From positions 186,001 to 250,000 of the forward strand of contig NZ_JAAGWZ010000004.1 of assembly GCF_010686725.1 (NCBI RefSeq): DNA of 64,000 nucleotides, given 5' to 3'. Origin of the DNA: Galbitalea soli (lineage in GTDB: Bacteria; Actinomycetota; Actinomycetes; Actinomycetales; Microbacteriaceae). This document shows positions 1 through 64,000 of this stretch, piece after piece (position 1 is the first letter of the stretch; every line of letters begins with the position of its first letter). Position numbers and translations under genes: made by a program. The notes below the pieces were generated by a model that worked only from the letters and a program-made list of their open reading frames with translations, searched no databases and was not told the origin of the DNA.

Positions 1-1434
1 ACCCAGCGACTGAGCCTCGAGTTCCACGAGAGCTACACCTCGGGGCGCATCATCGCGCGGCAGACGAGCGACCTCGACTCGATCCGCGAACTGCTCGACT
101 CGGGCATCAACCAGCTCATCCAGGGGCTGCTCTACATGGTGTTCATCGCGATCGCCATGTTCTCGCTCGACTGGGTGAGCGGGGTCGTGCTGTTCGTCTC
201 GCTCGTGCCGCTGTACTTCTTGAGCCGGTGGTTCCAGACGCGCTCGCAGAAGCTCTTCCGGCTCTCGCGGGTGGCCTCGGCGCGCCTCATCGTGCACTTC
301 GTGGAGACCATGACGGGAATCCGCGCGGTCAAGGCGTTCCGCAAGGAGAAGCGCAATGAGCGGGAGTTCGGCGAGCTCGTCGAGGACTACCGCGATGTCA
401 ATGGCAAGGTGATCCAGCTGTTCGGGATCTTCGACCCCGGGCTCGTGCTCATCGGCAATGTGACCCTCGCGGTCGTGCTGCTCATCGGCGGACTGCGGGT
501 CGCCTCCGGCGGTATCGAGATCGGCGCCCTCCTCGCGGTGCTGCTGTACACGCGGCAGTTCTTCGCGCCGGCGGAGGAGATGGCGATGTTCTATAACTCC
601 TACCAGTCGGCGGCCGCCGCGCTGGAGAAGATCTCGGGCGTGCTGGAGGAGCAGCCGAGCGTGCCGGACCCGACGCGACCGATCGATCTGTGGAAGGCGA
701 AGGGGCGCATCACCTTCGACGCGGTGCGCTTCGAGTACACCGAGGATCGCGTGGTGCTGCCGACCTTCGATCTGGAGATCCCGGCGGGGCAGACGATCGC
801 GCTCGTCGGCTCGACCGGCGCGGGCAAGTCGACGCTCGCGAAGCTCATCTCGCGGTTCTACGACCCGAGCAACGGCAGCGTGCTGCTCGACGGCATCGAC
901 CTTCGCCGGCTGCACCCGAAAGACCTGCGTCGCGCGATCGTCATGGTCACGCAGGAGGCGTACCTGTTCTCGGGCACCGTCGCCGACAACATCGCCCTCG
1001 GCAAGCCGGAGGCGAGCCGCGAGGAGATCGTGGCGGCGGCGAAGGCGGTCGGCGCGCACGAGTTCATCCAGAGCCTGCCGAACGGCTACGACACCGATGT
1101 GAATAAGCGCGGTGGGCGGGTGTCGGCGGGGCAGCGCCAGCTGCTCTCCTTCGCGCGCGCGTTCATCGCCGACCCGGTGGTGCTCATCCTCGACGAGGCG
1201 ACCGCCTCGCTCGACATCCCGAGCGAGCGGCTCGTGCAGGAGGGGCTGCAGACCCTGCTCGCCGACCGCACCGCGATCATCATCGCCCACCGGCTCTCCA
1301 CCGTGGCCATCGCCGATCGCGTGCTCGTGATGGAGCACGGTGTGCTCGTGGAGGACGGCACGCCCGCCGACCTCATCGCGGGCACGGGACGATTCGCGCA
1401 GCTGCACGCAGCCTGGCGCGACTCGCTCGTGTAG
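1..1434 (+). CDS. ABC exporter, membrane domain fused to ATPase, 5' end outside window
   Basis: The frame runs in from the left edge without a start, so only the last 477 residues are visible. The first part is hydrophobic (roughly nt 115-230 and 425-560) and is the end of an ABC-type-1 exporter membrane domain. It is followed by a complete ATPase domain: Walker [10 protein letters not shown] near nt 808, Q-loop [10 protein letters not shown] near 946, signature VSAGQRQ near 1120 (a variant of LSGGQ), Walker [13 protein letters not shown] near 1180 and H-loop IIAHR near 1276. Half-transporters of this MsbA/LmrA type pair as homo- or heterodimers in the plasma membrane and export lipids, drugs or peptides. 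The substrate cannot be told. A partner half-transporter may lie upstream of the window. Confidence 0.93.
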
Positions 1435-1512
1435 CGCGGCGGGCGTCGCTCGTGGCGCGGGCGACTCGTGGCGCCGGCGACACCTGCCGTGGGCGCGGCG
1501 CATCCCGGCTCC

Positions 1513-1914
1513 TCAGCTCGGGATGTGCCGCGCTCGCGCGATGTCGACGCGGTAGCTCTCCGCGTCGCGCACGGCTCCCCGCAGCGGCGTGCCCTCCGCG
1601 CGGTAGTGCTCGAGCGCCCGCGCGCCGTGGTCGACGGGCGGATGACCGCTCGCCCGCACCACGCGCCACCACGGCAGCTCGCCGCCGTAGTACGCCATCA
1701 CCTGACCGACCGCGCGCGCGGCCCGCGAACCCAGCGCCGCCGCCACGTCGCCGTAGCTCATCACGCGACCCGGCGGGATGTCGCTGACGACCGCGACCAC
1801 GCGGCTCACGAAGTCGTCATCGGGCGGGCGCCGCACGGGTTCGTCGTCGGGCGCGCGCTCGCCGGCGTCGCGCCGGTCCGGCCCGGGCACGCGCGTCACC
1901 TCAGAGCGCCTCAC
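1513..1914 (-). CDS. alkyltransferase-like (ATL) MGMT-family DNA-binding protein
   Basis: The 133 residues carry one domain of the O6-methylguanine methyltransferase DNA-binding fold from about residue 35: FVSRVVAVVSDIPPGRVMSYGDVAAALG, then PWWRVVRASG. In true methyltransferases the second block reads PCHRV with the acceptor cysteine; here that position is tryptophan, so the protein should bind alkylated bases but not repair them itself. ATL proteins are known to flag O6-alkylguanine for nucleotide excision repair. The first 30 residues are Arg/Asp/Pro-rich and probably disordered. The chosen GTG lies just after the stop of the upstream acetyltransferase gene, so the two are probably co-transcribed; a start further in is possible. 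Confidence 0.85.
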   Translation of the reverse strand: MRRSEVTRVPGPDRRDAGERAPDDEPVRRPPDDDFVSRVVAVVSDIPPGRVMSYGDVAAALGSRAARAVGQVMAYYGGELPWWRVVRASGHPPVDHGARALEHYRAEGTPLRGAVRDAESYRVDIARARHIPS

Positions 1915-1915
1915 C

Positions 1916-2368
1916 TCAGAGCTCGAGGGCGCCGATGTTCTCGCCGTACTGCGTCTGGCCGATCACGGTGAACCCCGTGCGGAGGAAGAACTGCTCGGGA
2001 CCGGACTCGCCCGGCTCCCAGATGACGGTGAGACGGGTGAACCCGCGGCGTCGCGCCTCGTCGGCGACCTCCTTCACCGCGAACTTGCCGACCCCCAGGC
2101 CCTGCACGTCGGCGGCCACGTTGATGCGCCAGATGCAGGCCCGAAACTCCTCCTGCTCGGCATCCGGATCGAAGTTGCCGCGCACGAAGCCGACCACCTC
2201 GTCGCCGTCGACGATCACCCGCGGCCAGGAGGTCAGCGGATTGATCCACGCGTCGGCGATCGAGTACGACACGGGCGTCACGAACTGTTCCTGACCGGGA
2301 CGCAGCGTGAGGCTGTTCGCCGCCACGATGTTCTTGGCCGACAGGTCTTCCAGTCTGAGCTCGCCCAT
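1916..2368 (-). CDS. GNAT-family N-acetyltransferase
   Basis: A 150-residue single-domain acetyltransferase of the Gcn5-related fold. The acetyl-CoA binding stretch is seen as INVAADVQGLGVGKFAVKEVADEARRRG (about residues 84-110), with the core strand VVGFVRGNFD before it. Substrate unknown; small-molecule amines or protein N-termini are typical. I placed the start at the ATG at 2368 and not at the GTG two codons upstream, because a TAGCCT -10 element ends six bases before this ATG, matching a leaderless arrangement seen repeatedly in this window. The ATL gene follows directly. Confidence 0.88.
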   Translation of the reverse strand: MGELRLEDLSAKNIVAANSLTLRPGQEQFVTPVSYSIADAWINPLTSWPRVIVDGDEVVGFVRGNFDPDAEQEEFRACIWRINVAADVQGLGVGKFAVKEVADEARRRGFTRLTVIWEPGESGPEQFFLRTGFTVIGQTQYGENIGALEL

Positions 2369-2380
2369 GCACACAGGCTA
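2369..2380 (-). promoter_or_regulatory. leaderless promoter of the acetyltransferase gene
   Basis: TAGCCT at 2380-2375 (minus strand) is followed by exactly six bases and the ATG at 2368. There is no Shine-Dalgarno sequence. This fits an actinobacterial -10 element with transcription starting at the start codon. Confidence 0.6.
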
Positions 2381-2456
2381 ACGCGGGGGCACCGATCCGC
2401 ATACCCCGCGGAGGCCGCCCAGGGCCGACAATGGTGAAAGCAGAGAGAGGAAACCC

Positions 2457-3209
2457 ATGACGGGCAGGGTCGCCATCGTGACGGGGGCAGCGCGCGGCAT
2501 CGGGGCGGCCATCGCGGGGAGGCTGGCGGCGGCCGGCCACTCCGTGGCCGTCATCGACCGGCGGGAAGCGGACACGGCCACGACCGTGGAGTCGCTGCAC
2601 CGCTCGGGTGCGCGAGCGATCGGCATCGGGGCCGACGTCGCCGACGCGGGGGAGGTGGCCGCGGCCGTGCAGCGCGTCGAAGCGGAGTTGGGGGCGCCGG
2701 TGATCCTCGTCAACAACGCGGGGATCCTGCGCGACAACCTGATCTTCCGGATGACCGACGACGACTGGGACGCCGTGATGGCGGTGCACCTCCGCGGCAC
2801 CTTCCTCATGTCGCGTGCGGTGCAGTCCCACCAGGTCGCCGCGCGGTGGGGGAGGATCGTCAACCTCTCGAGCACCTCGGCGCTCGGCAACCGCGGCCAG
2901 GCCAACTACGCGGCGGCGAAGGCGGGCATCCAGGGATTCACGAAGACGCTCGCCATCGAGCTGGGGCGGTACAACGTGACGGTGAACGCGATCGCGCCCG
3001 GCTTCATCGCGACCGACATGCTGCGCGAGACCGCGGCGCGCATCGGCATGGAGTTCGACGACTATATGGCGGCCGCGGCGCGGGAGATCCCGGTCGGACG
3101 CACGGGAACGCCCGACGACATCGCGGCCGCGGCGGCCTTTTTCGTGAGCGAGGAGGCCTCCTTCGTCTCCGGACAGGTGCTGTACGTGGCGGGCGGCCCG
3201 AAGGCGTGA
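2457..3209 (+). CDS. SDR-family oxidoreductase, FabG-like 3-oxoacyl reductase
   Basis: A 250-residue classical short-chain dehydrogenase: cofactor loop TGAARGIGAAIA (residues 8-19), NNAG near 88, catalytic serine in LSSTSALG, and YAAAK (Tyr-x3-Lys) near 150, with the APGFIATDM block after it. The sequence is closest in style to 3-oxoacyl-[ACP/CoA] reductases, which use NADPH to reduce beta-keto thioesters, but many SDRs of this pattern act on other alcohols and ketones. The ATG follows a good ribosome site, AGAGAGG, eight bases upstream; a GACAAT element near 2425 could be the -10. It stands alone between divergent and tandem genes, so context does not narrow the substrate. Confidence 0.88.
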   Translation: MTGRVAIVTGAARGIGAAIAGRLAAAGHSVAVIDRREADTATTVESLHRSGARAIGIGADVADAGEVAAAVQRVEAELGAPVILVNNAGILRDNLIFRMTDDDWDAVMAVHLRGTFLMSRAVQSHQVAARWGRIVNLSSTSALGNRGQANYAAAKAGIQGFTKTLAIELGRYNVTVNAIAPGFIATDMLRETAARIGMEFDDYMAAAAREIPVGRTGTPDDIAAAAAFFVSEEASFVSGQVLYVAGGPKA

Positions 3210-3241
3210 GTGGAGCGGCCCGCACCGCGCCGGCCTCACGC
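3204..3241 (+). terminator. possible weak stem-loop after the SDR gene
   Basis: GCGTGAG at 3204-3210, which includes the TGA stop, pairs with CTCACGC at 3235-3241 around a 24-base GC-rich loop. No U-tract follows, so this is only a candidate. Confidence 0.3.
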
Positions 3242-3244
3242 ATT

Positions 3245-3283
3245 TATCTCGATGTCAAGATACTTCGTGAAGACTAGTAAGAT
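3245..3283 (+). promoter_or_regulatory. icd promoter with palindromic operator
   Basis: TATCTCGATGTCAAGATA (3245-3262) is an imperfect palindrome, TATCTyGA and its complement around a two-base centre. It overlaps the expected -35 position (TCAAGA, 3255-3260), which lies 17 bases from the -10 TAAGAT at 3278-3283. A repressor bound there would block polymerase. I do not know which regulator uses it. Confidence 0.55.
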
Positions 3284-3324
3284 CGAAACGGCCCGGAACG
3301 CGGCCAGAGGAGAGGAACTGCCCA

Positions 3325-4539
3325 GTGGCAAAGATCAAGGTTGAAGGAACGGTCGTCGAGCTCGATGGCGATGAGATGACCCGCATCATCTGGCAGAAGA
3401 TCAAGGACACCCTGATCCACCCCTACCTCGATGTCACCCTCGAGTACTACGACCTCGGCATCGAGCACCGCGACGCGACCGACGACCAGGTCACCATCGA
3501 CGCGGCCCACGCCATCCAGAAGCACGGCGTCGGCGTGAAGTGCGCGACCATCACGCCCGACGAGGCCCGCGTCGAGGAGTTCGGCCTCAAGAAGATGTGG
3601 AAGAGCCCGAACGGCACGATCCGCAATATCCTCGGCGGCGTCATCTTCCGCGAGCCGATCATCATCTCCAACATCCCGCGACTGGTGCCGGGCTGGAACA
3701 AGCCGATCATCATCGGCCGCCACGCCTTCGGCGACCAGTACCGCGCGACCGACTTCGTCTTCAAGGGCGCGGGCAAGCTCACCGTGCAGTTCACCCCGGA
3801 TGACGGCTCCGAGCCCATCAAATTCGACGTGTACGACGCGCCCGACGACGGCGTCGCGCAGGTGCAGTACAACCAGGACGCCTCGATCCGCGACTTCGCG
3901 CGCGCGAGCCTCAACTACGGCCTCTCGCGCAACTACCCGGTGTACCTCTCCACCAAGAACACGATCCTCAAGGCCTACGACGGCCGATTCAAGGACATCT
4001 TCCAGGAGATCTTCGAGACCGAGTTCAAGGAACAGTTCGACGCCGCGGGCCTCAGCTACGAGCACCGGCTCATCGACGACATGGTCGCCTCGGCCATGAA
4101 GTGGGAGGGCGGCTACGTCTGGGCCTGCAAGAACTACGACGGCGACGTGCAGAGCGACACCGTGGCCCAGGGCTTCGGCTCCCTCGGCCTCATGACGAGC
4201 GTGCTCTCCACCCCCGACGGCAAGGTCGTCGAGGCGGAGGCCGCGCACGGCACGGTCACCCGGCACTACCGCCAGCACCAGGCGGGCAAGCCCACGAGCA
4301 CCAACCCGATCGCCTCGATCTACGCGTGGACCCGCGGTCTCGCGCACCGCGGCCTGCTCGACGGCAACGAGGCGCTCATCCAGTTCGCCAACACGCTCGA
4401 GGACGTCGTCATCACCTCCGTCGAGGCCGGGCACATGACTAAGGACCTCGCGCTCCTCGTCGGTCCCGACCAGAAGTGGGAGACCACCGAGGAGTTCCTC
4501 GACACGCTCGACAAGAACCTGGCCGCGCGCCTGGCCTGA
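3325..4539 (+). CDS. icd: NADP-dependent isocitrate dehydrogenase, homodimeric eukaryote-like type
   Basis: The 404-residue product converts isocitrate to 2-oxoglutarate and CO2, making NADPH in the TCA cycle. The N-terminus [19 protein letters not shown] and the substrate-binding block [13 protein letters not shown] (about residues 93-105) are typical of the type-II homodimeric enzymes found in eukaryotes and many actinobacteria, not of the E. coli type or the 80-kDa monomeric type. The family's catalytic Asp region is present around [24 protein letters not shown] (residues 252-275). Length is as expected. The GTG start has AGGAGAGG upstream. The gene is monocistronic, preceded by a palindrome overlapping its -35 region. 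Confidence 0.96.
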
Positions 4540-4580
4540 CCCGGTCGCCGGGGTGCGGCGGTCGGATGACCGGCTCGCCG

Positions 4581-4680
4581 CATCCCGCGCCCCGCATCCC
4601 GCGCGCCGCCCCCCGCGCCCCGCGCCCCGCCGGCGCCCCGGCGCCCCCGCACCCGGCGCCCCCGCACCCGGCGCCCGTCG
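4581..4680. repeat. C-rich low-complexity tract with 15-bp tandem repeats
   Basis: The 303-base gap between icd and the protease gene contains a strand-biased run made of CCCGCGCC- and CCCGCATCC-like words, ending in two exact copies of GCGCCCCCGCACCCG (4641-4655 and 4656-4670) and a partial third. No coding potential is evident. The rest of the gap holds the protease promoter region. Confidence 0.6.
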
Positions 4681-4803
4681 CCCCACCGGCGGGGTCCCGC
4701 GCCCCACTTGTGCCCCAGCCAGCGACGAGCGCCGCCCCACCCTCGTTTGAGCGATAGCGCGAATCGTGCCCACTGGGTAGCCTGAACAGGCCGGACCCGA
4801 TTG

Positions 4804-4821
4804 CATGAGACGTCTCTCATG
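4804..4821. promoter_or_regulatory. inverted repeat upstream of the subtilase
   Basis: CATGAGA and TCTCATG are perfect 7-bp arms around CGTC, 22 bases before the GTG start. A TAGCCT at 4782-4787 upstream would serve as a -10 element, so the repeat would lie in the early transcript or act as an operator. Regulator unknown. Confidence 0.45.
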
Positions 4822-4842
4822 TGGAGATGACCTGGGGGAATC

Positions 4843-7800
4843 GTGCGACAACCGTTACGAGCGCGCGTTCGCGCGCGCCGTGGCGCCGCCGGTGCGCCCC
4901 GCGCCGTGTTCGCCGCCCGCGCGCCTCGCGCGGTGTCGGCGGCCCTCGCCGTCAGCCTGGCGCTCACCGCCGTCTTCGCGGCCGGCTCCGCGAGCGCCGC
5001 ACCCGCCAGCACGCCGACCGCCACGCCGGTCGCCACGCCGAGTCCGACGCCTACCAGCACGCCTGTCGTCGCACCCGCCGGCACTCCGACTGCCACTCGG
5101 ACCGCCACTCCGACCGCCACGCCGACTGCCGCTCCGCCGCGACCCGCCCGTCCGGCATCCGCCGCGCTTGCCGCGCTCGCCGATGCGCCCAAGCACTACC
5201 GCGCGGGCACCTACATCGTGCGGCTCAAGGCCGATCCCACCTCCACCTACGCGGGCGGCACCGCGGGCTTCGTCGCCACGCGGCCCGCCGCGGGTCGTCA
5301 GCTCGACGCGCACTCCGCGGCGGCGACCCGGTACTCGCAGCACCTCGCGAGCGCGCAGACCGCGCTCACTCGCCGCTATGGCGTCTCACCGCTCTACCGC
5401 TACACGCTTGCCTACAACGGCTTCGCGGCGCACCTCACCGCTGACCAGGCGAGGGAACTCGCGGCCGACCCGGCCGTCGCCGCCGTCGTGCCCAACCGAA
5501 TCCTGAAGGTGCAGTCGAGCGGCTCCGCCCCGCTCACCAGCCAGAGCTCGCTGAGCTACCTCGGCATCAGCACCTCGAGCGGGGTGTGGCACGCGCTGGG
5601 TGGCGTGGGGAAGGCCGGGCGCGGGATCGTGATCGGCGATCTCGACACCGGCATCGCACCCGAGAACCCGTCGTTCGCGGGCGAGCCGCTCGGCACGACG
5701 CCCTCGAGCGGCACGCCCTACCTCAGCGGCAACACGGTCGTGTTCACCAAGAGCGACGGCCGGGTGTTCCACAGCACCCGCATCGGCGCGGCCGACGGGT
5801 GGACGGACGCCGACTACAGCACCAAGATCGTGGGCGCCAAGTTCTACGTCGCCGGGTTCGGGGCGTCGAACGTCGGCTTTCTGAACGGCGGTTCGCAGGG
5901 TATCCGCGAGTACCTGTCACCGCGTGACGGCGCCGACCACGGTTCGCACACCGCGAGCACGGCGGCCGGCGACTACGGGGTCGACGCCACCGTCGGCGGG
6001 ATCGACTACGGCGGCATCAGCGGAGTCGCCCCCGCCGCCAAGATCGCGATGTACAAGGTGTGCTGGGACGGCACGGCGGCCGACGAGAGCCTCGACGGAT
6101 GCGCGACGGCCGATATCGTCGCGGGCATCAATCAGGCCGTCGCCGACGGTGTCGACGTGCTCAACTACTCGATCGGCGGTGCGCCCGCGACGAGCGTGTA
6201 CTCGCCCACCGACGAGGCCTTCCTCAACGCTTCCGCGGCCGGCATCTTCGTCGCAGCTGCGGCGGGCAACTCGGGGCCCGACAATTCCACGCTCGACAAT
6301 GCGGCACCCTGGGAGACCACGGTCGCCGCCAGCACGATGCCCGCGTTCGAAGCCACGCTCGTGCTGGGCAACGGCCGCCGCTACGCGGGGGCCAGCATCT
6401 CTGTCACCGCGAACCCGGCGACCCAATTGCGCAACCGGCCGATCGCGATCGCCCAGTGGCTGCGGGTCACCGGCGCGACCGCGCTCGACGCCTCACTCTG
6501 CAAGGCGGGCACGCTCGATCCGGCGCGGGCGGCGGGAAAGATCGTCGTCTGCGATCGCGGCGGCAACGCGCGCACCGCGAAATCCGCCGAGGTCAAGCGC
6601 GCGGGCGGGGCGGGGATGATCCTGCTCAACGACGCCGCCGACTCGGGTGACGTCGACCTCGACACCCACAGCGTGCCGACCATCCACATCGACTACCCGA
6701 GCCGCTCCGCCATCCGCGCCTACGCCTCGCAGCCGACCGCGACCGCCAGCTTCCGCCTCGGCAACCTGACGCCGCAGACGACCGCCGTGCCGCAGGTCGC
6801 CAGCTTCTCGAGCCGCGGGCCGGCACTCGCCAACGGCTCCGACGTGCTCAAGCCCAACATCACGGCGCCCGGGGTCTCCATCCTCGCCGCGTCCAACAAC
6901 GCACCCGGCGGGGCGGGGCGCTGGGAGTTCCTCTCCGGTACCTCTATGGCGACCCCGCACATCGCGGGTCTCGCCGCCCTCTACCTCAGCGCCCACCCCC
7001 GGGCGACGCCCGCCGAGATCCAGTCCGCCCTCATGACGACCGCCCGCAATACCGTCACGGTCTCCGGGGCGCTCGTGCGCGACCCGTTCTCGCAGGGCGC
7101 GGGAGAGGTGAATCCGCGACAGTTTCTGAACCCCGGGCTGGTCTACCTGGCGGGCCCGACCGACTGGAAGCGCTACCTGCTCGGCGCTCGCGCGGTCTCG
7201 CGGTCGGCGGCGGGCTTCGCGGGGCTCAGTCCCGTTGATCCGAGCAACCTCAACTCCGCATCCATCGCCATCGGCGACTTCGCGGTGAAGCAGACCGTCA
7301 CCCGTCGCGTCACCTCCACGGCACCCGGCGTCTACCACGTCGCGGCCTCGGTGCCGGGGCTCGGCGTGAAGGTGCGCCCCAAGTTGCTCAGCTTCACGCG
7401 CGCGGGGCAGACCAAGACCTTCACCGTCACCCTCGTGCGCAAGGGTGCCCGGCTCGACGAGTACCGCACCGGCTACCTCAGCTGGAAGAAGCTGCACAGC
7501 TCGCTCGTCGTCAAGATCCCGATCGCCGTGCACCGCACCATCCTGCAGGCGCCCGCCACCGTCACCTTGCACGCGGCCACGGGGCACGCGGATGTCCGGC
7601 TCATCGCCGGCGCTGTGAGGTCGACGATTCGCATCCAGGCGACCGGGCTCGCCGCGGAGCAGACGAAGGCCGCCACCGCCGTCAGCGGTGGGCATCAGCA
7701 GTTCGTGCACCACCTCGGCGCGGGCAACCAGTACCTGCGCTTCACCACGGAGCTGCCCAGGGCGCGCTCCGACACCAACCTCGATCTGCTCGTGTTCTAC

Positions 7801-8199
7801 TACCCGCGCGGGGCGCTCGTTCCGCCGCCCACCGCCGACCTCAGCGCCTACGACCTGAACGACCTCGTCGGCATCTCCGCCGACACGACGAGCAACGAGG
7901 TCGCTGACGTGGTGACCACGCAGGAGCAGTACCGACGCGGCGGCTACTTCGTCGTCTACGTCGCCGACACCGCCGCGCCGAGCTCGCCCGTCGCCTACAC
8001 CTCGGGCCTCTACGCGATCGGCGTCCACACCAACACGGGGCGGTACCACTCCAACCACACACGCCTGCACGCGAAGGGCGGAACACCGATCAGCTACCGA
8101 CTGAGCTGGAGTGGGCTCGCCCCGCACCGCTCCTACCTTGCGTTCGTGTTCTACGGCAGCGCGCCCGTGTTCACGACCGTCCAGCTCACCATCCCGTGA
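4843..8199 (+). CDS. secreted S8-family subtilisin-like serine protease, 1118 residues
   Basis: An Arg-rich N-terminus and hydrophobic stretch ending ASA (about residue 55) form a signal peptide. Next comes a Thr-Pro repeat linker (residues 56-105), then an I9-type inhibitor propeptide (about 122-223, HYRAGTYIVRLKA to VVPNRILKV). The catalytic domain follows, with Asp in IGDLDTG (about 268), His in DHGSHTAS (about 369) and Ser in SGTSMATPH (about 701). A protease-associated domain is inserted at about 500-620 and a fibronectin-like C-terminal region follows the catalytic Ser. This layout matches large extracellular subtilases that degrade proteins. The GTG start has GGGGGA upstream. No sortase motif or C-terminal helix is seen, so it is probably released into the medium. 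Confidence 0.94.
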   Translation: MRQPLRARVRARRGAAGAPRAVFAARAPRAVSAALAVSLALTAVFAAGSASAAPASTPTATPVATPSPTPTSTPVVAPAGTPTATRTATPTATPTAAPPRPARPASAALAALADAPKHYRAGTYIVRLKADPTSTYAGGTAGFVATRPAAGRQLDAHSAAATRYSQHLASAQTALTRRYGVSPLYRYTLAYNGFAAHLTADQARELAADPAVAAVVPNRILKVQSSGSAPLTSQSSLSYLGISTSSGVWHALGGVGKAGRGIVIGDLDTGIAPENPSFAGEPLGTTPSSGTPYLSGNTVVFTKSDGRVFHSTRIGAADGWTDADYSTKIVGAKFYVAGFGASNVGFLNGGSQGIREYLSPRDGADHGSHTASTAAGDYGVDATVGGIDYGGISGVAPAAKIAMYKVCWDGTAADESLDGCATADIVAGINQAVADGVDVLNYSIGGAPATSVYSPTDEAFLNASAAGIFVAAAAGNSGPDNSTLDNAAPWETTVAASTMPAFEATLVLGNGRRYAGASISVTANPATQLRNRPIAIAQWLRVTGATALDASLCKAGTLDPARAAGKIVVCDRGGNARTAKSAEVKRAGGAGMILLNDAADSGDVDLDTHSVPTIHIDYPSRSAIRAYASQPTATASFRLGNLTPQTTAVPQVASFSSRGPALANGSDVLKPNITAPGVSILAASNNAPGGAGRWEFLSGTSMATPHIAGLAALYLSAHPRATPAEIQSALMTTARNTVTVSGALVRDPFSQGAGEVNPRQFLNPGLVYLAGPTDWKRYLLGARAVSRSAAGFAGLSPVDPSNLNSASIAIGDFAVKQTVTRRVTSTAPGVYHVAASVPGLGVKVRPKLLSFTRAGQTKTFTVTLVRKGARLDEYRTGYLSWKKLHSSLVVKIPIAVHRTILQAPATVTLHAATGHADVRLIAGAVRSTIRIQATGLAAEQTKAATAVSGGHQQFVHHLGAGNQYLRFTTELPRARSDTNLDLLVFYYPRGALVPPPTADLSAYDLNDLVGISADTTSNEVADVVTTQEQYRRGGYFVVYVADTAAPSSPVAYTSGLYAIGVHTNTGRYHSNHTRLHAKGGTPISYRLSWSGLAPHRSYLAFVFYGSAPVFTTVQLTIP
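5005..5155 (+). repeat. Thr-Pro coding repeat in subtilase linker
   Basis: Short degenerate repeats of ACGCCGACCGCC type encode a run of TPTATP, TPSPTP and TPVVAP units directly behind the signal peptide. Such linkers are often O-glycosylated spacers in secreted actinobacterial proteins. Confidence 0.6.
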
Positions 8200-8216
8200 C
8201 CCGGAGCCCGGAACGA

Positions 8217-9728
8217 TCAGTAGCCCGAGAAGTAGTCCGTCCTCACACGGCGCACACCGGCGCGACGAAGCGCCGGCCGCAACGCGTGCACGAGCGCGGG
8301 CGGTCCGGAGAGGAACGCGTGCCGCGATGCGGCGTCGGGCACCGCGCGGGTCAGGAGCTCCGCGGTGAGCCCGCCGCGTCCGAGGTACTCCCAGTGGGCG
8401 GGAAGCACGGCGGGCGGATGGGGCGCGACGAGCAGCACGCGGTGCCCGGCGGCGGCCAGCGCGTCACCGTAGGGAAGGTCATCCGCCGAGCTGTTGGCCC
8501 AGACGAGGACGAGGTCGCGCTTCTCACCGGTCGCGGCGAGCTCCCGGAGTTGACTCACGTAGGGGGTGATTCCGATGCCGGAGGCGACGAAGAGCAGCGG
8601 AGCGGCGGGGTCTGCGGGTAGAACGAAGTCCCCGCCCACCGAGGTCGCCGAGATCGTCGCGCCCGGCTCGAGCTGCATCAGAGCGCGTTTGAAACTGCTC
8701 GTGCGCTCGTAGACGCGCAGGCCGATGCTCACGATTCCCGTGTCGGTCGGTGCTGACGCGATGCTGAAGGTGCGGCGCACGCCGCGCACGTCGGCGCCGC
8801 GATGGGGGAGATTGAGCTCCAGATACTGGCCGGCCTCGAATCGCAGCGGGCGGATCGGCCGGAACGAGAACTCCCAGGCCTCGCCGCCCAGCGGTTTGCG
8901 GCCGAGAAGCACGAGGCGGATTCCGCGGCGCTGACCCACCGCGAAGGAGAGGGCGTTGCCCACGAGGAGCGCGAGCGCGTAGCTCCACACGAACACCCCC
9001 ACGTGGAACTGCGCCGCGAACAGCACGCCCACGACCGCCGCGACCGCGAGCTGCTGCCAGCGCTTCGGCGGCAAGGTGAGGGGTTCGCTCAGCATGAAGC
9101 CCGCGAAGAAGACGATGGGGAAGGAGCCGAGCGCCGTCGTGAGTGCGGGGAGGGCGGTCATCCCGGTCTGCACCAGGATCACGACGGTGCCCACGGTGGC
9201 GACCAGGACGAACACGCCGCCGAGGGCGAGGTGCCGGGTGCGGTGCAGGATGACCAGCCCACCGATCACCACGAGCGGCAGCAGCCACGGCGTCGCCACC
9301 CACCACGTGGGCGTCGCGCTGGGCAGAACGAGCGCCACGACCGCGGCGCCGGTCGCGGCGGGATTGAAGACGTGCCGGCCGCGCACGGCCAGCAGGTACT
9401 TGCTGGCGCTCGCGACGATGGAGGCCAGCGCGACTCCGCCCAGCGTGACCGGGTCGAGAGCCGGGTAGAAGAGCAGGGCGAGGATCAGCGCGGTGATGAG
9501 CGACGACTCGGAGTGCGGGCGCACGCGCACGATGGCCGCGAACAGCCGGTTGCTCAGGTAGGTCACGACGAGCGCCGTCGCGGTCACGGCGAGGATCGCG
9601 AGCGGCGGCACCGCGATCTGCCCGGTGAGGGCGACGAGCACCGCCTCGATGAGGATGCCGGCGAGGCACAGCAGGATGAGCCGGTACATGGTGACCCGGC
9701 CGGTGAGCTCGTCCAGCCAGCGCGTCAT
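8217..9728 (-). CDS. RnfD/NqrB-like membrane protein fused to ferredoxin-NADP reductase domain
   Basis: The 503 residues combine two modules. Residues 1-275 are hydrophobic, with about nine membrane helices resembling the RnfD/NqrB subunit, including RGRHVFNPAATGA and FAGFMLSEPLTLPP. Residues 276-503 are a flavodoxin-reductase module: FEAGQYLELNLPH and RRTFSIASAP bind FAD, and FVASGIGITPYVSQLRE binds NAD(P). The protein should take electrons from cytoplasmic NAD(P)H and pass them into or across the membrane. It overlaps apbE by four bases (ATGA), and the FMN-binding lipoprotein lies first in the operon, so the likely acceptor is flavin attached outside the membrane. The classic covalent-FMN motif is not clear in the membrane half. 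Confidence 0.88.
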   Translation of the reverse strand: MTRWLDELTGRVTMYRLILLCLAGILIEAVLVALTGQIAVPPLAILAVTATALVVTYLSNRLFAAIVRVRPHSESSLITALILALLFYPALDPVTLGGVALASIVASASKYLLAVRGRHVFNPAATGAAVVALVLPSATPTWWVATPWLLPLVVIGGLVILHRTRHLALGGVFVLVATVGTVVILVQTGMTALPALTTALGSFPIVFFAGFMLSEPLTLPPKRWQQLAVAAVVGVLFAAQFHVGVFVWSYALALLVGNALSFAVGQRRGIRLVLLGRKPLGGEAWEFSFRPIRPLRFEAGQYLELNLPHRGADVRGVRRTFSIASAPTDTGIVSIGLRVYERTSSFKRALMQLEPGATISATSVGGDFVLPADPAAPLLFVASGIGITPYVSQLRELAATGEKRDLVLVWANSSADDLPYGDALAAAGHRVLLVAPHPPAVLPAHWEYLGRGGLTAELLTRAVPDAASRHAFLSGPPALVHALRPALRRAGVRRVRTDYFSGY

Positions 9729-10594
9729 AGGAACAGCTCCCCGTTGAATCGTTCGGATCGGCCGACACGGCCGTCGGGCATCATTCTCGCGTACTCGAAC
9801 TCGGGCACCACCTCCGAGAGGCGGGCCTCGCTCGCGAAGAACAGTGCTGTGGCGAGGGCGTCGGCCTCCAGTGCGCTGTCGGCCCGAACCCAGGTCGCGG
9901 CGACGGTGCGCGTGGGCTCACCGGAGGTGGCATCGAGGATGTGGTGCAGCCCGTCGCTCCACGCGCGTCGGCCGGGTGCCGAGGCGCACAGGGCCCCGTT
10001 CGACAGTTCGTAGACGCCGATCGCCATGGTCGGGTCCCAGGGATGCTCGAGCCCCACCCGCACCGTGTCGGGGCCGCGATGCAGCAGGTCGCCACTCGCG
10101 TCGATGAGGTAGTCGTCGACGCCGCACTCGCGCAGGAGATCCGCCACCAGATCGATCAGGTACCCCTTGCCCGCGGCGCCGATGTCGAGCACGACCGGCG
10201 TGAGGGTGGTGAGGTGGCTGCCATCCCAGGAGATCGCCTCCTCCCAGCTGGGGATGCGCGTTGCCGCCCCCGCGCGGGCCCGCAGCGTGTAGTCGCGGTC
10301 GTAGCCGAGCTCTTCGAGGCGCTGCCCGACGAGCGGGTTCATCGCGCCGTCGGTCGCGTCGTAGAGCAGCCGGTAGAGGTCGAGGAGGGGTCCGGCGTCA
10401 TCCGGCAGCCGCCAGCGGCCGGGTTCGCGGGTGATGCGGCTGACGAGCGAGTCGGCGCGGAACCGCGAGTAGTCGCGATCAAAACGCGCGATGCGCTCGT
10501 GGATGGCGGCGACCGTGGTCGCCGGCAGGGGTTCCGCGGTCTCGATCGCCCACGGGACCCCGATCGCCTCGAAGCGCAGCTCAGGCCTTGGCAT
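9725..10594 (-). CDS. apbE: FAD:protein FMN transferase (ApbE family)
   Basis: The 289-residue protein has ApbE landmarks: FDRDYSRFRADSLVSRI near residue 35, LDIGAAGKGYLIDLVADLL (about 136-154), DYLIDASGDLLHRG, and HHILDATSGEPT near 230, which contributes Mg2+ and flavin contacts. ApbE splits FAD and attaches FMN through a phosphoester to Ser or Thr of partner proteins, usually outside the membrane. No signal peptide is apparent on this one. The gene starts 14 bases inside the end of the FMN-binding lipoprotein gene and ends overlapping the RnfD-like gene, so enzyme and substrates are made together. Confidence 0.93.
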   Translation of the reverse strand: MPRPELRFEAIGVPWAIETAEPLPATTVAAIHERIARFDRDYSRFRADSLVSRITREPGRWRLPDDAGPLLDLYRLLYDATDGAMNPLVGQRLEELGYDRDYTLRARAGAATRIPSWEEAISWDGSHLTTLTPVVLDIGAAGKGYLIDLVADLLRECGVDDYLIDASGDLLHRGPDTVRVGLEHPWDPTMAIGVYELSNGALCASAPGRRAWSDGLHHILDATSGEPTRTVAATWVRADSALEADALATALFFASEARLSEVVPEFEYARMMPDGRVGRSERFNGELFL

Positions 10595-11033
10595 CGGCCT
10601 TGATGGCCTCCACCGCCGCGTTGAAGCCCTGGCTGGTGAGGGAGGAGCCCGCGACGCGCGAGACGTTCAGAGCGTCGAGCTTCTTGCCCACGACGACGCC
10701 CTGGATTCCGCTGATGAAGCGCGCCTCGTAGGCGGTCGCGGTGGGGTCGGCGGTGACGGTCTTCACGGTGACCGCCGTCACGACGTTGCTCTTCAGCGTG
10801 AGCTGCACGCTGATCGTCTCCTGGCCGCCCGGAGAGGCGTAGCTGCCGTTCTTCGTGTACGTGCCGTCTTTGTAGCTGCCGCCCGAACTCGTGGTGCCGC
10901 CCGTGGACTGGTCGGCCTGGGCGCTCGACGCGCAGCCCGCGAGCGAGCCGAGAAGCGTGGCGCCGGCCAGTACGGCGAACGCGGGGCGGAGGGCGGCGGT
11001 GCGGGCGGCGGAGCTGCGGGCGGTGGGGGTCAT
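10581..11033 (-). CDS. FMN-binding-domain lipoprotein
   Basis: A lipoprotein signal with the lipobox LAGC at Cys34 is followed by a Ser/Gly-rich linker and an FMN-binding domain (about residues 60-150) ending AGSSLTSQGFNAAVEAI. In related domains the corresponding block reads SGATYTS and its Thr carries FMN; here Ser takes that place, which ApbE enzymes can also use. It is therefore a probable covalent flavoprotein on the outer face of the membrane and the partner of the two downstream genes. I chose the ATG at 11033 because GAGGA lies seven bases upstream and the signal peptide is then complete; the frame is open for 22 more codons. Confidence 0.88.
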   Translation of the reverse strand: MTPTARSSAARTAALRPAFAVLAGATLLGSLAGCASSAQADQSTGGTTSSGGSYKDGTYTKNGSYASPGGQETISVQLTLKSNVVTAVTVKTVTADPTATAYEARFISGIQGVVVGKKLDALNVSRVAGSSLTSQGFNAAVEAIKADAKA

Positions 11034-11097
11034 GGGTGTCCTCAGGGTCGTCGTGCCGTGTGCGTGTCTGGGTCGTGTGGTGCCTGTGACCCTGTTC

Positions 11098-11123
11098 AAC
11101 GGGGCCCCGACCAGTCTGGTTCA
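11098..11123 (-). promoter_or_regulatory. possible ECF-sigma promoter of the flavin module
   Basis: On the minus strand TGAACC (11123-11118) and CGTT (11101-11098) are 16 bases apart, the pattern of envelope-stress ECF sigma promoters (GGAAC-N16-CGTT). No sigma-A type -35/-10 pair is obvious in this intergenic region. Based on pattern only. Confidence 0.35.
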
Positions 11124-11140
11124 GATTTCTTGGAATCGGC

Positions 11141-12298
11141 TCACGTCGCCGCGCGCGGGATGGGGCGGCCGTCGGCCCAGACCGCCTGCACCGTGAGGGC
11201 GTGGTCGAGGATGACCGCGTCGGCCGCGAAGCCCGCGGCGAGCATCCCGTAGCGGTGCTCGAGCCCGAGTACCCCCGCCGGCACGGTGGTGAGCGCCGCG
11301 ATCGCGTCTGCGGGCGAGACGCCGGCCTCGCGGATGGCGACCCGCAGCGCGGCGTCCTGGGTGAGCGTCGACCCGGCGAGCGTGGTGGTGCCGCGCAGCA
11401 TCGCGACCCCATCGCGCACCGCGACGGTCACGCTGCCGAGGGAGTAGTCGCCGTCGACGGAGCCGGCGGCCGCCGTCGCGTCGGTGACGAGCGCGATGCG
11501 TCCGGGCGCGGAGTCGAAGGCGAGCGCGGCGACCGAGGGATGCACGTGCCGACCGTCGAGGATCAGCTCGAGCACGACGCGCGGGTCGTCGAACGCGGCG
11601 ACCACCGGCCCCGGTGCACGGTGGTGGATGCCCGGCATCGCGTTGAACGCGTGCGTCAGCAGTCGCGCGCCCTCGTCGAACGCTGCCTGCGCCTGCTCCA
11701 GGGTGGCCTCGGTGTGCCCGACGGCGACCGTGACGCCGTTCTCGACGAGGATCCGCGTCGCCTCCAGCGCGTTCGGCAACTCGGGCGCGAGCGTCAGCTG
11801 GCGGAGCGTGCCGCGGGCGGCGTCGAGCAGGCGGTCGATCTCGGCGGGCTGCGGCTCGCGCAGGAACTCCGCGTTGTGGGCGCCGCGACGCTCCCGCGCC
11901 AGGTACGGCCCCTCCAGGTGCGAGCCGAGGATCAGCGGGTCGGCACCCGCCAGAGTGGCGACCACCGCGAGCTGCGCCTCGAGCTCGGCCAGCGGATTCG
12001 CCACGAAACTGATGAGCGATCGGGTCGTGCCGTGCCGCCGGTGCGCGGCGGTCGCGGCGAGGATCTCCTCGGCGCCGTCCTCGTAGGAGTGGCCACCACC
12101 GCCGTGGCCGTGCAGGTCGATGAAGCCGGGCGTGAGCCAGCGGCCGCCTACGTCGATGGCGAGCTCTGCCGCCCCGGGGGCGAGGGGCGGGCGGCCGTGA
12201 CCGGTGGCCAGGATCGTGCCGCCGTCGACGGTCATCCAGAAGTCGTCGACCTGACCGGCCGCGTCGAGCTTCTGCGCTCCGTGAAAGAGGATCGTCAC
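11141..12298 (-). CDS. nagA: N-acetylglucosamine-6-phosphate deacetylase
   Basis: A 385-residue amidohydrolase that removes acetate from GlcNAc-6-phosphate during amino-sugar use and cell-wall recycling. The metal site is visible as GFIDLHGHGGGG (about residues 57-68), SHLEGPYLARERRGAHN (about 127-143) and VAVGHTEATLEQA with the later HAFNAMPGIHHR. The catalytic aspartate lies in LVTDATAAAG near 280. Length fits the family. No nagB or PTS gene is nearby, so it is probably a stand-alone unit. Its GTG start is six bases after TAGGCT. Confidence 0.94.
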   Translation of the reverse strand: MTILFHGAQKLDAAGQVDDFWMTVDGGTILATGHGRPPLAPGAAELAIDVGGRWLTPGFIDLHGHGGGGHSYEDGAEEILAATAAHRRHGTTRSLISFVANPLAELEAQLAVVATLAGADPLILGSHLEGPYLARERRGAHNAEFLREPQPAEIDRLLDAARGTLRQLTLAPELPNALEATRILVENGVTVAVGHTEATLEQAQAAFDEGARLLTHAFNAMPGIHHRAPGPVVAAFDDPRVVLELILDGRHVHPSVAALAFDSAPGRIALVTDATAAAGSVDGDYSLGSVTVAVRDGVAMLRGTTTLAGSTLTQDAALRVAIREAGVSPADAIAALTTVPAGVLGLEHRYGMLAAGFAADAVILDHALTVQAVWADGRPIPRAAT

Positions 12299-12310
12299 GC
12301 CGCCAGCCTA
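12299..12310 (-). promoter_or_regulatory. leaderless promoter of nagA
   Basis: TAGGCT at 12310-12305 on the minus strand, six bases, then the GTG start at 12298; no ribosome-binding site. Confidence 0.6.
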
Positions 12311-12346
12311 ATCACGCCGCCGTCGCGGGGCGGATGATCGGCTCGG

Positions 12347-13204
12347 CTATTTGAAGATGATGGTTCGCGCGCTGTCGAGCAGCACGCGGTGCTCGGCGAA
12401 CCACTTGACCGCCTGGGTGAGGGTGCGGGATTCCTCGTCCTGCCCGATCGCCACGAGCTCGCCGGGGGAGCGCGAGTGGTCGACCCGCACGACGTTCTGC
12501 TCGATGATGGGGCCCTCGTCGAGGTCGCTCGTCACGAAGTGCGCGGTCGCGCCGATGAGCTTCACCCCGCGGGCGTGCGCCTGCTTGTAGGGGTTCGCAC
12601 CCTTGAAGCCGGGCAGGAAGGAGTGGTGGATGTTGATGACCCGGCCGCTCAGCGCCTCGCACAGCTCCGGCGAGAGGATCTGCATGTAGCGCGCGAGCAC
12701 GACCAGCTCGATGTCGTGCTGCTCGACCACCTCGAGTACCCGGTCTTCGAAGGCGAGCTTCTGCCCGGGGGTCGTGACCGCGTGCTGTTCGAAGGGCACA
12801 CCGTAGAACTCCGCGAGGCCGCGCAGCTCGGGGTGGTTGCTCATCACGAGGGGCAGGTCCACGCTGAGCTGCCCGGCGCGCTGGCGGTAGAGGAGGTCGT
12901 TGAGGCAGTGCCCCGCCTTGGAGACCAGCACGAGGGTGCGCAGGGGGCGGCCGACGACGTCGAGTTCCCAGGTCATCCCGTAACGGTCCGTGACCGGAGC
13001 GAGGGCCGCTTCGAAGCCCGCGCGGTCGATCCCCGACTCCACCTGAAGCCGCATGAAGAAGGTGCCCGTGTCGTTGCTCGAGAACTGCTGCGACTCGGTG
13101 ATGTTGCCCGCGGCCTCGACGACGGCGCCGCTGATCGCGTGCACGATGCCGGGCTGGTCGCGGCACACGAGGGTGAGGATCCAGTGGGTGGTGGCGGCGT
13201 TCAC
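12347..13204 (-). CDS. purU: formyltetrahydrofolate deformylase
   Basis: The 285-residue protein hydrolyses 10-formyl-THF to THF and formate, balancing one-carbon pools. An ACT domain (about residues 1-85, WILTLVCRDQPGIVHAISGAVV) is followed by the formyl-hydrolase domain with NIHHSFLPGFKGANPYKQAHARGVKLIGATAHFV (about 190-225) and DEGPIIEQ. The Asn-His-Asp catalytic set of the family is intact. It lies about 1.5 kb from the ZTP-riboswitch-controlled glyA-folD genes, a sensible neighbourhood for a folate enzyme. The GTG start is preceded by TACGCT and six bases. Confidence 0.95.
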   Translation of the reverse strand: MNAATTHWILTLVCRDQPGIVHAISGAVVEAAGNITESQQFSSNDTGTFFMRLQVESGIDRAGFEAALAPVTDRYGMTWELDVVGRPLRTLVLVSKAGHCLNDLLYRQRAGQLSVDLPLVMSNHPELRGLAEFYGVPFEQHAVTTPGQKLAFEDRVLEVVEQHDIELVVLARYMQILSPELCEALSGRVINIHHSFLPGFKGANPYKQAHARGVKLIGATAHFVTSDLDEGPIIEQNVVRVDHSRSPGELVAIGQDEESRTLTQAVKWFAEHRVLLDSARTIIFK

Positions 13205-13216
13205 TCGACCAGCGTA
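13205..13216 (-). promoter_or_regulatory. leaderless promoter of purU
   Basis: TACGCT at 13216-13211 on the minus strand, six bases, then the GTG at 13204; no ribosome-binding site. Confidence 0.6.
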
Positions 13217-13244
13217 CCGGCGCGGGGATTGGGGGCGGTGCGGT

Positions 13245-13264
13245 TAGAATCGAATCGGTTCGAT
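13245..13264 (+). promoter_or_regulatory. MFS gene -10 element and overlapping inverted repeat
   Basis: TAGAAT (13245-13250) is a good -10 element. ATCGAA-TCGG-TTCGAT (13249-13264) is an inverted repeat covering the likely transcription start, suggesting control by a local repressor. Confidence 0.45.
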
Positions 13265-13320
13265 AATCATCGGACCCCGCGGGCAGCGCCACGCCCACAC
13301 TCGTTCCGAAATCCCCTCGC

Positions 13321-14529
13321 ATGACCGCTGCCGCCGGCGCAAAGCCGTTCCCGTGGGTGGGCCTTCTCGCCCTCACCTTCGCCATCTTCGTCTCCGTGAC
13401 CACGGAGTTCCTGCCGACCGGACTGCTGCCCGACATGGCGCGCGACTTCCATGTGTCCATCTCGCAGGTGGGCCTGCTCGTCACCATCTTCGCGCTCACC
13501 GTCGTGGTCGCGACGACCCCGCTCGCGATCCTCACCCGCAACTACTCGCGCAAATTGCTCGTCATCGTGGTGCTGCTCGTGATCGCGTTCGGCGCCGTCC
13601 TCGCAGCGATCGCGCCCACCTACGAGATCCTCGTCGGTGCCCGCATCATCGGCGGTCTGGCACACGGGCTGTTCTGGGCCGTCGTCGGCGCCTACTCCGG
13701 CCACCTCGTGCCGAAGCACCAGCTGGGCAAGGCGGTCGCGATCACCGCGGGCGGCGGCACCGCGGCCTTCGTGCTCGGCGTGCCGCTGGGCACCGCCGTC
13801 GGGCATGCCTTCGGCTGGCGGGTCGCCTTCGTCATCATGGCGGGGCTCATCCTCGTGCTCTGCCTCTTCGTGGTGAAGTACCTGCCGGCGGTCAACCACC
13901 GCGTGCCGCTCGCGACGGGGGAGATCCCGCTCCCCCTGCGCAAGGACCGGAGCGTCACCCCGGTCGTGCTGTTCTGCGTCGCGATCGTGGTGCTGATCAT
14001 CGCCCAGAACATCTTCTACACCTATATCGCCCCGTACCTCATCGACGTCGCCCACTTCGACGCCAACTCCGTCCCGGCGATGCTGCTCATCTTCGGCGGC
14101 GCGGGTGCCGTCGGCCTCGTGCTCGCGGGCTTCGTCGCCGACCGCTACCCGCGGGCCGGCATCGTCGTCTCCTTCGCGATCGTCGCTCTCGCGGTGGCCG
14201 CGCTCGCCTTTCTGCACACCTCCGCGATCGCGGTCGTCGTCGCCTCGATCGTCTGGGGCATCGCCTTCGGGGGCGGCCCGGCCATGTTCCAGACGCGCAT
14301 CCTCCACGCGGCGTCGCCCCGGTTCCGCGACACCGCCGTCGCGCTTCAGACGACGGCGTTCAACATCGCGATCGGCGGGGGAGCCCTCATCGGCGGCACC
14401 CTCATCGACCACGTCGGCATCGAGGTGCTGCCATGGGTGGAGGTCGCGGTGGTGATCGTGGGCGTGCTGTACATCATCGTGAGCGACGGCGCGTTGCGGC
14501 GGCGGGCGACCCGGATGCGGCTCGCCTGA
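13321..14529 (+). CDS. MFS transporter, DHA1-type exporter
   Basis: A 402-residue protein with twelve predicted membrane helices. The N-terminus TFAIFVSVTTEFLPTGLLPDMARDFHVS and the helix-4/5 region AGGGTAAFVLGVPLGTAVG (antiporter motif C style) are typical of 12-TM drug/proton antiporters of the chloramphenicol/sugar efflux group (Cmx, AraJ-like). The substrate is not known. The first helix begins at about residue 12, so the ATG at 13321 is reasonable even though no strong Shine-Dalgarno sequence precedes it. A putative repressor site overlaps its promoter, typical of inducible exporters. It is divergent from purU and stands upstream of the ZTP riboswitch. Confidence 0.9.
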   Translation: MTAAAGAKPFPWVGLLALTFAIFVSVTTEFLPTGLLPDMARDFHVSISQVGLLVTIFALTVVVATTPLAILTRNYSRKLLVIVVLLVIAFGAVLAAIAPTYEILVGARIIGGLAHGLFWAVVGAYSGHLVPKHQLGKAVAITAGGGTAAFVLGVPLGTAVGHAFGWRVAFVIMAGLILVLCLFVVKYLPAVNHRVPLATGEIPLPLRKDRSVTPVVLFCVAIVVLIIAQNIFYTYIAPYLIDVAHFDANSVPAMLLIFGGAGAVGLVLAGFVADRYPRAGIVVSFAIVALAVAALAFLHTSAIAVVVASIVWGIAFGGGPAMFQTRILHAASPRFRDTAVALQTTAFNIAIGGGALIGGTLIDHVGIEVLPWVEVAVVIVGVLYIIVSDGALRRRATRMRLA

Positions 14530-14565
14530 CCCGGAGCGCCGGTCATCCAACGCTGATATGCTGAG

Positions 14566-14640
14566 GCGTCGCAACTGGCGTTGAGATGGGCAACCATCGG
14601 GGAGCGACTGACACGGTTGGTGGCCGTACGCCTGGGCCAC
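14566..14640 (+). ncRNA. ZTP (pfl motif) riboswitch upstream of glyA
   Basis: The conserved pfl features are all visible. GUCGC (14568-14572) pairs with GCGAC (14604-14608). Within this stem lie the CUGGCG stretch, a small hairpin AUGG-GCAA-CCAU and the ACCAUCGGGGAGCG block. A variable linker leads to the second subdomain, whose hairpin carries GGCCGUACGCCUGGGCC (14622-14638). ZTP/ZMP riboswitches sense the purine intermediate AICAR (as mono- or triphosphate), which accumulates when 10-formyl-THF runs short, and they switch on folate and purine genes; glyA and folD are classic targets. No clear terminator follows, so control may act on access to the ribosome site at 14670-14675. Confidence 0.93.
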
Positions 14641-14681
14641 GACGAACCCTCGATTCGGCCATGTCTAAAAGGAGCACGCCA

Positions 14682-15968
14682 GTGTCTGATTCCTTCAACT
14701 CCCCACTCTCCGAGGTCGACCCGGAGATCGCGGCGGTCCTCGCCGATGAGCTGGGTCGCCAGCGCCACACGCTCGAGATGATCGCGAGCGAGAACTTCGT
14801 GCCGCGTGCGGTGCTCGAGGCGCAGGGTTCCGTGCTCACCAACAAGTACGCCGAGGGCTACCCGGGGCGCCGCTACTACGGCGGCTGCGAATTCGTCGAC
14901 GTGGCGGAGAGCCTCGCGATCGCCCGCGCGAAGAGCCTCTTCGGGGCGGCCTACGCGAACGTGCAGCCGCACTCCGGTGCCTCGGCCAACGCCGCCGTGC
15001 TGTCGGCGATCGCGACACCCGGCGACCGCATCCTCGGCCTCGAGCTGGCCCATGGCGGACACCTCACGCACGGCATGCGCCTCAACTTCTCGGGCAAGCT
15101 CTACGAGGCCCACGCCTACGGCGTCGACCCCGACACGATGCTGGTCGACATGGACGTCGTGCGCCAGAAGGCGCTCGAGGTGCGGCCGCAGGTGCTCATC
15201 GCGGGCTGGTCGGCCTACCCGCGTCAGCTCGACTTCGCGGCGTTCCGCTCCATCGCCGACGAGGTCGGCGCCACGCTCTGGGTCGACATGGCCCACTTCG
15301 CCGGACTCGTCGCGGCGGGCCTGCACCCCTCGCCCGTGCCGCACGCGCACGTCACCTCGTCGACCGTGCACAAGACCATCGGCGGTCCGCGCTCGGGCTT
15401 CATCCTCACCAACGACCTCGAGCTCCAGAAGAAGCTCAACTCCAACGTGTTCCCCGGTCAGCAGGGTGGGCCGCTCATGCACGTCATCGCGGCGAAGGCC
15501 ACCGCGTTCAAGCTCGCCGCCGAGCCCGAGTTCAAGGACCGCCAGGAGCGCACCATCCGTGGGGCACGCATCCTCGCCGAGAGACTGACCGCGCCCGACG
15601 CGAAGGCCGCGGGAATCGACGTGCTCACCGGCGGCACCGATGTGCACCTCGTGCTCGTCGATCTGCGCACCGCCGCGATCCACGGCCAGGAGGCGGAGGA
15701 CATCCTGCACTCGGTCGGCATCACGGTGAACCGCAACGCCGTGCCGTTCGACACCCGCCCGCCGATGACGCCCTCCGGTGTGCGGATCGGCACCCCGGCG
15801 CTCGCGACCCGCGGCTTCGGCGACGAGGAGTTCACCGAGGTGGCCGACATCATCGCCACCGCCCTGAAGCCGACCCCCGATGTGGATGCCCTGCGCGCCC
15901 GTGTCGTGAAGCTCACCGACGGTTACCCGCTCTACCCGGGCCTCGTCTCGCCCGGCACCTGGAGCTAG
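14682..15968 (+). CDS. glyA: serine hydroxymethyltransferase
   Basis: The 428-residue PLP enzyme converts serine and THF to glycine and methylene-THF, the main entry of one-carbon units. Landmarks are IASENFVP near residue 30, the [18 protein letters not shown] tetramer/PLP block (about 52-69), HGGHLTHG and the PLP lysine in [15 protein letters not shown] near residue 230. The GTG at 14682 has AAGGAG eight bases upstream and gives the usual length. In-frame starts further upstream fall inside the ZTP riboswitch and are not used. folD follows after three bases, so one riboswitch controls both genes. Confidence 0.97.
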
Positions 15969-15971
15969 CCC

Positions 15972-16847
15972 GTGACCGCCGTTCGCCTGGACGGGGTGGC
16001 CACGGCCACCGCCATCAAGAACGAATTGACGGAGCGGATCGCGGCGCTGAAGTCCCGCGGGATCACGCCCGGACTCGGAACCCTCCTGGTCGGCGATGAT
16101 CCCGGTTCGCTCTCCTACGTCGCGGGCAAGCATCGCGACTGCGCGGAGGTGGGCATCGAGTCGATCCGCGTCGACCTGCCCGCCACCGCATCCGAGCAGG
16201 ACGTGCGGGACGCGATCGCCGCGCTCAACGCCGACCCGCGCGTCACCGGCTACATCGTGCAACTGCCGTTGCCTGCGGGCATCGACGAGAACGCGATGCT
16301 CGAGCTGATCGACCCGGCGAAGGACGCCGACGGCCTCCACCCGACCAACCTCGGGCGCCTCGTGCTCGGCGTCGAGGGGGAGCTCTCCTCGCCGCTGCCG
16401 TGCACCCCGGCCGGCATCGTCGAGCTGCTTCGCCGGTACGACGTGCCGACGAGCGGAAAGCACGTCACCGTCATCGGTCGCGGGCTCACCGTCGGCCGCC
16501 CGCTCGGCCTCCTCCTCACCCGCAAGGGCATCGACGCCACCGTCACCCTCACCCACTCCCGCACGGTCGACCTGGCCGCCGAGGTGCGCCGTGCCGACAT
16601 CGTCGTGGCCGCCGTCGGCGTGCCGCACCTCGTCAAGGCCGACTGGCTGAAGCCAGGCGCGGCGGTTCTCGACGTGGGTGTCACCCGCGTCGGGATGACC
16701 GAGAGCGGCAAGGCGAAGCTGGCCGGCGACGTCGACCCGGCGGTCGCCGAGGTCGCGGGTCACCTCTCGCCCAACCCCGGTGGCGTCGGCCCCATGACCC
16801 GTGCGCTCTTGCTCAAGAACGTGGTTGATGCGGCCGAGCGGTTGTGA
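15972..16847 (+). CDS. folD: bifunctional methylene-THF dehydrogenase/cyclohydrolase
   Basis: The 291-residue FolD oxidises methylene-THF with NADP+ and hydrolyses methenyl-THF to 10-formyl-THF, supplying purine synthesis. Visible are [26 protein letters not shown] (about residues 37-62) with the catalytic lysine in the YVAGKH motif, [20 protein letters not shown], the NADP site [14 protein letters not shown] (about 172-185) and [15 protein letters not shown] at the C-terminus. The GTG start lies three bases after the glyA stop, so they are translated from one message. Confidence 0.97.
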
Positions 16848-16857
16848 GGCCGCGCGG

Positions 16858-16869
16858 TAGCGTTCTTGC
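16858..16869 (+). promoter_or_regulatory. leaderless promoter of the PPOX-family gene
   Basis: TAGCGT at 16858-16863, six bases, then the ATG at 16870; no ribosome-binding site. Confidence 0.6.
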
Positions 16870-17511
16870 ATGAGCGCGACCGCCCGCACCAGCCCCACCC
16901 GCATGCCCGAGAAGATGCGGGATGACCGCGCCGGCGTCACCCGCCTCATCGCCGACGCCCGCGTGGGCCACGTCGCCTTCGTGCACGAGGGTGCGCCCCG
17001 CGTGATGCCGATCGCGATCGTGGCGGACGGCGACGACGTGCTGCTCCACGGCTCCACCGGGTCGCCCTGGTTGCGCCTCCTGGCAACGGGAGTGCCGGTG
17101 TCGGTCGCGGTGACGGCCGTCGATGCCCTCGTGGTCGCCCGCTCCGCGTTCGAGTCGTCGATGCACTACCGCAGCGCGGTGCTGTTCGGCCGCTGCGCGC
17201 CCGTCGACCCCGTCGAGAAGGCAGCGGCCCTCGACCGCATCACCGAGGCGCTCATCCCGGGCCGCGTCTCGGAGCTTCGACCGCATCGCAGCAAGGAACT
17301 CGCGGCGACACTGCTCCTCCGGCTCGGCGTGGAGGAGTGGTCGTATCGGGTATCCGACGGGTGGCCCGAGGATGACGACGCAGACGTCGCCGGACCGGCG
17401 TGGGCCGGTGTGCTGCCGATGCGGAAGGGGTTCGCGGAGGCGATTCCGACGTTCGACCTGCGCGAGGGCATCCCCGTGCCCGCGTCGGTGCGCGGGCTGC
17501 TCGCGCCCTAG
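16870..17511 (+). CDS. pyridoxamine 5'-phosphate oxidase-like flavin protein
   Basis: The 213 residues form an FMN-binding split barrel of the PPOX/NimA type: ADARVGHVAFVHEGAPRVMPIAIVADGDDVLLHGST (about residues 28-63) is the flavin-binding strand pattern, and SSMHYRSAVLFGRC (about 95-108) is also typical. Members reduce nitro compounds or bind F420, FMN or heme, and the substrate is unknown here. It follows folD with its own leaderless promoter and so is probably separately expressed. Its stop overlaps the stop of the convergent DUF2207 gene by four bases (CTAG). Confidence 0.87.
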   Translation: MSATARTSPTRMPEKMRDDRAGVTRLIADARVGHVAFVHEGAPRVMPIAIVADGDDVLLHGSTGSPWLRLLATGVPVSVAVTAVDALVVARSAFESSMHYRSAVLFGRCAPVDPVEKAAALDRITEALIPGRVSELRPHRSKELAATLLLRLGVEEWSYRVSDGWPEDDDADVAGPAWAGVLPMRKGFAEAIPTFDLREGIPVPASVRGLLAP

Positions 17512-19670
17512 CGCCCGCCCCCACCACCTCCGCCGCCCCCGCCGCCGGCGAAGCCGCCGCCCGATGAGCCGCCGAAGGAGCTTCCCCCGCCGCTCGACGA
17601 CCAGGACGACGTGCTGGCGGGCGGCGTCATGCTCGCGCTGACGGCGGCGGGGAGGCTCGCGAGGGCCTGGGTGAACAGCATCGAGTTGAAGGTGCCGCTC
17701 GTGGCGAACCACTCGGGTGCCGCATCCTGCTGGTATCGCACGGCGAGTTCGCCCGCCCACTCCCGCTCGACGCCCCACAGTACGGCGAAGGGCAGCAGCT
17801 TCTCGTAGAGCTTCACGACCGCGGCGTTGTCGCCCACATCCACCCGCTCGGCCCCCTCGGGGCTCTGCAGCACCCGGAAGCGGTCGGCCTCCGCGAGCCG
17901 CAGGTAATCGCGCATGCCGAGCAGGTAGTCGCGCTGCTTGGCCCCGGCCTCGGTCAGCACCGGGCGCCGGTAGGCGGTCGCGAGCACGAGAACGGCGGCG
18001 ACGAAGGTGGCCACGAGCGCGAACAGGCTCCACTGACTCATGGCGTGCACCACGGCGGCCCCGGTGATGGTGGCCACGAGCTCGATGAGGAACAGCACGA
18101 AGAGGCCGATCGAGACGAGCACGCCCACCCGCATGTGCGCCCGGCGCCGGAACCCGTGGGTGACCGCCGCCTCGGTCACGAGGGAGCGCAGCTGGGCGAA
18201 CTGACCCGCCATCTCGCTGTTCGCCTCCAGCTCGCGCACCGTGCCGGGCGTGAGTGACACGCCGAAGAGGATCTCCAGCGCGACCTTCTCGGTGGCGTCG
18301 ACGTCGCTCGCGTGCACGAGCTGCACCGAGTAGTCCGCGCCGCGCTCCCCCGCCGCGTGGTCGAGAATGCGGAGGTTGCCGCGCACCGCGAGGCTCACGA
18401 TGAGCGCCGAGACGCCGCTCGAACTCCGACCGACCAGATCGGCCGCCTCCAGCAGGTCGAGCCCCGCCGGCACGGTGTACTGCGGAACGATGATGCCGCG
18501 TCCGCGCGCGTTGCGCGGGCCGGTGAGCACGCGCAGCAGGAGACCTGCGACGCCGCCACCGAGACCCAGCGCGAGGAACACGCCGCCGAGGATGTCCGAC
18601 CACAGCGGCGTCGTCAGGGTCGTCACGCCCGGCTCCGGTGCCGGGGCGCCCCCGTCGCCGCCCGCGTTCGGGTCGGGCTGCGACTGGATGAACGTCCCCG
18701 GCGCGAACCCGACCGCCACTGTCAGCGTCTTCTGCGGCTCCAACGGACCATACGCAGCGGTGATGACGGTCGGCGTGCCCGCGCGAGTGGGGGTCGGCGC
18801 GGGAATCATCGTCCCGGCACCCGTCCCGGCACCCGCTCCGGGTGACGCCCCCGCTCCGGGTGACGCCCCCGCGCTGGGTGACGCCCCCGCCCCGGCCGCC
18901 GCGCCGGCTCCCGCTCCCGCACCTGCTCCCGCGCCGGCACCCGCATCGGGCGCGCTCGTGATCGAGCAGCGATCGGTCGCCCCCTCGGCGCCGTGGTAGC
19001 ACGCGTTCTGCCCGGTGAGCGCGCCCGCGATCGCCGCCGCGACGTGCACGCGCGCGGTGACCCGCGCGAACGGCTGATCCCAGCCGGTTCCGTTGACGTC
19101 CCAGTAGAACTCGTCGTCGCCCGTGTCGGCGAACGGCCCCGCGACGTCCGTCTGCGTGTAGACGATCGTGTACGTGACGCTGCCGTGCACGTAGTCCTCG
19201 GTGCCGGTCGAGACCGTCGTGAATTGGCCGTCGTCGTCGATCGAGTACGGCTCCTTCGCGCCGAGCGAGTCCGCAACGGAGACGATGTGCGTCTGCAGCC
19301 GGATCCCTCGGTAGTAGTCGGGGATCGCGCGCTCGATGCCCTTGTTCTGGTCGGACTCCGGGAAGACCGCGGTGAGCGTCTCCACCGTCTTCAGGCTCGC
19401 GTGGCCCTCGGCATCGAGGCTCAGGTAGTAGTCGGCGGTGAAGGCCGAGAAGCGGAAGTCGCTCGTGTCTGCCCGAACGCCGGCGGCGGCGCCGCGCGTG
19501 CCTGCGAGAGCGGGGGCGTTTACGGCCACGGGGCCGCGGGTGCCGGCGGGGGCGTTGGCGGTGGCGGCCGTGGCCGGGCCGATCGCGAGTGCGGCCGCGG
19601 CGAGGGCGGCCGTCGCGGCACTCAGCAGGATGCGCGCCGCGCGCACCCCGAAACGTCGAGGGATCATCAC
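17508..19670 (-). CDS. DUF2207-family membrane protein with low-complexity segments
   Basis: About 720 residues. An N-terminal hydrophobic segment ending AIGPATAATA (about 35) is a signal peptide. A DUF2207 extracellular domain follows (about 65-230), then an Ala/Gly/Ser/Pro run (about 240-290). A membrane helix near 360, a cytoplasmic part with ARGRGIIVPQYTVPAGLDLLEAADL, and two more helices (about 535-590) come next. The C-terminus ends in Ser/Gly blocks and a poly-Gly tail. Function in the family is unknown. I chose the GTG at 19670 because TACACT lies exactly six bases upstream (leaderless); the next codon is ATG and could also start. Confidence 0.85.
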   Translation of the reverse strand: MMIPRRFGVRAARILLSAATAALAAAALAIGPATAATANAPAGTRGPVAVNAPALAGTRGAAAGVRADTSDFRFSAFTADYYLSLDAEGHASLKTVETLTAVFPESDQNKGIERAIPDYYRGIRLQTHIVSVADSLGAKEPYSIDDDGQFTTVSTGTEDYVHGSVTYTIVYTQTDVAGPFADTGDDEFYWDVNGTGWDQPFARVTARVHVAAAIAGALTGQNACYHGAEGATDRCSITSAPDAGAGAGAGAGAGAGAAAGAGASPSAGASPGAGASPGAGAGTGAGTMIPAPTPTRAGTPTVITAAYGPLEPQKTLTVAVGFAPGTFIQSQPDPNAGGDGGAPAPEPGVTTLTTPLWSDILGGVFLALGLGGGVAGLLLRVLTGPRNARGRGIIVPQYTVPAGLDLLEAADLVGRSSSGVSALIVSLAVRGNLRILDHAAGERGADYSVQLVHASDVDATEKVALEILFGVSLTPGTVRELEANSEMAGQFAQLRSLVTEAAVTHGFRRRAHMRVGVLVSIGLFVLFLIELVATITGAAVVHAMSQWSLFALVATFVAAVLVLATAYRRPVLTEAGAKQRDYLLGMRDYLRLAEADRFRVLQSPEGAERVDVGDNAAVVKLYEKLLPFAVLWGVEREWAGELAVRYQQDAAPEWFATSGTFNSMLFTQALASLPAAVSASMTPPASTSSWSSSGGGSSFGGSSGGGFAGGGGGGGGGGGR
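18832..18885. repeat. 18-bp tandem repeat in the DUF2207 gene
   Basis: Three consecutive copies of CCGCTCCGGGTGACGCCC-type units (the third with small changes) encode repeated GASPGA residues on the minus strand. Slippage could change linker length between strains. Confidence 0.7.
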
Positions 19671-19682
19671 GACGCGAGTGTA
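19671..19682 (-). promoter_or_regulatory. leaderless promoter of the DUF2207 gene
   Basis: TACACT at 19682-19677 on the minus strand, six bases, then the GTG at 19670; no ribosome-binding site. Confidence 0.5.
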
Positions 19683-19740
19683 GCGGGCGGGGTGCGAGAG
19701 CGGGCGGGTCACCCCGGCCGCGCACGCGACCTGCCTCACG

Positions 19741-19778
19741 CGCGGACCGCCGCCCAGCGCGCGGGCCGCCGCCCAGCG
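19741..19778. repeat. two copies of a 19-bp GC-rich repeat
   Basis: CGCGGACCGCCGCCCAGCG and CGCGGGCCGCCGCCCAGCG (one difference) lie in tandem between the galK stop and the DUF2207 gene. No hairpin with a T-tract is formed; no function is proposed. Confidence 0.6.
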
Positions 19779-19790
19779 CGCGACCCCGCG

Positions 19791-20947
<1,157 letters not shown>

Positions 20948-20948
<1 letters not shown>

Positions 20949-22072
20949 TACTGCTCCTGGTCGAGTCGGGCGAGACCCTCGCGGATGAATGCGGCGGAGG
21001 CCTCGGGGGTGACGTCCCCGATGAAGGCGCCCATCGCCGTCTCGGAGCCGGCGAGGTACTTGAGTTTGGTGGCGGCACGCCTCGGTGAGGTCAGCTGCAG
21101 CATGAGCCGCACGGTGTCGCGCCCGACGTTCACGGGTGCCTGGTGCCAGGCCGCGATGTACGGGGTCGGGGTGTCGTAGAGCATGTCGATGCCGCGCAGC
21201 AGTCGCAGGTACAGGGTGGAGAGCTCATCGCGCTCGGCGTCGCTCGTGGCCGCGAAGTCGGGCACCTGGCGGTGCGGGAGCATGTGCACCTCGATCGGCC
21301 AGCGGGCGGCGAACGGCACGAAGGCGGTCCAGTGCTCACCGCTCAGGATGACCCGCTCCGAGCCGCGCTCGAAGTCGAGGATGCGCTGGAAGAGGTCCGG
21401 TCCCACCCGCTCGATCGACGCGAGCAGGCGCGTCGTCTTCGGCGTGATGTAGGGGTAGGAGTAGATCTGGCCGTGGGGGTGGTGGAGGGTGACGCCGATC
21501 TCCTCGCCGCGATTCTCGAAGGGGAAGACCTGCTGCACGCCCGGGAGCGCGGAGAGCGCTGCGGTGCGGTCGGCCCACGCTTCGATCACCGTGCGCGCCC
21601 GCGACGGGGTCTGGGTGCCGAACGACCCGGTGGTCGCGGGGCTGAAGCAGACTACCTCGCAGCGACCCACCGAGGTGTAGCGGCGGCCGAGATCGATCTC
21701 GCCGAGCGCCGCGAGGCTCGGGGGAGCGCCGTCGGCGCCGGCGAGGTCGGGGCCGAAGCTCGGCGACCGGTTCTCGAACACGGCGACGTCGTACTGGTCG
21801 GGGATCTCCGAGGGGTTCGCCGCGGTGGCCGGCGCGAGCGGGTCCTGATCGGCGGGCGGCAGGAAGACGCGATTCTGTCGCGCGGCGGCGACGGAGATCC
21901 ACTCGCCGGTGAGCACGTCCTGGCGCATCACGGCGGTGGCGGGGCGGGGATCGAGCGTGCGGGCATCCGCCTTGCGCTCGGGGGGCAACGTCGTGTCGGC
22001 GTCGTCGAAGTAGATGAGTTCTCGTCCGTCTGCCAGCGTGGTGGCCCGTTTGACGATTCCGCTCGTGGTCAT
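20948..22072 (-). CDS. galT: galactose-1-phosphate uridylyltransferase
   Basis: The 374-residue enzyme exchanges UMP between UDP-glucose and galactose-1-phosphate in the Leloir pathway. The active-site HPH is in LHHPHGQIYSYPY (about residues 173-185), and HMLPHRQVPDF and AAWHQAPVN mark the second half. The start at 22072 is supported by a TATCGT -10 element six bases before the ATG. The frame stays open far upstream into the divergent regulator gene, but that extension runs across the operator and is not coding. No galE is nearby. Confidence 0.95.
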
Positions 22073-22129
22073 GCGATTACGATACCGAAAGAATTGACTT
22101 TCGGTATCGTAAATATTTAAACTCAGGAT
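22073..22129. promoter_or_regulatory. gal divergent promoter with 36-bp palindromic operator
   Basis: TTACGATACCGAAAG (22077-22091) and its exact reverse complement (22098-22112) surround AATTGA. For the regulator gene, a -35 TTGACT (22094-22099) sits inside the palindrome and, 18 bases on, TAAACT (22118-22123) is six bases before the ATG at 22130. For galT, TATCGT (22084-22079, minus) lies in the left arm six bases before the ATG at 22072. One bound repressor could shut both promoters, and both messages would be leaderless. Confidence 0.8.
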
Positions 22130-22951
22130 ATGGAACGCGCCGACACCCGCCGCGACGCCCTCCACGCCCTCGTGCGGGAGCGCGGATTCCTGCGCGTTGC
22201 CGACGCGAGCCGCCTCTTCGAGGTCAGTGAGGTGACCATTCGCGCCGACCTCACCGCACTCGAGGAGTCGGGACTCGTCATGCGCACCCACGGCGGGGCG
22301 ATGCCGCGCGGTGGCGACGGCGACGCGACCGCGCCGACTCCCGCGTCCGCCCCGGAGTCGGCCCTCGAACAGTCGCTCGCCCGGGAGAGCGCCGCCAAAC
22401 GGGCGATCGGGGCGGCGGCGGCGGCCCTCGTGACGCCGGGGCAGAGCATCCTGCTCGACGTCGGCTCGACCGCGCTCGCCGTGGCGCAGGCGCTCGTCGC
22501 GCGCACCGATCTCGATGAGCTCTCGATCATCACCAATGGGCTGTCGATCGCGCTCGCGCTGGAACCTGCGATGCCGCGCTTCACGGTCGTGCTGACCGGC
22601 GGAACACTGCGCCCGCTGCAGCACTCGCTCGTGAACCCGGGCGCCTCGGAGTTTCTGGAGCAGGTGCACGCCGACCTCGCGTTGATCGGCTGCAACGGGG
22701 TCGACCTCGTGCGCGGCGTGACCAATGTGAACTACCCCGAGGCCGAGGTGAAGCGCCGCATGGTGCAATCCTCCAAGCGGCGCGTGCTCATCGCAGACGG
22801 CAGCAAGCTGGGTCAGGCGCACCTCGGCCTGATCGGCCCGCTCTCGGATTTCGAGCTGCTGGTGACCGGCGGCGAGGCCCCACGGGGCGCGGTCCGCGGG
22901 CTCCGCGAGCACGGTCTCGAGGTCATCGTCGCCGCCACCGGGCCGCAGTAG
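22130..22951 (+). CDS. DeoR-family transcriptional regulator of galactose genes
   Basis: The 273 residues begin with a winged helix-turn-helix (about 5-60: DALHALVRERGFLRVADASRLFEVSEVTIRADLTALEESGLVMRTHGGA). A sugar-phosphate sensing domain of the DeoR type follows (GQSILLDVGSTALAVAQAL near 105 and KRRVLIADGSKLGQAHLGLIGPLSDFELLVTG near the end). Its gene is divergent from galT-galK, with a long palindrome between them, so it most likely represses both and responds to a phosphorylated galactose intermediate (inference). No ribosome site is present. Confidence 0.92.
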   Translation: MERADTRRDALHALVRERGFLRVADASRLFEVSEVTIRADLTALEESGLVMRTHGGAMPRGGDGDATAPTPASAPESALEQSLARESAAKRAIGAAAAALVTPGQSILLDVGSTALAVAQALVARTDLDELSIITNGLSIALALEPAMPRFTVVLTGGTLRPLQHSLVNPGASEFLEQVHADLALIGCNGVDLVRGVTNVNYPEAEVKRRMVQSSKRRVLIADGSKLGQAHLGLIGPLSDFELLVTGGEAPRGAVRGLREHGLEVIVAATGPQ

Positions 22952-22960
22952 GCTGGGCGG
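22949..22960 (+). promoter_or_regulatory. leaderless promoter of the aldose 1-epimerase
   Basis: TAGGCT at 22949-22954 overlaps the TAG stop of the regulator gene and is followed by six bases and the ATG at 22961. Confidence 0.6.
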
Positions 22961-23884
22961 ATGCGCGCTCCCACCGGTGAACAGTACGTCCTGACCCGCT
23001 CCACGCCGCTCGGTGCGGCGGAGGCCATCATCACGGAGGTCGCCGCCTCCATCCGCACCCTCCGCATCGGCGGGATCGACCTCACCCAGCCCTACGACGA
23101 GGGGCGCTCACCCGCCTTCGGCTGCGGGATCGTGCTCGTGCCCTGGCCCAATCGGGTGCGGGACGGCAAGTGGCGCCTGGGCGGTGACCTCCAGCAGCTC
23201 GACATCACCGAGGTGGAGCGCAACAACGCCATCCACGGTCTGCTCCGCAACACCGCCTATCGACTCGTCTCGCGCACCGAGAGCTCGGTCACGCTCGGCG
23301 CCGTCGTCTTCCCCCAGCACGGCTATCCCTTCCAGCTCGACACGACCGTCACCTACGAGCTCGTCGACGACGGCCTGCGCGTCACCCACTCGATCACCAA
23401 CGAGTCCGCCTCCGACGCGCCCGTCGCGATCGGCACGCACCCCTTCTTCCAGATCGGCGATGTCGACACCGAGCAGCTGACCCTCACGGTGCACGGCTCC
23501 ACCCGGTTCCCGGTGGACGAGCGCCTCAACGTGGGCGACGAGATCCCGGTCACCGGCAGCAAGTACGACCTGCGCAGCGGCCGGAAGGTGAGCGAGGTCA
23601 ACCTCGATGACGCCTTCGGCGCCGTCGTGCCGGTCGACCAGGTCACCGCGACCCTCACCGCACCGGATGGCCGCTGGGTCGGACTCTGGCAGGACGAGAA
23701 CTTCCCCTACGTGCAGGTTTTCACCACGCGCATCTTCCCGCGCATCGGCGGCGGCTTCACGACGGGGGTCGCGATCGAGCCGATGACCGCGCCCGCCGAC
23801 GCCTTCAACTCGGGGCAGTCGCTCAAGTGGCTGGGTAGTGGCGAGAACTGGGTCGCCAGTTGGGGAATCCGCTACTCGGCTTAG
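22961..23884 (+). CDS. aldose 1-epimerase family protein
   Basis: The 307-residue product belongs to the galactose mutarotase fold: PWPNRVRDGKW (about residues 63-73), the substrate histidine in NNAIHGLLRN (about 88-97), GTHPFFQIG near 155 and the C-terminal EPMTAPADAFNSG, where a catalytic Glu/Asp region is expected. It interconverts alpha and beta anomers so galactokinase gets its preferred form. Lying directly behind the gal regulator it completes the galactose locus, though its own -10 element suggests separate transcription. Confidence 0.92.
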   Translation: MRAPTGEQYVLTRSTPLGAAEAIITEVAASIRTLRIGGIDLTQPYDEGRSPAFGCGIVLVPWPNRVRDGKWRLGGDLQQLDITEVERNNAIHGLLRNTAYRLVSRTESSVTLGAVVFPQHGYPFQLDTTVTYELVDDGLRVTHSITNESASDAPVAIGTHPFFQIGDVDTEQLTLTVHGSTRFPVDERLNVGDEIPVTGSKYDLRSGRKVSEVNLDDAFGAVVPVDQVTATLTAPDGRWVGLWQDENFPYVQVFTTRIFPRIGGGFTTGVAIEPMTAPADAFNSGQSLKWLGSGENWVASWGIRYSA

Positions 23885-23893
23885 GCTGGGCAC
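23882..23893 (+). promoter_or_regulatory. leaderless promoter of the 148-residue protein gene
   Basis: TAGGCT at 23882-23887 overlaps the epimerase stop and is followed by six bases and the ATG at 23894. Confidence 0.6.
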
Positions 23894-24340
23894 ATGATCT
23901 CGACCGAGCTCGCCCGCGCACTCCGCGACTCGGGGCTGGTCTGGCACCCGGCCGCCGGTGACGCCTTCCGCATCGACCGGGTGGAGGTCGACGGCGACAT
24001 CTTCATCCTCAGCGACATGACGGTCGAGGCGCACGAGTTCTCCACTGGCACCGTGCTCGGCTTCAACGGCACCACCGAGTGGGCGCTCGACTCGGTCGAC
24101 ATTCACGACGCCCTGTGGATGCCCAGCGAGGCGCAATTGCGCGAGCTCCTGCGTGGCACGTTCCGCTCGCTCGTCCGCACCGGCGACGCGTTCACGGTCA
24201 GCGCCGTGGTCGACGGCGAGGAGCGCAGCTACACCGCGCCCGACGCCGCCGACGCCTACGGCCGCGCTCTGCTCGCCTACATCGACGCGTCGCTCGGCGA
24301 CCCGCTGCCCGAACTCGACGACGAGCTGCCCGAGGCCTGA
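23894..24340 (+). CDS. conserved hypothetical protein, 148 residues
   Basis: Soluble, acidic, no membrane helix and no signal peptide. It starts MISTELARALRDSGLVWHPAAGDAFRIDRVEVDGDIFILSDMTVEAHEF and ends in an Asp/Glu-rich tail. I recall similar short actinobacterial proteins given doubtful pilus-assembly names, but nothing here supports that role. A leaderless promoter and normal codon use support a real gene. Its last 64 bases overlap the end of the convergent YcnI-like gene, so one of the two acidic or serine-rich tails is under little constraint. Confidence 0.75.
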   Translation: MISTELARALRDSGLVWHPAAGDAFRIDRVEVDGDIFILSDMTVEAHEFSTGTVLGFNGTTEWALDSVDIHDALWMPSEAQLRELLRGTFRSLVRTGDAFTVSAVVDGEERSYTAPDAADAYGRALLAYIDASLGDPLPELDDELPEA

Positions 24341-25104
24341 GGGCGGGACGACGGCCCGGAGGCGCGGCCGCGCGGCCTCAGGTACGCGAAGAGAGCGACG
24401 ACGAGGGCGACGACCGCGATCGCGAGACCGGCCGAGGCGAGGATGACCGCCGTCGGGTCGCTCACCCCGGCGCCGGCTGCCGCCTCCCCGTGCGCCGCGA
24501 TCGTCGGCCCGCCGTCGCCCGCGGTCGCCGCGTGGTCACCGCTGGGCGGTGCGTCTGTGATGTACAGCGTCGGCGCGGGGTGGTCGGGTTCCGCGCCCGA
24601 GGCCGGGGTGGGCTGATCCCAGCGCACGACGGTGCCATCGGAGTAGGTCTGGGTGACCGGCAGGAGCACCCGGCCCGTAGTCGGCACGAGGTCGAGGGCG
24701 AGGGAGAACTCCTGGAACTGTCCGTCGGCGATTCCGCCGCCCGCGGCCGCCGTGAAGACGATCGCGCGGGGGGCCTCGGTGACCTGCACGCCGTCGCTGC
24801 TGAGCGGAGTGGGGAGGGTGGCGGTCGTGACCCGCGCCGACCATCCGGCGACCGGGTCGTACTCGGCGCCGGCGAAGGGGGTTGCGGTGGGCAGGTCGAT
24901 CTCGACCCGGACGGTCCGTGCGGTCGCGGACTCGTTGGGCACGCGGAAGGTGATGGCGACGTCGCTGCCGGGCGTCGCCGTGTCGGGGGAGACGGCGACG
25001 TGGGCGCTGGCGGCGAGTGGGGCGCCGAGCACGAGCAGGGCGACGGCGGCGGTGGTGCCGAGGGCGAGCGCGGCGCGGCGGCGCGCGGGGGAGTGGGTGG
25101 TCAT
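24277..25104 (-). CDS. YcnI-like (DUF1775) copper-binding membrane-anchored protein
   Basis: The 275-residue protein has a signal peptide cut after ASA, so the mature protein starts at His35 (HVAVSPDTATPGSDVAITFRVPNES). In YcnI of Bacillus subtilis this N-terminal His and a conserved Trp coordinate Cu(II). The DUF1775 domain runs to about residue 185, then come a His-containing spacer, one membrane helix (about 220-242) and a Ser/Gly-rich cytoplasmic tail. The ATG at 25104 has AAGGA upstream. It follows a Met/His-rich membrane protein gene by 65 bases on the same strand, which suggests a copper-handling pair. Confidence 0.9.
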   Translation of the reverse strand: MTTHSPARRRAALALGTTAAVALLVLGAPLAASAHVAVSPDTATPGSDVAITFRVPNESATARTVRVEIDLPTATPFAGAEYDPVAGWSARVTTATLPTPLSSDGVQVTEAPRAIVFTAAAGGGIADGQFQEFSLALDLVPTTGRVLLPVTQTYSDGTVVRWDQPTPASGAEPDHPAPTLYITDAPPSGDHAATAGDGGPTIAAHGEAAAGAGVSDPTAVILASAGLAIAVVALVVALFAYLRPRGRASGPSSRPQASGSSSSSSGSGSPSDASM

Positions 25105-25169
25105 AACTGTCCTTCGTAACGGGTGAGGGGGTGGGCGTGCACGTGCGCGCCCGGCACCCGTCGCTCGGG

Positions 25170-25841
25170 TCAGCCGGGGGCGCCGATCGCGGCGGGAGGT
25201 CCGCGGTGTCGCAGCGCGGAGAGCAGCACCGCGGCGGCGACCGGGTGCTGCGGGTGGGTGGCGTGCGGGTGGGCATCCGCCGAAAGGGTCGTTGCCCGCA
25301 GACCCGCGAACCGCAGGGCGCGGCTGACCGCGAGGGCGGCGCTGCGCCCGAGGGAGCGAACCGCCCGCTCTCCCCACACGAGGGCGGCGATCGTGAGCAG
25401 CGCGGCCAGCGCGTGGGCCGCCCACATCACGGCGCCCCCACCGAGCGGCGGGATGACCGTGCCGACCGCCCCGGCGCTCGCCGCAGCGTGCCCCGGCATT
25501 CCGGGCATGCCCATGGCATCGACGGCCGCGCTCGGGCCGACTCCTGACTGCACCGCGCCCGCGTCCAGTCGCGCCGCGCCGATGCCCAGTTCCACCGCGC
25601 CGATCCCGAAGAGCGCGTGGAAGGCGAGCTGGCTGAGCAGCACGGTGGCGCTGAGGCGCAGGCGGGAGAGCGCCCGACCGGCGATCGCGACGCCCGCCAG
25701 CCCCGAGAGCGCGAGAGCCAGGGCGACACCGGCGAGCCCGGGGGTCGACCCGCCGCCCGCGACGTGGGCGAAGGCCGCGACGAAGACCGCGAGTCCCGAG
25801 GCGCAGAGGCCGCGGAGCACCCGGCCCCAGCGCTGCGTCAC
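25170..25841 (-). CDS. multi-pass membrane protein with Met/His-rich loops
   Basis: The 223 residues contain about six hydrophobic helices. A loop reading MGMPGMPGHAAASA (about residues 104-117) and a tail ADAHPHATHPQHP (about 192-205) are rich in Met and His, the usual soft-metal ligands of copper proteins. I do not recognise a family. The GTG start overlaps the stop of the SRAP gene (GTGA), so it is translated as part of that operon, and the YcnI-like copper protein follows it. A role in copper handling is inferred from composition and neighbour only. Confidence 0.72.
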   Translation of the reverse strand: MTQRWGRVLRGLCASGLAVFVAAFAHVAGGGSTPGLAGVALALALSGLAGVAIAGRALSRLRLSATVLLSQLAFHALFGIGAVELGIGAARLDAGAVQSGVGPSAAVDAMGMPGMPGHAAASAGAVGTVIPPLGGGAVMWAAHALAALLTIAALVWGERAVRSLGRSAALAVSRALRFAGLRATTLSADAHPHATHPQHPVAAAVLLSALRHRGPPAAIGAPG

Positions 25842-26524
25842 GCCGGGTCCGCGGGCAGCGGGCGGAGCAACTGCGGTCCGTTGTTGCGCACGCTGTTGAC
25901 GTCGCGGCTGACCTCGTAGTGGGTGAGCCGGTGGGCGACCTCGAGGGACTCGCGGTCGAGGATGGCCAGTGCGGAGGCGGTGTCGAGCTCGGGGGAGAGC
26001 CAGTCGTGGTAGGCGTCCGGGGTGAGGCAGGCGGGCATCCGGTCGTGGACCTCGCCGGGGGCGACGTGCGCGTCGCGCGTGATGATGGCGGTCGAGAGCA
26101 CCCAGCGGGTCTCGTCGTCCTCCGTCTTGGCCGGGTCGCGCCACGCGGTGACGATCCCCGCCATCGCGAGCGCGTTGTCGGGGTCGAAGATGTAGTGCGG
26201 CTGCTTGCCCGTCTCGGTGATGGTCCACTCGTAGTAACCCGAAGCGGGGATGATGCACCGGCCGCTCGCGAACGCTTTGCGGAACATCCCCGAGCTGCTC
26301 ACCGTCTCGATGCGGGCGTTGATGGGCTGCGGCCGCTGCTTCATCGAGGTGGCCCACGGCGGCACGAATCCCCAGTGCGCCCGCGTGATCTCGCGGGTGC
26401 CGTGCCGCTGCCGCGCGAGCGCGATCGGCGTCGTGGGAGCGACGTTGTAGTTGGGCGTCAGGTCATCCGGCTCGAAGAGCCCGGGCAGGGTGAGGCGCTC
26501 GTTGACCACGAAGCGTCCGCACAT
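25838..26524 (-). CDS. SRAP/HMCES-type abasic-site shielding protein (YedK family)
   Basis: The 228 residues begin Met-Cys-Gly-Arg-Phe. After removal of Met the catalytic Cys2 forms a thiazolidine cross-link with abasic sites in single-stranded DNA. Other active-site residues are visible: NYNVAPT (about residues 25-31), the glutamate in GYYEW near 98 and the histidine in HDRMP near 165. The frame is open 18 codons further upstream, but only the ATG at 26524 leaves Cys at position 2. The downstream membrane-protein gene overlaps it by GTGA, an unusual partner for a DNA repair protein. Confidence 0.94.
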   Translation of the reverse strand: MCGRFVVNERLTLPGLFEPDDLTPNYNVAPTTPIALARQRHGTREITRAHWGFVPPWATSMKQRPQPINARIETVSSSGMFRKAFASGRCIIPASGYYEWTITETGKQPHYIFDPDNALAMAGIVTAWRDPAKTEDDETRWVLSTAIITRDAHVAPGEVHDRMPACLTPDAYHDWLSPELDTASALAILDRESLEVAHRLTHYEVSRDVNSVRNNGPQLLRPLPADPA

Positions 26525-26620
26525 GACTCCATCCTGCCCCGCCCCGCCGACAAGCGCGAGCCGCCCCCGCCTCGCCAACGGGCGCGAGCGGGCGAGCCGC
26601 CCGCCGGGGGATGCCCGGGC

Positions 26621-27025
26621 TCAGGCCGAGCGCAGCTCCGCGAGCAGCGCCTCGACCCGGCGCTTGATGTCGTCGCGGATCGGGCGCACCTCGTCAATGC
26701 CCTTGCCGGCCGGATCGACGAGCTCCCAGTCCTCATAGCGCTTGCCGGGGAAGATCGGGCACACGTCACCGCAGCCCATCGTGATCACAACGTCGGAGTC
26801 GCGCACCTGCTCGGTGGTCATGAGCTGCGGCACGCCCTGGGAGATGTCGATGCCCTCCTCGGCCATCGCCTGGATCGCGACGGGGTTGATCTGGTCGCCG
26901 GGCTCGGAGCCGCCGGAGCGCACCTCGATCTCCCCGCCGGACATCGCCGTGAGGTAGCCGGCCGCCATCTGCGAGCGCCCCGCGTTGTGGATGCAGACGA
27001 ACAGGACGACGGGTTTGGTGCTCAT
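26621..27025 (-). CDS. arsC: arsenate reductase, low-molecular-weight phosphatase type
   Basis: The 134-residue protein has the PTP loop VCIHNAGRSQMA with Cys11 as nucleophile (CX5R) and a second cysteine region MGCGDVCPIFPG (about 82-93). The general acid lies in DWELVDPAGKG (about 99-109). This matches thioredoxin- or mycothiol-linked ArsC enzymes that reduce arsenate to arsenite. No arsR, arsenite efflux or arsM gene is visible nearby, so it is an isolated copy. The start codon follows TAGGAT by seven bases and lacks a ribosome-binding site. Confidence 0.9.
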   Translation of the reverse strand: MSTKPVVLFVCIHNAGRSQMAAGYLTAMSGGEIEVRSGGSEPGDQINPVAIQAMAEEGIDISQGVPQLMTTEQVRDSDVVITMGCGDVCPIFPGKRYEDWELVDPAGKGIDEVRPIRDDIKRRVEALLAELRSA

Positions 27026-27038
27026 GGGCTCGATCCTA
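27026..27038 (-). promoter_or_regulatory. leaderless promoter of arsC
   Basis: TAGGAT at 27038-27033 on the minus strand, seven bases, then the ATG at 27025. Confidence 0.5.
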
Positions 27039-27118
27039 GGTGAGGTGGGTTAACGGGTGGTGACGCATGCGCGGGCCCGCGCGCATCGTCCCGCCGCGCG
27101 GGCCGTCACGCGCGGGGG

Positions 27119-27130
27119 GATAATCAGCGG
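27119..27130 (+). promoter_or_regulatory. leaderless promoter of the aldo/keto reductase
   Basis: GATAAT at 27119-27124, six bases, then the ATG at 27131. A near-perfect GC palindrome at 27067-27086 lies upstream between the two divergent genes. Confidence 0.5.
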
Positions 27131-28057
27131 ATGAAGACTTTCATCGCTCCCCACACCGACCTCACCGTGTCGAACATCGTCCTCGGGCTCATGCGGATCG
27201 GAGACCTCGACGACGAGGAGATCCGCACGCTCGTGCGCACCGCGCTCGACGAGGGCATCACCGTGTTCGACCACGCCGACGTGTACGGGGGCGACCACGG
27301 CTGCGAGCGGCGCTTCGGCGACGCGGTCACCCTGTCGCCGGCGGAGCGGGAGGCGGTGGTCATCCAGTCGAAGGTCGGGATCCGCGACGGGTTCTGGGAC
27401 TTCTCGCGCGAGCACATCCTGGAGTCGGTGGATGCCTCGCTCGCCGCCCTGCGCACCGACTACCTCGACACCCTCCTCCTGCACCGCCCCGACACCCTGG
27501 TCGAGCCCGACGAGGTCGCCGCGGCGTTCGACGAGCTGCACGCGGCGGGCAAGGTGCGTCACTTCGGCGTCTCCAACCAGACGCCCGCGCAGGTCGAACT
27601 GCTCAAGCGCTCGGTGCGCCAGCCGCTCGCCTTCAACCAGGTGCAGCTGAGCATCACGCACTCGCCGATGATCGCCGCGGGCATCGCCAGCAACATGGCG
27701 GGTCTCGACCAGTCGATCGACCGCGACAATGGCATCCTCGACTACGCCCGCCTGCACGACATCACGCTGCAGGCGTGGTCGCCCTTCCAGAAGGGCTTCT
27801 TCGACGGCGTGTTCCTCGGCGACCGGGAGAACTACGGCCCGCTCAACGACGCCCTCGACGAGATCGCCGCCGCCTACGGCGTGACCCCCACGGCGATCGC
27901 GGTCGCCTGGATCACCCGTCACCCCGCGACCATGCAGGTGGTGCTCGGCACCACCAACCCGCAGCGGGTGCGGGACTCGGCGGCCGGCTCCGAGCTGCGC
28001 CTCACCCGCCCGGAGTGGTACCGACTGTTCACGGCCGGGGGACACCTGCTTCCCTAG
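27131..28057 (+). CDS. aldo/keto reductase (YdhF-like)
   Basis: The 308-residue TIM-barrel oxidoreductase carries the AKR tetrad: Asp and Tyr in TVFDHADVYGGD (about residues 49-60), Lys in VVIQSKVGI (about 77-85) and His in TLLLHRPDTL (about 114-123). The C-terminal NADP-binding stretch VVLGTTNPQRVRDSA is present. Overall pattern resembles E. coli YdhF, whose physiological substrate is unknown. It is a single-gene unit divergent from arsC; no context for a substrate. Confidence 0.9.
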   Translation: MKTFIAPHTDLTVSNIVLGLMRIGDLDDEEIRTLVRTALDEGITVFDHADVYGGDHGCERRFGDAVTLSPAEREAVVIQSKVGIRDGFWDFSREHILESVDASLAALRTDYLDTLLLHRPDTLVEPDEVAAAFDELHAAGKVRHFGVSNQTPAQVELLKRSVRQPLAFNQVQLSITHSPMIAAGIASNMAGLDQSIDRDNGILDYARLHDITLQAWSPFQKGFFDGVFLGDRENYGPLNDALDEIAAAYGVTPTAIAVAWITRHPATMQVVLGTTNPQRVRDSAAGSELRLTRPEWYRLFTAGGHLLP

Positions 28058-28121
28058 CGGGCCGCATGACCCCCCGTTTTGGAGCGGGCGCTGTACCCCT
28101 CGTGTCCGTCAGTATGAGGAC

Positions 28122-28367
28122 ATGCAGCCGGATGATCGCGCCCTCGTCGAATTCGAAGAGCGGTACCCCGAGCCCGGCCCGGGCAAGGACGCGGAGATCC
28201 TGCGTCGCTTCGGCCTCGCGCCCCTGCGCTACTACCAGCGGCTGTTCGCGCTCTCGCGGGAACCCGAGGTCGTCGACGACTACCCGCAGGTGTCGTCGAA
28301 GGTGCAGCGGGTGCTCAGCGAGGCCGGCTCGCCCGGGTTCCAGGCGCGGCTCGCCAGCCGGGCCTGA
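28122..28367 (+). CDS. DUF3263 domain protein, 81 residues
   Basis: A small protein with helix-rich sequence LVEFEERYPEPGPGKDAEILRRFGLAPLRYYQRLFAL, the typical DUF3263 block widespread in Actinobacteria. It resembles a sigma-factor or HTH-like DNA-binding fragment, but no function is established that I know of. GAGGAC directly before the ATG may be a poor ribosome site; alternatively CAGTAT six bases upstream would make the gene leaderless. Confidence 0.85.
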   Translation: MQPDDRALVEFEERYPEPGPGKDAEILRRFGLAPLRYYQRLFALSREPEVVDDYPQVSSKVQRVLSEAGSPGFQARLASRA

Positions 28368-28419
28368 GCGGCGCGCCGGCGCCCCATCGCGCCCCTGCGT
28401 CGGGCCCCGCCCTCGCCGC

Positions 28420-28444
28420 GCGGTGCGGTGCGGTGCGGTGCGGT
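28420..28444. repeat. five tandem copies of GCGGT
   Basis: A 25-bp simple sequence repeat downstream of the convergent DUF3263 and hydrolase genes; probably neutral slippage DNA. Confidence 0.8.
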
Positions 28445-28466
28445 CAGCAGCGCCTTCGCCGCACTG

Positions 28467-29318
28467 TCACGCCCGCCGAAAGCGCGTCTCGAGCACGCCG
28501 ATTCCGTCGATCGCGCTCGTCAGCCGCTCCTCCGGCTGGAGGAACCGCTTGGGCGTGCGCGCGTTGCCGATGCCCGAGGGCGTTCCGGTGAAGATGAGAT
28601 CGCCCGGCAGCAGCGGCACCACGGCGGAGAGTCGCTCGATCAGCTGCGGCACCGTGTAGATCATCTGCGAGGTGCGGCCGGTCTGCACGCGCTCCCCGTC
28701 GAGCTCGCAGCGCAGTTCGAGGTCGTCGCGGTCGGGCAGTTCGTCGGGGGTGACGAGCCAGGGTCCCGTCGGTCCGAACCCAGGGAATGACTTGCCCAGG
28801 CTGAATTGCGGCTTGGTGCCGACCATCTGGATGACGCGCTCGGAGAGGTCCTGCCCGATGGTGACCCCCGCGACGTGCGACCAGGCGTCTGCGGCGGAGA
28901 CGCGGTGCGCGGTGCGCGCGATCGCCACCACGAGTTCGATCTCCCAGTCCACGCTCTCGCTCGGTAGCTCCACCACGTGGTCGGGCCCCACGATGCAACT
29001 CGGGAACTTGGTGAAGGTCACCGGCACCGAGTCCGAGGGGTAGCCGGCCTCCGCCGCGTGCTCGGTGTAGTTGACGCCGATCGCGAAGACCTGGCGGGGA
29101 CGGGGCACCGGTGCCCCGAGGCGCTCGGGATCGAGGGGGTCGAGGTCGGCCGGGTCGACGGCTGACCGTGCCCCCGCCGCCCACTCGACCACCGCATCCC
29201 ACTCCTCGAACAGCGCCTGCGGGTCGGGGCCGAATCGCCCCGCGCTGTGCCGGTGCACGTCGAGCGCGCGGTCTCCCACCACGACGACCGCGCGCCCGGC
29301 GAGTGCGGCGAACCTCAC
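28467..29318 (-). CDS. fumarylacetoacetate hydrolase family protein (first of two)
   Basis: The 283 residues show the FAH fold: FAIGVNYTEHAAEAG (about residues 78-92), metal-binding acidic residues in DWEIELVVAIART (about 124-136), GQDLSERVIQ near 155, and the C-terminal LLPGDLIFTGTPSGIGNARTPKRFL (about 236-260). Members cleave C-C bonds in beta-diketo acids or act as hydratases or decarboxylases in aromatic and sugar-acid degradation. It is the last gene of an SDR-SDR-FAH-FAH operon and overlaps the upstream FAH gene by four bases (ATGA). The exact substrate is unknown. Confidence 0.88.
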   Translation of the reverse strand: MRFAALAGRAVVVVGDRALDVHRHSAGRFGPDPQALFEEWDAVVEWAAGARSAVDPADLDPLDPERLGAPVPRPRQVFAIGVNYTEHAAEAGYPSDSVPVTFTKFPSCIVGPDHVVELPSESVDWEIELVVAIARTAHRVSAADAWSHVAGVTIGQDLSERVIQMVGTKPQFSLGKSFPGFGPTGPWLVTPDELPDRDDLELRCELDGERVQTGRTSQMIYTVPQLIERLSAVVPLLPGDLIFTGTPSGIGNARTPKRFLQPEERLTSAIDGIGVLETRFRRA

Positions 29319-30190
29319 CAGTCGACCCGCTGCGGGGCGGGCTCGCCGTAGGCCTCTTCCCAGCCGACGACGTGGTTGCGCAGCGTTCCGATGCCGGTGA
29401 TCTCGGCCTCGATCCGGTCGCCCGGCTTCAGGTAGAAGTCGAATGGGTTGGGCTGCACGGCGGCGACACCGGAGATCGTTCCGGTAGTGATGATGTCGCC
29501 GGCGCTGTAGATCTGCGGCGAGTGGTACGCGACGAGGTGCGGGAAGGCGATGCGGGTCTGGTTGGTGTTGCCCTGCTGGCGCACCTCGCCGTTGACCCGC
29601 AGCTGCATGGGCAGTTCGTGCATGTCGGGCACCTCGTCGGCGGTGACGATCCAGGGGCCGATCGGGCAGAAGGTGTCGATTCCCTTGCTGAACGAGAACA
29701 CGCCCGACTCCATCTCCTTGCGCTGGATGTCGCGCGCCGTGATGTCGTTGAAGACCGTGAACCCGGCGATGTAGTCGACCGCCTCGTCGGGGCCGAAGAA
29801 CTTGCCCGATTTGCCGATGATGATCGCGAGTTCGAGCTCGTAGTCGAGCTCCCGGGTGAGTCCCTCCGGGTACACGATGGCGTCGTCCGGTCCGATGATG
29901 GCGTCGACGTTCTGGAAGAACACGATGCCCTTGTGCACGGGGTGCGACCAGTCGACGGCCGCGAGCTCGTTGTGGTGGTCGGCGAAGTTGCCGGCCGTGT
30001 GGAAGAACTTCTTGGGGCGGATGGGCGCCTCCAGCCGCACGTCGGCGAATCGCAGCCGCTCGCCCGTCTCGGCGACCTGCCCGCCGCGCTCGAAGTACTC
30101 GCGGGTCGAGGGCACATCGAGCTCGATGACGGTCCCCTCCTCGAGTTCGAGGCGGCCGACCCGGCCGTTGTCGAAGGTGATCAGTTTCAT
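29315..30190 (-). CDS. fumarylacetoacetate hydrolase family protein (second)
   Basis: The 291-residue paralogue keeps the metal motif DYELELAIIIGKSGKFF (about residues 117-133), KGIDTFCPIGPWIVTADE (about 166-183) and the C-terminal GTISGVAAVQPNPFDFYLKPGD (about 240-261), which differs from the usual GTPSGVG motif. With the adjacent FAH gene it may form a heteromer or catalyse a consecutive step; 2,4-diketo-3-deoxy-sugar-acid hydrolases and HpaG-like enzymes are the nearest functional models. The ATG at 30190 has GAGGAG upstream. Confidence 0.87.
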   Translation of the reverse strand: MKLITFDNGRVGRLELEEGTVIELDVPSTREYFERGGQVAETGERLRFADVRLEAPIRPKKFFHTAGNFADHHNELAAVDWSHPVHKGIVFFQNVDAIIGPDDAIVYPEGLTRELDYELELAIIIGKSGKFFGPDEAVDYIAGFTVFNDITARDIQRKEMESGVFSFSKGIDTFCPIGPWIVTADEVPDMHELPMQLRVNGEVRQQGNTNQTRIAFPHLVAYHSPQIYSAGDIITTGTISGVAAVQPNPFDFYLKPGDRIEAEITGIGTLRNHVVGWEEAYGEPAPQRVDW

Positions 30191-30210
30191 TGGTGTCTCT
30201 CCTCGTGGTT

Positions 30211-30996
30211 CTAAGCGCCGACCATGTTGAATCCGCCGTCGGCGAGCAGGTAGCCGCCGGTCAGGTGTGCGGCCTCCTCCGTGGCGAGCCACAGGCAGGT
30301 TCCGGCGACGAAGGCGGGCGGTGGGATGACCCCCATCGGCGTCTGCGCGATCAACACCTCACGGCGGCCGCTCTTCCAGTCCTCGCGACCGAGCAGGCGT
30401 TCCGTCTCCATGAACCCCGGAGCGAAGGTGTTCACGCGCACGGCGGGCGCCAGCACCTTCGCGTACGACTTCGTGATACCGAGGATGGCGTACTTCGCGG
30501 CCGCGTACTGGGGCGCGCGGGGCGAGCCGCGCACGATCACGGTCGAGCCGACATTGATGATGTTGCCGCCGGAGGGCTGTTCGAGCATCCGCTCGCCGAA
30601 CACGTGGGTCATGAGCAGGGTGCCCTTGACGTCGATGTCGATGACGGCGTCGAGCGCCTCCTGGGTGAGGTCGCGCCACGACATCTGCTCGCTCGAGACG
30701 TCGCCCACGTTGTTGACCAGCACGTCGAGCGTTCCGAAGGCGGCCCAGACCTCGTCGGCCATCGCCGTGATGGCCGCCCAGGTGCCGATGTCGGCCTGCA
30801 CGGTGATCGCCTCTCCGCCGATCGCCTCGATGCGGGCGACCGTCTCCTCAGCGCCCTTCTTCGAGGAGCGGTAGTGCACCGCGACCCGCGCGCCCTCCTG
30901 CGCGGCGCGGAAGGCGATCTCGGCGCCGAAGCCGGTGCCGGCACCCGTCACGAGCACGGTCTTGCCGGCGAAGCGGGGGAATATCTGCTGGGTCAT
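30211..30996 (-). CDS. SDR-family dehydrogenase in the FAH operon
   Basis: The 261-residue protein has VLVTGAGTGFGAEIAFRA (cofactor loop), LVNNVGD near 90, STVIVRG as the serine block and QYAAAKYA with catalytic Tyr and Lys near 165, then the C-terminal HLTGGYLLADGGF. A likely role is oxidation or reduction of a hydroxy or keto intermediate that the FAH enzymes then cleave, as in non-phosphorylating deoxy-sugar pathways. The ATG at 30996 has AAGGA upstream; a short in-frame extension is less likely. Confidence 0.87.
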   Translation of the reverse strand: MTQQIFPRFAGKTVLVTGAGTGFGAEIAFRAAQEGARVAVHYRSSKKGAEETVARIEAIGGEAITVQADIGTWAAITAMADEVWAAFGTLDVLVNNVGDVSSEQMSWRDLTQEALDAVIDIDVKGTLLMTHVFGERMLEQPSGGNIINVGSTVIVRGSPRAPQYAAAKYAILGITKSYAKVLAPAVRVNTFAPGFMETERLLGREDWKSGRREVLIAQTPMGVIPPPAFVAGTCLWLATEEAAHLTGGYLLADGGFNMVGA

Positions 30997-31012
30997 GATG
31001 CGTCCTTGCATG

Positions 31013-31077
31013 GGTGGGGCGGTGGGGCGGTGGGGCGGAGCCGTGGGGCGGTGGGGCGGTGGGGCGGAGCGGTGGAG
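31013..31077. repeat. GGTGGGGC octamer repeats between two SDR genes
   Basis: Two blocks of three tandem GGTGGGGC-like units, separated by GGAGCC-type words, fill the spacer between the two SDR genes. A shorter copy of the same octamer pair occurs at 36870-36885 ahead of another operon gene. Unit number might vary by slippage. Confidence 0.75.
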
Positions 31078-31084
31078 CTGCGGG

Positions 31085-31876
31085 TCAGACGAGCGTGCGT
31101 CCGCCGTCGATGTAGAGCACGTGGCCGGTGACGAACGACGACCGGGGTGAGGAGAGGAAGAGCGCGGGGCCCACGATGTCGCCGGGCACGCCGAGCCGTC
31201 CCGCCGGGACGAGCCGCTCGAGACCCTCGCGCACGCCGGGCCGCTCGAGGTAGGCGGCGGTGAGGCCGGTCTCGATGTAGCCGGGGGCGAGGGTGTTGAC
31301 CGTGACGCCCGAGCTCGCCCACTCGGCGGCCATGACGCGCGCCATCTGGTTGAGGCCGCCCTTGGAAGCCGCGTAGGGAGCGTGCAGCTTGTGCGCCAGC
31401 TGGCCGGAGACGGAGGAGAGCAGCACGATGCGCCCGCTGCCCTGGGCCACCATGTGCCGACCCGCGGCCTGCGCGACCCGGAACGCGGTCATGAGGTTGA
31501 TCTCGATGACGCGCTGCCACTCGTCTTCGCTGAAGTCGAGCACGGGCCGGCGATCGTTGATGCCGATGCAGTGCAGGAGCACATCGAGCCCGCCCAGCGC
31601 GTCGAGCGCCTGGGCGACGACTCGGTCGCCCGCGCCCGGGACGGCGAGGTCGGCGGCGTGCGTCTGCACCCCGGGCAGTCGCGCGGCGAGGACGGCGAGC
31701 GCCGCGGGGTCCCGGTCGACGACGAGCACCCGGGCGCCGGCCGCGCTGTAGCCGGCGACGCACTCGGCACCGATGCCGCCCGCGCCGATCACGAGCACGC
31801 GCGCCCCGGTGAGGCCGAGCCAGTCGCCGTCGGCGGCGCTGGGCGAGCCTGCCGTGGGGAGTTGCGAAGCGATCAT
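31085..31876 (-). CDS. SDR-family dehydrogenase, first gene of the FAH operon
   Basis: The 263-residue SDR has VLVIGAGGIGAECVAGYSAAGARVLVVDRD (about residues 27-56), HCIGIND near 107, LLSSVSGQL and PYAASKGGLNQMARV (catalytic Tyr and Lys near 167-171) and a C-terminal SFVTGHVLYIDGGRTLV. NAD is likely because Asp follows the second strand. It heads an operon with a second SDR and two FAH hydrolases, divergent from an IclR regulator; a palindrome lies 12 bases upstream of its ATG. AAGGGA serves as ribosome site. Confidence 0.88.
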   Translation of the reverse strand: MIASQLPTAGSPSAADGDWLGLTGARVLVIGAGGIGAECVAGYSAAGARVLVVDRDPAALAVLAARLPGVQTHAADLAVPGAGDRVVAQALDALGGLDVLLHCIGINDRRPVLDFSEDEWQRVIEINLMTAFRVAQAAGRHMVAQGSGRIVLLSSVSGQLAHKLHAPYAASKGGLNQMARVMAAEWASSGVTVNTLAPGYIETGLTAAYLERPGVREGLERLVPAGRLGVPGDIVGPALFLSSPRSSFVTGHVLYIDGGRTLV

Positions 31877-31887
31877 TGTTCCCTTAG

Positions 31888-31906
31888 ACTTTCATTCATT
31901 GAAAGT
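31888..31906. promoter_or_regulatory. IclR-type operator, site 1
   Basis: ACTTTCA-TTCAT-TGAAAGT, perfect 7-bp arms, lies between the SDR operon and the divergent iclR gene. Similar palindromes are found at 42566-42580 and 43827-43844. Confidence 0.65.
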
Positions 31907-32040
31907 TAGTTTCGTCCTTTGAATCGTACAGGGCCGTCCCGGTCGCGTCAACGCGAGCCGGCGTGCGACGAGCCGAGGGCTCCCGCATGCCGGGCTGCCC
32001 GGCGGCGAAGGGCGTGCCGGGCAGAACAGATGGAGTGGCC

Positions 32041-32838
32041 ATGGCCGAGACCGCACCCGCGACGGGCAAGGCGGGCAACCAGTACCGCATCGAATCGCTC
32101 GCGAAGGGGCTGAGCATCCTGCGGCTCTTCGATGAGAACGCGGTCTCGCTCAAACTGCGCGAGATCTGCGACCGCACCGGCATCCCGATGCCGACCGCGT
32201 TCCGCATCGTGTCGACCCTTGAGGAGGGCGGCTTCCTCGATCGCACCGCAGACGGCAGCTTCCGGCCGGGAGTCTCCGTGCTCACCCTGGGCTCGGCCGC
32301 ACTGCGCGGATCGAGTCTCGTGCAGGTCAGCGAGAAGATCCTCGCCGACCTCGCCGCCGCCACGGGCGAGACCGTCAACCTCGGCGTGCTGCTCGGCGAC
32401 CAGGTGCTGTACCTCGCGCGCCTGCGCAACGCCGATCTCGTCACCGCCAACGTGCAGGTGGGCTCCACGCTGCCGGCGGTGTACACCTCCATGGGCAAGC
32501 TGCTGCTCGCGACCCTCACGCCGCAGGAGGTCAGCGAGCGCATCGGCCCCGACGCCTTCTCGGTGCACGGCGGGCCCAATGCGGTGCGCAACCGCGAAGA
32601 GCTGGATGCCCGGCTCGCGGTCATCCGCCAGCAGGGGTACGCGATCCAGGACCAGGAGCTCGCGCTGGGCCTCCGCTCGGTGTCGGTGCCGGTGTACGGG
32701 AACGCGCCGGCCGCCGTCGCGGCGATCAACATCGCCGTCTCCGCCTCGCGCCACACCGTCGAGTCGCTTCGCGGGCCGCTGCTCGCGCAGTTGCGCGCCG
32801 CCGCCGCCGACATCACCGTGCGGCTGAGGGCCCTGTGA
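32041..32838 (+). CDS. IclR-family transcriptional regulator of the SDR/FAH operon
   Basis: The 265 residues start MAETAPATG, with GGAG upstream of the ATG. A winged HTH (about 12-75, QYRIESLAKGLSILRLFDENAVSLKLREICDRTG) precedes the IclR effector domain (LADLAAATGETVNLGVLLGDQVLYLARL and SMGKLLLATLTPQEV). It is divergent from the SDR-SDR-FAH-FAH operon and overlaps the next gene as TGATG. A palindrome with TTTCA/TGAAA arms next to the operon, repeated upstream of the importer and the beta-glucosidase genes, is the likely binding site (inference). Confidence 0.9.
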   Translation: MAETAPATGKAGNQYRIESLAKGLSILRLFDENAVSLKLREICDRTGIPMPTAFRIVSTLEEGGFLDRTADGSFRPGVSVLTLGSAALRGSSLVQVSEKILADLAAATGETVNLGVLLGDQVLYLARLRNADLVTANVQVGSTLPAVYTSMGKLLLATLTPQEVSERIGPDAFSVHGGPNAVRNREELDARLAVIRQQGYAIQDQELALGLRSVSVPVYGNAPAAVAAINIAVSASRHTVESLRGPLLAQLRAAAADITVRLRAL

Positions 32839-33413
32839 TGCGGGTTCCCGCACTCCGGCCCGAGCAGCTCGACGCGGCGCAGACGGCGCTCTACGACAGC
32901 ATCGCGCGGGGTCCCCGAGCGGCGGGTCCGCAGCACTTCGCGCTCACCCGCGACGACGGGTCGCTCGCCGGGCCGTTCAACGCCTTCCTGCTCTCGCCCG
33001 AGATCGGCAGCGCGGTGCAGGCGCTGGGCGCGGGCGTTCGGTACGCCACGGCGTTCACGGCGCGGGAGCGGGAGCTGGGCATCCTGGTCGTCGCCGCCCA
33101 CTGGAACAGCGCCTTCGAACAGCACGCCCACGAGAGCGTGGCCCGCGCGGCCGGGCTGGGGGAGGAGCTGCTGGCCGAGCTGCGGGCGGGGCGCCTCCCC
33201 GAGCTGGATGACCCCCGCGAGCACCTCGTCACCCGCGTCGCGCACGCCCTCGCGCACGGCGACGTCGATGACGCGCTCTGGGCCGACGCCGCAGCTCAGC
33301 TGGGCCTGCCGCTGCTGTTCGAACTCAGCACTCTGGTCGGCTACTACGCGCTCCTGGCGCTGCAACTGCGCGTGTTCCGGGTGGACGACGCCGACCCGCT
33401 CAGTCGGCACTGA
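32838..33413 (+). CDS. carboxymuconolactone decarboxylase (AhpD-like) family protein
   Basis: A 191-residue alpha-helical CMD-domain protein. The central block AHWNSAFEQHAHESVARAAGLGEELLAELRAGRLPE (about residues 86-122) carries the CMD fold and an E-x2-H-x3-E version of the proton-relay positions without the AhpD cysteine pair, so peroxidase activity is unlikely. Paralogues often act in aromatic catabolism. It is co-transcribed with iclR (TGATG overlap) and ends convergently, overlapping the alpha/beta hydrolase by 14 bases. Its substrate is open. Confidence 0.82.
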   Translation: MRVPALRPEQLDAAQTALYDSIARGPRAAGPQHFALTRDDGSLAGPFNAFLLSPEIGSAVQALGAGVRYATAFTARERELGILVVAAHWNSAFEQHAHESVARAAGLGEELLAELRAGRLPELDDPREHLVTRVAHALAHGDVDDALWADAAAQLGLPLLFELSTLVGYYALLALQLRVFRVDDADPLSRH

Positions 33414-34191
33414 CCCGGCGCGCGAAGTCGAGGGCGCGGGCGAAGAGCGGGGCGGTGTCGCCCACGCCGGACCACATGTGCCCGGCCCCCGGTTCGAGGT
33501 GGAGCTCGACCGGCACTCCCGCGGCACGCAGCGCGTCGGCGAGCGCCTCGCTCTGCGCGGGCGGCACATCGCGATCCGCCGCGCCGTGGGCGAGGTGGAA
33601 GGGGAGTGCGCCCGGTCGCACGCGGTGCACGGGACTCGCCTCGCGGGCTAGCTCGGGCACGTCGAGCACGAAGGAGCCGAGCCAGCGGTCCTCGCGGGAC
33701 TCGCCCGCGGGAGCCGTGCCCAGGGTGTGCCGGGCCATGGCGAGGAGGTCGGAGGGGCCGTACCAGTCGATGACGCCCCGGATGCCCCGCCGACCGCTCA
33801 GCCCGACGAGCGCGGCGAGCGTGCCGCCCGCGGACCCGCCCCACAGCACGACGCGGTCGGGGTCGAGCGCGAACTCCTCCGCGTGACCCTCGACCCAGTC
33901 CAGGGCGCGCTCCACGTCGGAGAGCTGGGCGGGGTAGCGGGCCTCCCCGCTGAGCCGGTAGTCGGCGGCGGCGACCGCGAAGCCCGCGGCGGTCATCCGG
34001 CCGAAGGAGTCGGCGTCACTGATGCCGGGTGCGAACGAACCGCGGCTGCCGACACGCCACCCGCCGCCGTGCAGCTGCAGGATGACCGGCACGGCCCCCG
34101 ACGCCTCCGGCCGATGCAGGTCGAGCGACAGCGGCCGGAACCCCGGATACGACGCGAACGGAATGTCGCGCCGCACGCCCGCGTGCGCCAC
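33400..34191 (-). CDS. alpha/beta hydrolase coupled to the quercetinase-like cupin
   Basis: The 263-residue esterase-type hydrolase has the oxyanion HGGGWRVG block (about residues 36-43), nucleophile Ser in WGGSAGG (about 120), acid Asp in HGAADRDVPP (about 211) and His in GAGHMWSG (about 242). Its GTG overlaps the TAG stop of the cupin gene (TAGTG), so both are made at fixed ratio. After quercetin dioxygenase acts, the product is a depside ester that must be hydrolysed to release protocatechuate or 4-hydroxybenzoate; this gene is the obvious candidate (inference). Starts further upstream would run inside the cupin gene. Confidence 0.87.
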   Translation of the reverse strand: MAHAGVRRDIPFASYPGFRPLSLDLHRPEASGAVPVILQLHGGGWRVGSRGSFAPGISDADSFGRMTAAGFAVAAADYRLSGEARYPAQLSDVERALDWVEGHAEEFALDPDRVVLWGGSAGGTLAALVGLSGRRGIRGVIDWYGPSDLLAMARHTLGTAPAGESREDRWLGSFVLDVPELAREASPVHRVRPGALPFHLAHGAADRDVPPAQSEALADALRAAGVPVELHLEPGAGHMWSGVGDTAPLFARALDFARRVSAD

Positions 34192-34739
34192 TAGTCGCGG
34201 AAGCTGAACTCGGGCAGGAACACGGTGCCGTACTTCTGCCCGGCGGCGAGCATCTGCTCGAAGGGCGGGATGTACGGGCGGGTCGGGATCTCCGCCGAGT
34301 CGGTGGGGGTGCCGATGCCGTGGAAGAAGCGCTCGAAGCCGCCCGTGCCGACCCCGAAGATCTTCGAGGTGGCGAGGTTCTGGTAGGCGTGCACGATGCC
34401 CTTGGGAACGAAGGCGAAGTCGCCCGCCTCGAGCACGCGCTTCTCGTGGTAGTCGGCCTGGTCGTCGAGCCACAGGCCGACCGCCCCCTCGACCACGTAG
34501 AAGATCTCGTGGGTGGTGGGGTGCTGGTGCGCGGGGATGCGGTCGCCCTTCGGCCCGATCGTGGTGAAGGCGCCGTACTGGCCCTCGGTCTCGTCCGCGC
34601 TGAGCAGAATGTCGAAGACGGTGTCGAAGACGATCGACTTCTCGCCCTCGCCGTTGCGCAGGAAGTACGGGAGCGGCGCCCCCGGCAGGATTCCCTCGAA
34701 CGGGGACGACACGGTGTCGTGGGCGGGTGCGTGTGTCAT
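34191..34739 (-). CDS. monocupin dioxygenase, quercetin 2,3-dioxygenase-like
   Basis: The 182-residue single cupin shows both cupin motifs complete. Motif 1 carries His71, His73 and Glu78 (IPAHQHPTTHEIFYVVEG). Motif 2 carries His117 and Asn121 (GDFAFVPKGIVHAYQN). GPKGDRIPAH, ERFFHGIGTP and the C-terminal length match, as I remember them, monocupin quercetinases of the Streptomyces QueD kind, which open the flavonol C ring with O2 and release CO. A strong AAGGAGG ribosome site precedes the ATG. It is divergent from a LysR gene and coupled to a hydrolase gene. Other monocupin dioxygenases or isomerases cannot be excluded. Confidence 0.82.
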   Translation of the reverse strand: MTHAPAHDTVSSPFEGILPGAPLPYFLRNGEGEKSIVFDTVFDILLSADETEGQYGAFTTIGPKGDRIPAHQHPTTHEIFYVVEGAVGLWLDDQADYHEKRVLEAGDFAFVPKGIVHAYQNLATSKIFGVGTGGFERFFHGIGTPTDSAEIPTRPYIPPFEQMLAAGQKYGTVFLPEFSFRD

Positions 34740-34808
34740 AGCTGACCTCCTTGTGAGCCTTGTGCTTCAGTCTCGAATGCGCGGCCGGCGCTGGCCAGTT
34801 CGAAAGCC

Positions 34809-34822
34809 CTAACGGTCGTTAG
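34809..34822. promoter_or_regulatory. LysR-type half-site palindrome near the cupin promoter
   Basis: CTAACG-GT-CGTTAG: the same hexamers as in the palindrome at 42510-42536 but in opposite order, between the cupin gene and lysR. Confidence 0.5.
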
Positions 34823-34881
34823 CTCGGGCCTACCCGTCGTGCCCGAGACGCGGCCTGCGGGGCGGAATCACTGTCGCGGGT

Positions 34882-34906
34882 GTTAGTCGCGACCTAAGAT
34901 GGCGGG
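34882..34906 (+). promoter_or_regulatory. lysR leaderless promoter with overlapping operator
   Basis: GTTAGTCGCGACCTAAG (34882-34898) overlaps the -10 element TAAGAT (34895-34900), which is six bases before the GTG at 34907. Autoregulation by LysR is likely. Confidence 0.6.
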
Positions 34907-35836
34907 GTGGACATCCCCCTGCATGTCCTGCGATATTTTTGTGTACTCGCAGATGAGCTGCACTTCGGCAACGCGGCCCGGGTGCTCAATATCTCTGCGC
35001 CCTCGCTCAGCCAGCAGATCAGTCGCCTCGAGGGGATGATCGGGGTCAAGCTCTTCGAGCGCACGCCGCGCCAGGTGAGCCTCACCGAGGCGGGCGAGGA
35101 GCTGCTGCCACTGGCCCGCCGCGTGCGCGACGACCACAACGAGGTGCTGCAGTGGGCCCGCTCGGTGAGCTCGCCGGTCACCGTCCTGAGGGTGGGCATG
35201 GTGGCGGCGGGCGCGGGCACGCTCACGACCGCGATCCTCACGAGCGCGGTGCAGCGCATGCCGAGCGTGCGGTTCGAGATGCGGCGACTGGGCTTCTTCG
35301 ACACGATCGATGAACTGCTCGCCGGCAGCGTCGACGTGGTCTTCGCACCCGGACCCATGAACGTCGACGAGCGCGTGCGGATCGACCCCGTGTGGTCGGA
35401 GTCGCGGGTGCTCGTCGTGCCGGCCGATCATCCGCTCGCCGATCGCGAGTCGGTGCGCATCGCGGAGACGAGCGGCGAGACCTTCGTCGGTGCCGCTGGG
35501 GGCGAGGCGGCGATCCTCGACTGGTGGCTCGTCGACCCGCGCCCGGACGGCTCGCATCCGAAGCGCGGTCCGGTCGCCGACGACATCGACGGCCTGCTGG
35601 AGCTCGTCGCGATGGGGGCGGGCGTCAACATCGCCTCGGCGTCGGCCGCGAGCCACTATCGCCGGGATGGCCTGCGCTACGTTCCCATCCTCGATATCGA
35701 GCCCGCGACGATCCTCCTCTGCTCCCTCGCGGCCACGACGAACCCGGCCGTGCGCGTCTTCGAGGCGGTCGCCGCCGAACTGGCGCCGCCGCTCGCGCGC
35801 TCGCTGGGCGCCCGAAAGGGTGCGGCGCCCCGCTAG
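34907..35836 (+). CDS. LysR-family regulator divergent from the cupin operon
   Basis: The 309-residue protein has the LysR HTH at residues 1-62 (MDIPLHVLRYFCVLADELHFGNAARVLNISAPSLSQQISRLE) and a periplasmic-binding-type effector domain from about 90. Members usually activate a divergent operon when bound to a pathway intermediate. GTTAG/CTAAC repeats lie on both sides of the intergenic region, and a 27-bp version occurs upstream of the importer operon, so this regulator may also control import (inference). Translation starts at GTG six bases behind TAAGAT. Confidence 0.92.
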   Translation: MDIPLHVLRYFCVLADELHFGNAARVLNISAPSLSQQISRLEGMIGVKLFERTPRQVSLTEAGEELLPLARRVRDDHNEVLQWARSVSSPVTVLRVGMVAAGAGTLTTAILTSAVQRMPSVRFEMRRLGFFDTIDELLAGSVDVVFAPGPMNVDERVRIDPVWSESRVLVVPADHPLADRESVRIAETSGETFVGAAGGEAAILDWWLVDPRPDGSHPKRGPVADDIDGLLELVAMGAGVNIASASAASHYRRDGLRYVPILDIEPATILLCSLAATTNPAVRVFEAVAAELAPPLARSLGARKGAAPR

Positions 35837-35899
35837 GGCTCGCGGGGCAGAAGACGCGCAGAGCGGCCGCCGCGGGGCGAGCGCGGCCCGTCCCTCGGC

Positions 35900-36847
35900 T
35901 CAGGCGAGCGCGGTGGCGAAGAACCGCAGGGTGCGATCGACGGCCGGATGCCCGGGGGTGCGGTCCAGGTGGCCGTGCACCATGCCCTCCGCGAGCTCGA
36001 CCGCGACCGGCACGCCCACCGAGCGGAGCTGGCGCGCGAAGAGCTCGGCCGAGGGGCGCAGCTCGTCGTACTCGGCGGGCGCGATCACCGCGGGGGGCAT
36101 GCCCTCGAGTGCGAAGTTGCCGGGCGCGTAGCCCGCGGGGATATCGGTGATGCGGCCGATGTACGAGTGCAGGATGAACTCGTGGAAGCCGCCGCCGAAG
36201 TGCAGCATCGCCGGCAGCGCCTGCATCTCCACCACCACGGCGGGGTCGAGCGCGGGGATGGGGAAGTGCACGAGCGGGTAGGCGAGCAGCATCTGCCGGG
36301 GGAGCGGGCCGCCCTCGTCGCGCACGCGCATGCTCGCCGCGGTGGCGAGGTTTCCGCCCGCGCTGGCGCCGCCGATCGAGCTGCGCGCCGGATCGGTGCC
36401 GAGCTCGTCGGCGCTCGCGATCAGCCAGTTCCACGCCGCGACGACGTCGTCGAGCGGCACCGGGTACTGCACGCCGTCACCCGCGAGCCGGTAGTCCACG
36501 CTCACCACGACCGCGCCCGCCCGGGAGGCGAGCTCCGCGCTCACGACGTGGCTCTCGTTCATGTCGAGGCCGCCGAACAGGAAGGCGCCCCCGTGCAGCC
36601 AGAGCAGTGCGGGGCGCGCCACGTCGAGCGGTGCCTCCGGTCGGTAGATGCGCACCGGGATGGTGCCGTGCGGCCCATCGATGCTGCGGTCGGTGATGCT
36701 GAGCCCCTCGGGCAGGCTCCAGGGTGCCGGATCCTCCATCCACTTCGCGTACTGCGCAGCGCCCTCCGGGGTCGCGAGCGCGGCCTCGAAGGAACTGAAC
36801 TGCTCGATGTGGTGGAACTGGGCGGCGAGGTGCGAATCGAATGGCAT
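35900..36847 (-). CDS. HSL-type alpha/beta hydrolase (acetyl-esterase-like) at the end of the importer operon
   Basis: The 315 residues carry LLWLHGGAFLFGG (oxyanion HGG, about 82-94), nucleophile Ser in GGASAGGNLA (about 160), Asp in APAEYDELRP (about 255) and His in EGMVHGHLD (about 285): the full triad of hormone-sensitive-lipase-like esterases. Its start lies 38 bases after the OppF-like gene, so it is probably the last gene of the ABC importer operon and acts on something imported, for example acylated glycosides or phenolic esters (inference). Confidence 0.9.
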   Translation of the reverse strand: MPFDSHLAAQFHHIEQFSSFEAALATPEGAAQYAKWMEDPAPWSLPEGLSITDRSIDGPHGTIPVRIYRPEAPLDVARPALLWLHGGAFLFGGLDMNESHVVSAELASRAGAVVVSVDYRLAGDGVQYPVPLDDVVAAWNWLIASADELGTDPARSSIGGASAGGNLATAASMRVRDEGGPLPRQMLLAYPLVHFPIPALDPAVVVEMQALPAMLHFGGGFHEFILHSYIGRITDIPAGYAPGNFALEGMPPAVIAPAEYDELRPSAELFARQLRSVGVPVAVELAEGMVHGHLDRTPGHPAVDRTLRFFATALA

Positions 36848-36885
36848 GGCGGGTTCCCGTCGGGGTGGTCGGTGGGGCGGTGGGA

Positions 36886-37881
36886 CTACTCGGTGGCGTA
36901 GTGGCAGGCGACCTCCGCGCCGCCGAGGGCGCGCAGCGCGGGTCGCTCGGTGCGGCAGAGCTCGGTCGCGAGCGGGCAGCGGTTCGCGAAGGGGCAGCCC
37001 ACCCCGGCGGTGTCGACGATGCCCGCGGGCTTCACCCCGGACGCCTCGCGCCGCGCCCGACGCTCCGCCTGCTCGGCGGGACGCGGCACTGGCGAGGCCG
37101 CCGTGAGCGCCTGCGTGAAGGGGTGGCGGGGGTTCTCCGTCACCTCGCGCGAGGGGCCGCTCTCCATCACCTGGCCGCGGTAGAGCACGACGACGCGCTG
37201 GGCGAGGAAGCTCACGACCGCGATATCGTGGGCGATGAACAGGTAGCTGAGCCCACGGTCGGCGCGGAGGTCGGCGAGCAGGTTCAGCACCTGGGCCTGC
37301 GTGGAGAGGTCGAGCGACGAGACGGGCTCGTCGCAGATCACGAGTTCGGGTTGGGTGATGAGCGCGCGGGCGACGGCGATCCGCTGACGCTGGCCGCCGG
37401 AGAACTGGCGCGGGTAGCGGGAGACCGCCTCGGCGGGCAACCCGACCGATTCGAGCATGTCGCGGGCGCGCTGGAGGGCCTCGCCCGCGGGGATCCCCTG
37501 GATCCGCAGCGGTTCGGCGAGCGAGGCGCCGATGGTGCGCCGCGGATTGAGCGACGAGAACGGGTCCTGGAAGATCGCGCGCAGCTCACCGCCGAGCGAT
37601 CGTCTCTCCCGGGGGCCCGCGTGCGTGATGTCCCGCCCGCCGTAGCGGATGCTCCCTCCGGCGACCCGCGTGAGCCCCAGGATCGCCTTGCCGATCGTGG
37701 TCTTGCCCGAGCCCGATTCGCCGACCAGTCCGACCGTCTCGCCGGGGGCGATGCGCAGGGAGACGCGGTCGACGGCGGCGGGGGCGTTCCGACCGCCCCG
37801 GCCGTAGCGCACGACGAGGTCGGTGACCTCGAGGACGGGCGCCGTCCCGGTCGGGGTCGGTGCTGCGGCGATCGTGCTCAT
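36886..37881 (-). CDS. dipeptide/oligopeptide-type ABC transporter ATP-binding protein (OppF-like)
   Basis: The 331-residue ATPase has Walker A GESGSGKTT (about residues 55-63), Q-loop IFQDPFSSLNPRR, signature FSGGQRQR (about 158-165) and Walker B LVICDEPVSSLD. It ends with the oligo/dipeptide C-terminal extension whose cysteines (CPFANRCPLATELC) mark this subfamily and may hold an Fe-S cluster. It pairs with the ATPase half of the upstream fusion protein and overlaps that gene by ATGA. Confidence 0.94.
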   Translation of the reverse strand: MSTIAAAPTPTGTAPVLEVTDLVVRYGRGGRNAPAAVDRVSLRIAPGETVGLVGESGSGKTTIGKAILGLTRVAGGSIRYGGRDITHAGPRERRSLGGELRAIFQDPFSSLNPRRTIGASLAEPLRIQGIPAGEALQRARDMLESVGLPAEAVSRYPRQFSGGQRQRIAVARALITQPELVICDEPVSSLDLSTQAQVLNLLADLRADRGLSYLFIAHDIAVVSFLAQRVVVLYRGQVMESGPSREVTENPRHPFTQALTAASPVPRPAEQAERRARREASGVKPAGIVDTAGVGCPFANRCPLATELCRTERPALRALGGAEVACHYATE

Positions 37882-39833
37882 CGGCTTACTCCCGTCGAGG
37901 TCCAGCGCGTCGCGCTGAGGTGAAGATCGACGGCGCGCACGCAGCGCACCGCACCGCTCCCGGCACTGCGCGCCTCGAGCTCGACCGGGGCGTGGCACTC
38001 CGCGCGCGCGAACTCGCAGCGCGCGGCGAAGCGGCACCCGCCCGGCCAGTCCTTCGGCTGGGGCACCTGACCGGGGATCGAGGCGAGGCGGCTCGCCGGG
38101 GTTCCGTCGGTGATGGCGTGCGGGTCGGCGGCGAGGAGCGCCATCGTGTACGGATGCTGCGCGTCATCCAGCACGTCGAACACCGTTCCGCTCTCCACCA
38201 CCTGGCCCGCGTACATCACGACGACGCTGTCGCAGATGTCGGCGACGACACCCAGATCGTGGGTGACGATGACGAGCGACATGCCGGTCTCGCGCACGAG
38301 GCTGCGCAGCAGGGAGAGGATCTCCGCCTGCACGGTGACGTCGAGCGCGGTGGTCGGCTCATCCGCGATGACGAGCGCGGGCCGGCCCGCGAGGGCGAGC
38401 GCGATCGCGACCCGCTGGGCCATGCCGCCGGAGATCTGGTGCGGGTACGAGCGCAGCACCCGGCCCGGGTCGGCGATTCCGACCTGGCCGAGCAGTGCCT
38501 CGGCCTCGCGTCGCGCGGTCGCCGCGGGCACCCGCCGCAGACGGCGCACGGCACCGGCGAGCTGGTACCCGATCGTGAACATCGGGTCGAGCGAGCGCAT
38601 CGGCTCCTGGCCCACGAACCCGATCTCGTGGCCGCGGATGGTGCCGAGCTGCTGCTCGGTGAGCGTCGCCAGCTCGCGACCGCCCCAGTGGATCGACCCG
38701 GCTGTCGTGGAGAGGCCGGCCGGCAGCAGCCCCATGAGGGCGAGTGCGGTGAGCGACTTGCCGCAGCCGGACTCGCCGACCACACCGAGCACGCGGCCGG
38801 CCGGGGCATCGAAGGAGACGGAGCTGACGAGCGTGGTCCCTCCGTCGATGCCGACCGCGAGGTCGCGGACGGCGAGGCCGGTCACTCCGGCGGGGGCGGG
38901 CGAGACGGCCGCGATCGGGCGGCGACGGCGGGCCGCGCGGCCGAGTGCGATCTGCGCGGGGGGCGCGTCGGCGCCGACCGAGAGAGCGTCGGCGATCGCG
39001 TTGATGGCGAGCACGGTGAGGATCAGCACGAGCCCGGTGGGCACCATGAGCCAGGGGGCGTCGTAGACGTGCTTCGAGGCGCTGCCGATGAGACCGCCCC
39101 AGCTCGGCTCCGGGGGAGGCGGGCCGAAGCCGATGAAGGCGAGGCCCGCGCCGATCATGAGCGCGATGGCGAAGATCAGCACGAACTGCACGAGGATCGT
39201 GGTCAGCATATTGGGCAGGATGTGCCGAAGACTCACGGCCACGGGCCGGACGCCGTCCACGCGCGCCGCATCGACGTAGAGATTGGCCTGCAGCGACTTC
39301 GCCTGGCCGACGAGCACGCGGTAGACCCCCGCGGAGATGAGGAAGCCGAGCACCGCCATCACGAGCGGGAGGTTGGTACCGAAGGCCCCGATCACGGCGA
39401 GCATGACCACGACACCGGGCACCGACATGACGATCTCGGTGACGCGGTTGATCACCGCCTCCACCCGTGGGCCGGCCCCCGCCGACCACAGGCTGAGCGG
39501 CACGGCGACGCCGACGGCGACGAGGGCCGCGATGCTCGTCGTGAGCAGGGTGCCCGCGCCCGCGGCGAAGATGCGGCTGAGGAGGTCGCGCCCGAGTTCG
39601 TCGGTGCCGAGCCAGTGCGCCGCGGTCGGCGTCTGCAGCACGGCCGTGAGGTCCTGCTTCTCGGTCGGGTAGGGCAGCCAGAGCCGTGCCGTCGCCGAGG
39701 CGAGCACGATGAGCAGGAGCCACAGCAGGCCGAGCGTGCCGCTCGGGGAGCGCAGCAGTCGGGGGGCGCGGCGGCGCGCGGCGGGTTCGCGGCGTTCGAC
39801 GACGACGGCGGGGGTGGCGAGGGGAGCGGTCAT
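37878..39833 (-). CDS. fused ABC permease and ATPase (DppC-DppD fusion)
   Basis: 651 residues combine two normally separate subunits. Residues 30-290 are a DppC-type permease with about six helices and the coupling motif DAARVDGVRPVAVSLRHILPN near 190. After an Arg-rich linker (about 295-320) comes a DppD-type ATPase: Walker A GESGCGKS near 354, ISGGMAQR near 465, Walker B LVIADEPTTALD near 485, and the Cys-containing C-terminal extension (CRFAARCEFARAEC). The reading frame is continuous with no frameshift signature, so the fusion looks genuine. It overlaps both neighbours by ATGA. Confidence 0.94.
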   Translation of the reverse strand: MTAPLATPAVVVERREPAARRRAPRLLRSPSGTLGLLWLLLIVLASATARLWLPYPTEKQDLTAVLQTPTAAHWLGTDELGRDLLSRIFAAGAGTLLTTSIAALVAVGVAVPLSLWSAGAGPRVEAVINRVTEIVMSVPGVVVMLAVIGAFGTNLPLVMAVLGFLISAGVYRVLVGQAKSLQANLYVDAARVDGVRPVAVSLRHILPNMLTTILVQFVLIFAIALMIGAGLAFIGFGPPPPEPSWGGLIGSASKHVYDAPWLMVPTGLVLILTVLAINAIADALSVGADAPPAQIALGRAARRRRPIAAVSPAPAGVTGLAVRDLAVGIDGGTTLVSSVSFDAPAGRVLGVVGESGCGKSLTALALMGLLPAGLSTTAGSIHWGGRELATLTEQQLGTIRGHEIGFVGQEPMRSLDPMFTIGYQLAGAVRRLRRVPAATARREAEALLGQVGIADPGRVLRSYPHQISGGMAQRVAIALALAGRPALVIADEPTTALDVTVQAEILSLLRSLVRETGMSLVIVTHDLGVVADICDSVVVMYAGQVVESGTVFDVLDDAQHPYTMALLAADPHAITDGTPASRLASIPGQVPQPKDWPGGCRFAARCEFARAECHAPVELEARSAGSGAVRCVRAVDLHLSATRWTSTGVSR

Positions 39834-40771
39834 GAGGTGCGGAGTTTCGGGTCGAGGATGCCGGAGACGAGTTCGAGCACGAGGTTGACGATCACGACGA
39901 CGATGGTCGCGATCACGACGAGGCCCTGCACGACGGGCGAGTCGGAGGAGCCGACCGCCCCCTGGATGTCGAGGCCGAGGCCGGGCATCGCGAAGAGGGT
40001 CTCGATGATCACCGAGCCGCCGAACAGCGCGATGAACTGGAGCGCGACCGAGGCGACGATCGGCAGGCTCGCGTAGCGGAGCGCGTGAACGTAGAGGATC
40101 CGCCAGGTCGGGGTGCCGGTGGCGCGGAGCGTGCGGATGTGCTCCTGCGAGAGTGCGTCGATCATCGAGGCGCGGGTCTGTCGCCCCACGAATGCGGCGC
40201 CGCCGATGCCCAGCGTGAGAACGGGCAGCACGAGCGAGGCGGCCCAGCCGGAGGGCGAGATCTCGAAGGGCACGAATCCGGTCGCGGGCAGCAACGGGGT
40301 CTGCACGGCGAGCAGGAAGATGAGCACGATGCCGAGCCAGAACGCGGGGATGGCGACGACGATGCCGGTGAAGGCGCTCACGACGCGGTCGGCGAGGCCG
40401 CGGCGGACCGCGGCGGTGACGCCGAGCGCGACCCCCAGCACGGTGCTGACGATCGTCGCCCCCGTTGCGAGCGCACCGGTCACCGGCAGCCGGGTGAGGA
40501 TGTCGTTGAGGATGCTGCGCCCGTCGGTCAGCGAGACGCCGAGGTCGCCGTGCACCGCCTTCCCGAGCCAGGCCAGGTACTGCAGCGCGAGCGGGTCGTT
40601 CCAGCCGATCTTCTGGTTGTACGCGGCGATCTCGGCGGGGGTCGCGCCCATGCCGAGCGCGATCACCCCCGGCGTGGTCGTGCCCGCGTGCACGAGCAGG
40701 AACGCGATGACCGACACCACGACGATGGTGACGACGGCGAGTCCGAGTCTCTTGAGGACGAAGACGACCAT
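39830..40771 (-). CDS. dipeptide-type ABC transporter permease (DppB-like)
   Basis: The 313-residue integral membrane protein has about six helices, the N-terminal RLGLAVVTIVVVSVIAFLLVHAG helix and the coupling region LSQEHIRTLRATGTPTWRILYVHALRYASLP (about 200-230), typical of DppB. With the fused DppC half it forms the translocation channel. It overlaps the fusion gene by ATGA and follows the solute-binding protein gene. Confidence 0.94.
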   Translation of the reverse strand: MVVFVLKRLGLAVVTIVVVSVIAFLLVHAGTTTPGVIALGMGATPAEIAAYNQKIGWNDPLALQYLAWLGKAVHGDLGVSLTDGRSILNDILTRLPVTGALATGATIVSTVLGVALGVTAAVRRGLADRVVSAFTGIVVAIPAFWLGIVLIFLLAVQTPLLPATGFVPFEISPSGWAASLVLPVLTLGIGGAAFVGRQTRASMIDALSQEHIRTLRATGTPTWRILYVHALRYASLPIVASVALQFIALFGGSVIIETLFAMPGLGLDIQGAVGSSDSPVVQGLVVIATIVVVIVNLVLELVSGILDPKLRTS

Positions 40772-40852
40772 GACGACCTCCTTTGGTCGTGTGGGGGTGG
40801 ATGACCGGCGCCGGCGCGTCGTACTGGCGCGCCGGCGCCGGTCGTGGTGATG

Positions 40853-42400
40853 CTACTTGGCGGGGGCGAACGACGACAGCAGCGGCGTCGTGTTCTGGCC
40901 CGGGTAGGTGACCGCGGCGACCTTCTTGCCGTTGTAGGCCCAGGTGGTGAGCTGCTCGTAGAGCGGGATGATCCAGCCGGAGGAGACGAGGGTCGTGTTC
41001 AGCTGGGTGAGCGCGGTCTTGCGGTCGGCATCCGTCTGGGCGGCGGCGACGGCGCCCGCGGCACCGGCGAGGGCCGGGCTCTTCTCGCCGTGCGGGTTGG
41101 CGAAGCCGAGGATCACGCCGAACATCGTGCCGACCGGGTTGCCCCAGCCGAGCGGGATGTAGCCGAGTGGCGTCGTGTTGACCGCGGCGAAGATCTCCTG
41201 CGTCGACGAGGCGAGCTTGATCGTCATCGTGACGCCGATCGCCGCGAAGTACTTCTGGATCGCCTCGAGGTCGGTCTGGGTCTCGGCCGAGCCGATGATG
41301 GTGAACGAGAACCCGTTCGGGTAGCCGGCGGCCGCGAGGAGCGCCTTCGCCTTGGTGGGGTTGTAGGCGTACTGCGTGTCGAGGTCGGCGCTGTAGCCGG
41401 GGCTCGCCTTCGGGAGGGCGTTGACGGCGGCGAGGTCGCCGGGGTGCAGACCCTTCACGAGCTCGTCGCGGTTGATGGCGAGGCCGAGCGCGACGCGCAC
41501 GTTCGGGTCGGCGAACGCCTTGCTCGTCTTACCCGACTTGTCGAACACGAGCATCGAGGTGACCGTGCCGCCGATCTGGCTGAGGCCGAGTCCGCGCGAC
41601 TTGGCGAGCGCCGCCGTCGGCGTGGTGATGAAGCCCGCGTCGGCCTGCCCCGAGATGACGGCGTTGGTGCGCGCCTGCGGGTCGGTGATGGGCTTGATGA
41701 TGTAGGTGTCGTAGGCGTACTGGGAGGCCTCCGCCTTGCCCTTCTGCTTGGTCAGCACGTAGGAGCTGCCCTTGACCGTGGACTTCGCGAGGAGGAACGG
41801 GCCCGAGCCGTCGGGCGCGGTGTCGAGCAGGGAGGGGTTGTCGATCGCCTTCTGGCCGACGATCATCCCGGCCACGCCCGTGAGGTTGGACTCGAAGCCC
41901 GCCTGCGGCTTGGCGAAGGTGAGTGAGACGTGGCTCGCGTCGACGACGTCGACCGAGCTGATCTCGGCGGCACCGCCCTTGGCGAAGGCGCTGTACGAGA
42001 CGAGCGTGGGGTCGCTGCGGCGGTCGAGGTTGGCCTTGACGAGGGCGGCCGTCAGGCTCGACCCGTCGGTGAAGGTGACGCCGGAGGCGAGGGTGAGGGT
42101 GAGCTTCGTCTTGTCGGCGTTGTAGACGAACTCGGTGGCGAGGCCGGGTCCGGTGGTTCCGTCGGATTTTAGCGTCGCGAGGGAGTCGTAGAGGCCCTGG
42201 TACATGATCGCCTGGGCGAGCTGGTAGCGCAGCGGGTCGTAGCCCTGCGGCGCGAGGTCGGAGTCGAACGCGAGCGTGATGGTGCTCGTGCTCGCGGCGG
42301 GGGTGCTGGATGCGGCGGTGCATCCGGCGAGGGAGCCGGCGACGAGGGCCGCAGTGAGCACTGCGATCCATCGGGTGGCCGGGCGACGGGTGATGGTCAA
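40853..42400 (-). CDS. family-5 extracellular solute-binding lipoprotein
   Basis: The 515-residue lipoprotein has a signal with lipobox LAGC at Cys27 and a family-5 binding domain (LAFDSDLAPQGYDPLRYQLAQAIMYQGLYDSLATL at about residues 46-80, LTLASGVTFTDGSSLTAALVKANLDRR near 105). Family-5 proteins bind peptides but in several bacteria also cello-oligosaccharides or glycosides. The start is TTG at 42400, six bases after GGAGG; no ATG is placed suitably. A beta-glucosidase gene lies upstream on the same strand, which favours a glycoside ligand here (inference). Confidence 0.92.
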   Translation of the reverse strand: MTITRRPATRWIAVLTAALVAGSLAGCTAASSTPAASTSTITLAFDSDLAPQGYDPLRYQLAQAIMYQGLYDSLATLKSDGTTGPGLATEFVYNADKTKLTLTLASGVTFTDGSSLTAALVKANLDRRSDPTLVSYSAFAKGGAAEISSVDVVDASHVSLTFAKPQAGFESNLTGVAGMIVGQKAIDNPSLLDTAPDGSGPFLLAKSTVKGSSYVLTKQKGKAEASQYAYDTYIIKPITDPQARTNAVISGQADAGFITTPTAALAKSRGLGLSQIGGTVTSMLVFDKSGKTSKAFADPNVRVALGLAINRDELVKGLHPGDLAAVNALPKASPGYSADLDTQYAYNPTKAKALLAAAGYPNGFSFTIIGSAETQTDLEAIQKYFAAIGVTMTIKLASSTQEIFAAVNTTPLGYIPLGWGNPVGTMFGVILGFANPHGEKSPALAGAAGAVAAAQTDADRKTALTQLNTTLVSSGWIIPLYEQLTTWAYNGKKVAAVTYPGQNTTPLLSSFAPAK

Positions 42401-42509
42401 GTGATGCCTCCATGTACATTCATTGGACAGTGCAGAGGGTGGGTGCGCGGAGCGACCTGGCTCCATGTTCAGCGCAGGAATCCCGTCGCGGCCAGTTGGT
42501 TGTTGCTAT

Positions 42510-42536
42510 GGGGCGTTAGTCGGCGACTAACGCCCC
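42510..42536. promoter_or_regulatory. 27-bp perfect palindrome upstream of the importer operon
   Basis: GGGGCGTTAGTCG and its exact reverse complement flank a single G. The core GTTAGTCG is shared with the lysR promoter site at 34882. It may be a LysR operator, but a hairpin in RNA downstream of the beta-glucosidase gene is an alternative, though no T-tract follows. Confidence 0.6.
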
Positions 42537-42565
42537 AGCAACGAGGCGGAAAACGCGAAAGCGGC

Positions 42566-42580
42566 TTTCACTCAGTGAAA
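42566..42580. promoter_or_regulatory. IclR-type operator, site 2
   Basis: TTTCACT-C-AGTGAAA, perfect 7-bp arms, between the beta-glucosidase stop and the importer operon; shares TTTCA/TGAAA half-sites with site 1 at 31888. Confidence 0.6.
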
Positions 42581-42611
42581 CCCGCGGCGCGAATTTTTTC
42601 CGGATGACCGC

Positions 42612-43787
42612 TCAGTCGACGATCGCGTTCGCGGCCGCCACGCGGCCGAGCCAGCGCGCGCTCGGCTTCGGCGTGCGCACGAAGGTCTCCCGGTCGACCG
42701 CCACGAGTCCGAAGGTCGGGCCGAATGCGCCCATCCACTCGAAGTTGTCCATGTAGGTCCAGTGCACATAGCCGCGCAGGTCGACGCCCTCCGCGATGAG
42801 TCCTTCGAGCCCGGTGAGGGCGGCGCGCGTGTAGGCGATGCGACGGCTGTCGTCCGCGGTCGCGATCCCGTTCTCGGTGACGAGGACGGGCATCCGGCCG
42901 CCCGTGTACTCCCAGGCGTGGCGCACGGCGGTGACCACGGCGTTCGGCCAGAACTCCCAGCCCACGATCGTCTTCTCGGCGTCCTCGGCCGGGGGCAGCA
43001 CGCCCTCGGGCCCGAAGCGGAGGTTGGTGTACGCCTGCACGCCGACGAAGTCGTCGCCCTCCGTCGCGTCGAGGAACTGGTCCTCCGCGGCGGCGCGGTG
43101 CGCCTGCAGGGCGGCCTCGCCACCGGGCTCCGCGATGAAGTCGTGCATCGCAAGGCTGAGTCCCACGCGCGGCACCCCACCCGCGCGGAGGGCGCGCACG
43201 GCGGCGCGGTGCGCGGCGATCGCGGAGGGCACGTACTCGGGGTCGGGCATCGGAAGGCCGCGAATCGGGATCCCCGCCGCGATCATCTTCTCGAAGACGG
43301 GCACGATCGCCATGAGGTTGGGCTCGTTGATGGTCACGACCCACGGCACGTCGGTGAGGATGGGCGCGACGGCGGCGACGTAGCGCTCGAACAGCTCGAC
43401 GGCGCCCTCGGCGAGCCAGCCGCCGCGCGCCTCGAACCACTGCGGCAGCGAGAAGTGCAGCACGGTCACGACGGGGGTGACACCGCGCGCGAAGCAGCCC
43501 TCGATCATCGCGCGGTAGTGCGCGATCTCGGCGCGGGAGAAGAAGCCCTCGCTCGGCTCGATCCGCGACCACTCCAGGCTGAAGCGGAAGGTGTTGAGGC
43601 CCAGCTCGACGAGCAGGTCGAGATCGGCCTCCCAGCGGTGATACATGTCCACAGCGTCGCCGCTGCGGAGTTCGGCGGGGCGCCCGGGCAGGTTCTCCTG
43701 GTACCAGTGGCCGCTGTTGACGTTGTTGCCCTCGTTCTGGTGGGCGGCCGTGGCGGCCCCGACGAGGAATTCGGTGGGAAAGGTCAT
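42612..43787 (-). CDS. GH1-family beta-glucosidase
   Basis: The 391-residue hydrolase belongs to glycoside hydrolase family 1: AATAAHQNEGNN at the N-terminus, acid/base Glu in VVTINEPNLMAI (about residue 156) and nucleophile Glu in PVLVTENGIATADDSRRI (about residue 310). It is shorter than most GH1 enzymes (about 450). No signal peptide is seen, so it acts inside the cell, after uptake. The importer operon lies downstream and an IclR-type palindrome upstream; removal of glucose from imported aryl or flavonoid glucosides is the suggested role. Confidence 0.92.
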   Translation of the reverse strand: MTFPTEFLVGAATAAHQNEGNNVNSGHWYQENLPGRPAELRSGDAVDMYHRWEADLDLLVELGLNTFRFSLEWSRIEPSEGFFSRAEIAHYRAMIEGCFARGVTPVVTVLHFSLPQWFEARGGWLAEGAVELFERYVAAVAPILTDVPWVVTINEPNLMAIVPVFEKMIAAGIPIRGLPMPDPEYVPSAIAAHRAAVRALRAGGVPRVGLSLAMHDFIAEPGGEAALQAHRAAAEDQFLDATEGDDFVGVQAYTNLRFGPEGVLPPAEDAEKTIVGWEFWPNAVVTAVRHAWEYTGGRMPVLVTENGIATADDSRRIAYTRAALTGLEGLIAEGVDLRGYVHWTYMDNFEWMGAFGPTFGLVAVDRETFVRTPKPSARWLGRVAAANAIVD

Positions 43788-43826
43788 CCGGTCATCCTGA
43801 CACCCCGGATCAATAATTGAAAGCGG

Positions 43827-43844
43827 ACTTCACAGAGTGAAAGT
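43827..43844. promoter_or_regulatory. IclR-type operator, site 3 (imperfect)
   Basis: ACTTCACAGAGTGAAAGT, with perfect inner arms TTCAC/GTGAA, lies 40 bases upstream of the beta-glucosidase start and overlaps the pobA stop codon. Confidence 0.45.
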
Positions 43845-45017
43845 GAGGGGCCACCCGGTGTACGCCTCGGCGAGGAAGGTGCTGCCCGCGCGGGAGCCGG
43901 CGACCGAGCGGAGCTCGCCGAAGCGGCGCTGGCGGTCGAACGCGCTCTCCTCCGGCGTCGCGTGCAGCATCGATGTCATCCACCAGGAGAAGTGCTGTGC
44001 GCGCCAGATGCGCTCGGAGGCCGCCGCGGCGTAGCCGTCGAGCAGCCCGCGCCCGCCGCCCGCCGCCTGCTCGCGGAGCGCGGCGTGCAGCAGCACCACG
44101 TCGGCGACGGCGAGGTTCATGCCCTTGGCGCCGGTCGGGGGCACGGTGTGCGCGGCGTCGCCCAGGAGGAAGACGTTGCCGCGCGAGAGCCCCCGCGCGA
44201 CGAAACTGCGGAACCGCAGCACGTCACGCTGGAAGATCCGACCCTCGATGAGCCGGGTGCCGCCCACGCGGCGCTGCAGGCCGTCCCAGATCTCGGCGTC
44301 GCTCATCGTGGTGTGGTCGAGCTCCGGGTCGCACTGCAGGTACATGCGCTGCACGGTCTCGCTGCGCTGGCTGATGAGCGCGAAGCCCTCGTCGGAGGCG
44401 CTGTAGATGAGTTCGGGTGCGCTCGGCGGGGCCTCGCACAGGATGCCCAACCAGGCGAACGGGTACTCGCGGAAGTACCCCGGCGCATCCGTCCCGTTGA
44501 TCGCCTTGCGCACCACGCTGCGGGAGCCGTCGGCGCCCACCAGCACGTCGGCGGTGATCTCGAACGGAGCACCGTCGGCGTCAGTTCCCACGACCACCGG
44601 GGTGGCGGAGTCGGCGTCGCGAACGGCGGTGGCCGACCATCCGAATCGCACCTCGCCGCCGTCGGCGCTTCGTCGGGCGAGCAGGTCGCGGAGCACCTCG
44701 TGCTGCGGGTACAGCCAGACCGCGCGACCGGTGAGCTCGGTGAGGTCGATGCGGTGGGCCGCGTCGTCGAAGTGCAGGTCGATGCCCTCGTGGCGGTGGC
44801 CGTCGACCAGCACGCGCTCGGACGCGCCCGAGGCGACGAGCAGATCGACGGTGCCCTGTTCGAGGATTCCCGCGCGAATGGTCGACTCGATCTCGTCGCG
44901 ACTGCGGTTGTCGATGACGATCGACTCGATGCCGTCGCGGTGGAGCAGGTGGGAGAGGAGGAGGCCGGCCGGCCCCGCTCCGACGATCGCGACGCGCGTT
45001 CGAAGCCGCGTGGTCAC
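43830..45017 (-). CDS. pobA: 4-hydroxybenzoate 3-monooxygenase
   Basis: The 395-residue flavoprotein hydroxylases 4-hydroxybenzoate to protocatechuate using NAD(P)H and O2. FAD motifs are clear: VAIVGAGPAGLLLSHLL (residues 9-25), DG motif GADGSRSVVRKA (about 157-168) and GD motif FLLGDAAHTVPPTGAKGMNLA (about 279-299). The length is exactly that of PobA. The GTG start, with GAGGAGG upstream, overlaps the pcaC stop by GTGA. It is the last gene of the pca operon, feeding 4-hydroxybenzoate into the same pathway. Confidence 0.94.
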   Translation of the reverse strand: MTTRLRTRVAIVGAGPAGLLLSHLLHRDGIESIVIDNRSRDEIESTIRAGILEQGTVDLLVASGASERVLVDGHRHEGIDLHFDDAAHRIDLTELTGRAVWLYPQHEVLRDLLARRSADGGEVRFGWSATAVRDADSATPVVVGTDADGAPFEITADVLVGADGSRSVVRKAINGTDAPGYFREYPFAWLGILCEAPPSAPELIYSASDEGFALISQRSETVQRMYLQCDPELDHTTMSDAEIWDGLQRRVGGTRLIEGRIFQRDVLRFRSFVARGLSRGNVFLLGDAAHTVPPTGAKGMNLAVADVVLLHAALREQAAGGGRGLLDGYAAAASERIWRAQHFSWWMTSMLHATPEESAFDRQRRFGELRSVAGSRAGSTFLAEAYTGWPLTFTL

Positions 45018-45430
45018 GGTGCCTCCTCGGCGAGCACCTCGCGGGCGATGCCGAAGGCGTGATTGGCGGCGGGCACCCCCGCGTAGATGGCGGACTGCAG
45101 CAGCACCTCGATGATCTCGTCGTCGCCGAGACCGTTGCGGCGAGCGGCGCGCAGGTGCATGGGCAGCTCGTCCCAGCTGCCCAGCGCGATGAGACTGCTG
45201 ATGACGGCGATGCTGCGATCGCGCCGGGCGAGCCCCGGGCGGGCCCAGATCTCGCCCCACGCGTAGCGCGTGATCAGGTTCTGGAACTCGCTCGTCACCG
45301 GCGTCGTCGCCGCGATCGCGCGATCGACGTGGGCGTCGCCGAGCACCTCGCGCCGCACGGCGAGGCCCGCATCGTAGCGGTCGTCGTCGTGGCGGGGGGC
45401 GTCTCGGCCCGGATCGGTGGGGTCGGTCAT
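45014..45430 (-). CDS. pcaC: 4-carboxymuconolactone decarboxylase
   Basis: The 138-residue protein converts 4-carboxymuconolactone to 3-oxoadipate enol-lactone. The CMD block reads DELPMHLRAARRNGLGDDEIIEVLLQSAIYAGVPAANHAF (about residues 88-127). Unlike in some actinobacteria it is not fused to PcaD (PcaL) but overlaps pcaD by ATGA. GAGGAG precedes the ATG. Confidence 0.95.
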   Translation of the reverse strand: MTDPTDPGRDAPRHDDDRYDAGLAVRREVLGDAHVDRAIAATTPVTSEFQNLITRYAWGEIWARPGLARRDRSIAVISSLIALGSWDELPMHLRAARRNGLGDDEIIEVLLQSAIYAGVPAANHAFGIAREVLAEEAP

Positions 45431-46209
45431 CCGTGCTCCTCGAAGAAGGCGGTCAGCAGTTCGGTCACCGCGGCGGGCTGCTCGGCGGGGGCGAGGTGGC
45501 CCGCCTCCGGGAGGCCGGCGAGTCGGCCGTGCGGCACCCCGCTTGCGATTTCGGCGGCCGAGGCCTGGGGGGTGACCGCGTCGTGGCCGCCCCACACCGC
45601 GAGCACCGGGGTCGCGATCTCGGCCAGACGCGCGCGGACGTCGTACCCGGCGAGGGCCTCGCAGCACAGGGCGTAGCTCTCGTCATCGGCGTCGCGCAGC
45701 GAGTGCAGCAAGCGGCCGGAGAGATCGGGGTCGCGCGCCATCGAGCCCGGGGCGAACCAGCGCTCGGCGCTCGCGACGACGAGCGAGGCGGTGCCCGTGC
45801 TGCGGGCCGCCCGGGCGCGCTCCCTCCAGCCCTCCGGCGAACCGATCACGGCGCCCGAGCAGAGGATCGCGGCGGCCCTCACGAGCCCTGGTCGCGCGAG
45901 CAGGAGTTCGAGCCCGACCGCGCCGCCCATCGAGACGCCCGCGAACAGGATGCCCGGCTCATCCGCGCCCGCCTCCTCGGCGAGCGCGGCGACCGCGAGC
46001 GCCAGCTCCGCCATCGTGAACGGGGCGGTGGCGGCGGGAGAGCGCCCGTGCCCGGGCAGGTCCCAGCGCACGACGCGGTAGCGCTCGCTCAAGCGGGTGG
46101 CGGCGGGCTCCCAGACGAGGGTGGAGGTGCCGAGCGAGGGTCCGAGCAGCAGGAGCGAGGCATCCGCGGGGCCGACCGGCGCGGTCGCGCTGATCGCGGG
46201 AATCGTCAC
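45427..46209 (-). CDS. pcaD: 3-oxoadipate enol-lactonase
   Basis: The 260-residue alpha/beta hydrolase opens the enol-lactone to 3-oxoadipate. WDLPGHGRSP near residue 55, nucleophile Ser in FAGVSMGGAVGLE (about 95), Asp in AVWGGHDAVTP (about 208) and His in EAGHLAPAEQP (about 236) form the triad. The GTG start overlaps the pcaB stop (GTGA) and the stop overlaps pcaC (ATGA), keeping the enzymes of consecutive steps at one ratio. Confidence 0.94.
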   Translation of the reverse strand: MTIPAISATAPVGPADASLLLLGPSLGTSTLVWEPAATRLSERYRVVRWDLPGHGRSPAATAPFTMAELALAVAALAEEAGADEPGILFAGVSMGGAVGLELLLARPGLVRAAAILCSGAVIGSPEGWRERARAARSTGTASLVVASAERWFAPGSMARDPDLSGRLLHSLRDADDESYALCCEALAGYDVRARLAEIATPVLAVWGGHDAVTPQASAAEIASGVPHGRLAGLPEAGHLAPAEQPAAVTELLTAFFEEHG

Positions 46210-47573
46210 GAACGGTGTCCCAGCGCGAGCAGGGCGGCGTCGATGATCGAGTCCGATTCGCCGAGATAGCGGGCGGGGTCGAGCAGATCCGCGACCGTCG
46301 CCTCGTCCACCGCGCCCGTGGCGAGCAGGAGCGCGGCGAGATCCTCGCCCGCGGTCGCGCGATCGAGGAGCCGGGTCACGACCGCGGCGCCGAGCACCGG
46401 CGACAGGGCGAGCGCGACGCGCTCGGCGAGCAGCAGCGCACCGCCCGCGTCGAGGGTGGCGCGCATGCGGCCGGTATCGACGCGCAGGCCCGCGACCAGC
46501 TCGGCGGCGGTCGCCGCGGTGCCGAGCGCGAGCCGCAGCAGCTCGCGCAGTGCCGGCCATTCCGCGTGCCACGGGCCGTCGGGGCGCTGGTCCGTGGCCA
46601 GGGCGGCGCTACGGTGCAGCTCGGCGGCGAGTGCCGGAGCGCGCTGGCCGGCCGAACGGATCAGGATGCTCTGCACCGGGTTCTGCTTCTGCGGCATCGT
46701 CGACGAGCCGCCCCCGACGCCCTCGGCGAGTTCGGCGATCTCGCTGCGGGCCAGCGTCGCGACCGAGGTCGCGATCTGGCTGAGCGCGTCGACCACGGAG
46801 GCGAGCGCGTCGCCGAGCCGGGTGACCGGCGCGCGGCGGGTGTGCCAGGGCGCCAGCGGGGCCTGGAGGCCGAGTTCGGCGGCGAAGCGGGCGGGGAGCT
46901 CGCGGGCGGCCGCGCTCCCACCGATCTCGCGGAACGCGGCGAGCGTTCCCGATGCACCGCCGAGCTGGGCGGGGAGCGCGGCGCCGCGGCCCACGCCGGT
47001 GCCGGTGCCGGTGGCGGGCAGCCCGCTGCGGGCATCCCGAACCGCGAGCGCCCAGCCCGCCGCGACGAGACCGAAGGTGGTCGGGGTGCTCTGCTGGGTG
47101 AGGGTGCGCGCCGCCATGAGGGTGCCGCGGTGGGTGTCGGCGAGCGCGGCGAGAGTCCGCTCGACCTCGCTGAGGGAGGTGTCGATGGCGGCCACCGCGC
47201 GGCTCGCCACGAGCATGAGGGCGGTGTCGACGATGTCCTGGCTGGTCGCGCCCCGGTGCACCCAGCGCGAGGCGGTCAGGTCGCCGACGTCGACGAGCGC
47301 CCGCAGCTCGGCGACGAGCGGGATCACCGGGTTGCCGCTCGCGACCGCCCGCCGGGCGAGCTCCGCGGGGTCGGGCCGGTAGCCCGCGAGCACGATCTCG
47401 ATGACCTCGGCCGCCTCCGCGGGGGTGATTCCGACCGCGGTGGACGCGCGCACGAGGGCGAGCTCGGCCTCGACCATCGCCCGCGCGATCGCGGCGTCCG
47501 AGACGAGCGCGTCGCGCCCGGCCGTGATCGGCGAGAGCAGGCCGACATCGAGCGCCGCGTCATCGGTAGGCAA
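46206..47573 (-). CDS. pcaB: 3-carboxy-cis,cis-muconate cycloisomerase
   Basis: The 455-residue member of the fumarase/aspartase superfamily converts 3-carboxymuconate to 4-carboxymuconolactone. The family signature GGGSSTMPQKQNPVQS (about residues 265-280) and ASRWVHRGATSQDIVDTALML (about 95-115) are intact. I set the start at the TTG at 47573, 14 bases inside pcaG, since no in-frame ATG or GTG occurs before the conserved domain; GGGAGAGA lies upstream. This is the only gene of the pca operon with a TTG start. Confidence 0.92.
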   Translation of the reverse strand: MPTDDAALDVGLLSPITAGRDALVSDAAIARAMVEAELALVRASTAVGITPAEAAEVIEIVLAGYRPDPAELARRAVASGNPVIPLVAELRALVDVGDLTASRWVHRGATSQDIVDTALMLVASRAVAAIDTSLSEVERTLAALADTHRGTLMAARTLTQQSTPTTFGLVAAGWALAVRDARSGLPATGTGTGVGRGAALPAQLGGASGTLAAFREIGGSAAARELPARFAAELGLQAPLAPWHTRRAPVTRLGDALASVVDALSQIATSVATLARSEIAELAEGVGGGSSTMPQKQNPVQSILIRSAGQRAPALAAELHRSAALATDQRPDGPWHAEWPALRELLRLALGTAATAAELVAGLRVDTGRMRATLDAGGALLLAERVALALSPVLGAAVVTRLLDRATAGEDLAALLLATGAVDEATVADLLDPARYLGESDSIIDAALLALGHRS

Positions 47574-48114
47574 GGAACACCGTCTCTCCCTCGCCCTGCA
47601 GGCGGATGTCGTGGCGCAGCCAGCCCTCGGCGGTGCGCTCGGCGACGAGGGTCGCCCGTTCCGTCGGTGCGAGGCTCGACAGCAGGGGGTCGGCGACGAG
47701 CGCCGTCGTGTCGTCGGGCAGGTAGATGCGCGTGTGCAGCTTGTCCTGCAGGCCGCGGGCGAAGACGATCGCCGCGATGAACGGGGCAGCACCGGGTCGT
47801 GCTCCGGGGGTGAGGGTCCAGAACCGGTAGGCGCCCTCCGCGTCGGTCGCCGCGCGCCCGAACCCGGTGAAGTGCAGGCCGTCACGGCGGAGCGAGCCCG
47901 TGGCGCGCGGGGCCGAGCCGCGCGGGTCGGTCTGCCAGATCTCGAGCTGGGCATCCGGCACCGGCGCACCGTCGCCGTCGAGCACCCGCCCGAACAGCGC
48001 GATCGCGCCCGGGCTGTGCGGCGTGACGAGCTCGGGGCCGCCGGGGTAGGGCATCCCGTAGCCGAAGAACGGGCCCACCGTCTGGCCGGGGGTGGGGGCG
48101 AGTCGCGCGCTCAT
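47560..48114 (-). CDS. pcaG: protocatechuate 3,4-dioxygenase alpha subunit
   Basis: The 184-residue subunit starts RLAPTPGQTVGPFFGYGMPY, the usual PcaG beginning, and has the dioxygenase core VLDGDGAPVPDAQLEIWQTDPRG. The iron ligands of the beta subunit (the His-x-His pair) are missing, as expected for alpha, which shapes the active site. It overlaps pcaH by ATGA. Together they open protocatechuate between the two hydroxyls. Confidence 0.95.
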   Translation of the reverse strand: MSARLAPTPGQTVGPFFGYGMPYPGGPELVTPHSPGAIALFGRVLDGDGAPVPDAQLEIWQTDPRGSAPRATGSLRRDGLHFTGFGRAATDAEGAYRFWTLTPGARPGAAPFIAAIVFARGLQDKLHTRIYLPDDTTALVADPLLSSLAPTERATLVAERTAEGWLRHDIRLQGEGETVFLAYR

Positions 48115-48881
48115 GCCTCGCCGCCCTCCGGTTCGAACCAGGTCGCCTGCGGCCCGGTCAGGATGATGTCCCAACGATAACCCAGCGCCCATTCCGGGCT
48201 CGTGAGCTCGTGGTCGTAGCTCGACACCAGCCGGTCGCGCGCGGACTGCTCGGGGATCGACTGGTAGATCGGATCGAGGGCGAAGAGCGGGTCGCCGGGG
48301 AAGTACATCTGCGTCACGATGCGCTGCGTGAAGGCGTTGCCGAAGAGCGAGAAGTGGATGTGCGCCGGGCGCCAGGCGTTGGCGTGGTTGCGCCACGGGT
48401 AGGCGCCGGGCTTGATCGTGGTGAAGCGGTACGCGCCGTCGTCATCGGTGAGGCAGCGCCCCGCCCCGGTGAAGTTGGGGTCGAGCGGCGCCGGGTGCTG
48501 GTCGCGCTGGTGGATGTAGCGACCGCCCGCGTTCGCCTGCCAGATCTCGACGAGCTGGCCGCGCACGGGGTGCCCGAGGTCGTCGAGGACGCGTCCCGAG
48601 ACGACGATCCGCTGCCCGAGCGGCTCGCCGCTGTGCTGGATGGTGAGGTCGGCCTCGAGTTCGCCGACGTCGCGCTGACCGAACGCGGGGGAGACGAGCT
48701 CGATCGTCTCCGGGTCGACGAGCTTCGGATTCTTGGTGGGGTGGCGGAGGATGCTCGAACGGTACGGGGCGAAGTCGAGCAGCGGGCCGGTCGCGCGCGG
48801 GGCGCCGCCGGCGACGGCGGCCTCGTACTCGGCGTGGCGGGCCGCGATCTCGGCGGACAGCGCTGTCTGGGTGTCGGTCAC
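48111..48881 (-). CDS. pcaH: protocatechuate 3,4-dioxygenase beta subunit
   Basis: The 256-residue catalytic subunit holds the Fe(III) ligands: Tyr in GGRYIHQRDQHP, Tyr in GAYPWRNHANAW, and the His pair in RPAHIHFSLFG (about residues 184-194). RSSILRHPTKNPKLVDPETIEL near residue 45 is typical. The GTG at 48881 gives the normal length. Only a weak GAGG lies near it; GACGCT six bases upstream could be a poor -10 element, so the gene may have internal promoter activity besides the operon message. Confidence 0.95.
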   Translation of the reverse strand: MTDTQTALSAEIAARHAEYEAAVAGGAPRATGPLLDFAPYRSSILRHPTKNPKLVDPETIELVSPAFGQRDVGELEADLTIQHSGEPLGQRIVVSGRVLDDLGHPVRGQLVEIWQANAGGRYIHQRDQHPAPLDPNFTGAGRCLTDDDGAYRFTTIKPGAYPWRNHANAWRPAHIHFSLFGNAFTQRIVTQMYFPGDPLFALDPIYQSIPEQSARDRLVSSYDHELTSPEWALGYRWDIILTGPQATWFEPEGGEA

Positions 48882-48930
48882 GGCCTCAGCGTCGCAGAGC
48901 GGATGCCCTGCCTCCAGCACTTCGTCCCAC

Positions 48931-49689
48931 TCAGTGGGCAGCCAGCGCAGCCCCGATCGCCGCGGCGGTCCGCACCACGAGCGGCGCGATGCGCCCCTCG
49001 TCCGCCCGCCCGATGTGGGTGACGACGCCGAGCGCGGCCGGGGGCAGCCCCGCGACGACCGGGAGCGCGGCGGCGATCGACACATTGCCGAGCGTCATCT
49101 CCTGCCGCGTCGTGGCGTAGCCGCGCGAACGGGTGCGCTCGATCTCGGCGCGCAGCGGCGCCTCCTCGGTCAGCGAGAAGGTGGTCTCGCGCTCGCGGGG
49201 GATCAGGAAGTAGCGGGCCAGCCACTCCTCGTCGCGGCCGGCGAGCAGAGCCCGGCCGACCCCCGTCGTGTGCAGCGGCAGGCGGCCGCCCATGCGCGTC
49301 ACGGTCGGGATCGAGCTCGTGCCGGTGACGCGCGCGACGTACAGCGCGTCGGTGCCCGCGAGCACCGCGAGGTGCACGTTCTCGCCGGTCGCCTCGTAGA
49401 GCGTCTGCAAGTGGGGAAGGGCGCGTTCGCGCATCCGCAGGCTGAGCGGGGCGAGCTCGCCGAGCTCCCAGAGGCCCGAACCGAGCGTCACCGTGCCGTC
49501 CGGCAGGCGGTCGAGCATGCCCAGAGCGACCAGCTCCGCAACGAGGCGGTGCGCCGTCGACCGGGCGAGCCCCGCGCGGCGGCCCAGTTCAAGCGGGGTG
49601 AGCGGGTCGTCATCCTCGGTGAAGGCGCGCAGGAGTCCGAGCGCGCGGCCCAGCACGGTGGCGCCCGGGGTCGAGGTGCGTCCCGCCAC
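48931..49689 (-). CDS. IclR-family regulator inside the pca operon
   Basis: The 252-residue protein has the winged HTH (about 10-70, LGRALGLLRAFTEDDDPLTPLELGRRAGLARSTAHRLVAEL) and the IclR effector domain (NVHLAVLAGTDALYVARVTGTSSIP and TTGVGRALLAGRDEEW). It is distinct from the PcaR-like protein encoded just upstream, so the operon has two IclR regulators. It may sense another aromatic intermediate or control the divergent or downstream genes. It starts at GTG, nine bases after the pcaR stop. Confidence 0.9.
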   Translation of the reverse strand: MAGRTSTPGATVLGRALGLLRAFTEDDDPLTPLELGRRAGLARSTAHRLVAELVALGMLDRLPDGTVTLGSGLWELGELAPLSLRMRERALPHLQTLYEATGENVHLAVLAGTDALYVARVTGTSSIPTVTRMGGRLPLHTTGVGRALLAGRDEEWLARYFLIPRERETTFSLTEEAPLRAEIERTRSRGYATTRQEMTLGNVSIAAALPVVAGLPPAALGVVTHIGRADEGRIAPLVVRTAAAIGAALAAH

Positions 49690-49698
49690 GGCGCGGCC

Positions 49699-50487
49699 TC
49701 AGCGCGGCTGTCCGGGGCGGAGGGCGCCCAGCGGGGTGTGCGGGCGTGCCTGCGCGACCGCGGTGTCGATCGCGGCGGCCGTCTCCAGCACCGCGGGCAG
49801 GAACTCCGTTCGAATGCGCTCGAGGCTCGCCGTCGCGGTCGTCGTCGACACGTTGATCGCGGCGACCACCCGCCCGTCGGCACCGTGGATGGGCGCGGCC
49901 ACCGAGCGCAGACCGCGCTCGAGCTCCTGGTCGACGATCGCCCAGCCCTGTGCGCGGACGGTCTCGAGCACCTCGCGGCGGTCATCCGGCCAGGCGGACT
50001 CGGGGCCCGCCGCCAGCAGCACGCGCCCCATCGAGGTGATCGCGGCGGGGAAGCGGGTGCCGATCGTGATCGCGACGTTCATGATGCGGCGGGTGGGAAC
50101 GCGCGCGACGTAGACGATCGCGTCGCCGTCGAGCACTGAGAGCGAGGTCGACTCCTCGAGCCGATGCGAGAGCTGTTCGAGGAACGGTTCGGCGAGCTCC
50201 GGAAGGCTGAGGCCCGCCAGGTAGCGATAGCCGATCTCGAGGATCCGCGGCGTGAGCCGGAACAGTCGTCCGTCGCTCGCGACGTAGCCGAGCTCGGTCA
50301 GCGTGAGCAGGAAGCGACGCGCGGTCGCCCGGTTCAGCCCGGTGCGCGCGGCCACCTCCGAGAGGGTCAGCTGGGGGTGCTCGGCGTCGAAGGAGCGCAC
50401 CACGTCGAGTCCACGGGCGAGCGACTGCACGAACTGGCCGCTCGCCTCGGGGGCGGCCGCCTCCGATTCCGCGGCCCGGGGTTCCAT
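49699..50487 (-). CDS. pcaR: PcaR/PobR-type IclR regulator of the beta-ketoadipate pathway
   Basis: The 262-residue protein begins FVQSLARGLDVVRSFDAEHPQLTLSEVAARTGLNRATARRFLLTLTELGYVASDGRLFRLTPRILEIGYRYL, the N-terminal pattern of PcaR/PcaU/PobR activators, with effector domain to residue 250. These respond to beta-ketoadipate, protocatechuate or 4-hydroxybenzoate. The ATG at 50487 overlaps the pcaF stop as TGATG with GGAGG upstream; a GTG one codon earlier is possible. Candidate sites are the GTGAACSGATG repeats at 51672-51721. Confidence 0.9.
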   Translation of the reverse strand: MEPRAAESEAAAPEASGQFVQSLARGLDVVRSFDAEHPQLTLSEVAARTGLNRATARRFLLTLTELGYVASDGRLFRLTPRILEIGYRYLAGLSLPELAEPFLEQLSHRLEESTSLSVLDGDAIVYVARVPTRRIMNVAITIGTRFPAAITSMGRVLLAAGPESAWPDDRREVLETVRAQGWAIVDQELERGLRSVAAPIHGADGRVVAAINVSTTTATASLERIRTEFLPAVLETAAAIDTAVAQARPHTPLGALRPGQPR

Positions 50488-51659
50488 CACGCCTCCAACA
50501 CTACGGCGAGCCCCTGCCCCACTCCGATGCAGATCGCGGCGACACCGACCCCGCCCCCGCGGCGACGCAGCTCGTGGGCGAGGTGACCGATGATCCGGCC
50601 GCCCGACGCCCCGAGCGGATGACCGATCGCGATCGCCCCGCCGTGCACGTTGACCTTCGCCGGGTCGAGCTCCGGCCAGAGCCGCAGGCAGGCCAGCGAC
50701 TGCGCGGCGAAGGCCTCGTTGAGCTCGACGAGGTCCACCTCGGCCCAGCTGCGCCCGGCGCGGGCGAGGGCGCGGTTCGCCGCCTCAACCGGGGCGATGC
50801 CGAAGATGTCGGGGTCGTTGCCCGCGACCCCGCGGCCGGTGATCCGCGCGAGCGGCTCGGCGTCGATCGGCGGGCGCTCCCCGCCGATGAGGAGCAGCGA
50901 GGCGCCATCGTTGAGGGGCGAGGAGTTGCCCGCGGTCACGGTGCCGTCCGGGCGGAAGGCGGGCGCGAGCGGGGCGAGCGACTCGACCGAGGCATCGGCC
51001 CGGATCCCCTCGTCGCGGGTGAGGGTCGTGCCGGGCACGGGGACCACCTCGTCGTCGTACACGCCGGCGTCCCACGCGGCGGCGGCCGCCCGGTGACTGC
51101 GCGAGGCGAAGGCGTCCTGCTCCTCGCGCGAGATGGCGAAGCGGTCGGCGAGGATCTCGGCGGTCTCGCCGAGGGCGACCGTCCAGCGGTCGGGCATGGC
51201 GGGGTTGGTCATCCGCCAGCCGAGGGTCGTGGAGTGCATGGTGGCGGGCGCGGGGGAGTAGGGGCGCTCGGGCTTGAGGGTGACCCATGGGGCCCGGCTC
51301 ATCGACTCGACGCCCCCCGCGAGTACGAGTTCGGCGTCACCGCTCTCGATCGCCCGGCTGGCCTGGATCACGCTCTCGACGCTCGACCCGCACAGCCGGT
51401 TGACGGTCACGCCGGGCACCGTCGTGGGCAGCCCGGCGAGCAGCGCCGCCATGCGTGCGACGTTGCGGTTGTCCTCCCCGGCCTGGTTCGCGTCGCCGAG
51501 GATCACGTCGTCGATCGCGGCGGGGTCGAGCCCGGGGTGGCGCGCGAGCAGCGCGCGCACGGTGTGGGCGGCGAGGTCGTCGGGGCGGATTCCGGCGAGG
51601 CCCTTGCCCAGGCGGCCGAAGGGGGTGCGGATGGCGTCGTAGACGAAGCTCGCGGTCAT
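50487..51659 (-). CDS. pcaF: beta-ketoadipyl-CoA thiolase
   Basis: The 390-residue thiolase cleaves 3-oxoadipyl-CoA to succinyl-CoA and acetyl-CoA. Nucleophile Cys lies in NRLCGSSVESVIQ (about residue 89), GGVESMSRAPW follows, and the second catalytic pair is in GGAIAIGHPLGASGGRI (His about 347) and ICIGVGQGLA (Cys about 377). AGGAG precedes the ATG. It is the first gene of the nine-gene pca operon, divergent from pcaI. Confidence 0.94.
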   Translation of the reverse strand: MTASFVYDAIRTPFGRLGKGLAGIRPDDLAAHTVRALLARHPGLDPAAIDDVILGDANQAGEDNRNVARMAALLAGLPTTVPGVTVNRLCGSSVESVIQASRAIESGDAELVLAGGVESMSRAPWVTLKPERPYSPAPATMHSTTLGWRMTNPAMPDRWTVALGETAEILADRFAISREEQDAFASRSHRAAAAAWDAGVYDDEVVPVPGTTLTRDEGIRADASVESLAPLAPAFRPDGTVTAGNSSPLNDGASLLLIGGERPPIDAEPLARITGRGVAGNDPDIFGIAPVEAANRALARAGRSWAEVDLVELNEAFAAQSLACLRLWPELDPAKVNVHGGAIAIGHPLGASGGRIIGHLAHELRRRGGGVGVAAICIGVGQGLAVVLEA

Positions 51660-51775
51660 GGCTGTTCTCCTGTGAACGGATGCGCGCCCCGGCGACCGGT
51701 TGTGCGCATCGTGAACCGATGTTCTAATAGTGATCGTACCGCTCGCCCGTGACCGTTCCAATGGAGGACCGCCGA
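51660..51775. promoter_or_regulatory. pcaF/pcaI divergent promoter region with direct repeats
   Basis: GTGAACGGATG (51672-51682) and GTGAACCGATG (51711-51721) are direct repeats with centres 39 bp apart. TTGTGC (51700-51705) and TCTAAT (51723-51728), 17 bases apart, could be the pcaI promoter. IclR activators of this family bind such repeated sites. Confidence 0.5.
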
Positions 51776-52558
51776 ATGGACAAGACTTTCGCCTCGGCGG
51801 CCGCCGCGGTCGCCGACATCCCGCGCGGTGCGACGCTCACCGTGGGCGGCTTCGGCCTCGTCGGCGTACCGATCGTGCTGATCCGCGCTCTGCTCGAGCA
51901 GGGCGCGAGCGAGCTCGAGGTCGTCTCCAACAACTGCGGTGTCGACGGCTGGGGGCTCGGGGTGCTGCTCTCCTCGGGGCGGATCCGCCGCATCATCGCC
52001 TCCTACATCGGTGAGAATCGCGAGTTCGCCCGCCAGTATCTCGGCGGCGAGGTGGAGGTGGAACTGACGCCCCAGGGCACGCTCGCCGAGCGGATGCGCG
52101 CGGGGGGAACGGGCATCCCCGCGTTCTTCACCCCGGCCGGGGTGGGCACGGTGGTCTCCGAGGGCGGAATGCCGTGGCGCTACTCGCCCGACGGCTCGGT
52201 CGCGATCGTCTCGCCCCCCAAGCCGACCCAGCGCTTCGACTCGCTCGGCGAATCCCGCGAGTACGTGCTGGAGCACGCCATCCGCTCCGACTTCGGGCTC
52301 GTGCGGGCCGCCCGCGGCGATCGCCACGGCAACCTCGTCTTCGAGAAGTCGGCGCGCAACTTCAACCCGCTCGCGGCGATGGCCGCGCGCGTCACGATCG
52401 CCGAGGTCGACGAGCTGGTCGAGCCCGGGGAGTTGGATCCCGACGAGGTGCACCTGCCCGGAATCTACGTCGACCGGGTGATCCAGCTGACGCCGGAGCA
52501 GTCGGCCGAGCGACCCATCGAGAAGACGACCGTGCGGTCACGGGAAGGAGCGCGCTGA
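51776..52558 (+). CDS. pcaI: 3-oxoadipate CoA-transferase subunit A
   Basis: The 260-residue alpha subunit moves CoA from succinyl-CoA to 3-oxoadipate. [25 protein letters not shown] (about residues 20-44) is the CoA-transferase A motif, and [27 protein letters not shown] is near 185. The ATG at 51776 is preceded by GGAGG at good spacing; an upstream in-frame ATG at 51761 lacks one. It overlaps pcaJ as TGATG. Confidence 0.94.
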
Positions 52559-53193
52559 TGCCCTGGACGCGCGATGAACTGGCCGCCCGCGCCGCGGCCG
52601 AACTCGTCGATGGCAGCTACGTCAACCTCGGGATCGGCCTGCCGACGCTGATCCCCAACCACCTCCCGAGCGACATCACGGTCGTGCTGCACTCGGAGAA
52701 CGGCATCCTCGGCGTCGGCCCCTACCCCTGGGAGGGCGAGGAGGATCCGGCCCTCATCAACGCGGGCAAGGAGACGGTCACCGTGCTCGCCGGCGCCTCC
52801 TACTTCGACTCCGCGGCCAGCTTCGGGATGATCCGCGGCGGTCGCATCGCCACCGCGGTGCTCGGCGCCATGCAGGTCTCCGAGCGCGGAGACATCGCCA
52901 ACTGGACCGTGCCCGGCAAGCTCATCAAGGGCATGGGCGGTGCGATGGACCTCGTCTCCGGCGCCGACCGCGTCATCGTCGTCATGGAGCACGTCGCCAA
53001 GGACGGCTCGGCGAAACTGGTCGCCGAGTGCACGCTCCCGCTCACCGGCAGGGGCTGCGTCGACCGGATCATCACCGACCTCGGCGTGATCGACGTGACC
53101 CCGGCGGGCCTCGCGCTCGTCGAGCTGGCCCCCGGTGTCAGCGCTGACGAGATCGTCGCCGCGACCGCTGCGCCGCTGGCCCTCGCGCCCTGA
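52558..53193 (+). CDS. pcaJ: 3-oxoadipate CoA-transferase subunit B
   Basis: The 211-residue beta subunit contains the catalytic glutamate in [12 protein letters not shown] (Glu about 45) and [16 protein letters not shown] before it, with the C-terminal [20 protein letters not shown]. The start is the ATG overlapping the pcaI stop. AAGGAG lies just upstream within pcaI. Confidence 0.95.
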
Positions 53194-53289
53194 TGACCTC
53201 GCCCCGCACGCGAGCGACGGCCGTGTTAGCGTGCGAGAGCGATCCACTCGATGCGCACCGACGCGCACGGCCGAGAAGGCGAGACAACG

Positions 53290-54744
53290 ATGACGTTCTT
53301 CGATTCCGCACTCTGGGAGGGCAGGACCTACCTCGGCGGCTGGTCTGAAACGGGGATGACCACCCCCGTGGTCTCGCCCGCCACCGGTGCCACGCTCGCG
53401 AGCTACGCGACCGCGGCCCCGGCCGACGTCGAGCGCGCCACGACCCTCGCGGTCGCGGCCCAGCGGGACTGGGCCGAGCGCGCTCCCGACGACCGCGCGG
53501 CGATCCTGCGTCGCGCCGGCCAGCTCATCGACGAGAGAGCCGATACGCTCGCCCACTGGCTGGTGAACGAGGCCGGCTCGGGCCAGGGCAAGGCGGCCTT
53601 CGAGGCCGGGCTGGTCTCGGCCGAGTTCTTCCAGGCCTCCGCCACCGCGATGATGCCGTACGGCCAGCTGCTGCGCACCGCGCGACCGCGACTGAGCCTG
53701 GCGCGGCGTCGGCCCGTGGGCGTCGTGGGGGTCATCTCGCCGTTCAACTTTCCGAGCATCCTGACCGCGCGCTCGATCGCCCCGGCCCTCGCCCTCGGCA
53801 ACGCCGTGGTGCTCAAGCCGGATCCGCGCACGACCGTCTCGGGCGGCCTGTTCTTCGCGGCGGTCCTCGAGGAGGCGGGGCTGCCCGCGGGAGTGTTCGC
53901 GGTGGTGCCGGGCGGGGCCGAGGTGGGGTCGGCGCTCGTCGACGAGCCGCGCATCCCGGTCATCTCCTTCACCGGGTCGACGCCGGCCGGCCGCGCGATC
54001 GGCGCCCGTGCGGGCGAGCTGCTCAAGCGGGTGCACCTGGAGCTCGGCGGCAACAACGCGCTCGTCGTGCTCGGCGACGTGGATGTCGCGGCGGCGGCCT
54101 CGGCGGGGGCGTGGGGATCGTTCCTGCATCAGGGCCAGATCTGCATGACGACGGGGCGGCACCTCGTGCACAGCGACGTGTACGACGAGTACGTGGCGAT
54201 CCTCGCCGAGAAGGCTCGCGCGCTCGTCGCGGGCGACCCGGCGACGGGGGCGCCCCTCGGCCCGATCATCGACGCCCGCCAGCGCGACCGGGTGCACTCC
54301 GTCGTGACCCGCAGCCTCGACGCCGGGGCGACGCTGGAGGCGGGCGGAACCTTCGAGGAGCTGTTCTACCAGCCGACCGTGCTCTCGGGCGTCACCCCCG
54401 ATCACGCCGCCTTCGCGGAGGAGATCTTCGGCCCGGTCGCTCCGGTCACGCGGTTCTCGACGATCGATGAGGCGGTCGAGCTCGTCGGCCGAAGCGAGTA
54501 CGGGCTGTCACTGGGCATTCTCGCCGGGGACGCCTACCGCGCCTTCGAGCTCGCCGACCGCATGCCCACCGGGATCGTGCACATCAACGACCAGACCGTC
54601 GACGATGAGGCGCAGGCACCGTTCGGCGGCGTGGGCGCCTCGGGCACCGGCGCGCGCTTCGGCGGCCACGAGGCCAACATCGAGGCCTTCACCGAGACGC
54701 AGTGGGTCACCGTGCAGGCCGACATCGCGCGCTACCCGTTCTGA
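53290..54744 (+). CDS. aldehyde dehydrogenase, benzaldehyde/vanillin type
   Basis: The 484-residue enzyme has FNFPSILTARSIAPALALGNAVVLKPDPRT (about residues 150-180), Gly motif SFTGSTPAGRAIG, catalytic Glu in HLELGGNNALV (about 254) and catalytic Cys in HQGQICMTTGRHLVH (about 288). This Cys block is typical of benzaldehyde and salicylaldehyde dehydrogenases. It would oxidise aromatic aldehydes such as 4-hydroxybenzaldehyde or protocatechualdehyde to substrates of PobA or PcaGH. It lies 96 bases behind pcaJ, with a possible TAGCGT -10 element at 53227-53232 and its own ribosome site, so it may be partly independent. Confidence 0.9.
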   Translation: MTFFDSALWEGRTYLGGWSETGMTTPVVSPATGATLASYATAAPADVERATTLAVAAQRDWAERAPDDRAAILRRAGQLIDERADTLAHWLVNEAGSGQGKAAFEAGLVSAEFFQASATAMMPYGQLLRTARPRLSLARRRPVGVVGVISPFNFPSILTARSIAPALALGNAVVLKPDPRTTVSGGLFFAAVLEEAGLPAGVFAVVPGGAEVGSALVDEPRIPVISFTGSTPAGRAIGARAGELLKRVHLELGGNNALVVLGDVDVAAAASAGAWGSFLHQGQICMTTGRHLVHSDVYDEYVAILAEKARALVAGDPATGAPLGPIIDARQRDRVHSVVTRSLDAGATLEAGGTFEELFYQPTVLSGVTPDHAAFAEEIFGPVAPVTRFSTIDEAVELVGRSEYGLSLGILAGDAYRAFELADRMPTGIVHINDQTVDDEAQAPFGGVGASGTGARFGGHEANIEAFTETQWVTVQADIARYPF

Positions 54745-54756
54745 CGCGGGCTCGGC

Positions 54757-57051
54757 TCAGGCGCGCACGGGCTCTAGTCGCACGATGACCGCCTTCGACA
54801 CCGGGGTGTTGCTGCCGATCGCGGTGCTCGCGAGCGGAACGAGCACGTTGGCCTCCGGGAAGTAGGCGGCCGCGCATCCCCGTGCCGTGGGGTACGAGAC
54901 GACTCGCTGACCTGCGAGCACCCGGTCGGCTTCGCCGGGCCACTCGCTGTGGATGTCGACGCGATCGCCGTCGGCGATGCCGAGCTCGGCCAGGTCATCC
55001 GGGTTCACGAAGACGACGTCGCGCCCGCCGTGAATGCCCCGGTAGCGGTCGTTGAGGCTGTACATGGTCGTGTTGAACTGGTCGTGCGAGCGCATCGTCT
55101 GCAGAATGAGCCGGCCCTCGGGGCGGATGATCGCCTCCAGCTCGTTCACCGTGATGATCGCCTTGCCGGTCGCCGTGGGGAAGGTGCGCGAATCGCGAGG
55201 GCCGTTCGGCAGCACGAAGCCGCCCTTGCGGCGCACCTGCGTGTTGAAGTTCTCGAAGCCCGGCACGACGCGCGAGATGGAGTCGCGGATCGTGTCGTAG
55301 TCGCGCTCGAACCCCGCCCAGTCGATCGGCCCGTCGTCGCCGAGTACGGCGCGCGCGAGTCGCGAGATGATCGCGACCTCGGAGAGGAGGGTCGGGGCGA
55401 CGGGCGGCACCGCCCCGTGGGTCGCGTGCACCGCGCAGACGGTGTCCTCCACGGAGAGGAACTGCGGTCCCGACTCCTGCAGGTCGACCTCGGTGCGCCC
55501 GAGGGTGGGCAGGATGATCGCCGCCGCCCCCGTCACCACGTGCGAGCGGTTGAGCTTGGTCGACACCTGCACGGTCAGCTCGGTGCCGCGCATGGCGGCC
55601 TCCGCCGCCCGGGTGTCCGACATCGCGGCGACCAGGTTGCCGCCGACCGCGAACCAGACCTTGATCTCGCCGCGCTGCAGCGCCTCGATCGCGTGGACGG
55701 CGTCGACACCGTGCTCGCGCGGCGGCTCGAAGTGGAACTCCTGGGCAAGGGCATCCAGAAAGCTGTCCGGCATCTGCTCCCAGATGCCCATCGTGCGGTC
55801 GCCCTGCACGTTGCTGTGGCCGCGGATGGGGGAGGCGCCCGCACCGGGCTTGCCGATGTTGCCGCGCAGCAGCAGCAGGTTGATGATCTCTTTGATCGTG
55901 TCGACGCCCTTGCGGTGCTGGGTGATGCCCATCGCCCAGGTCACGATGACGCGGTCGCTCGAGAGGTAGCGCTCGGCGAGCTCGTCGATCTCCGCGCTGC
56001 TGAGCCCCGTCGCGGCGAGCACCTCCGCCTCGTCGAGCTCGCGCAGATGCTCGCGGAACTCGGCGAGCCCCTGGGTGTGCTCGCCGAGGAAGGCGTGGTC
56101 GAGCACGGTTCCCGGAGCGCGGTCCTCCGCCTCGAGCACGCGCTTCGAGACGGCCTGCAGCAGCGCCATGTCGCCCCCGCTGCGGATCTGCAGGAACTGG
56201 TCGGCGATCACCGTGCCGCGCCCCAGGAGCCCCCGCGCGGTCTGCGGGTTCTTGTAGCGCTTGAGACCGGCCTCGGGCAGCGGGTTCACGGCCACGATGT
56301 GGGCGCCCTTGCGCTTCGCATCCTCCAGAGCGGTGAGCATGCGGGGGTGGTTGGTGCCCGGGTTCTGGCCCATCACGATGATGAGGTCGGTCTCCTCGAA
56401 GTCGTCGTAGGCGATCGTCGACTTGCCGATGCCGACCGTCTCGCTCATCGCCGTGCCGGTCGACTCGTGGCACATGTTCGAGCAGTCCGGCAGGTTGTTG
56501 GTGCCGAAGGCGCGCACGAACAGCTGGTAGAGGAACGCCGTCTCGTTGGCGGTGCGGCCGCTCGTGTAGAAGGCGGCCTGGTCGGGCGAGTCGAGGCCGC
56601 GCAGGCGGTCGGCGATGAGCCGGAACGCCTCCGCCCACTCGATGGGAACGTAGTGGTCGCTGCCGGCCGGCTTGTAGACGGGCTCCACGAGGCGCCCCTG
56701 CATTCCGAGCCAGTACTCCGACTTGTCTTCGAGATCGCTGACCGGATGCTCGGCCCAGAACGAGCTCGGCACCGTGAGCGGTGTCGCCTCCCAGGTGACC
56801 GCGCGTGCCCCGTTCTCGCAGAACTCGGCGACCTTCCGGCGGTCCGGGTCGGGCCAGGCGCAGCTCATGCAGTCAAAGCCGTCCTTCTGGTTGATCGCCG
56901 TGAGCAGCGTCGCGGTGCGCGCGGGCCCCATGTCCTCGAGGGCGACCTTCATGGTGTTGGCGATCGCGGGCAGGCCGACCGCCCACTGCTCGGGCGGGCG
57001 GACGGTCATCCCGTCGTAGGAGGGGTCGGTGACGGGCGGGGTGCGGGTCAT
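54757..57051 (-). CDS. FdhF/YdeP-family molybdopterin oxidoreductase
   Basis: The 764-residue protein belongs to the FdhF/YdeP group of molybdopterin enzymes. A cysteine set for one Fe-S cluster is in [29 protein letters not shown] (about residues 54-82), and a Cys where formate dehydrogenase H has selenocysteine is in [16 protein letters not shown] (about 193-208). The C-terminal molybdopterin-binding domain ends [10 protein letters not shown]. Reaction is unknown; YdeP is linked to acid resistance in E. coli. fdhD overlaps its start by ATGA, so the enzyme probably needs FdhD-mediated sulfuration. No Fe-S or cytochrome partner gene is adjacent. Confidence 0.92.
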
Positions 57052-57929
57052 GAGATGGCCACCTTCGAGGAGTGGGGGCGTTCGCCCGCGGGGGAGGGTT
57101 CGGCGGAGATGCGGTCGGGGCGGGAGTAGACGACCATCGAGCTGCCGCGCAGGAAGCCGACCAGGGTGATGCCCACCTCGGTGGCGAGCTCCGCGGCGAG
57201 CGAGGAGGGTGCGGAGACGGCGGCGAGCATCGGGATCCCGGCCATCAGCGCCTTCTGGGTCAGTTCGAACGATGACCGTCCCGACACCATGAGCACTGTG
57301 CCCCGCAGCGGCAGCCGGCCCTCGGTGAGCGCCCAGCCGATCACCTTGTCGACGGCGTTGTGCCGCCCCACGTCCTCGCGGAGCACGAGCAACTCGCCGG
57401 TGCGCCCGTCGAAGAGCCCGGCGGCGTGCAGGCCACCCGTCTTCTCGAAGACCTCCTGCTGCGCGCGAAGGCGATCGGGCAGCCCGGCCAGGAGCTCGGC
57501 GGTGACGACGAGGTCGTCGTCGGCGACCCTCCAGTGCGAGTGGGTTCGCACCGAGTCGATGCTCGCCTTGCCGCACAGCCCGCACGAGGAGGTCGTGTAG
57601 AAGTTGCGTTCGAGACTCGGGTCGGGCGCGGGAACGCCCCGCCCGAGCGTGACGTCGACCACGTTGTAGGTGTTCAGCCCCTCCTCCGTCGCGCCCGCGC
57701 AGTAGCGCGCCGTGCGGAAGTGCTCGGCCGCGCTGATCACGCCCTCCGACACCAAGAATCCGGCGGCGAGTTCGAAATCGTGGCCGGGGGTGCGCATGGT
57801 GATCGCCAGCGAGGTGCCGCCCACCCGGATCTCCAGCGGCTCTTCGGCCGCGAGCAGATCCTCGCCCGGCCGCGCCCCGGTCTCGGTCGACACCCGCGTC
57901 ACTCGTCGTCGAATCGCGATTCGTTGCAT
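57048..57929 (-). CDS. fdhD: formate dehydrogenase accessory sulfurtransferase
   Basis: The 293-residue FdhD hands sulfur to the molybdenum cofactor of formate-dehydrogenase-type enzymes. The reactive Cys pair is in [16 protein letters not shown] (about residues 110-125), and [14 protein letters not shown] and [15 protein letters not shown] are typical. I chose the ATG at 57929 because [13 protein letters not shown] matches the usual family start; ATG 57938 or GTG 57941 are possible. Coupled to the molybdopterin enzyme gene. Confidence 0.93.
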
Positions 57930-58035
57930 ACCAGTCATCACAACACACGCGCCGCCGAATCCCTAGGGTGGCGTGACGCGCGCCGCGGCGGCTGGCACCA
58001 TGGACGGTGGACGCGTGACGAAGCGAGGAGCGACC

Positions 58036-58344
58036 ATGACCGACGACACCCCCAGCCCTGACCCCGCTACCGCGCCCGCGCCCGACGATCACGGCGCTCT
58101 GCTGCGCTCCTGGACCGACGCCCTCCTCGCCGAGCTCGATCTCGCGGGCACCGAGGTCGACATCGACGCGGTGCTGGGCCTCGCCGGGGTGGTGGCGCGC
58201 GGCGTCGTGCGCCCGGCGGCCCCGCTGACCGCGTTCCTCGTGGGACTCGCGGTCGGTCGCGCGGGAGCAGACGCACCGGAGGCCTTCGAGCGGGCCGCAC
58301 ACCGGGCACGGGCGCTCGCCGCGACCGGCGACTTCGCCGCGTGA
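58036..58344 (+). CDS. DUF6457 small protein upstream of moeA
   Basis: The 102 residues form a short helical protein: LRSWTDALLAELDLAGTEVDIDAVLGLAGVVARGVVRPAAPLTAFLVGLAVGRAG. This matches the DUF6457 family, which often stands beside molybdenum-cofactor genes in actinobacteria. Function unknown; its stop overlaps the moeA GTG (GTGA), so it is translated with moeA. GAGGAG precedes the ATG. Confidence 0.85.
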   Translation: MTDDTPSPDPATAPAPDDHGALLRSWTDALLAELDLAGTEVDIDAVLGLAGVVARGVVRPAAPLTAFLVGLAVGRAGADAPEAFERAAHRARALAATGDFAA

Positions 58345-59504
58345 GGCGCCCGGACTGGTCATCCGCCCGTCGTCTCGCCTTCGACGCCACCGCGAGCCTG
58401 CCCGCCGCGGAGGTGGCCCTCGCGGAGGCGATCGGCCAGCGGCTCGCCGCCCCGCTCGTCGCGCTCTGCGCGCTGCCGCACTACGCCTCCTCCGCGATGG
58501 ACGGCTGGGCGGTCGCGGGCCCGCCGCCCTGGCGGATCACGGATGACCTCCCCCTCGCCCCCGGACTCTGCCGGCCCATCGTCACCGGCGCCGCGATCCC
58601 CACGGGCACGACCGCCGTCCTGCGCAGCGAGCACGCGGCGGTTCTCGGCGACCGGCTCGACGTCACCGGCGACGCCCGACCCGATGAGCCGCGCCCGGGC
58701 GAGCACGTCCGCCAGCCCGCCACCGAGGCCGCGCTCGGCGAGCGGCTGATCGACGCCGGAACCCTGCTGACCCCCGCGCACCTCGCGCTCGCCGCCTCCG
58801 CCGGCCACGACACGCTGTCGGTCGTGCGCCGACCACGGGTGGCTCTCGTGCTCACTGGTGACGAGGTCGTGCCCTCGGGCATCCCGCCGGCGGGCCGCGT
58901 GCGCGACAGCTTCGGGCCGGTGCTCCCGGCGCTGCTCGCCTCGCTCGGAGCGATCACTGCGGGCGTCGTGCACCTGCGCGACGATCCCGCCGCGCTGCGC
59001 GCCGCCCTGCTCGACACCGCGTCCGGCGCGGAACTGCTCGTGTCTACGGGCGGAACCGGCGACTCCTCGGCCGACCACCTGCGCGCGGTGCTGAGCGAGC
59101 TGGGTGCCGTGCTGCTGGTCGACGGCGTGCGGATGCGGCCGGGTGGGCCGAGCATCCTCGCCCGCCTGCCCGACGGCAGGCTCGTGCTGGGCCTGCCCGG
59201 CAACCCGCTCGCCGCCATGATGGGGATCCTCACCCTGGGCGTACCGCTGCTGGCGCGGATGACCGGCGGCCCGTTCCCCGAGGCCGCCACCGTCACCGCG
59301 GCCGAGCCGCTGCCCGGCCGTGCGGACACCTCGTTCCTCGTGCCCTACCGCCTCACCGGCGCCGGCGCCGGGGCCGTCGCCACCGACCACCGCGGGGCCG
59401 CCATGATGCGCGGGCTCGCCGCCGCGGACGGGGTGCTGGTCTGCCCGCCGTCGGGGCTCGAGCCGGGGCAGGCCGCGGCGTCGATCGGGCTGCCGTGGCG
59501 GTGA
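58341..59504 (+). CDS. moeA: molybdopterin molybdenumtransferase
   Basis: The 387-residue MoeA inserts molybdate into adenylylated molybdopterin. Typical blocks are PHYASSAMDGWAVAGP (about residues 47-62), VTGAAIPTGTTAVLRSEHA, the MoCF domain with LVSTGGTGDSSADHLRAVL (about 233-251) and LVLGLPGNPLAAMMGIL (about 283-299). It would supply the cofactor to the divergent FdhF-like enzyme. The GTG start overlaps the DUF6457 gene. Confidence 0.93.
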   Translation: MRRPDWSSARRLAFDATASLPAAEVALAEAIGQRLAAPLVALCALPHYASSAMDGWAVAGPPPWRITDDLPLAPGLCRPIVTGAAIPTGTTAVLRSEHAAVLGDRLDVTGDARPDEPRPGEHVRQPATEAALGERLIDAGTLLTPAHLALAASAGHDTLSVVRRPRVALVLTGDEVVPSGIPPAGRVRDSFGPVLPALLASLGAITAGVVHLRDDPAALRAALLDTASGAELLVSTGGTGDSSADHLRAVLSELGAVLLVDGVRMRPGGPSILARLPDGRLVLGLPGNPLAAMMGILTLGVPLLARMTGGPFPEAATVTAAEPLPGRADTSFLVPYRLTGAGAGAVATDHRGAAMMRGLAAADGVLVCPPSGLEPGQAAASIGLPWR

Positions 59505-59594
59505 CGCGCCGGTAGAATCGACTCCACACCACACTCACCGCGCGAGGCGCCCGCTTCCGCGGGTCAGCGCGTACGGGAAGAGCTCAGGATTCCG

Positions 59595-60644
59595 ATGACC
59601 GGTCGTCCCCCTTCCCGCGCGACGATCTTCGACGTCGCGGCCCGCGCGGGGGTGTCGATCGGCACGGTGTCGAACGCGCTCAACCGCCCGGAGGCGGTGC
59701 GCCCGGAGACGCGCGAGCGCATCCTCGACGCCGTTCGCGACCTCGGCTTCCGTCCGAACTCCGCGGCGAAGGCGATGGCGACCGGCCAGTCCGCCTCGAT
59801 CGGCCTCGTGCTGCCCGATCTCCACAACTCGCTCTACGTCGACATCGTGCGCGGGGCGGAGGAGGAGATCTCCCGCTTCAAGCATCACCTGCTGATCATG
59901 AACAGCGACGTCTCGCAGGAGAAGCAGGTCGCCAACCTCGGCGTGCTCACCTCCGCCGGCGCGCGCGCGGTGATGCTGTCGCCGCACAACGGCGACCTGA
60001 CCGGCATGGCCGAGACGGTGCGCGACGGCAGTCACGTGGTGCTCGTCGACTTCCCGGCCGACGAGTCGCTCGCCTGCTCGGTGAGCGTCGACGAACGGCT
60101 CGGCGGCTACCTGGCGGCCCGGCACCTGATCGAGCAGGGCTATCGGCGCATCGCCTACGTCGGCCCCGCTACCACGTGGTACGCGGTGGGAGCCCGCTGG
60201 GAGGGCATCGAGCGGGCGGCACGCGAGACCGCGGGGGTCGAGATCGAGAGCGTCGAGACGCCCACGCTCACCTTCCCGGACGGCTTCGACGCCGGTCAGG
60301 CGCTCGCCCACCGGCCGGAGGGCGAGAGGCCGGACGCCATCATCGCCGCGATCGACCTCATCGCGGTCGGCTGCGTCGCCGGCCTCCTCGAGGGCGGCGG
60401 ACTCCGGGTGCCCGACGACGTCGCGATCATCGGCTTCGACGACAACTACTACGCGGCGCAGATCGGCATTCCGATCTCCACGATCGCCAAGCCGGGGTTC
60501 CGCATGGGAACCGAGGCGGCGCGCGTGATCCGGCGGGAGGTCGACGAGGGGCCGGAGCATCGGCACGAGGCGGTCATCCTCGCCCCCGAACTGATCGTGC
60601 GGAGCAGCAGCGCCCCGCGTGCGACCGCGGAGGGTGCGCGCTAG
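59595..60644 (+). CDS. LacI-family transcriptional regulator
   Basis: The 349 residues begin with the LacI HTH (RATIFDVAARAGVSIGTVSNALNRPEAVRPETRERILDAV, about 7-46), including the hinge helix NSAAKAMATGQ. A periplasmic-binding-type effector domain follows (SIGLVLPDLHNSLYVDIVRGAEEE, IAYVGPATTWYAVGARWEGI, AIIGFDDNYYAAQIGIPISTI). The genes it controls are not visible next to it. A TAGAAT -10 element lies at 59513-59518, leaving a 5' leader of about 70 bases that can fold as CCCGC-TTCC-GCGGG; AGGA is upstream of the ATG. Confidence 0.9.
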   Translation: MTGRPPSRATIFDVAARAGVSIGTVSNALNRPEAVRPETRERILDAVRDLGFRPNSAAKAMATGQSASIGLVLPDLHNSLYVDIVRGAEEEISRFKHHLLIMNSDVSQEKQVANLGVLTSAGARAVMLSPHNGDLTGMAETVRDGSHVVLVDFPADESLACSVSVDERLGGYLAARHLIEQGYRRIAYVGPATTWYAVGARWEGIERAARETAGVEIESVETPTLTFPDGFDAGQALAHRPEGERPDAIIAAIDLIAVGCVAGLLEGGGLRVPDDVAIIGFDDNYYAAQIGIPISTIAKPGFRMGTEAARVIRREVDEGPEHRHEAVILAPELIVRSSSAPRATAEGAR

Positions 60645-60719
60645 CGAGTTCGGCGAGTTCCTGTAAGGATTTCGACCCGGCAGCCCGCCACCACACGACT
60701 TCGCTCAGGCGCCGAAAAC

Positions 60720-60731
60720 TACGCTGGCAGG
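60720..60731 (+). promoter_or_regulatory. leaderless promoter of the DUF6069 gene
   Basis: TACGCT at 60720-60725, six bases, then the ATG at 60732; no ribosome-binding site. Confidence 0.6.
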
Positions 60732-61241
60732 ATGACCGACCAGCCGCACGCCGCCCCGACCCCGCTGTCGCGCACCCCCCTCCAGGCCCTCGGCCTCGAC
60801 TTCCCGGGTGCCCCGAACCAGCCGTCCGCGCTGCGCATCCTCGTCGCCACGATCGTCGCGGTCGGCGGATCCCTGCTCGCCTGCGCGCTGCTCGCCGCGC
60901 TCGGAGTCGTGCTGTTCCCCTCGACGCGCGGCTACGAGCACTACGGCTTCTCCGACTACGGCAAGCTCACCATCATCGGCGTGGTGGTCGCCGCGCTGGC
61001 GTGGCCGATCGTGACGCGCGTCAGCAGCCGGGCCCGACTGCTGTACTTCTGGCTCGCGGTGATCGTGACGGTCGTGAGCTTCGCGCCCGACGCCTGGATC
61101 CTGTACCAGGGGCAGCCCGCCGGGGGAGTGTTCATCCTCGCCCTCATGCACATCGCGCTCGCCGTGATCACCTACCCGGCGCTCGTGCTGATCGCGCCGC
61201 CGCGGGGTGCCGTGCGAGCGACCACGCCACGGCGGTCATGA
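60732..61241 (+). CDS. DUF6069-family membrane protein
   Basis: The 169-residue protein has a soluble N-terminal 35 residues and four membrane helices (about 36-60, 78-96, 105-122, 133-155). The sequence fits the DUF6069 family of unknown function. Its 3' end overlaps a decayed gene fragment on the other strand. Confidence 0.85.
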   Translation: MTDQPHAAPTPLSRTPLQALGLDFPGAPNQPSALRILVATIVAVGGSLLACALLAALGVVLFPSTRGYEHYGFSDYGKLTIIGVVVAALAWPIVTRVSSRARLLYFWLAVIVTVVSFAPDAWILYQGQPAGGVFILALMHIALAVITYPALVLIAPPRGAVRATTPRRS

Positions 61242-61479
61242 TCGCGAGAATGAGCGCGAGCGCGTTCTGCCCCCACCAGCCCGCCGCGGGCAGCGTCACC
61301 AGCCCGAGCAGCACGAGGTGCAGCAGGTAGAGCGCGAGCGCGTTCTGCCCCCACCAGCAGGGCGGTCCCGCGAGCACCGCGCAGCCGAGCGCGAGCACGC
61401 CCGCGACAAGGGTCGCCCCCGCGCTCGGCGCACCCTCGATATCGCCCCGAAAAAGTATTGCGTCAATCGTTAGACGCAA
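61168..61479 (-). pseudogene. remnant of a membrane protein with an internal duplication
   Basis: A 103-codon open frame encodes hydrophobic sequence with two copies of WWGQNALAL 26 residues apart, the first continuing YLLHLVLLGLV. The GQNALALYLLH pattern resembles the last helices of acyltransferase-like or DUF418-type membrane proteins, but nine-tenths of such a protein is missing. Its apparent start lies in the promoter of the next LacI gene and its end overlaps DUF6069. I read it as a decayed fragment; a small real protein is possible. Confidence 0.4.
61252..61358. repeat. 29-bp direct repeat, two copies
   Basis: Identical 29-base copies at 61252-61280 and 61330-61358 (both starting GAGCGCGAGCGCGTTCTGCC) are 78 bases apart, a multiple of three, inside the membrane-protein remnant. 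Confidence 0.8.
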
Positions 61480-61505
61480 CTATATTCGGCACATCAATCG
61501 ATTGA
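61458..61505 (+). promoter_or_regulatory. lacI promoter between two LacI-type operators
   Basis: The -35 TTGCGT (61458-61463) and -10 TATATT (61481-61486) are 17 bases apart. Operator 1 TCAATCGTTAGA (61463-61474) sits in the spacer and operator 2 TCAATCGATTGA (61494-61505, perfect) covers the transcription start. Their centres are 31 bp apart, about three helical turns, so two repressor dimers could bind on one face. Confidence 0.75.
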
Positions 61506-61516
61506 CGGAGAAGACG

Positions 61517-62536
61517 ATGACGACTTTGAAGGACGTGGGGCGCCGCGCCGGCGTGTCCGCCTCCACCGTGTCGCTCGTGCTGAACGGGCGCGACGCGGGC
61601 CGGGTCCAGCCGTCGATCAGCGCCCGGGTGCGGCTCGCCGCCCGCGAGCTCGGCTACGCGCCGAATCTCGTCGCGCGAAGCCTGCGCACCAATCAGAGTC
61701 ACACGATCGGACTGCTCTCCGACCAGGTCGCGAGCACCCCCTTCGCCGGCCAGATGCTCCAGGGCGCGCAGCAGACGGCGTGGGAGGCCGGCTATCTGCT
61801 CCTCCTCATCGACACCGCGGGTAACGCCGACCTCGAGAAGCCCGCGATCCAGGCGCTCGCCCAGCGCAACATCGACGCGCTCATCTACGCCTCCACCTAC
61901 CACCGCGAGGTCGCCCTGCCCGAGGTGCCCTCCGGCACCCCGTTCCTCCTCCTCGACGGACGCCCCGCGGGCGATGCTCACGTCGACTGGGTGGCGCCCG
62001 ACGAGGTCGCCGGCGCCGCCGCGGCGGTCGAGCACTTCGTCTCGCGCGGCCACCGCCGCATCGGGTTCATCAACTCCGGCGAATCGATCCCCGCGGCCCG
62101 GGGGCGCCTCGAGGGCTACTTCTCGGCCCTGCGGGCGGCGGGCATCGAACCGGATGACCGGCTCATCTCGACCCTGACGGATCGGTCGATCGCCGCGACC
62201 GAGGTCTCGGCGGCGGCGCTGCTCGACCTCCCCGACCGACCCACCGCGATCTTCTGCTTCAACGACCGCGTCGCGGCCGGGCTGTATCGAGAGGCGGCGC
62301 GACGCGGCCTCAGCATCCCCCGGGACCTGTCGATCATCGGGTTCGACGACGATCAGTCCGTCATCGAACACCTCACGCCCTCGCTCACGACCGTCCAGCT
62401 GCCCCACCGGGCGATGGGCGTGTGGGCCGTCGAGCGACTGCTGGACGGCCTGCGCACCGAGGGCGACTCGACCCCTGAGGGCTTCCTCATGCCGTGTCGC
62501 CTGATCGTGCGCGACTCCGTCGCACCACCGAGCTGA
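61517..62536 (+). CDS. LacI-family repressor of the sugar ABC operon
   Basis: The 339-residue protein starts MTTLKDVGRRAGVSASTVSLVLNGRDAGRVQPSISARVRLAARELGYAPNLVARSLRTNQSHTIGLL, a complete LacI HTH with hinge helix, followed by the sugar-binding domain (FCFNDRVAAGLYREAARRGLSIPRDLSIIGFDDD near residue 255). I chose the ATG at 61517 because GGAG lies seven bases upstream; the TTG at 61502 falls inside operator 2. It autoregulates and probably controls the downstream solute-binding protein gene, responding to the imported sugar. Confidence 0.93.
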   Translation: MTTLKDVGRRAGVSASTVSLVLNGRDAGRVQPSISARVRLAARELGYAPNLVARSLRTNQSHTIGLLSDQVASTPFAGQMLQGAQQTAWEAGYLLLLIDTAGNADLEKPAIQALAQRNIDALIYASTYHREVALPEVPSGTPFLLLDGRPAGDAHVDWVAPDEVAGAAAAVEHFVSRGHRRIGFINSGESIPAARGRLEGYFSALRAAGIEPDDRLISTLTDRSIAATEVSAAALLDLPDRPTAIFCFNDRVAAGLYREAARRGLSIPRDLSIIGFDDDQSVIEHLTPSLTTVQLPHRAMGVWAVERLLDGLRTEGDSTPEGFLMPCRLIVRDSVAPPS

Positions 62537-62638
62537 AGAATTCCGGCGCACCACCCCGCACCGCAGCAACGAAGCGGGGTGGCACACACGGCCGGAACCG
62601 CAAGAGAAACATTCCACTCACTCAAGAACGGAACATCA

Positions 62639-63946
62639 ATGAAGATACCAACAATGGCCCTGGCCGCGGTCGCGATGCTGTCGCTGGCCGGCCTCACCGG
62701 CTGCGCCGCCGGTGGGACGACCACGGCATCGTCGACGGGATGCGATGGCAAGCTCCCCTCCGGAACGACCGATATCAGCGTGTGGTACCACAACGGCGAA
62801 GCACCCGACGTCGCCGCGATGACCCAGCTGGCAGCATCCTTCAATGCCTCGCAGAAGAAGGTGCACGTCACGCTCAAGGTGATTCCCGACATGACCGCCT
62901 CGGTCAAGGGCGCCGCTGCCTCGAAGCAGCTCCCGGATGTGCTCGACACCGACTCCGCGAACGCGGCCAACGAGGCCTGGAGCGGCTACCTCCGCCCGCT
63001 CGACTCGTGCATCCCCGCCTCGCTGAAGGCCGACCTCCTGCCCAGCATCGTCTCCGGCGGAACCTACGCCGGCCACCAGTACGCGGTCGGCCTGGTCGAC
63101 TCGGGTATGGCGATGTACGCCTACAAGTCCGACCTCGTGAAGGCCGGGGTGCGGATCCCGACGGGTCTCTCCGACGCGTGGACCGCATCCGAGTTCACCG
63201 ACGCGCTCGCGAAGCTCCGTGCGGCGGGCCACAAGCAGCCGCTCGACCTCTGGAAGACGTCGCCGTGCGCGTACTGCACGGAGACCTACCTGTGGTCATC
63301 CGGTGGCGACCTCGTCGACCGTAAGACGTACAAGACGGCGAGCGGATTCATCAACTCGCCCGACGCGGTCACCGGGCTCACCACCTTCCAGTCGTGGTTC
63401 AAGGACGGCTACGTCGACGACAACAGCGACGGCGCCGCCTTCCTCAACCACCGGGTCTCCCTGTCGTGGAACGGCTTCTGGCAGTACAAGCCGTTCGCGG
63501 CCGCCGCGGGCTCCGACCTGCTCGTGCTCCCGATGCCGAACATGGGCAAGGGTGCGACGAACACCCAGGGCAGCTGGCAGTGGACGATGACCAAGTCGTC
63601 GAAGGACCCCGACGCGCTCTGGGCCTGGATCGCCTACACGCTCGAGCCGCAGAACGTCGCGGCGATCGCGACCTCCAACTCGGGTGTTCCGTCGCGCAAG
63701 TCGGTCCTCGCGACCAGCGCCCTGTACGGGTCGAACGGTCCGCTCGCGCTGATCGGTGATGGTCTGGCGGCGGGGAAGACGGTCGCCCGGCCGATGACGC
63801 CGGGGTACCCCGCGATGGACGCGGCCTACGCCACCGCGATCACCGACATCATCGCCGGGAAGGACGTCAAGACGGCGCTCGACACGGCGGCCGACGCCAT
63901 CAACTCGGATCTCAAGCAGAACGAGTACTACCCGACCCCCAAGTAA
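62639..63946 (+). CDS. sugar ABC transporter solute-binding lipoprotein (family 1)
   Basis: The 435-residue lipoprotein has the lipobox LTGC at Cys22 and a family-1 sugar-binding domain: DISVWYHNGEAPDVAAMTQLAASFNASQKKVHVTLKVIPD (about residues 44-83), AYKSDLVKAGVRIP, VSLSWNGFWQYKPF near 278 and a C-terminal tail ending NEYYPTPK. Ligand unknown. It follows lacI after 102 bases with only a weak ribosome site (AACGGA). Permease genes are expected beyond the window edge, after the hairpin. Confidence 0.92.
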   Translation: MKIPTMALAAVAMLSLAGLTGCAAGGTTTASSTGCDGKLPSGTTDISVWYHNGEAPDVAAMTQLAASFNASQKKVHVTLKVIPDMTASVKGAAASKQLPDVLDTDSANAANEAWSGYLRPLDSCIPASLKADLLPSIVSGGTYAGHQYAVGLVDSGMAMYAYKSDLVKAGVRIPTGLSDAWTASEFTDALAKLRAAGHKQPLDLWKTSPCAYCTETYLWSSGGDLVDRKTYKTASGFINSPDAVTGLTTFQSWFKDGYVDDNSDGAAFLNHRVSLSWNGFWQYKPFAAAAGSDLLVLPMPNMGKGATNTQGSWQWTMTKSSKDPDALWAWIAYTLEPQNVAAIATSNSGVPSRKSVLATSALYGSNGPLALIGDGLAAGKTVARPMTPGYPAMDAAYATAITDIIAGKDVKTALDTAADAINSDLKQNEYYPTPK

Positions 63947-63961
63947 GCCATCCGTCAGTTC

Positions 63962-63994
63962 GGTGTGGGGTCGCTCCGGGAGCGACCCCACACC
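63962..63994 (+). terminator. strong hairpin after the solute-binding protein gene
   Basis: A 15-bp perfect stem, GGTGTGGGGTCGCTC with its complement around CGG, 15 bases after the stop. No T-tract follows, so it may be a processing or stabilising structure between the binding protein and the permease genes and not a full terminator. Confidence 0.6.
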
Positions 63995-64000
63995 CTCGAG

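Follow-up and report, generated by a model that had tools for sequence, protein, structure and literature searches.

The three overlapping genes at positions 8217-11033 of the window (the whole 64,000-nucleotide stretch of DNA analysed here) are likely to form an NQR/RNF-like module for one-way electron export, in which a dedicated ApbE would attach FMN to Ser131 of a surface lipoprotein, probably before the lipoprotein leaves the cytosol. What stands out most here is that the ApbE has no export leader, whereas its predicted target is exported.

Gene organisation, folds and distribution of the trio

The anatomy of the trio is established with high confidence. The open reading frames lie exactly where the original prediction had placed three overlap-coupled genes, and they run on the minus strand in the order lipoprotein, apbE, membrane fusion; folds, sequence and synteny bear out the identity of all three parts. 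The first gene (10581..11033, minus strand, as are all features of the trio given below) encodes a lipoprotein of 150 amino acids with an FMN_bind fold, an NqrC/RnfG-like soluble partner recognised from its reading frame, its fold match and the PF04205 matches of its orthologues. It overlaps by 14 nt (10581..10594) with apbE (9725..10594), whose product is an FAD:protein FMN transferase of 289 amino acids and a clear member of PF02424 (132.5 bits, cut-off 25.6), with a match to TM1553 (1vrm) at E 1.8e-26. The stop codon of apbE and the start codon of the third gene share an ATGA overlap of 4 nt (9725..9728). The third gene (8217..9728) encodes a membrane NAD(P)H:flavin oxidoreductase fusion of 503 amino acids, assigned from its reading frame and homologues.

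Residues 13-267 of the fusion (8928..9692) form an RnfD/NqrB-like membrane domain of about ten helices, and residues 268-503 (8220..8927) form an NqrF/ferredoxin-reductase-like FAD-NAD(P)H domain. In Pfam, the fusion matches NAD_binding_1 (PF00175) at 29.4 bits (cut-off 22) and NQR2_RnfD_RnfE at E 2.4e-6 and 27.6 bits, which is 0.1 bit short of the cut-off of 27.7. AlphaFold models were built from alignments of the window and locus proteins. In that of the fusion (mean pLDDT 86.7), some ten membrane helices precede the FAD/NAD domain. Residues 13-267 of this model resemble RnfD of the Azotobacter RNF complex (8ahx_D; Z 24.4, rmsd 2.7, 237 aligned), and residues 265-502 resemble NqrF FAD domains (7qu5; Z 23.6, rmsd 2.7, 231 aligned). 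The covalent-flavin motif [ST]GA[ST] is absent from the membrane domain in 18 aligned sequences, and PF01794, the ferric-reductase-like heme domain, has no match in the fusion or in 18 aligned family members.

Fold, sequence and synteny thus back, with fair confidence, the proposed chain from cytoplasmic NAD(P)H through the RnfD/NqrB-like domain to an outside flavin. NAD(P)H would reduce the FAD that the C-terminal domain of the fusion carries on the cytoplasmic side, electrons would cross the membrane via the RnfD/NqrB-like domain, probably through a non-covalently bound flavin, and the FMN of the surface lipoprotein would be reduced and then pass electrons to an extracytoplasmic acceptor. 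The chain had been proposed to lack the other Rnf/Nqr subunits, and this agrees with the host genome (99.98% complete), in which the two families searched, PF02508 (NqrD/E-RnfA/E) and PF05896 (NqrA), have no match. The reverse route, by which an outside donor would reduce NAD(P)+ by way of the lipoprotein flavin, is conceivable, as flavin chains can be reversible and Rnf-type complexes operate both ways. However, the search for PF02508 and PF05896 found no ion-pumping partner for such an uphill transfer and the neighbouring genes include none for an outside dehydrogenase, so that inward flow is very improbable.

Sixty related genomes were searched for the fusion, and homologues were counted at E < 1e-50. 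Homologues that are full-length or nearly so are present in 20 of the 36 genomes from the host genus and family, as well as in two genomes from another family of the order. The order lipoprotein-apbE-fusion is kept in nearly all of them; in G021, apbE is found at another site of the genome. When GTDB contigs were scanned as well, the set grew by genomes of Arthrobacter, Pseudarthrobacter, Microbacterium, Herbiconiux, Aeromicrobium, Nocardioides, Ktedonobacteria and candidate phyla. Since the gene order is conserved in some 20 genera, a chance association of the trio is excluded. An apparent joining of ApbE and the membrane fusion in a single 760-aa open reading frame (L037:6467-8815) was rejected as a probable frameshift because the junction reads out of frame.

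The predicted flavin site and the compartment of its loading

The lipoprotein begins with a Sec/SPII signal peptide (10932..11033) that ends in the lipobox LAGC at Cys34. The lipobox and the hydrophobic core were recognised by rule, and Cys34 is invariant in 18 aligned sequences. The signal has no twin-arginine motif, and a Tat-like RR occurs in only one of the 18 aligned lipoproteins; as far as sequence can tell, the signal peptides of the module lipoproteins are of the Sec type. The match of the lipoprotein to FMN_bind (PF04205) is sub-threshold (E 0.04, 15 bits against a cut-off of 22), and ten of the 18 family members scanned match this family at E up to 1, the best at 6.8e-6. The domain at residues 55-150 resembles domain 2 of SaFMN3 (8p2a; Z 10.3, rmsd 2.1, 88 aligned), and the model also resembles holo NqrC (4xa7; Z 8.6). 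The fold alone is not diagnostic, since it is small and unrelated proteins also match at Z 7-8; a Foldseek search with the lipoprotein gave no match at E <= 0.001.

The predicted FMN attachment residue, assigned by alignment to SGATxTS, is Ser131 (codon 10641-10643) within the motif A128-G-S-S131-L-T-S134 (10632..10652). The original prediction had noted Ser in AGSSLTS in place of the usual Thr. The serine is indeed present, but it is not peculiar to this genome: G129, S130, S131, L132 and T133 are invariant in the 18 aligned lipoproteins, and the motif of the actinobacterial branch is [A/S]-G-S-S-L-T-[S/G], with single departures in the wider set (ASSSLTS in L052, AGSSLSS in L078). Since [A/S]GSSLT is nearly invariant across the actinobacterial branch, Ser131 is a lineage feature. 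Members of the Chloroflexi/CPR branch mostly have SGATxTS at the same position. Two loci of Candidatus Uhrbacteria (L070 and L079) have an ApbE and an SGSSLTP motif like those of the actinobacterial branch, other CPR members having SGATxTS, and this likeness suggests horizontal transfer.

The consensus for flavinylation is D-x-x-[S/T]-G-A-[S/T], in which the last residue is modified and Thr is preferred; a change from Thr to Ser lowers flavinylation in a tested case (PMC12052999). In the site of the lipoprotein, S-R-V-A-G-S-S, the D, S/T, A and T of this consensus are replaced by S, A, S and S, respectively. Flavinylation of the lipoprotein is therefore open to real doubt, since just the Gly and a hydroxyl residue at the last position are kept. 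The lipoprotein may then hold its flavin loosely or have none, with ApbE serving another, cytosolic target, and the fact that the two proteins begin in different compartments (see below) would fit such an arrangement. The strict coupling of the genes speaks against it, as do the near invariance of GSSLT, the canonical SGATxTS that the Chloroflexi/CPR relatives have at this position, and the genomes in which a single ApbE adjoins its lipoprotein target; a lipoprotein with no covalent flavin is accordingly quite unlikely.

A signal peptide or lipidation site is typical of most characterised ApbEs. Neither of these, nor a membrane segment, was found in the ApbE of the trio. Its N-terminus is the start of the fold (MPRPELRFEAIG...), which is recognisable from about residue 8, so that a signal peptide would not fit in front of it, and there is no in-frame start codon farther upstream. 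To score leaders across loci, a heuristic rule was used that calls an uncharged stretch of 12 residues with a mean hydropathy of at least 1.5 upstream of the fold; a cut-off of 2.4 is too crude for the Ala-rich signals of actinobacteria, and the rule at 1.5 recovers 54 of 54 FMN partners. By this rule a hydrophobic leader is present in all 54 FMN partners and in none of the 54 module ApbEs, and both traits occur together in 52 loci. The rule works on ApbE, since it calls a leader in half (9/18) of the ApbEs of a phylum-wide draw.

No leader was called in the 21 ApbEs of a class draw (Actinomycetes, loci L148-L189) or in 18 ApbEs from twelve module-bearing genomes. Therefore, the missing leader appears to be a wider trait of these bacteria and not specific to the module, and the question of compartment, judged from these class-wide counts, is likewise wider than the module. 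The host genome encodes four ApbEs, and every one is leaderless. In five relatives (G007, G011, G028, G032 and G034) the leaderless module ApbE is the sole ApbE, and in G011, a single contig, it is matched by a single recognised FMN_bind gene. Genomes of this kind, with one ApbE and one recognised target, make loading before export directly testable.

Because ApbE has no export signal, the enzyme and the lipoprotein start in different compartments. The proposal that this ApbE loads the lipoprotein is therefore upheld in part: the enzyme family and the gene pairing agree with it, but simple loading does not follow when the ApbE is leaderless and the target is exported. In published accounts, ApbEs with exported targets sit outside the membrane and require exported FAD, and cytosolic, leaderless ApbEs have been described for cytosolic fumarate reductases; no paper on a leaderless ApbE with exported targets was found in the open-access literature. 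If the trio followed the characterised, extracytosolic and FAD-export-dependent enzymes, its ApbE would leave the cell by a non-classical route and flavinylate the lipoprotein outside, with a separate transporter supplying the FAD there, as happens in Listeria. This is unlikely given that a hydrophobic N-terminal leader is missing from every one of the 54 module ApbEs and that no flavin exporter is encoded in the trio.

Since the ApbE lacks a leader, its action is most likely cytosolic. It would act on the unfolded pre-lipoprotein with cytosolic FAD as the source, attaching FMN to Ser131, and Sec export and lipidation of the lipoprotein would come after the attachment. A motif of seven residues is enough for ApbE (PMC12052999), and an unfolded lipoprotein is therefore a plausible substrate. 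Loading before export may thus be the simplest and most likely reading, as cytosolic FAD is at hand and the short motif suffices; its chances are about even. The broader claim, that in the Actinomycetes and the Chloroflexi/CPR carriers of the module exported proteins are flavinylated in the cytosol and the cofactor-bearing chain passes through Sec and not Tat, is likewise evenly balanced. If loading is cytosolic, no export of FAD is needed, and Sec must carry a flavin-modified chain, for which no documented case was found in the literature.

The host genome holds three further ApbE loci. L192 (G000:C1:379000-389000) encodes at 4012-9533 a ferric-reductase-like membrane protein, a secreted FMN_bind protein of 171 amino acids and a leaderless ApbE, and it appears to be an MsrQ-like system; a two-component pair comes next, and then a 214-aa membrane protein with a VIT1-like look. 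L191 (G000:C1:58000-69000) encodes at 3688-6795 a leaderless ApbE, a ferric-reductase-like membrane protein of 210 amino acids and a NuoF-like protein (PF01512, PF10589); the place of a recognisable FMN_bind partner is taken by a short, secreted open reading frame rich in Ser and Thr. L190 (G000:C4:22000-34000) encodes at 4441-7816 a leaderless ApbE together with a membrane reductase that carries a fused 2Fe-2S domain. It has no recognisable FMN_bind gene, two secreted low-complexity open reading frames precede these genes, and the locus may have an ApbE target not yet recognised as such.

Electron acceptor and genomic neighbourhood

The leading guess for the electron acceptor is ferric iron or another reducible metal. 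No acceptor is encoded at the locus, and the flanking genes differ between genera. A gene for an Nramp transporter lies directly downstream of the module in L069, L070 and L079, operons for ZnuA and an ABC-3 permease adjoin it in L050 (from the host's own family) and L075, and VIT1 is present in six published clusters (PMC8238504). It appears from these neighbours that metal reduction is favoured in some lineages. They would also suit a narrower reading, in which the module serves metal uptake specifically, as a ferric (or manganese) reductase. However, most loci, the host locus included, have neither a metal transporter nor a terminal reductase as a neighbour, a search upstream of the lipoprotein gene gave no DtxR/IdeR-like iron box, and in L080 genes for a DsbA-like protein and VKOR adjoin the module instead. 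A dedicated role in metal uptake is therefore held only tentatively, with the chances somewhat against it.

Iron, zinc, Rex and LexA boxes were sought upstream of the lipoprotein genes and no convincing site in common emerged; CRP-like hits and a single weak LexA-like one can be put down to chance. No FMN riboswitch or other RNA was found in the upstream region. Neighbouring P-type ATPases are of several unrelated types and were left uncounted as support. Genes for ECF sigma factors occur near the module in about four loci (L034:5562-6787, L069:3127-3609, L046 and L049), in some of them together with a possible anti-sigma gene. In the window, a large secreted protease of the S8 family (4843-8199, plus strand) is convergent with the fusion gene, and a similar S8 protease gene is found near the module in L003, L033, L036, L040 and L041. 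The S8 protease, isocitrate dehydrogenase and a housekeeping block in Arthrobacter recur near the module, but this looks like lineage synteny.

Comparison with known flavin-based systems

By sequence and modelled fold, the trio is a member of the published 'NQR/RNF-like' type of flavinylation system and not a new type. In the definition of Meheust et al. (2021; PMC8238504), a flavinylation gene cluster belongs to this type if it encodes a membrane domain of the NqrB/RnfD kind that is followed by PF00175 at the C-terminal end. These authors reported 127 clusters, chiefly from Actinobacteria and CPR, and proposed that electrons pass one way, from NAD(P)H to an FMN domain outside the cytosol. The complex of Ktedonobacter racemifer is modelled in a 2024 preprint (PMC10979944), which reports for this system that the covalent-flavin Thr of NqrB/RnfD is not conserved. 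The trio shares with this system the NqrB/RnfD-NAD fusion and the FMN-binding protein as two functional subunits, together with ApbE, a membrane subunit that has no covalent flavin site, the actinobacterial and CPR distribution, and the proposed one-way export. It differs in that its sequences are mostly near or below the defining Pfam cut-offs, in the actinobacterial motif [A/S]GSSLT, and in the leaderless ApbE, of which no discussion was found in the literature.

The trio adds well-defined members to the NQR/RNF-like system, for which no experimental characterisation was found in the literature, and it is common in the host family and its Micrococcaceae relatives, in which the Pfam cut-offs miss most copies. 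Since PF03116 at E 0.01 matches only four of 18 family members of the fusion, the system is probably commoner than the 127 clusters.

Na+-NQR and RNF complexes share with the trio the NqrB/RnfD fold, the NqrF FAD domain and the NqrC/RnfG-type FMN domain. In contrast, no homologues of NqrA, NqrD/E or RnfA/E were found in the genome of the trio, which itself would form a single path, with a membrane subunit that lacks the covalent flavin motif and no evidence of ion pumping. The MsrQ-like systems of Actinobacteria likewise combine a fusion of NAD(P)H reductase and membrane carrier with an exported FMN_bind protein and a leaderless ApbE, but their membrane domain is of the heme-type, ferric-reductase-like kind, whereas that of the trio is RnfD/NqrB-like.

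With the extracellular electron transfer system of Listeria (PplA/FmnB), the trio has in common a surface lipoprotein that is flavinylated (here by prediction), a Gram-positive envelope and a dedicated ApbE-type enzyme. FmnB is extracytosolic and needs exported FAD, whereas the ApbE of the trio is leaderless and the membrane donor is a different one. The leaderless ApbE bears on the general assumption, stated for Listeria and in reviews, that exported flavoproteins of this type receive their flavin outside the cell from exported FAD.

Follow-up and report, generated by a model that had tools for sequence, protein, structure and literature searches.

The question raised by this locus is how the galactose genes on either side of a very short intergenic gap are controlled, and whether the perfect palindrome that the gap contains is the operator through which this happens. 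The window, meaning the whole stretch of DNA that was analysed (64 kb), has a GC content of 71.5%, whereas that of the gap is 35%. The gap and the genes around it, the latter identified with Pfam and NCBIfam, are as follows:

19791..20948, minus strand: galK, galactokinase, with a one-base overlap with the galT stop
20948..22072, minus strand: galT, galactose-1-phosphate uridylyltransferase
22073-22129: divergent gap, 57 bp between the galT ATG (22072, minus strand) and the regulator ATG (22130, plus strand)
22130..22951, plus strand: DeoR-family regulator (HTH_DeoR and DeoRC)
22961..23884, plus strand: galM-like aldose 1-epimerase, 9 bp past the regulator

There are thus two divergent units, with galT-galK read one way and the regulator and galM the other. 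The original prediction had described the promoters as facing, which is wrong, as galT (minus strand) and the regulator (plus strand) diverge. An ORF of 148 amino acids without a Pfam match lies downstream of the epimerase (23894-24340).

Within the gap, the following elements were recognised:

22077..22112: perfect inverted repeat of 36 bp, with arms of 15 bp (22077-22091 and 22098-22112) and a spacer of 6 bp (22092-22097)
22077..22090: putative operator box 1, TTACGATACCGAAA, galT-proximal, with TTACGRTA retained in 28 of 66 aligned loci
22079..22084, minus strand: candidate galT -10 element TATCGT, inside both box 1 and the left arm and 6 nt short of the ATG
22094..22099, plus strand: candidate regulator -35 element TTGACT, from a promoter scan, largely within the spacer separating the boxes
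22099..22112: putative operator box 2, TTTCGGTATCGTAA, regulator-proximal, with its centre 22 bp from that of box 1
22118..22123, plus strand: candidate regulator -10 element TAAACT, from a promoter scan, separated by 18 bp from TTGACT and by 6 nt from the ATG

The perfect 15-bp arms that had been predicted were borne out, and an arm of this length was reached in none of 5000 dinucleotide-preserving shuffles of the gap, the best of which gave 11 bp. A long inverted repeat by itself is not rare in the window, because three further perfect ones with arms of 14–16 bp and loops of up to 20 are present, all of them GC-rich; an AT-rich one such as that in the gap is rare for the window. The three GC-rich repeats, at 40803-40843 (16-bp arms), 42509-42537 (14-bp arms) and 63962-63994 (16-bp arms), are possibly terminators. 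The view that the gap is fully used by regulatory elements was too strong, with both 22073-22076 and 22124-22129 lacking a recognised element.

Matches to the regulator at an E-value of 1e-50 or better were found in 133 of 249 genomes of the family, and 70 of the 136 regulator matches were examined as loci. In 66 of these 70, galT is divergent from and adjacent to the regulator; of the remaining four, three lack galT in the stretch and one is interrupted by a contig end. In another genome, galT (L139 and L140, G009:C1:2418558-2419624) is seemingly split by a frame change, for which a sequencing error might be responsible. Among 6-base words, TATCGT/ACGATA and CTTTCG/CGAAAG were the most enriched in the 66 gaps, and half-sites recur in these gaps at distances of 10, 11–12, 20, 21, and 31 bp. 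CTTNCG-N4-CGNAAG occurred 18 times in the 66 intergenic regions compared with 0.01 expected in shuffles, a figure that shows enrichment and not independent events, as the loci are related by descent and shuffle expectations overstate their independence. The 28 gaps with TTACGRTA next to galT are referred to here as class A, and the other 38 as class B, which do not have this arrangement but use other half-site layouts, so that no single layout appears to be essential.

Alignment of the related loci revealed that two paired boxes, each 14 bp long and of the form TTWCG-N4-CGWAA, make up the conserved unit, with box 1 much more strictly conserved than box 2 in class A. Within the window, box 2 is the mirror image of box 1 at all 14 positions, a match that amounts to 5–13 of 14 in the remaining class-A loci (27), the full perfect arms being private to the species of the window (one of 28 loci). 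Spacing from box to box in class A is 20 bp in one locus, 21 bp in 18, 22 bp in seven and 23 bp in two. In 15 of the 19 loci spaced at 20–21 bp, the right half of box 2 is followed at a distance of exactly 10 bp by a third half-site, CGNAA, which none of the nine loci with 22–23 bp spacing has at this position (Fisher's P 1e-4, a value that ignores the relatedness of the loci). Eight of these nine form a supported clade in the galT tree (97/94) that includes the genus of the window, in a tree that is weak in places, with 25 of its 63 inner branches open. The ninth, L069, was placed at 22 bp through a degenerate box 2, and its class placement is doubtful because of this box and because it lies outside the clade of the other eight.

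The galT -10 element had been predicted to lie inside the arms of the palindrome, and this holds for the candidate TATCGT, which reads from 22084 to 22079 on the minus strand within the left arm. TATCGT or a one-base variant is found 6–7 nt ahead of the galT start in all 28 TTACGRTA loci. When starts were picked by a rule blind to TATCGT, TANNNT was seen at 6 nt in 20 of the 28 loci and at 7 nt in five (25 of 28), counts that carry noise because the rule-based choice of start is visibly wrong in several rows. In the available text of two reports (PMC3160421, PMC3898074), a TANNNT near the start, with its first T around 12 bp before the start codon, is given as the mark of actinobacterial leaderless genes, and the leaderless set of M. 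tuberculosis as having no conserved -35. The galT start shares TANNNT and its distance from the start codon with the genes described there (PMC3160421, PMC3898074), but here the -10 element is also half of a putative repressor box. As TATCGT or its variant stands at 6–7 nt in all 28, the case for a leaderless galT is well supported, and transcription of this gene probably begins at its start codon. That the outer half of box 1 reads TTACG instead of TTTCG is presumably owed to the last T of TATCGT, which this A provides. Since a leaderless mRNA is still open to control of translation or stability, the further proposal that all control must be at transcription does not follow from such a start.

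Two leaderless promoters had been proposed, and whilst that of galT holds well, that of the regulator is weak, with TANNNT at 6 nt in one of 27 class-A loci, namely the window itself. NANNNT is found at 6 nt, from rule-based starts, in six of 27 class-A and 17 of 38 class-B regulators, the latter making a leaderless regulator likely elsewhere in the family. In most class-A relatives a Shine-Dalgarno-like sequence precedes the regulator, and in the species of the window its mRNA may be leaderless. The regulator -35 was expected in the arms of the palindrome, on the strand opposite to the galT -10, which is true of two of the six bases of TTGACT, but the other four lie in the spacer (22092-22097); the TTGAC motif of the spacer is retained in three of the four same-genus loci aligned. 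A possible but less favoured alternative -10 for the regulator is the TATCGT on the plus strand of box 2, which would give a leader of 12–13 nt, but no matching -35 was seen for it and AGGA lies just 1 nt from the ATG. In class-B gaps, those of L093, L101, and L126 among them, TTGACA or similar precedes the regulator start and is accompanied by a GAAGAT-type -10, 6 nt from the ATG, that overlaps CGAAG half-sites recurring around every 10 bp. In L068, L071, L100, L109, and L122, an operator half-site merges into the Shine-Dalgarno-like AAGGA before the regulator.

The regulator itself matches PF08220 over residues 7–57 (E 6.9e-15) and PF00455 over residues 87–246 (E 4e-42), both above cut-off, and so contains both domains by which the DeoR family is recognised, the N-terminal HTH and the C-terminal DeoRC sensor. 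It falls below the curated cut-off of the named NCBIfam equivalogs (AgaR, GlpR, SrlR, UlaR, DeoR), its two best scores being those for AgaR (168.8 of 260) and haloarchaeal GlpR (169.1 of 300), with the rest lower. The single PDB sequence match at E ≤0.01 is the deoxyribose operon repressor (7l6l).

The pattern TTWCGNTANCGWAA occurs twice in the organism's own 3.04-Mb genome, both times at the gal locus. In 17 chosen relatives it occurs 23 times, 20 of these at the gal locus, compared with three for a reversed-pattern control, and the three matches away from this locus are all in G176, an assembly of 490 contigs with a listed contamination of 7%. The pattern was not matched in G039, the boxes of which deviate from it, or in G109, which is class B. 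Among 20 genomes without a strong regulator match, six bear galT, and all six have no adjacent regulator in the stretch fetched and no box within 260 bp upstream; in one of them, G019 (L145), a CTTTCG-containing sequence that resembles class B lies at the end of the 260 bp ahead of galT. A wider regulon was considered and rejected, as there is no exact second site elsewhere in the own genome, and with two mismatches allowed there are 27 places as opposed to 45 for the reversed-pattern control. A one-mismatch site (G000:C1:819164) lies among ORFs of which none was recognised as a galactose gene from reading the translations. Judged by the adjacency of its gene and the restriction of the operator to the locus, the regulator would be a dedicated local autoregulator of the gal genes.

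The gene order, the boxes with their spacing and conservation, their single-locus specificity and the distance from -10 to start all point to the gap being a shared control region for an autoregulated, single-locus, DeoR-type galactose repressor that is released by a sugar phosphate, a reading to which a probability of about 0.75 is given. The DeoR-family regulator would bind both TTWCG-N4-CGWAA boxes, which should lie on one face of the DNA because their centres are 22 bp, or around two helical turns, apart. Where half-sites follow one another at about a helical turn on the same face, a pair of dimers or a tetramer would fit, and the regulator would probably bind in one of these forms; tetramers of AgaR, a tetramer of UlaR on DNA and an octamer of DeoR are on record in the available text of one source (PMC10991401). 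As box 1 contains the galT -10, binding would block RNA polymerase at galT, and as box 2 lies between the candidate -35 and -10 of the regulator, the regulator and galM would also be shut off. A phosphorylated compound formed as galactose is used would release the protein, with galactose-1-phosphate the most likely candidate, given that the effectors of the DeoR family are sugar phosphates.

Other explanations of the same gap have to be weighed against this. The 36 bp could be one operator read through its 15-bp arms, with both bound as a unit, as originally predicted. Perfection of the arms in the window, far beyond that of shuffles, speaks for this, but none of the remaining class-A loci (27) has perfect arms (5–13 of 14 matching), box 1 especially is retained across spacings of 20–23 bp, and several relatives carry the third half-site exactly 10 bp beyond box 2. 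Binding as a single unit is therefore unlikely, and what locus comparison supports of the original claim, besides a leaderless galT, is a putative operator for the adjacent DeoR-family regulator overlapping the galT promoter, but made up of two 14-bp boxes.

That the regulator uses the same boxes as an activator of galT, or with mixed action, is quite improbable. Activators too use divergent autoregulated layouts, and an activator of the L-fucose operon is among the weak NCBIfam matches of the regulator; box 1, however, covers the -10 itself, a place that would block RNA polymerase, and the best NCBIfam matches, though below their cut-offs, are repressors such as AgaR. It is very improbable that the palindrome works in RNA, as a bidirectional terminator or leader structure. 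A perfect inverted repeat could fold, but neither a terminator-like site nor an Rfam match was found for it, the spacing of the boxes varies by up to 3 bp, and the repeat would be absent from the galT message because that transcript would start at the ATG.

The proposed repressor resembles several known systems in part. The operator of GlpR in E. coli has a TTCG-N4-CGAA core, with several operators per control region, and this consensus resembles each gal box; GlpR, however, serves a glycerol-3-phosphate regulon with many sites and is not a gal regulator. AgaR, one of the two best NCBIfam matches of the window's regulator, below cut-off, is described for E. coli in the available text of two sources as binding tandem repeats in intergenic regions and as a reported tetramer, but its targets are N-acetylgalactosamine genes, whereas those here belong to the Leloir pathway (PMC5018945, PMC10991401). 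The nearest worked precedent is SugR of Corynebacterium glutamicum, which, according to the available text, is a DeoR-type repressor that has two sites within a gap between divergent genes and is released by fructose-1-phosphate (PMC2222622). Both are actinobacterial and DeoR-type, with two sites affecting both promoters and a sugar-phosphate effector, the latter as proposed here. The SugR motif, however, is a non-palindromic, AC-rich 21-mer and its regulon extends over several PTS loci, whilst the gal box is a near-palindrome and is found at one locus only (PMC2222622). A literature search on the box sequence found nothing usable, and no paper naming a DeoR-type regulator of actinobacterial gal genes was found among titles and the beginnings of abstracts, in a search that had most subscription journals outside its reach.

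A more general but tentative reading, considered doubtful at present, is that throughout the family the half-sites of the control region form a ladder along a single face of the DNA (at steps of around 10, 11–12, 10, and 10 bp), in which an end half-site doubles as a leaderless -10, for galT in class A, for the regulator in a large part of class B, and perhaps for both in the species of the window. If so, the perfect palindrome would have arisen recently, with operator and -10 fused in mirror image, and the third half-site would have been lost in the clade of the window's species. A few mutations could then shift tight control between galT and the regulator, and the locus would supply a series of natural variants in which to test the merging of repressor boxes with promoters.

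As a kind of switch this is ordinary, but its build is unusually tidy and conserved, and the layout is well supported. The locus also shows that behind a striking perfect palindrome, with a full-length symmetry private to one species, there can be two smaller conserved boxes, of which one is shaped by doubling as a -10 element. For the Leloir galactose genes of a large actinobacterial family, these findings assign a probable regulator, operator and transcription layout, and the natural variants of the gap could be used to test how a repressor acts on leaderless promoters.
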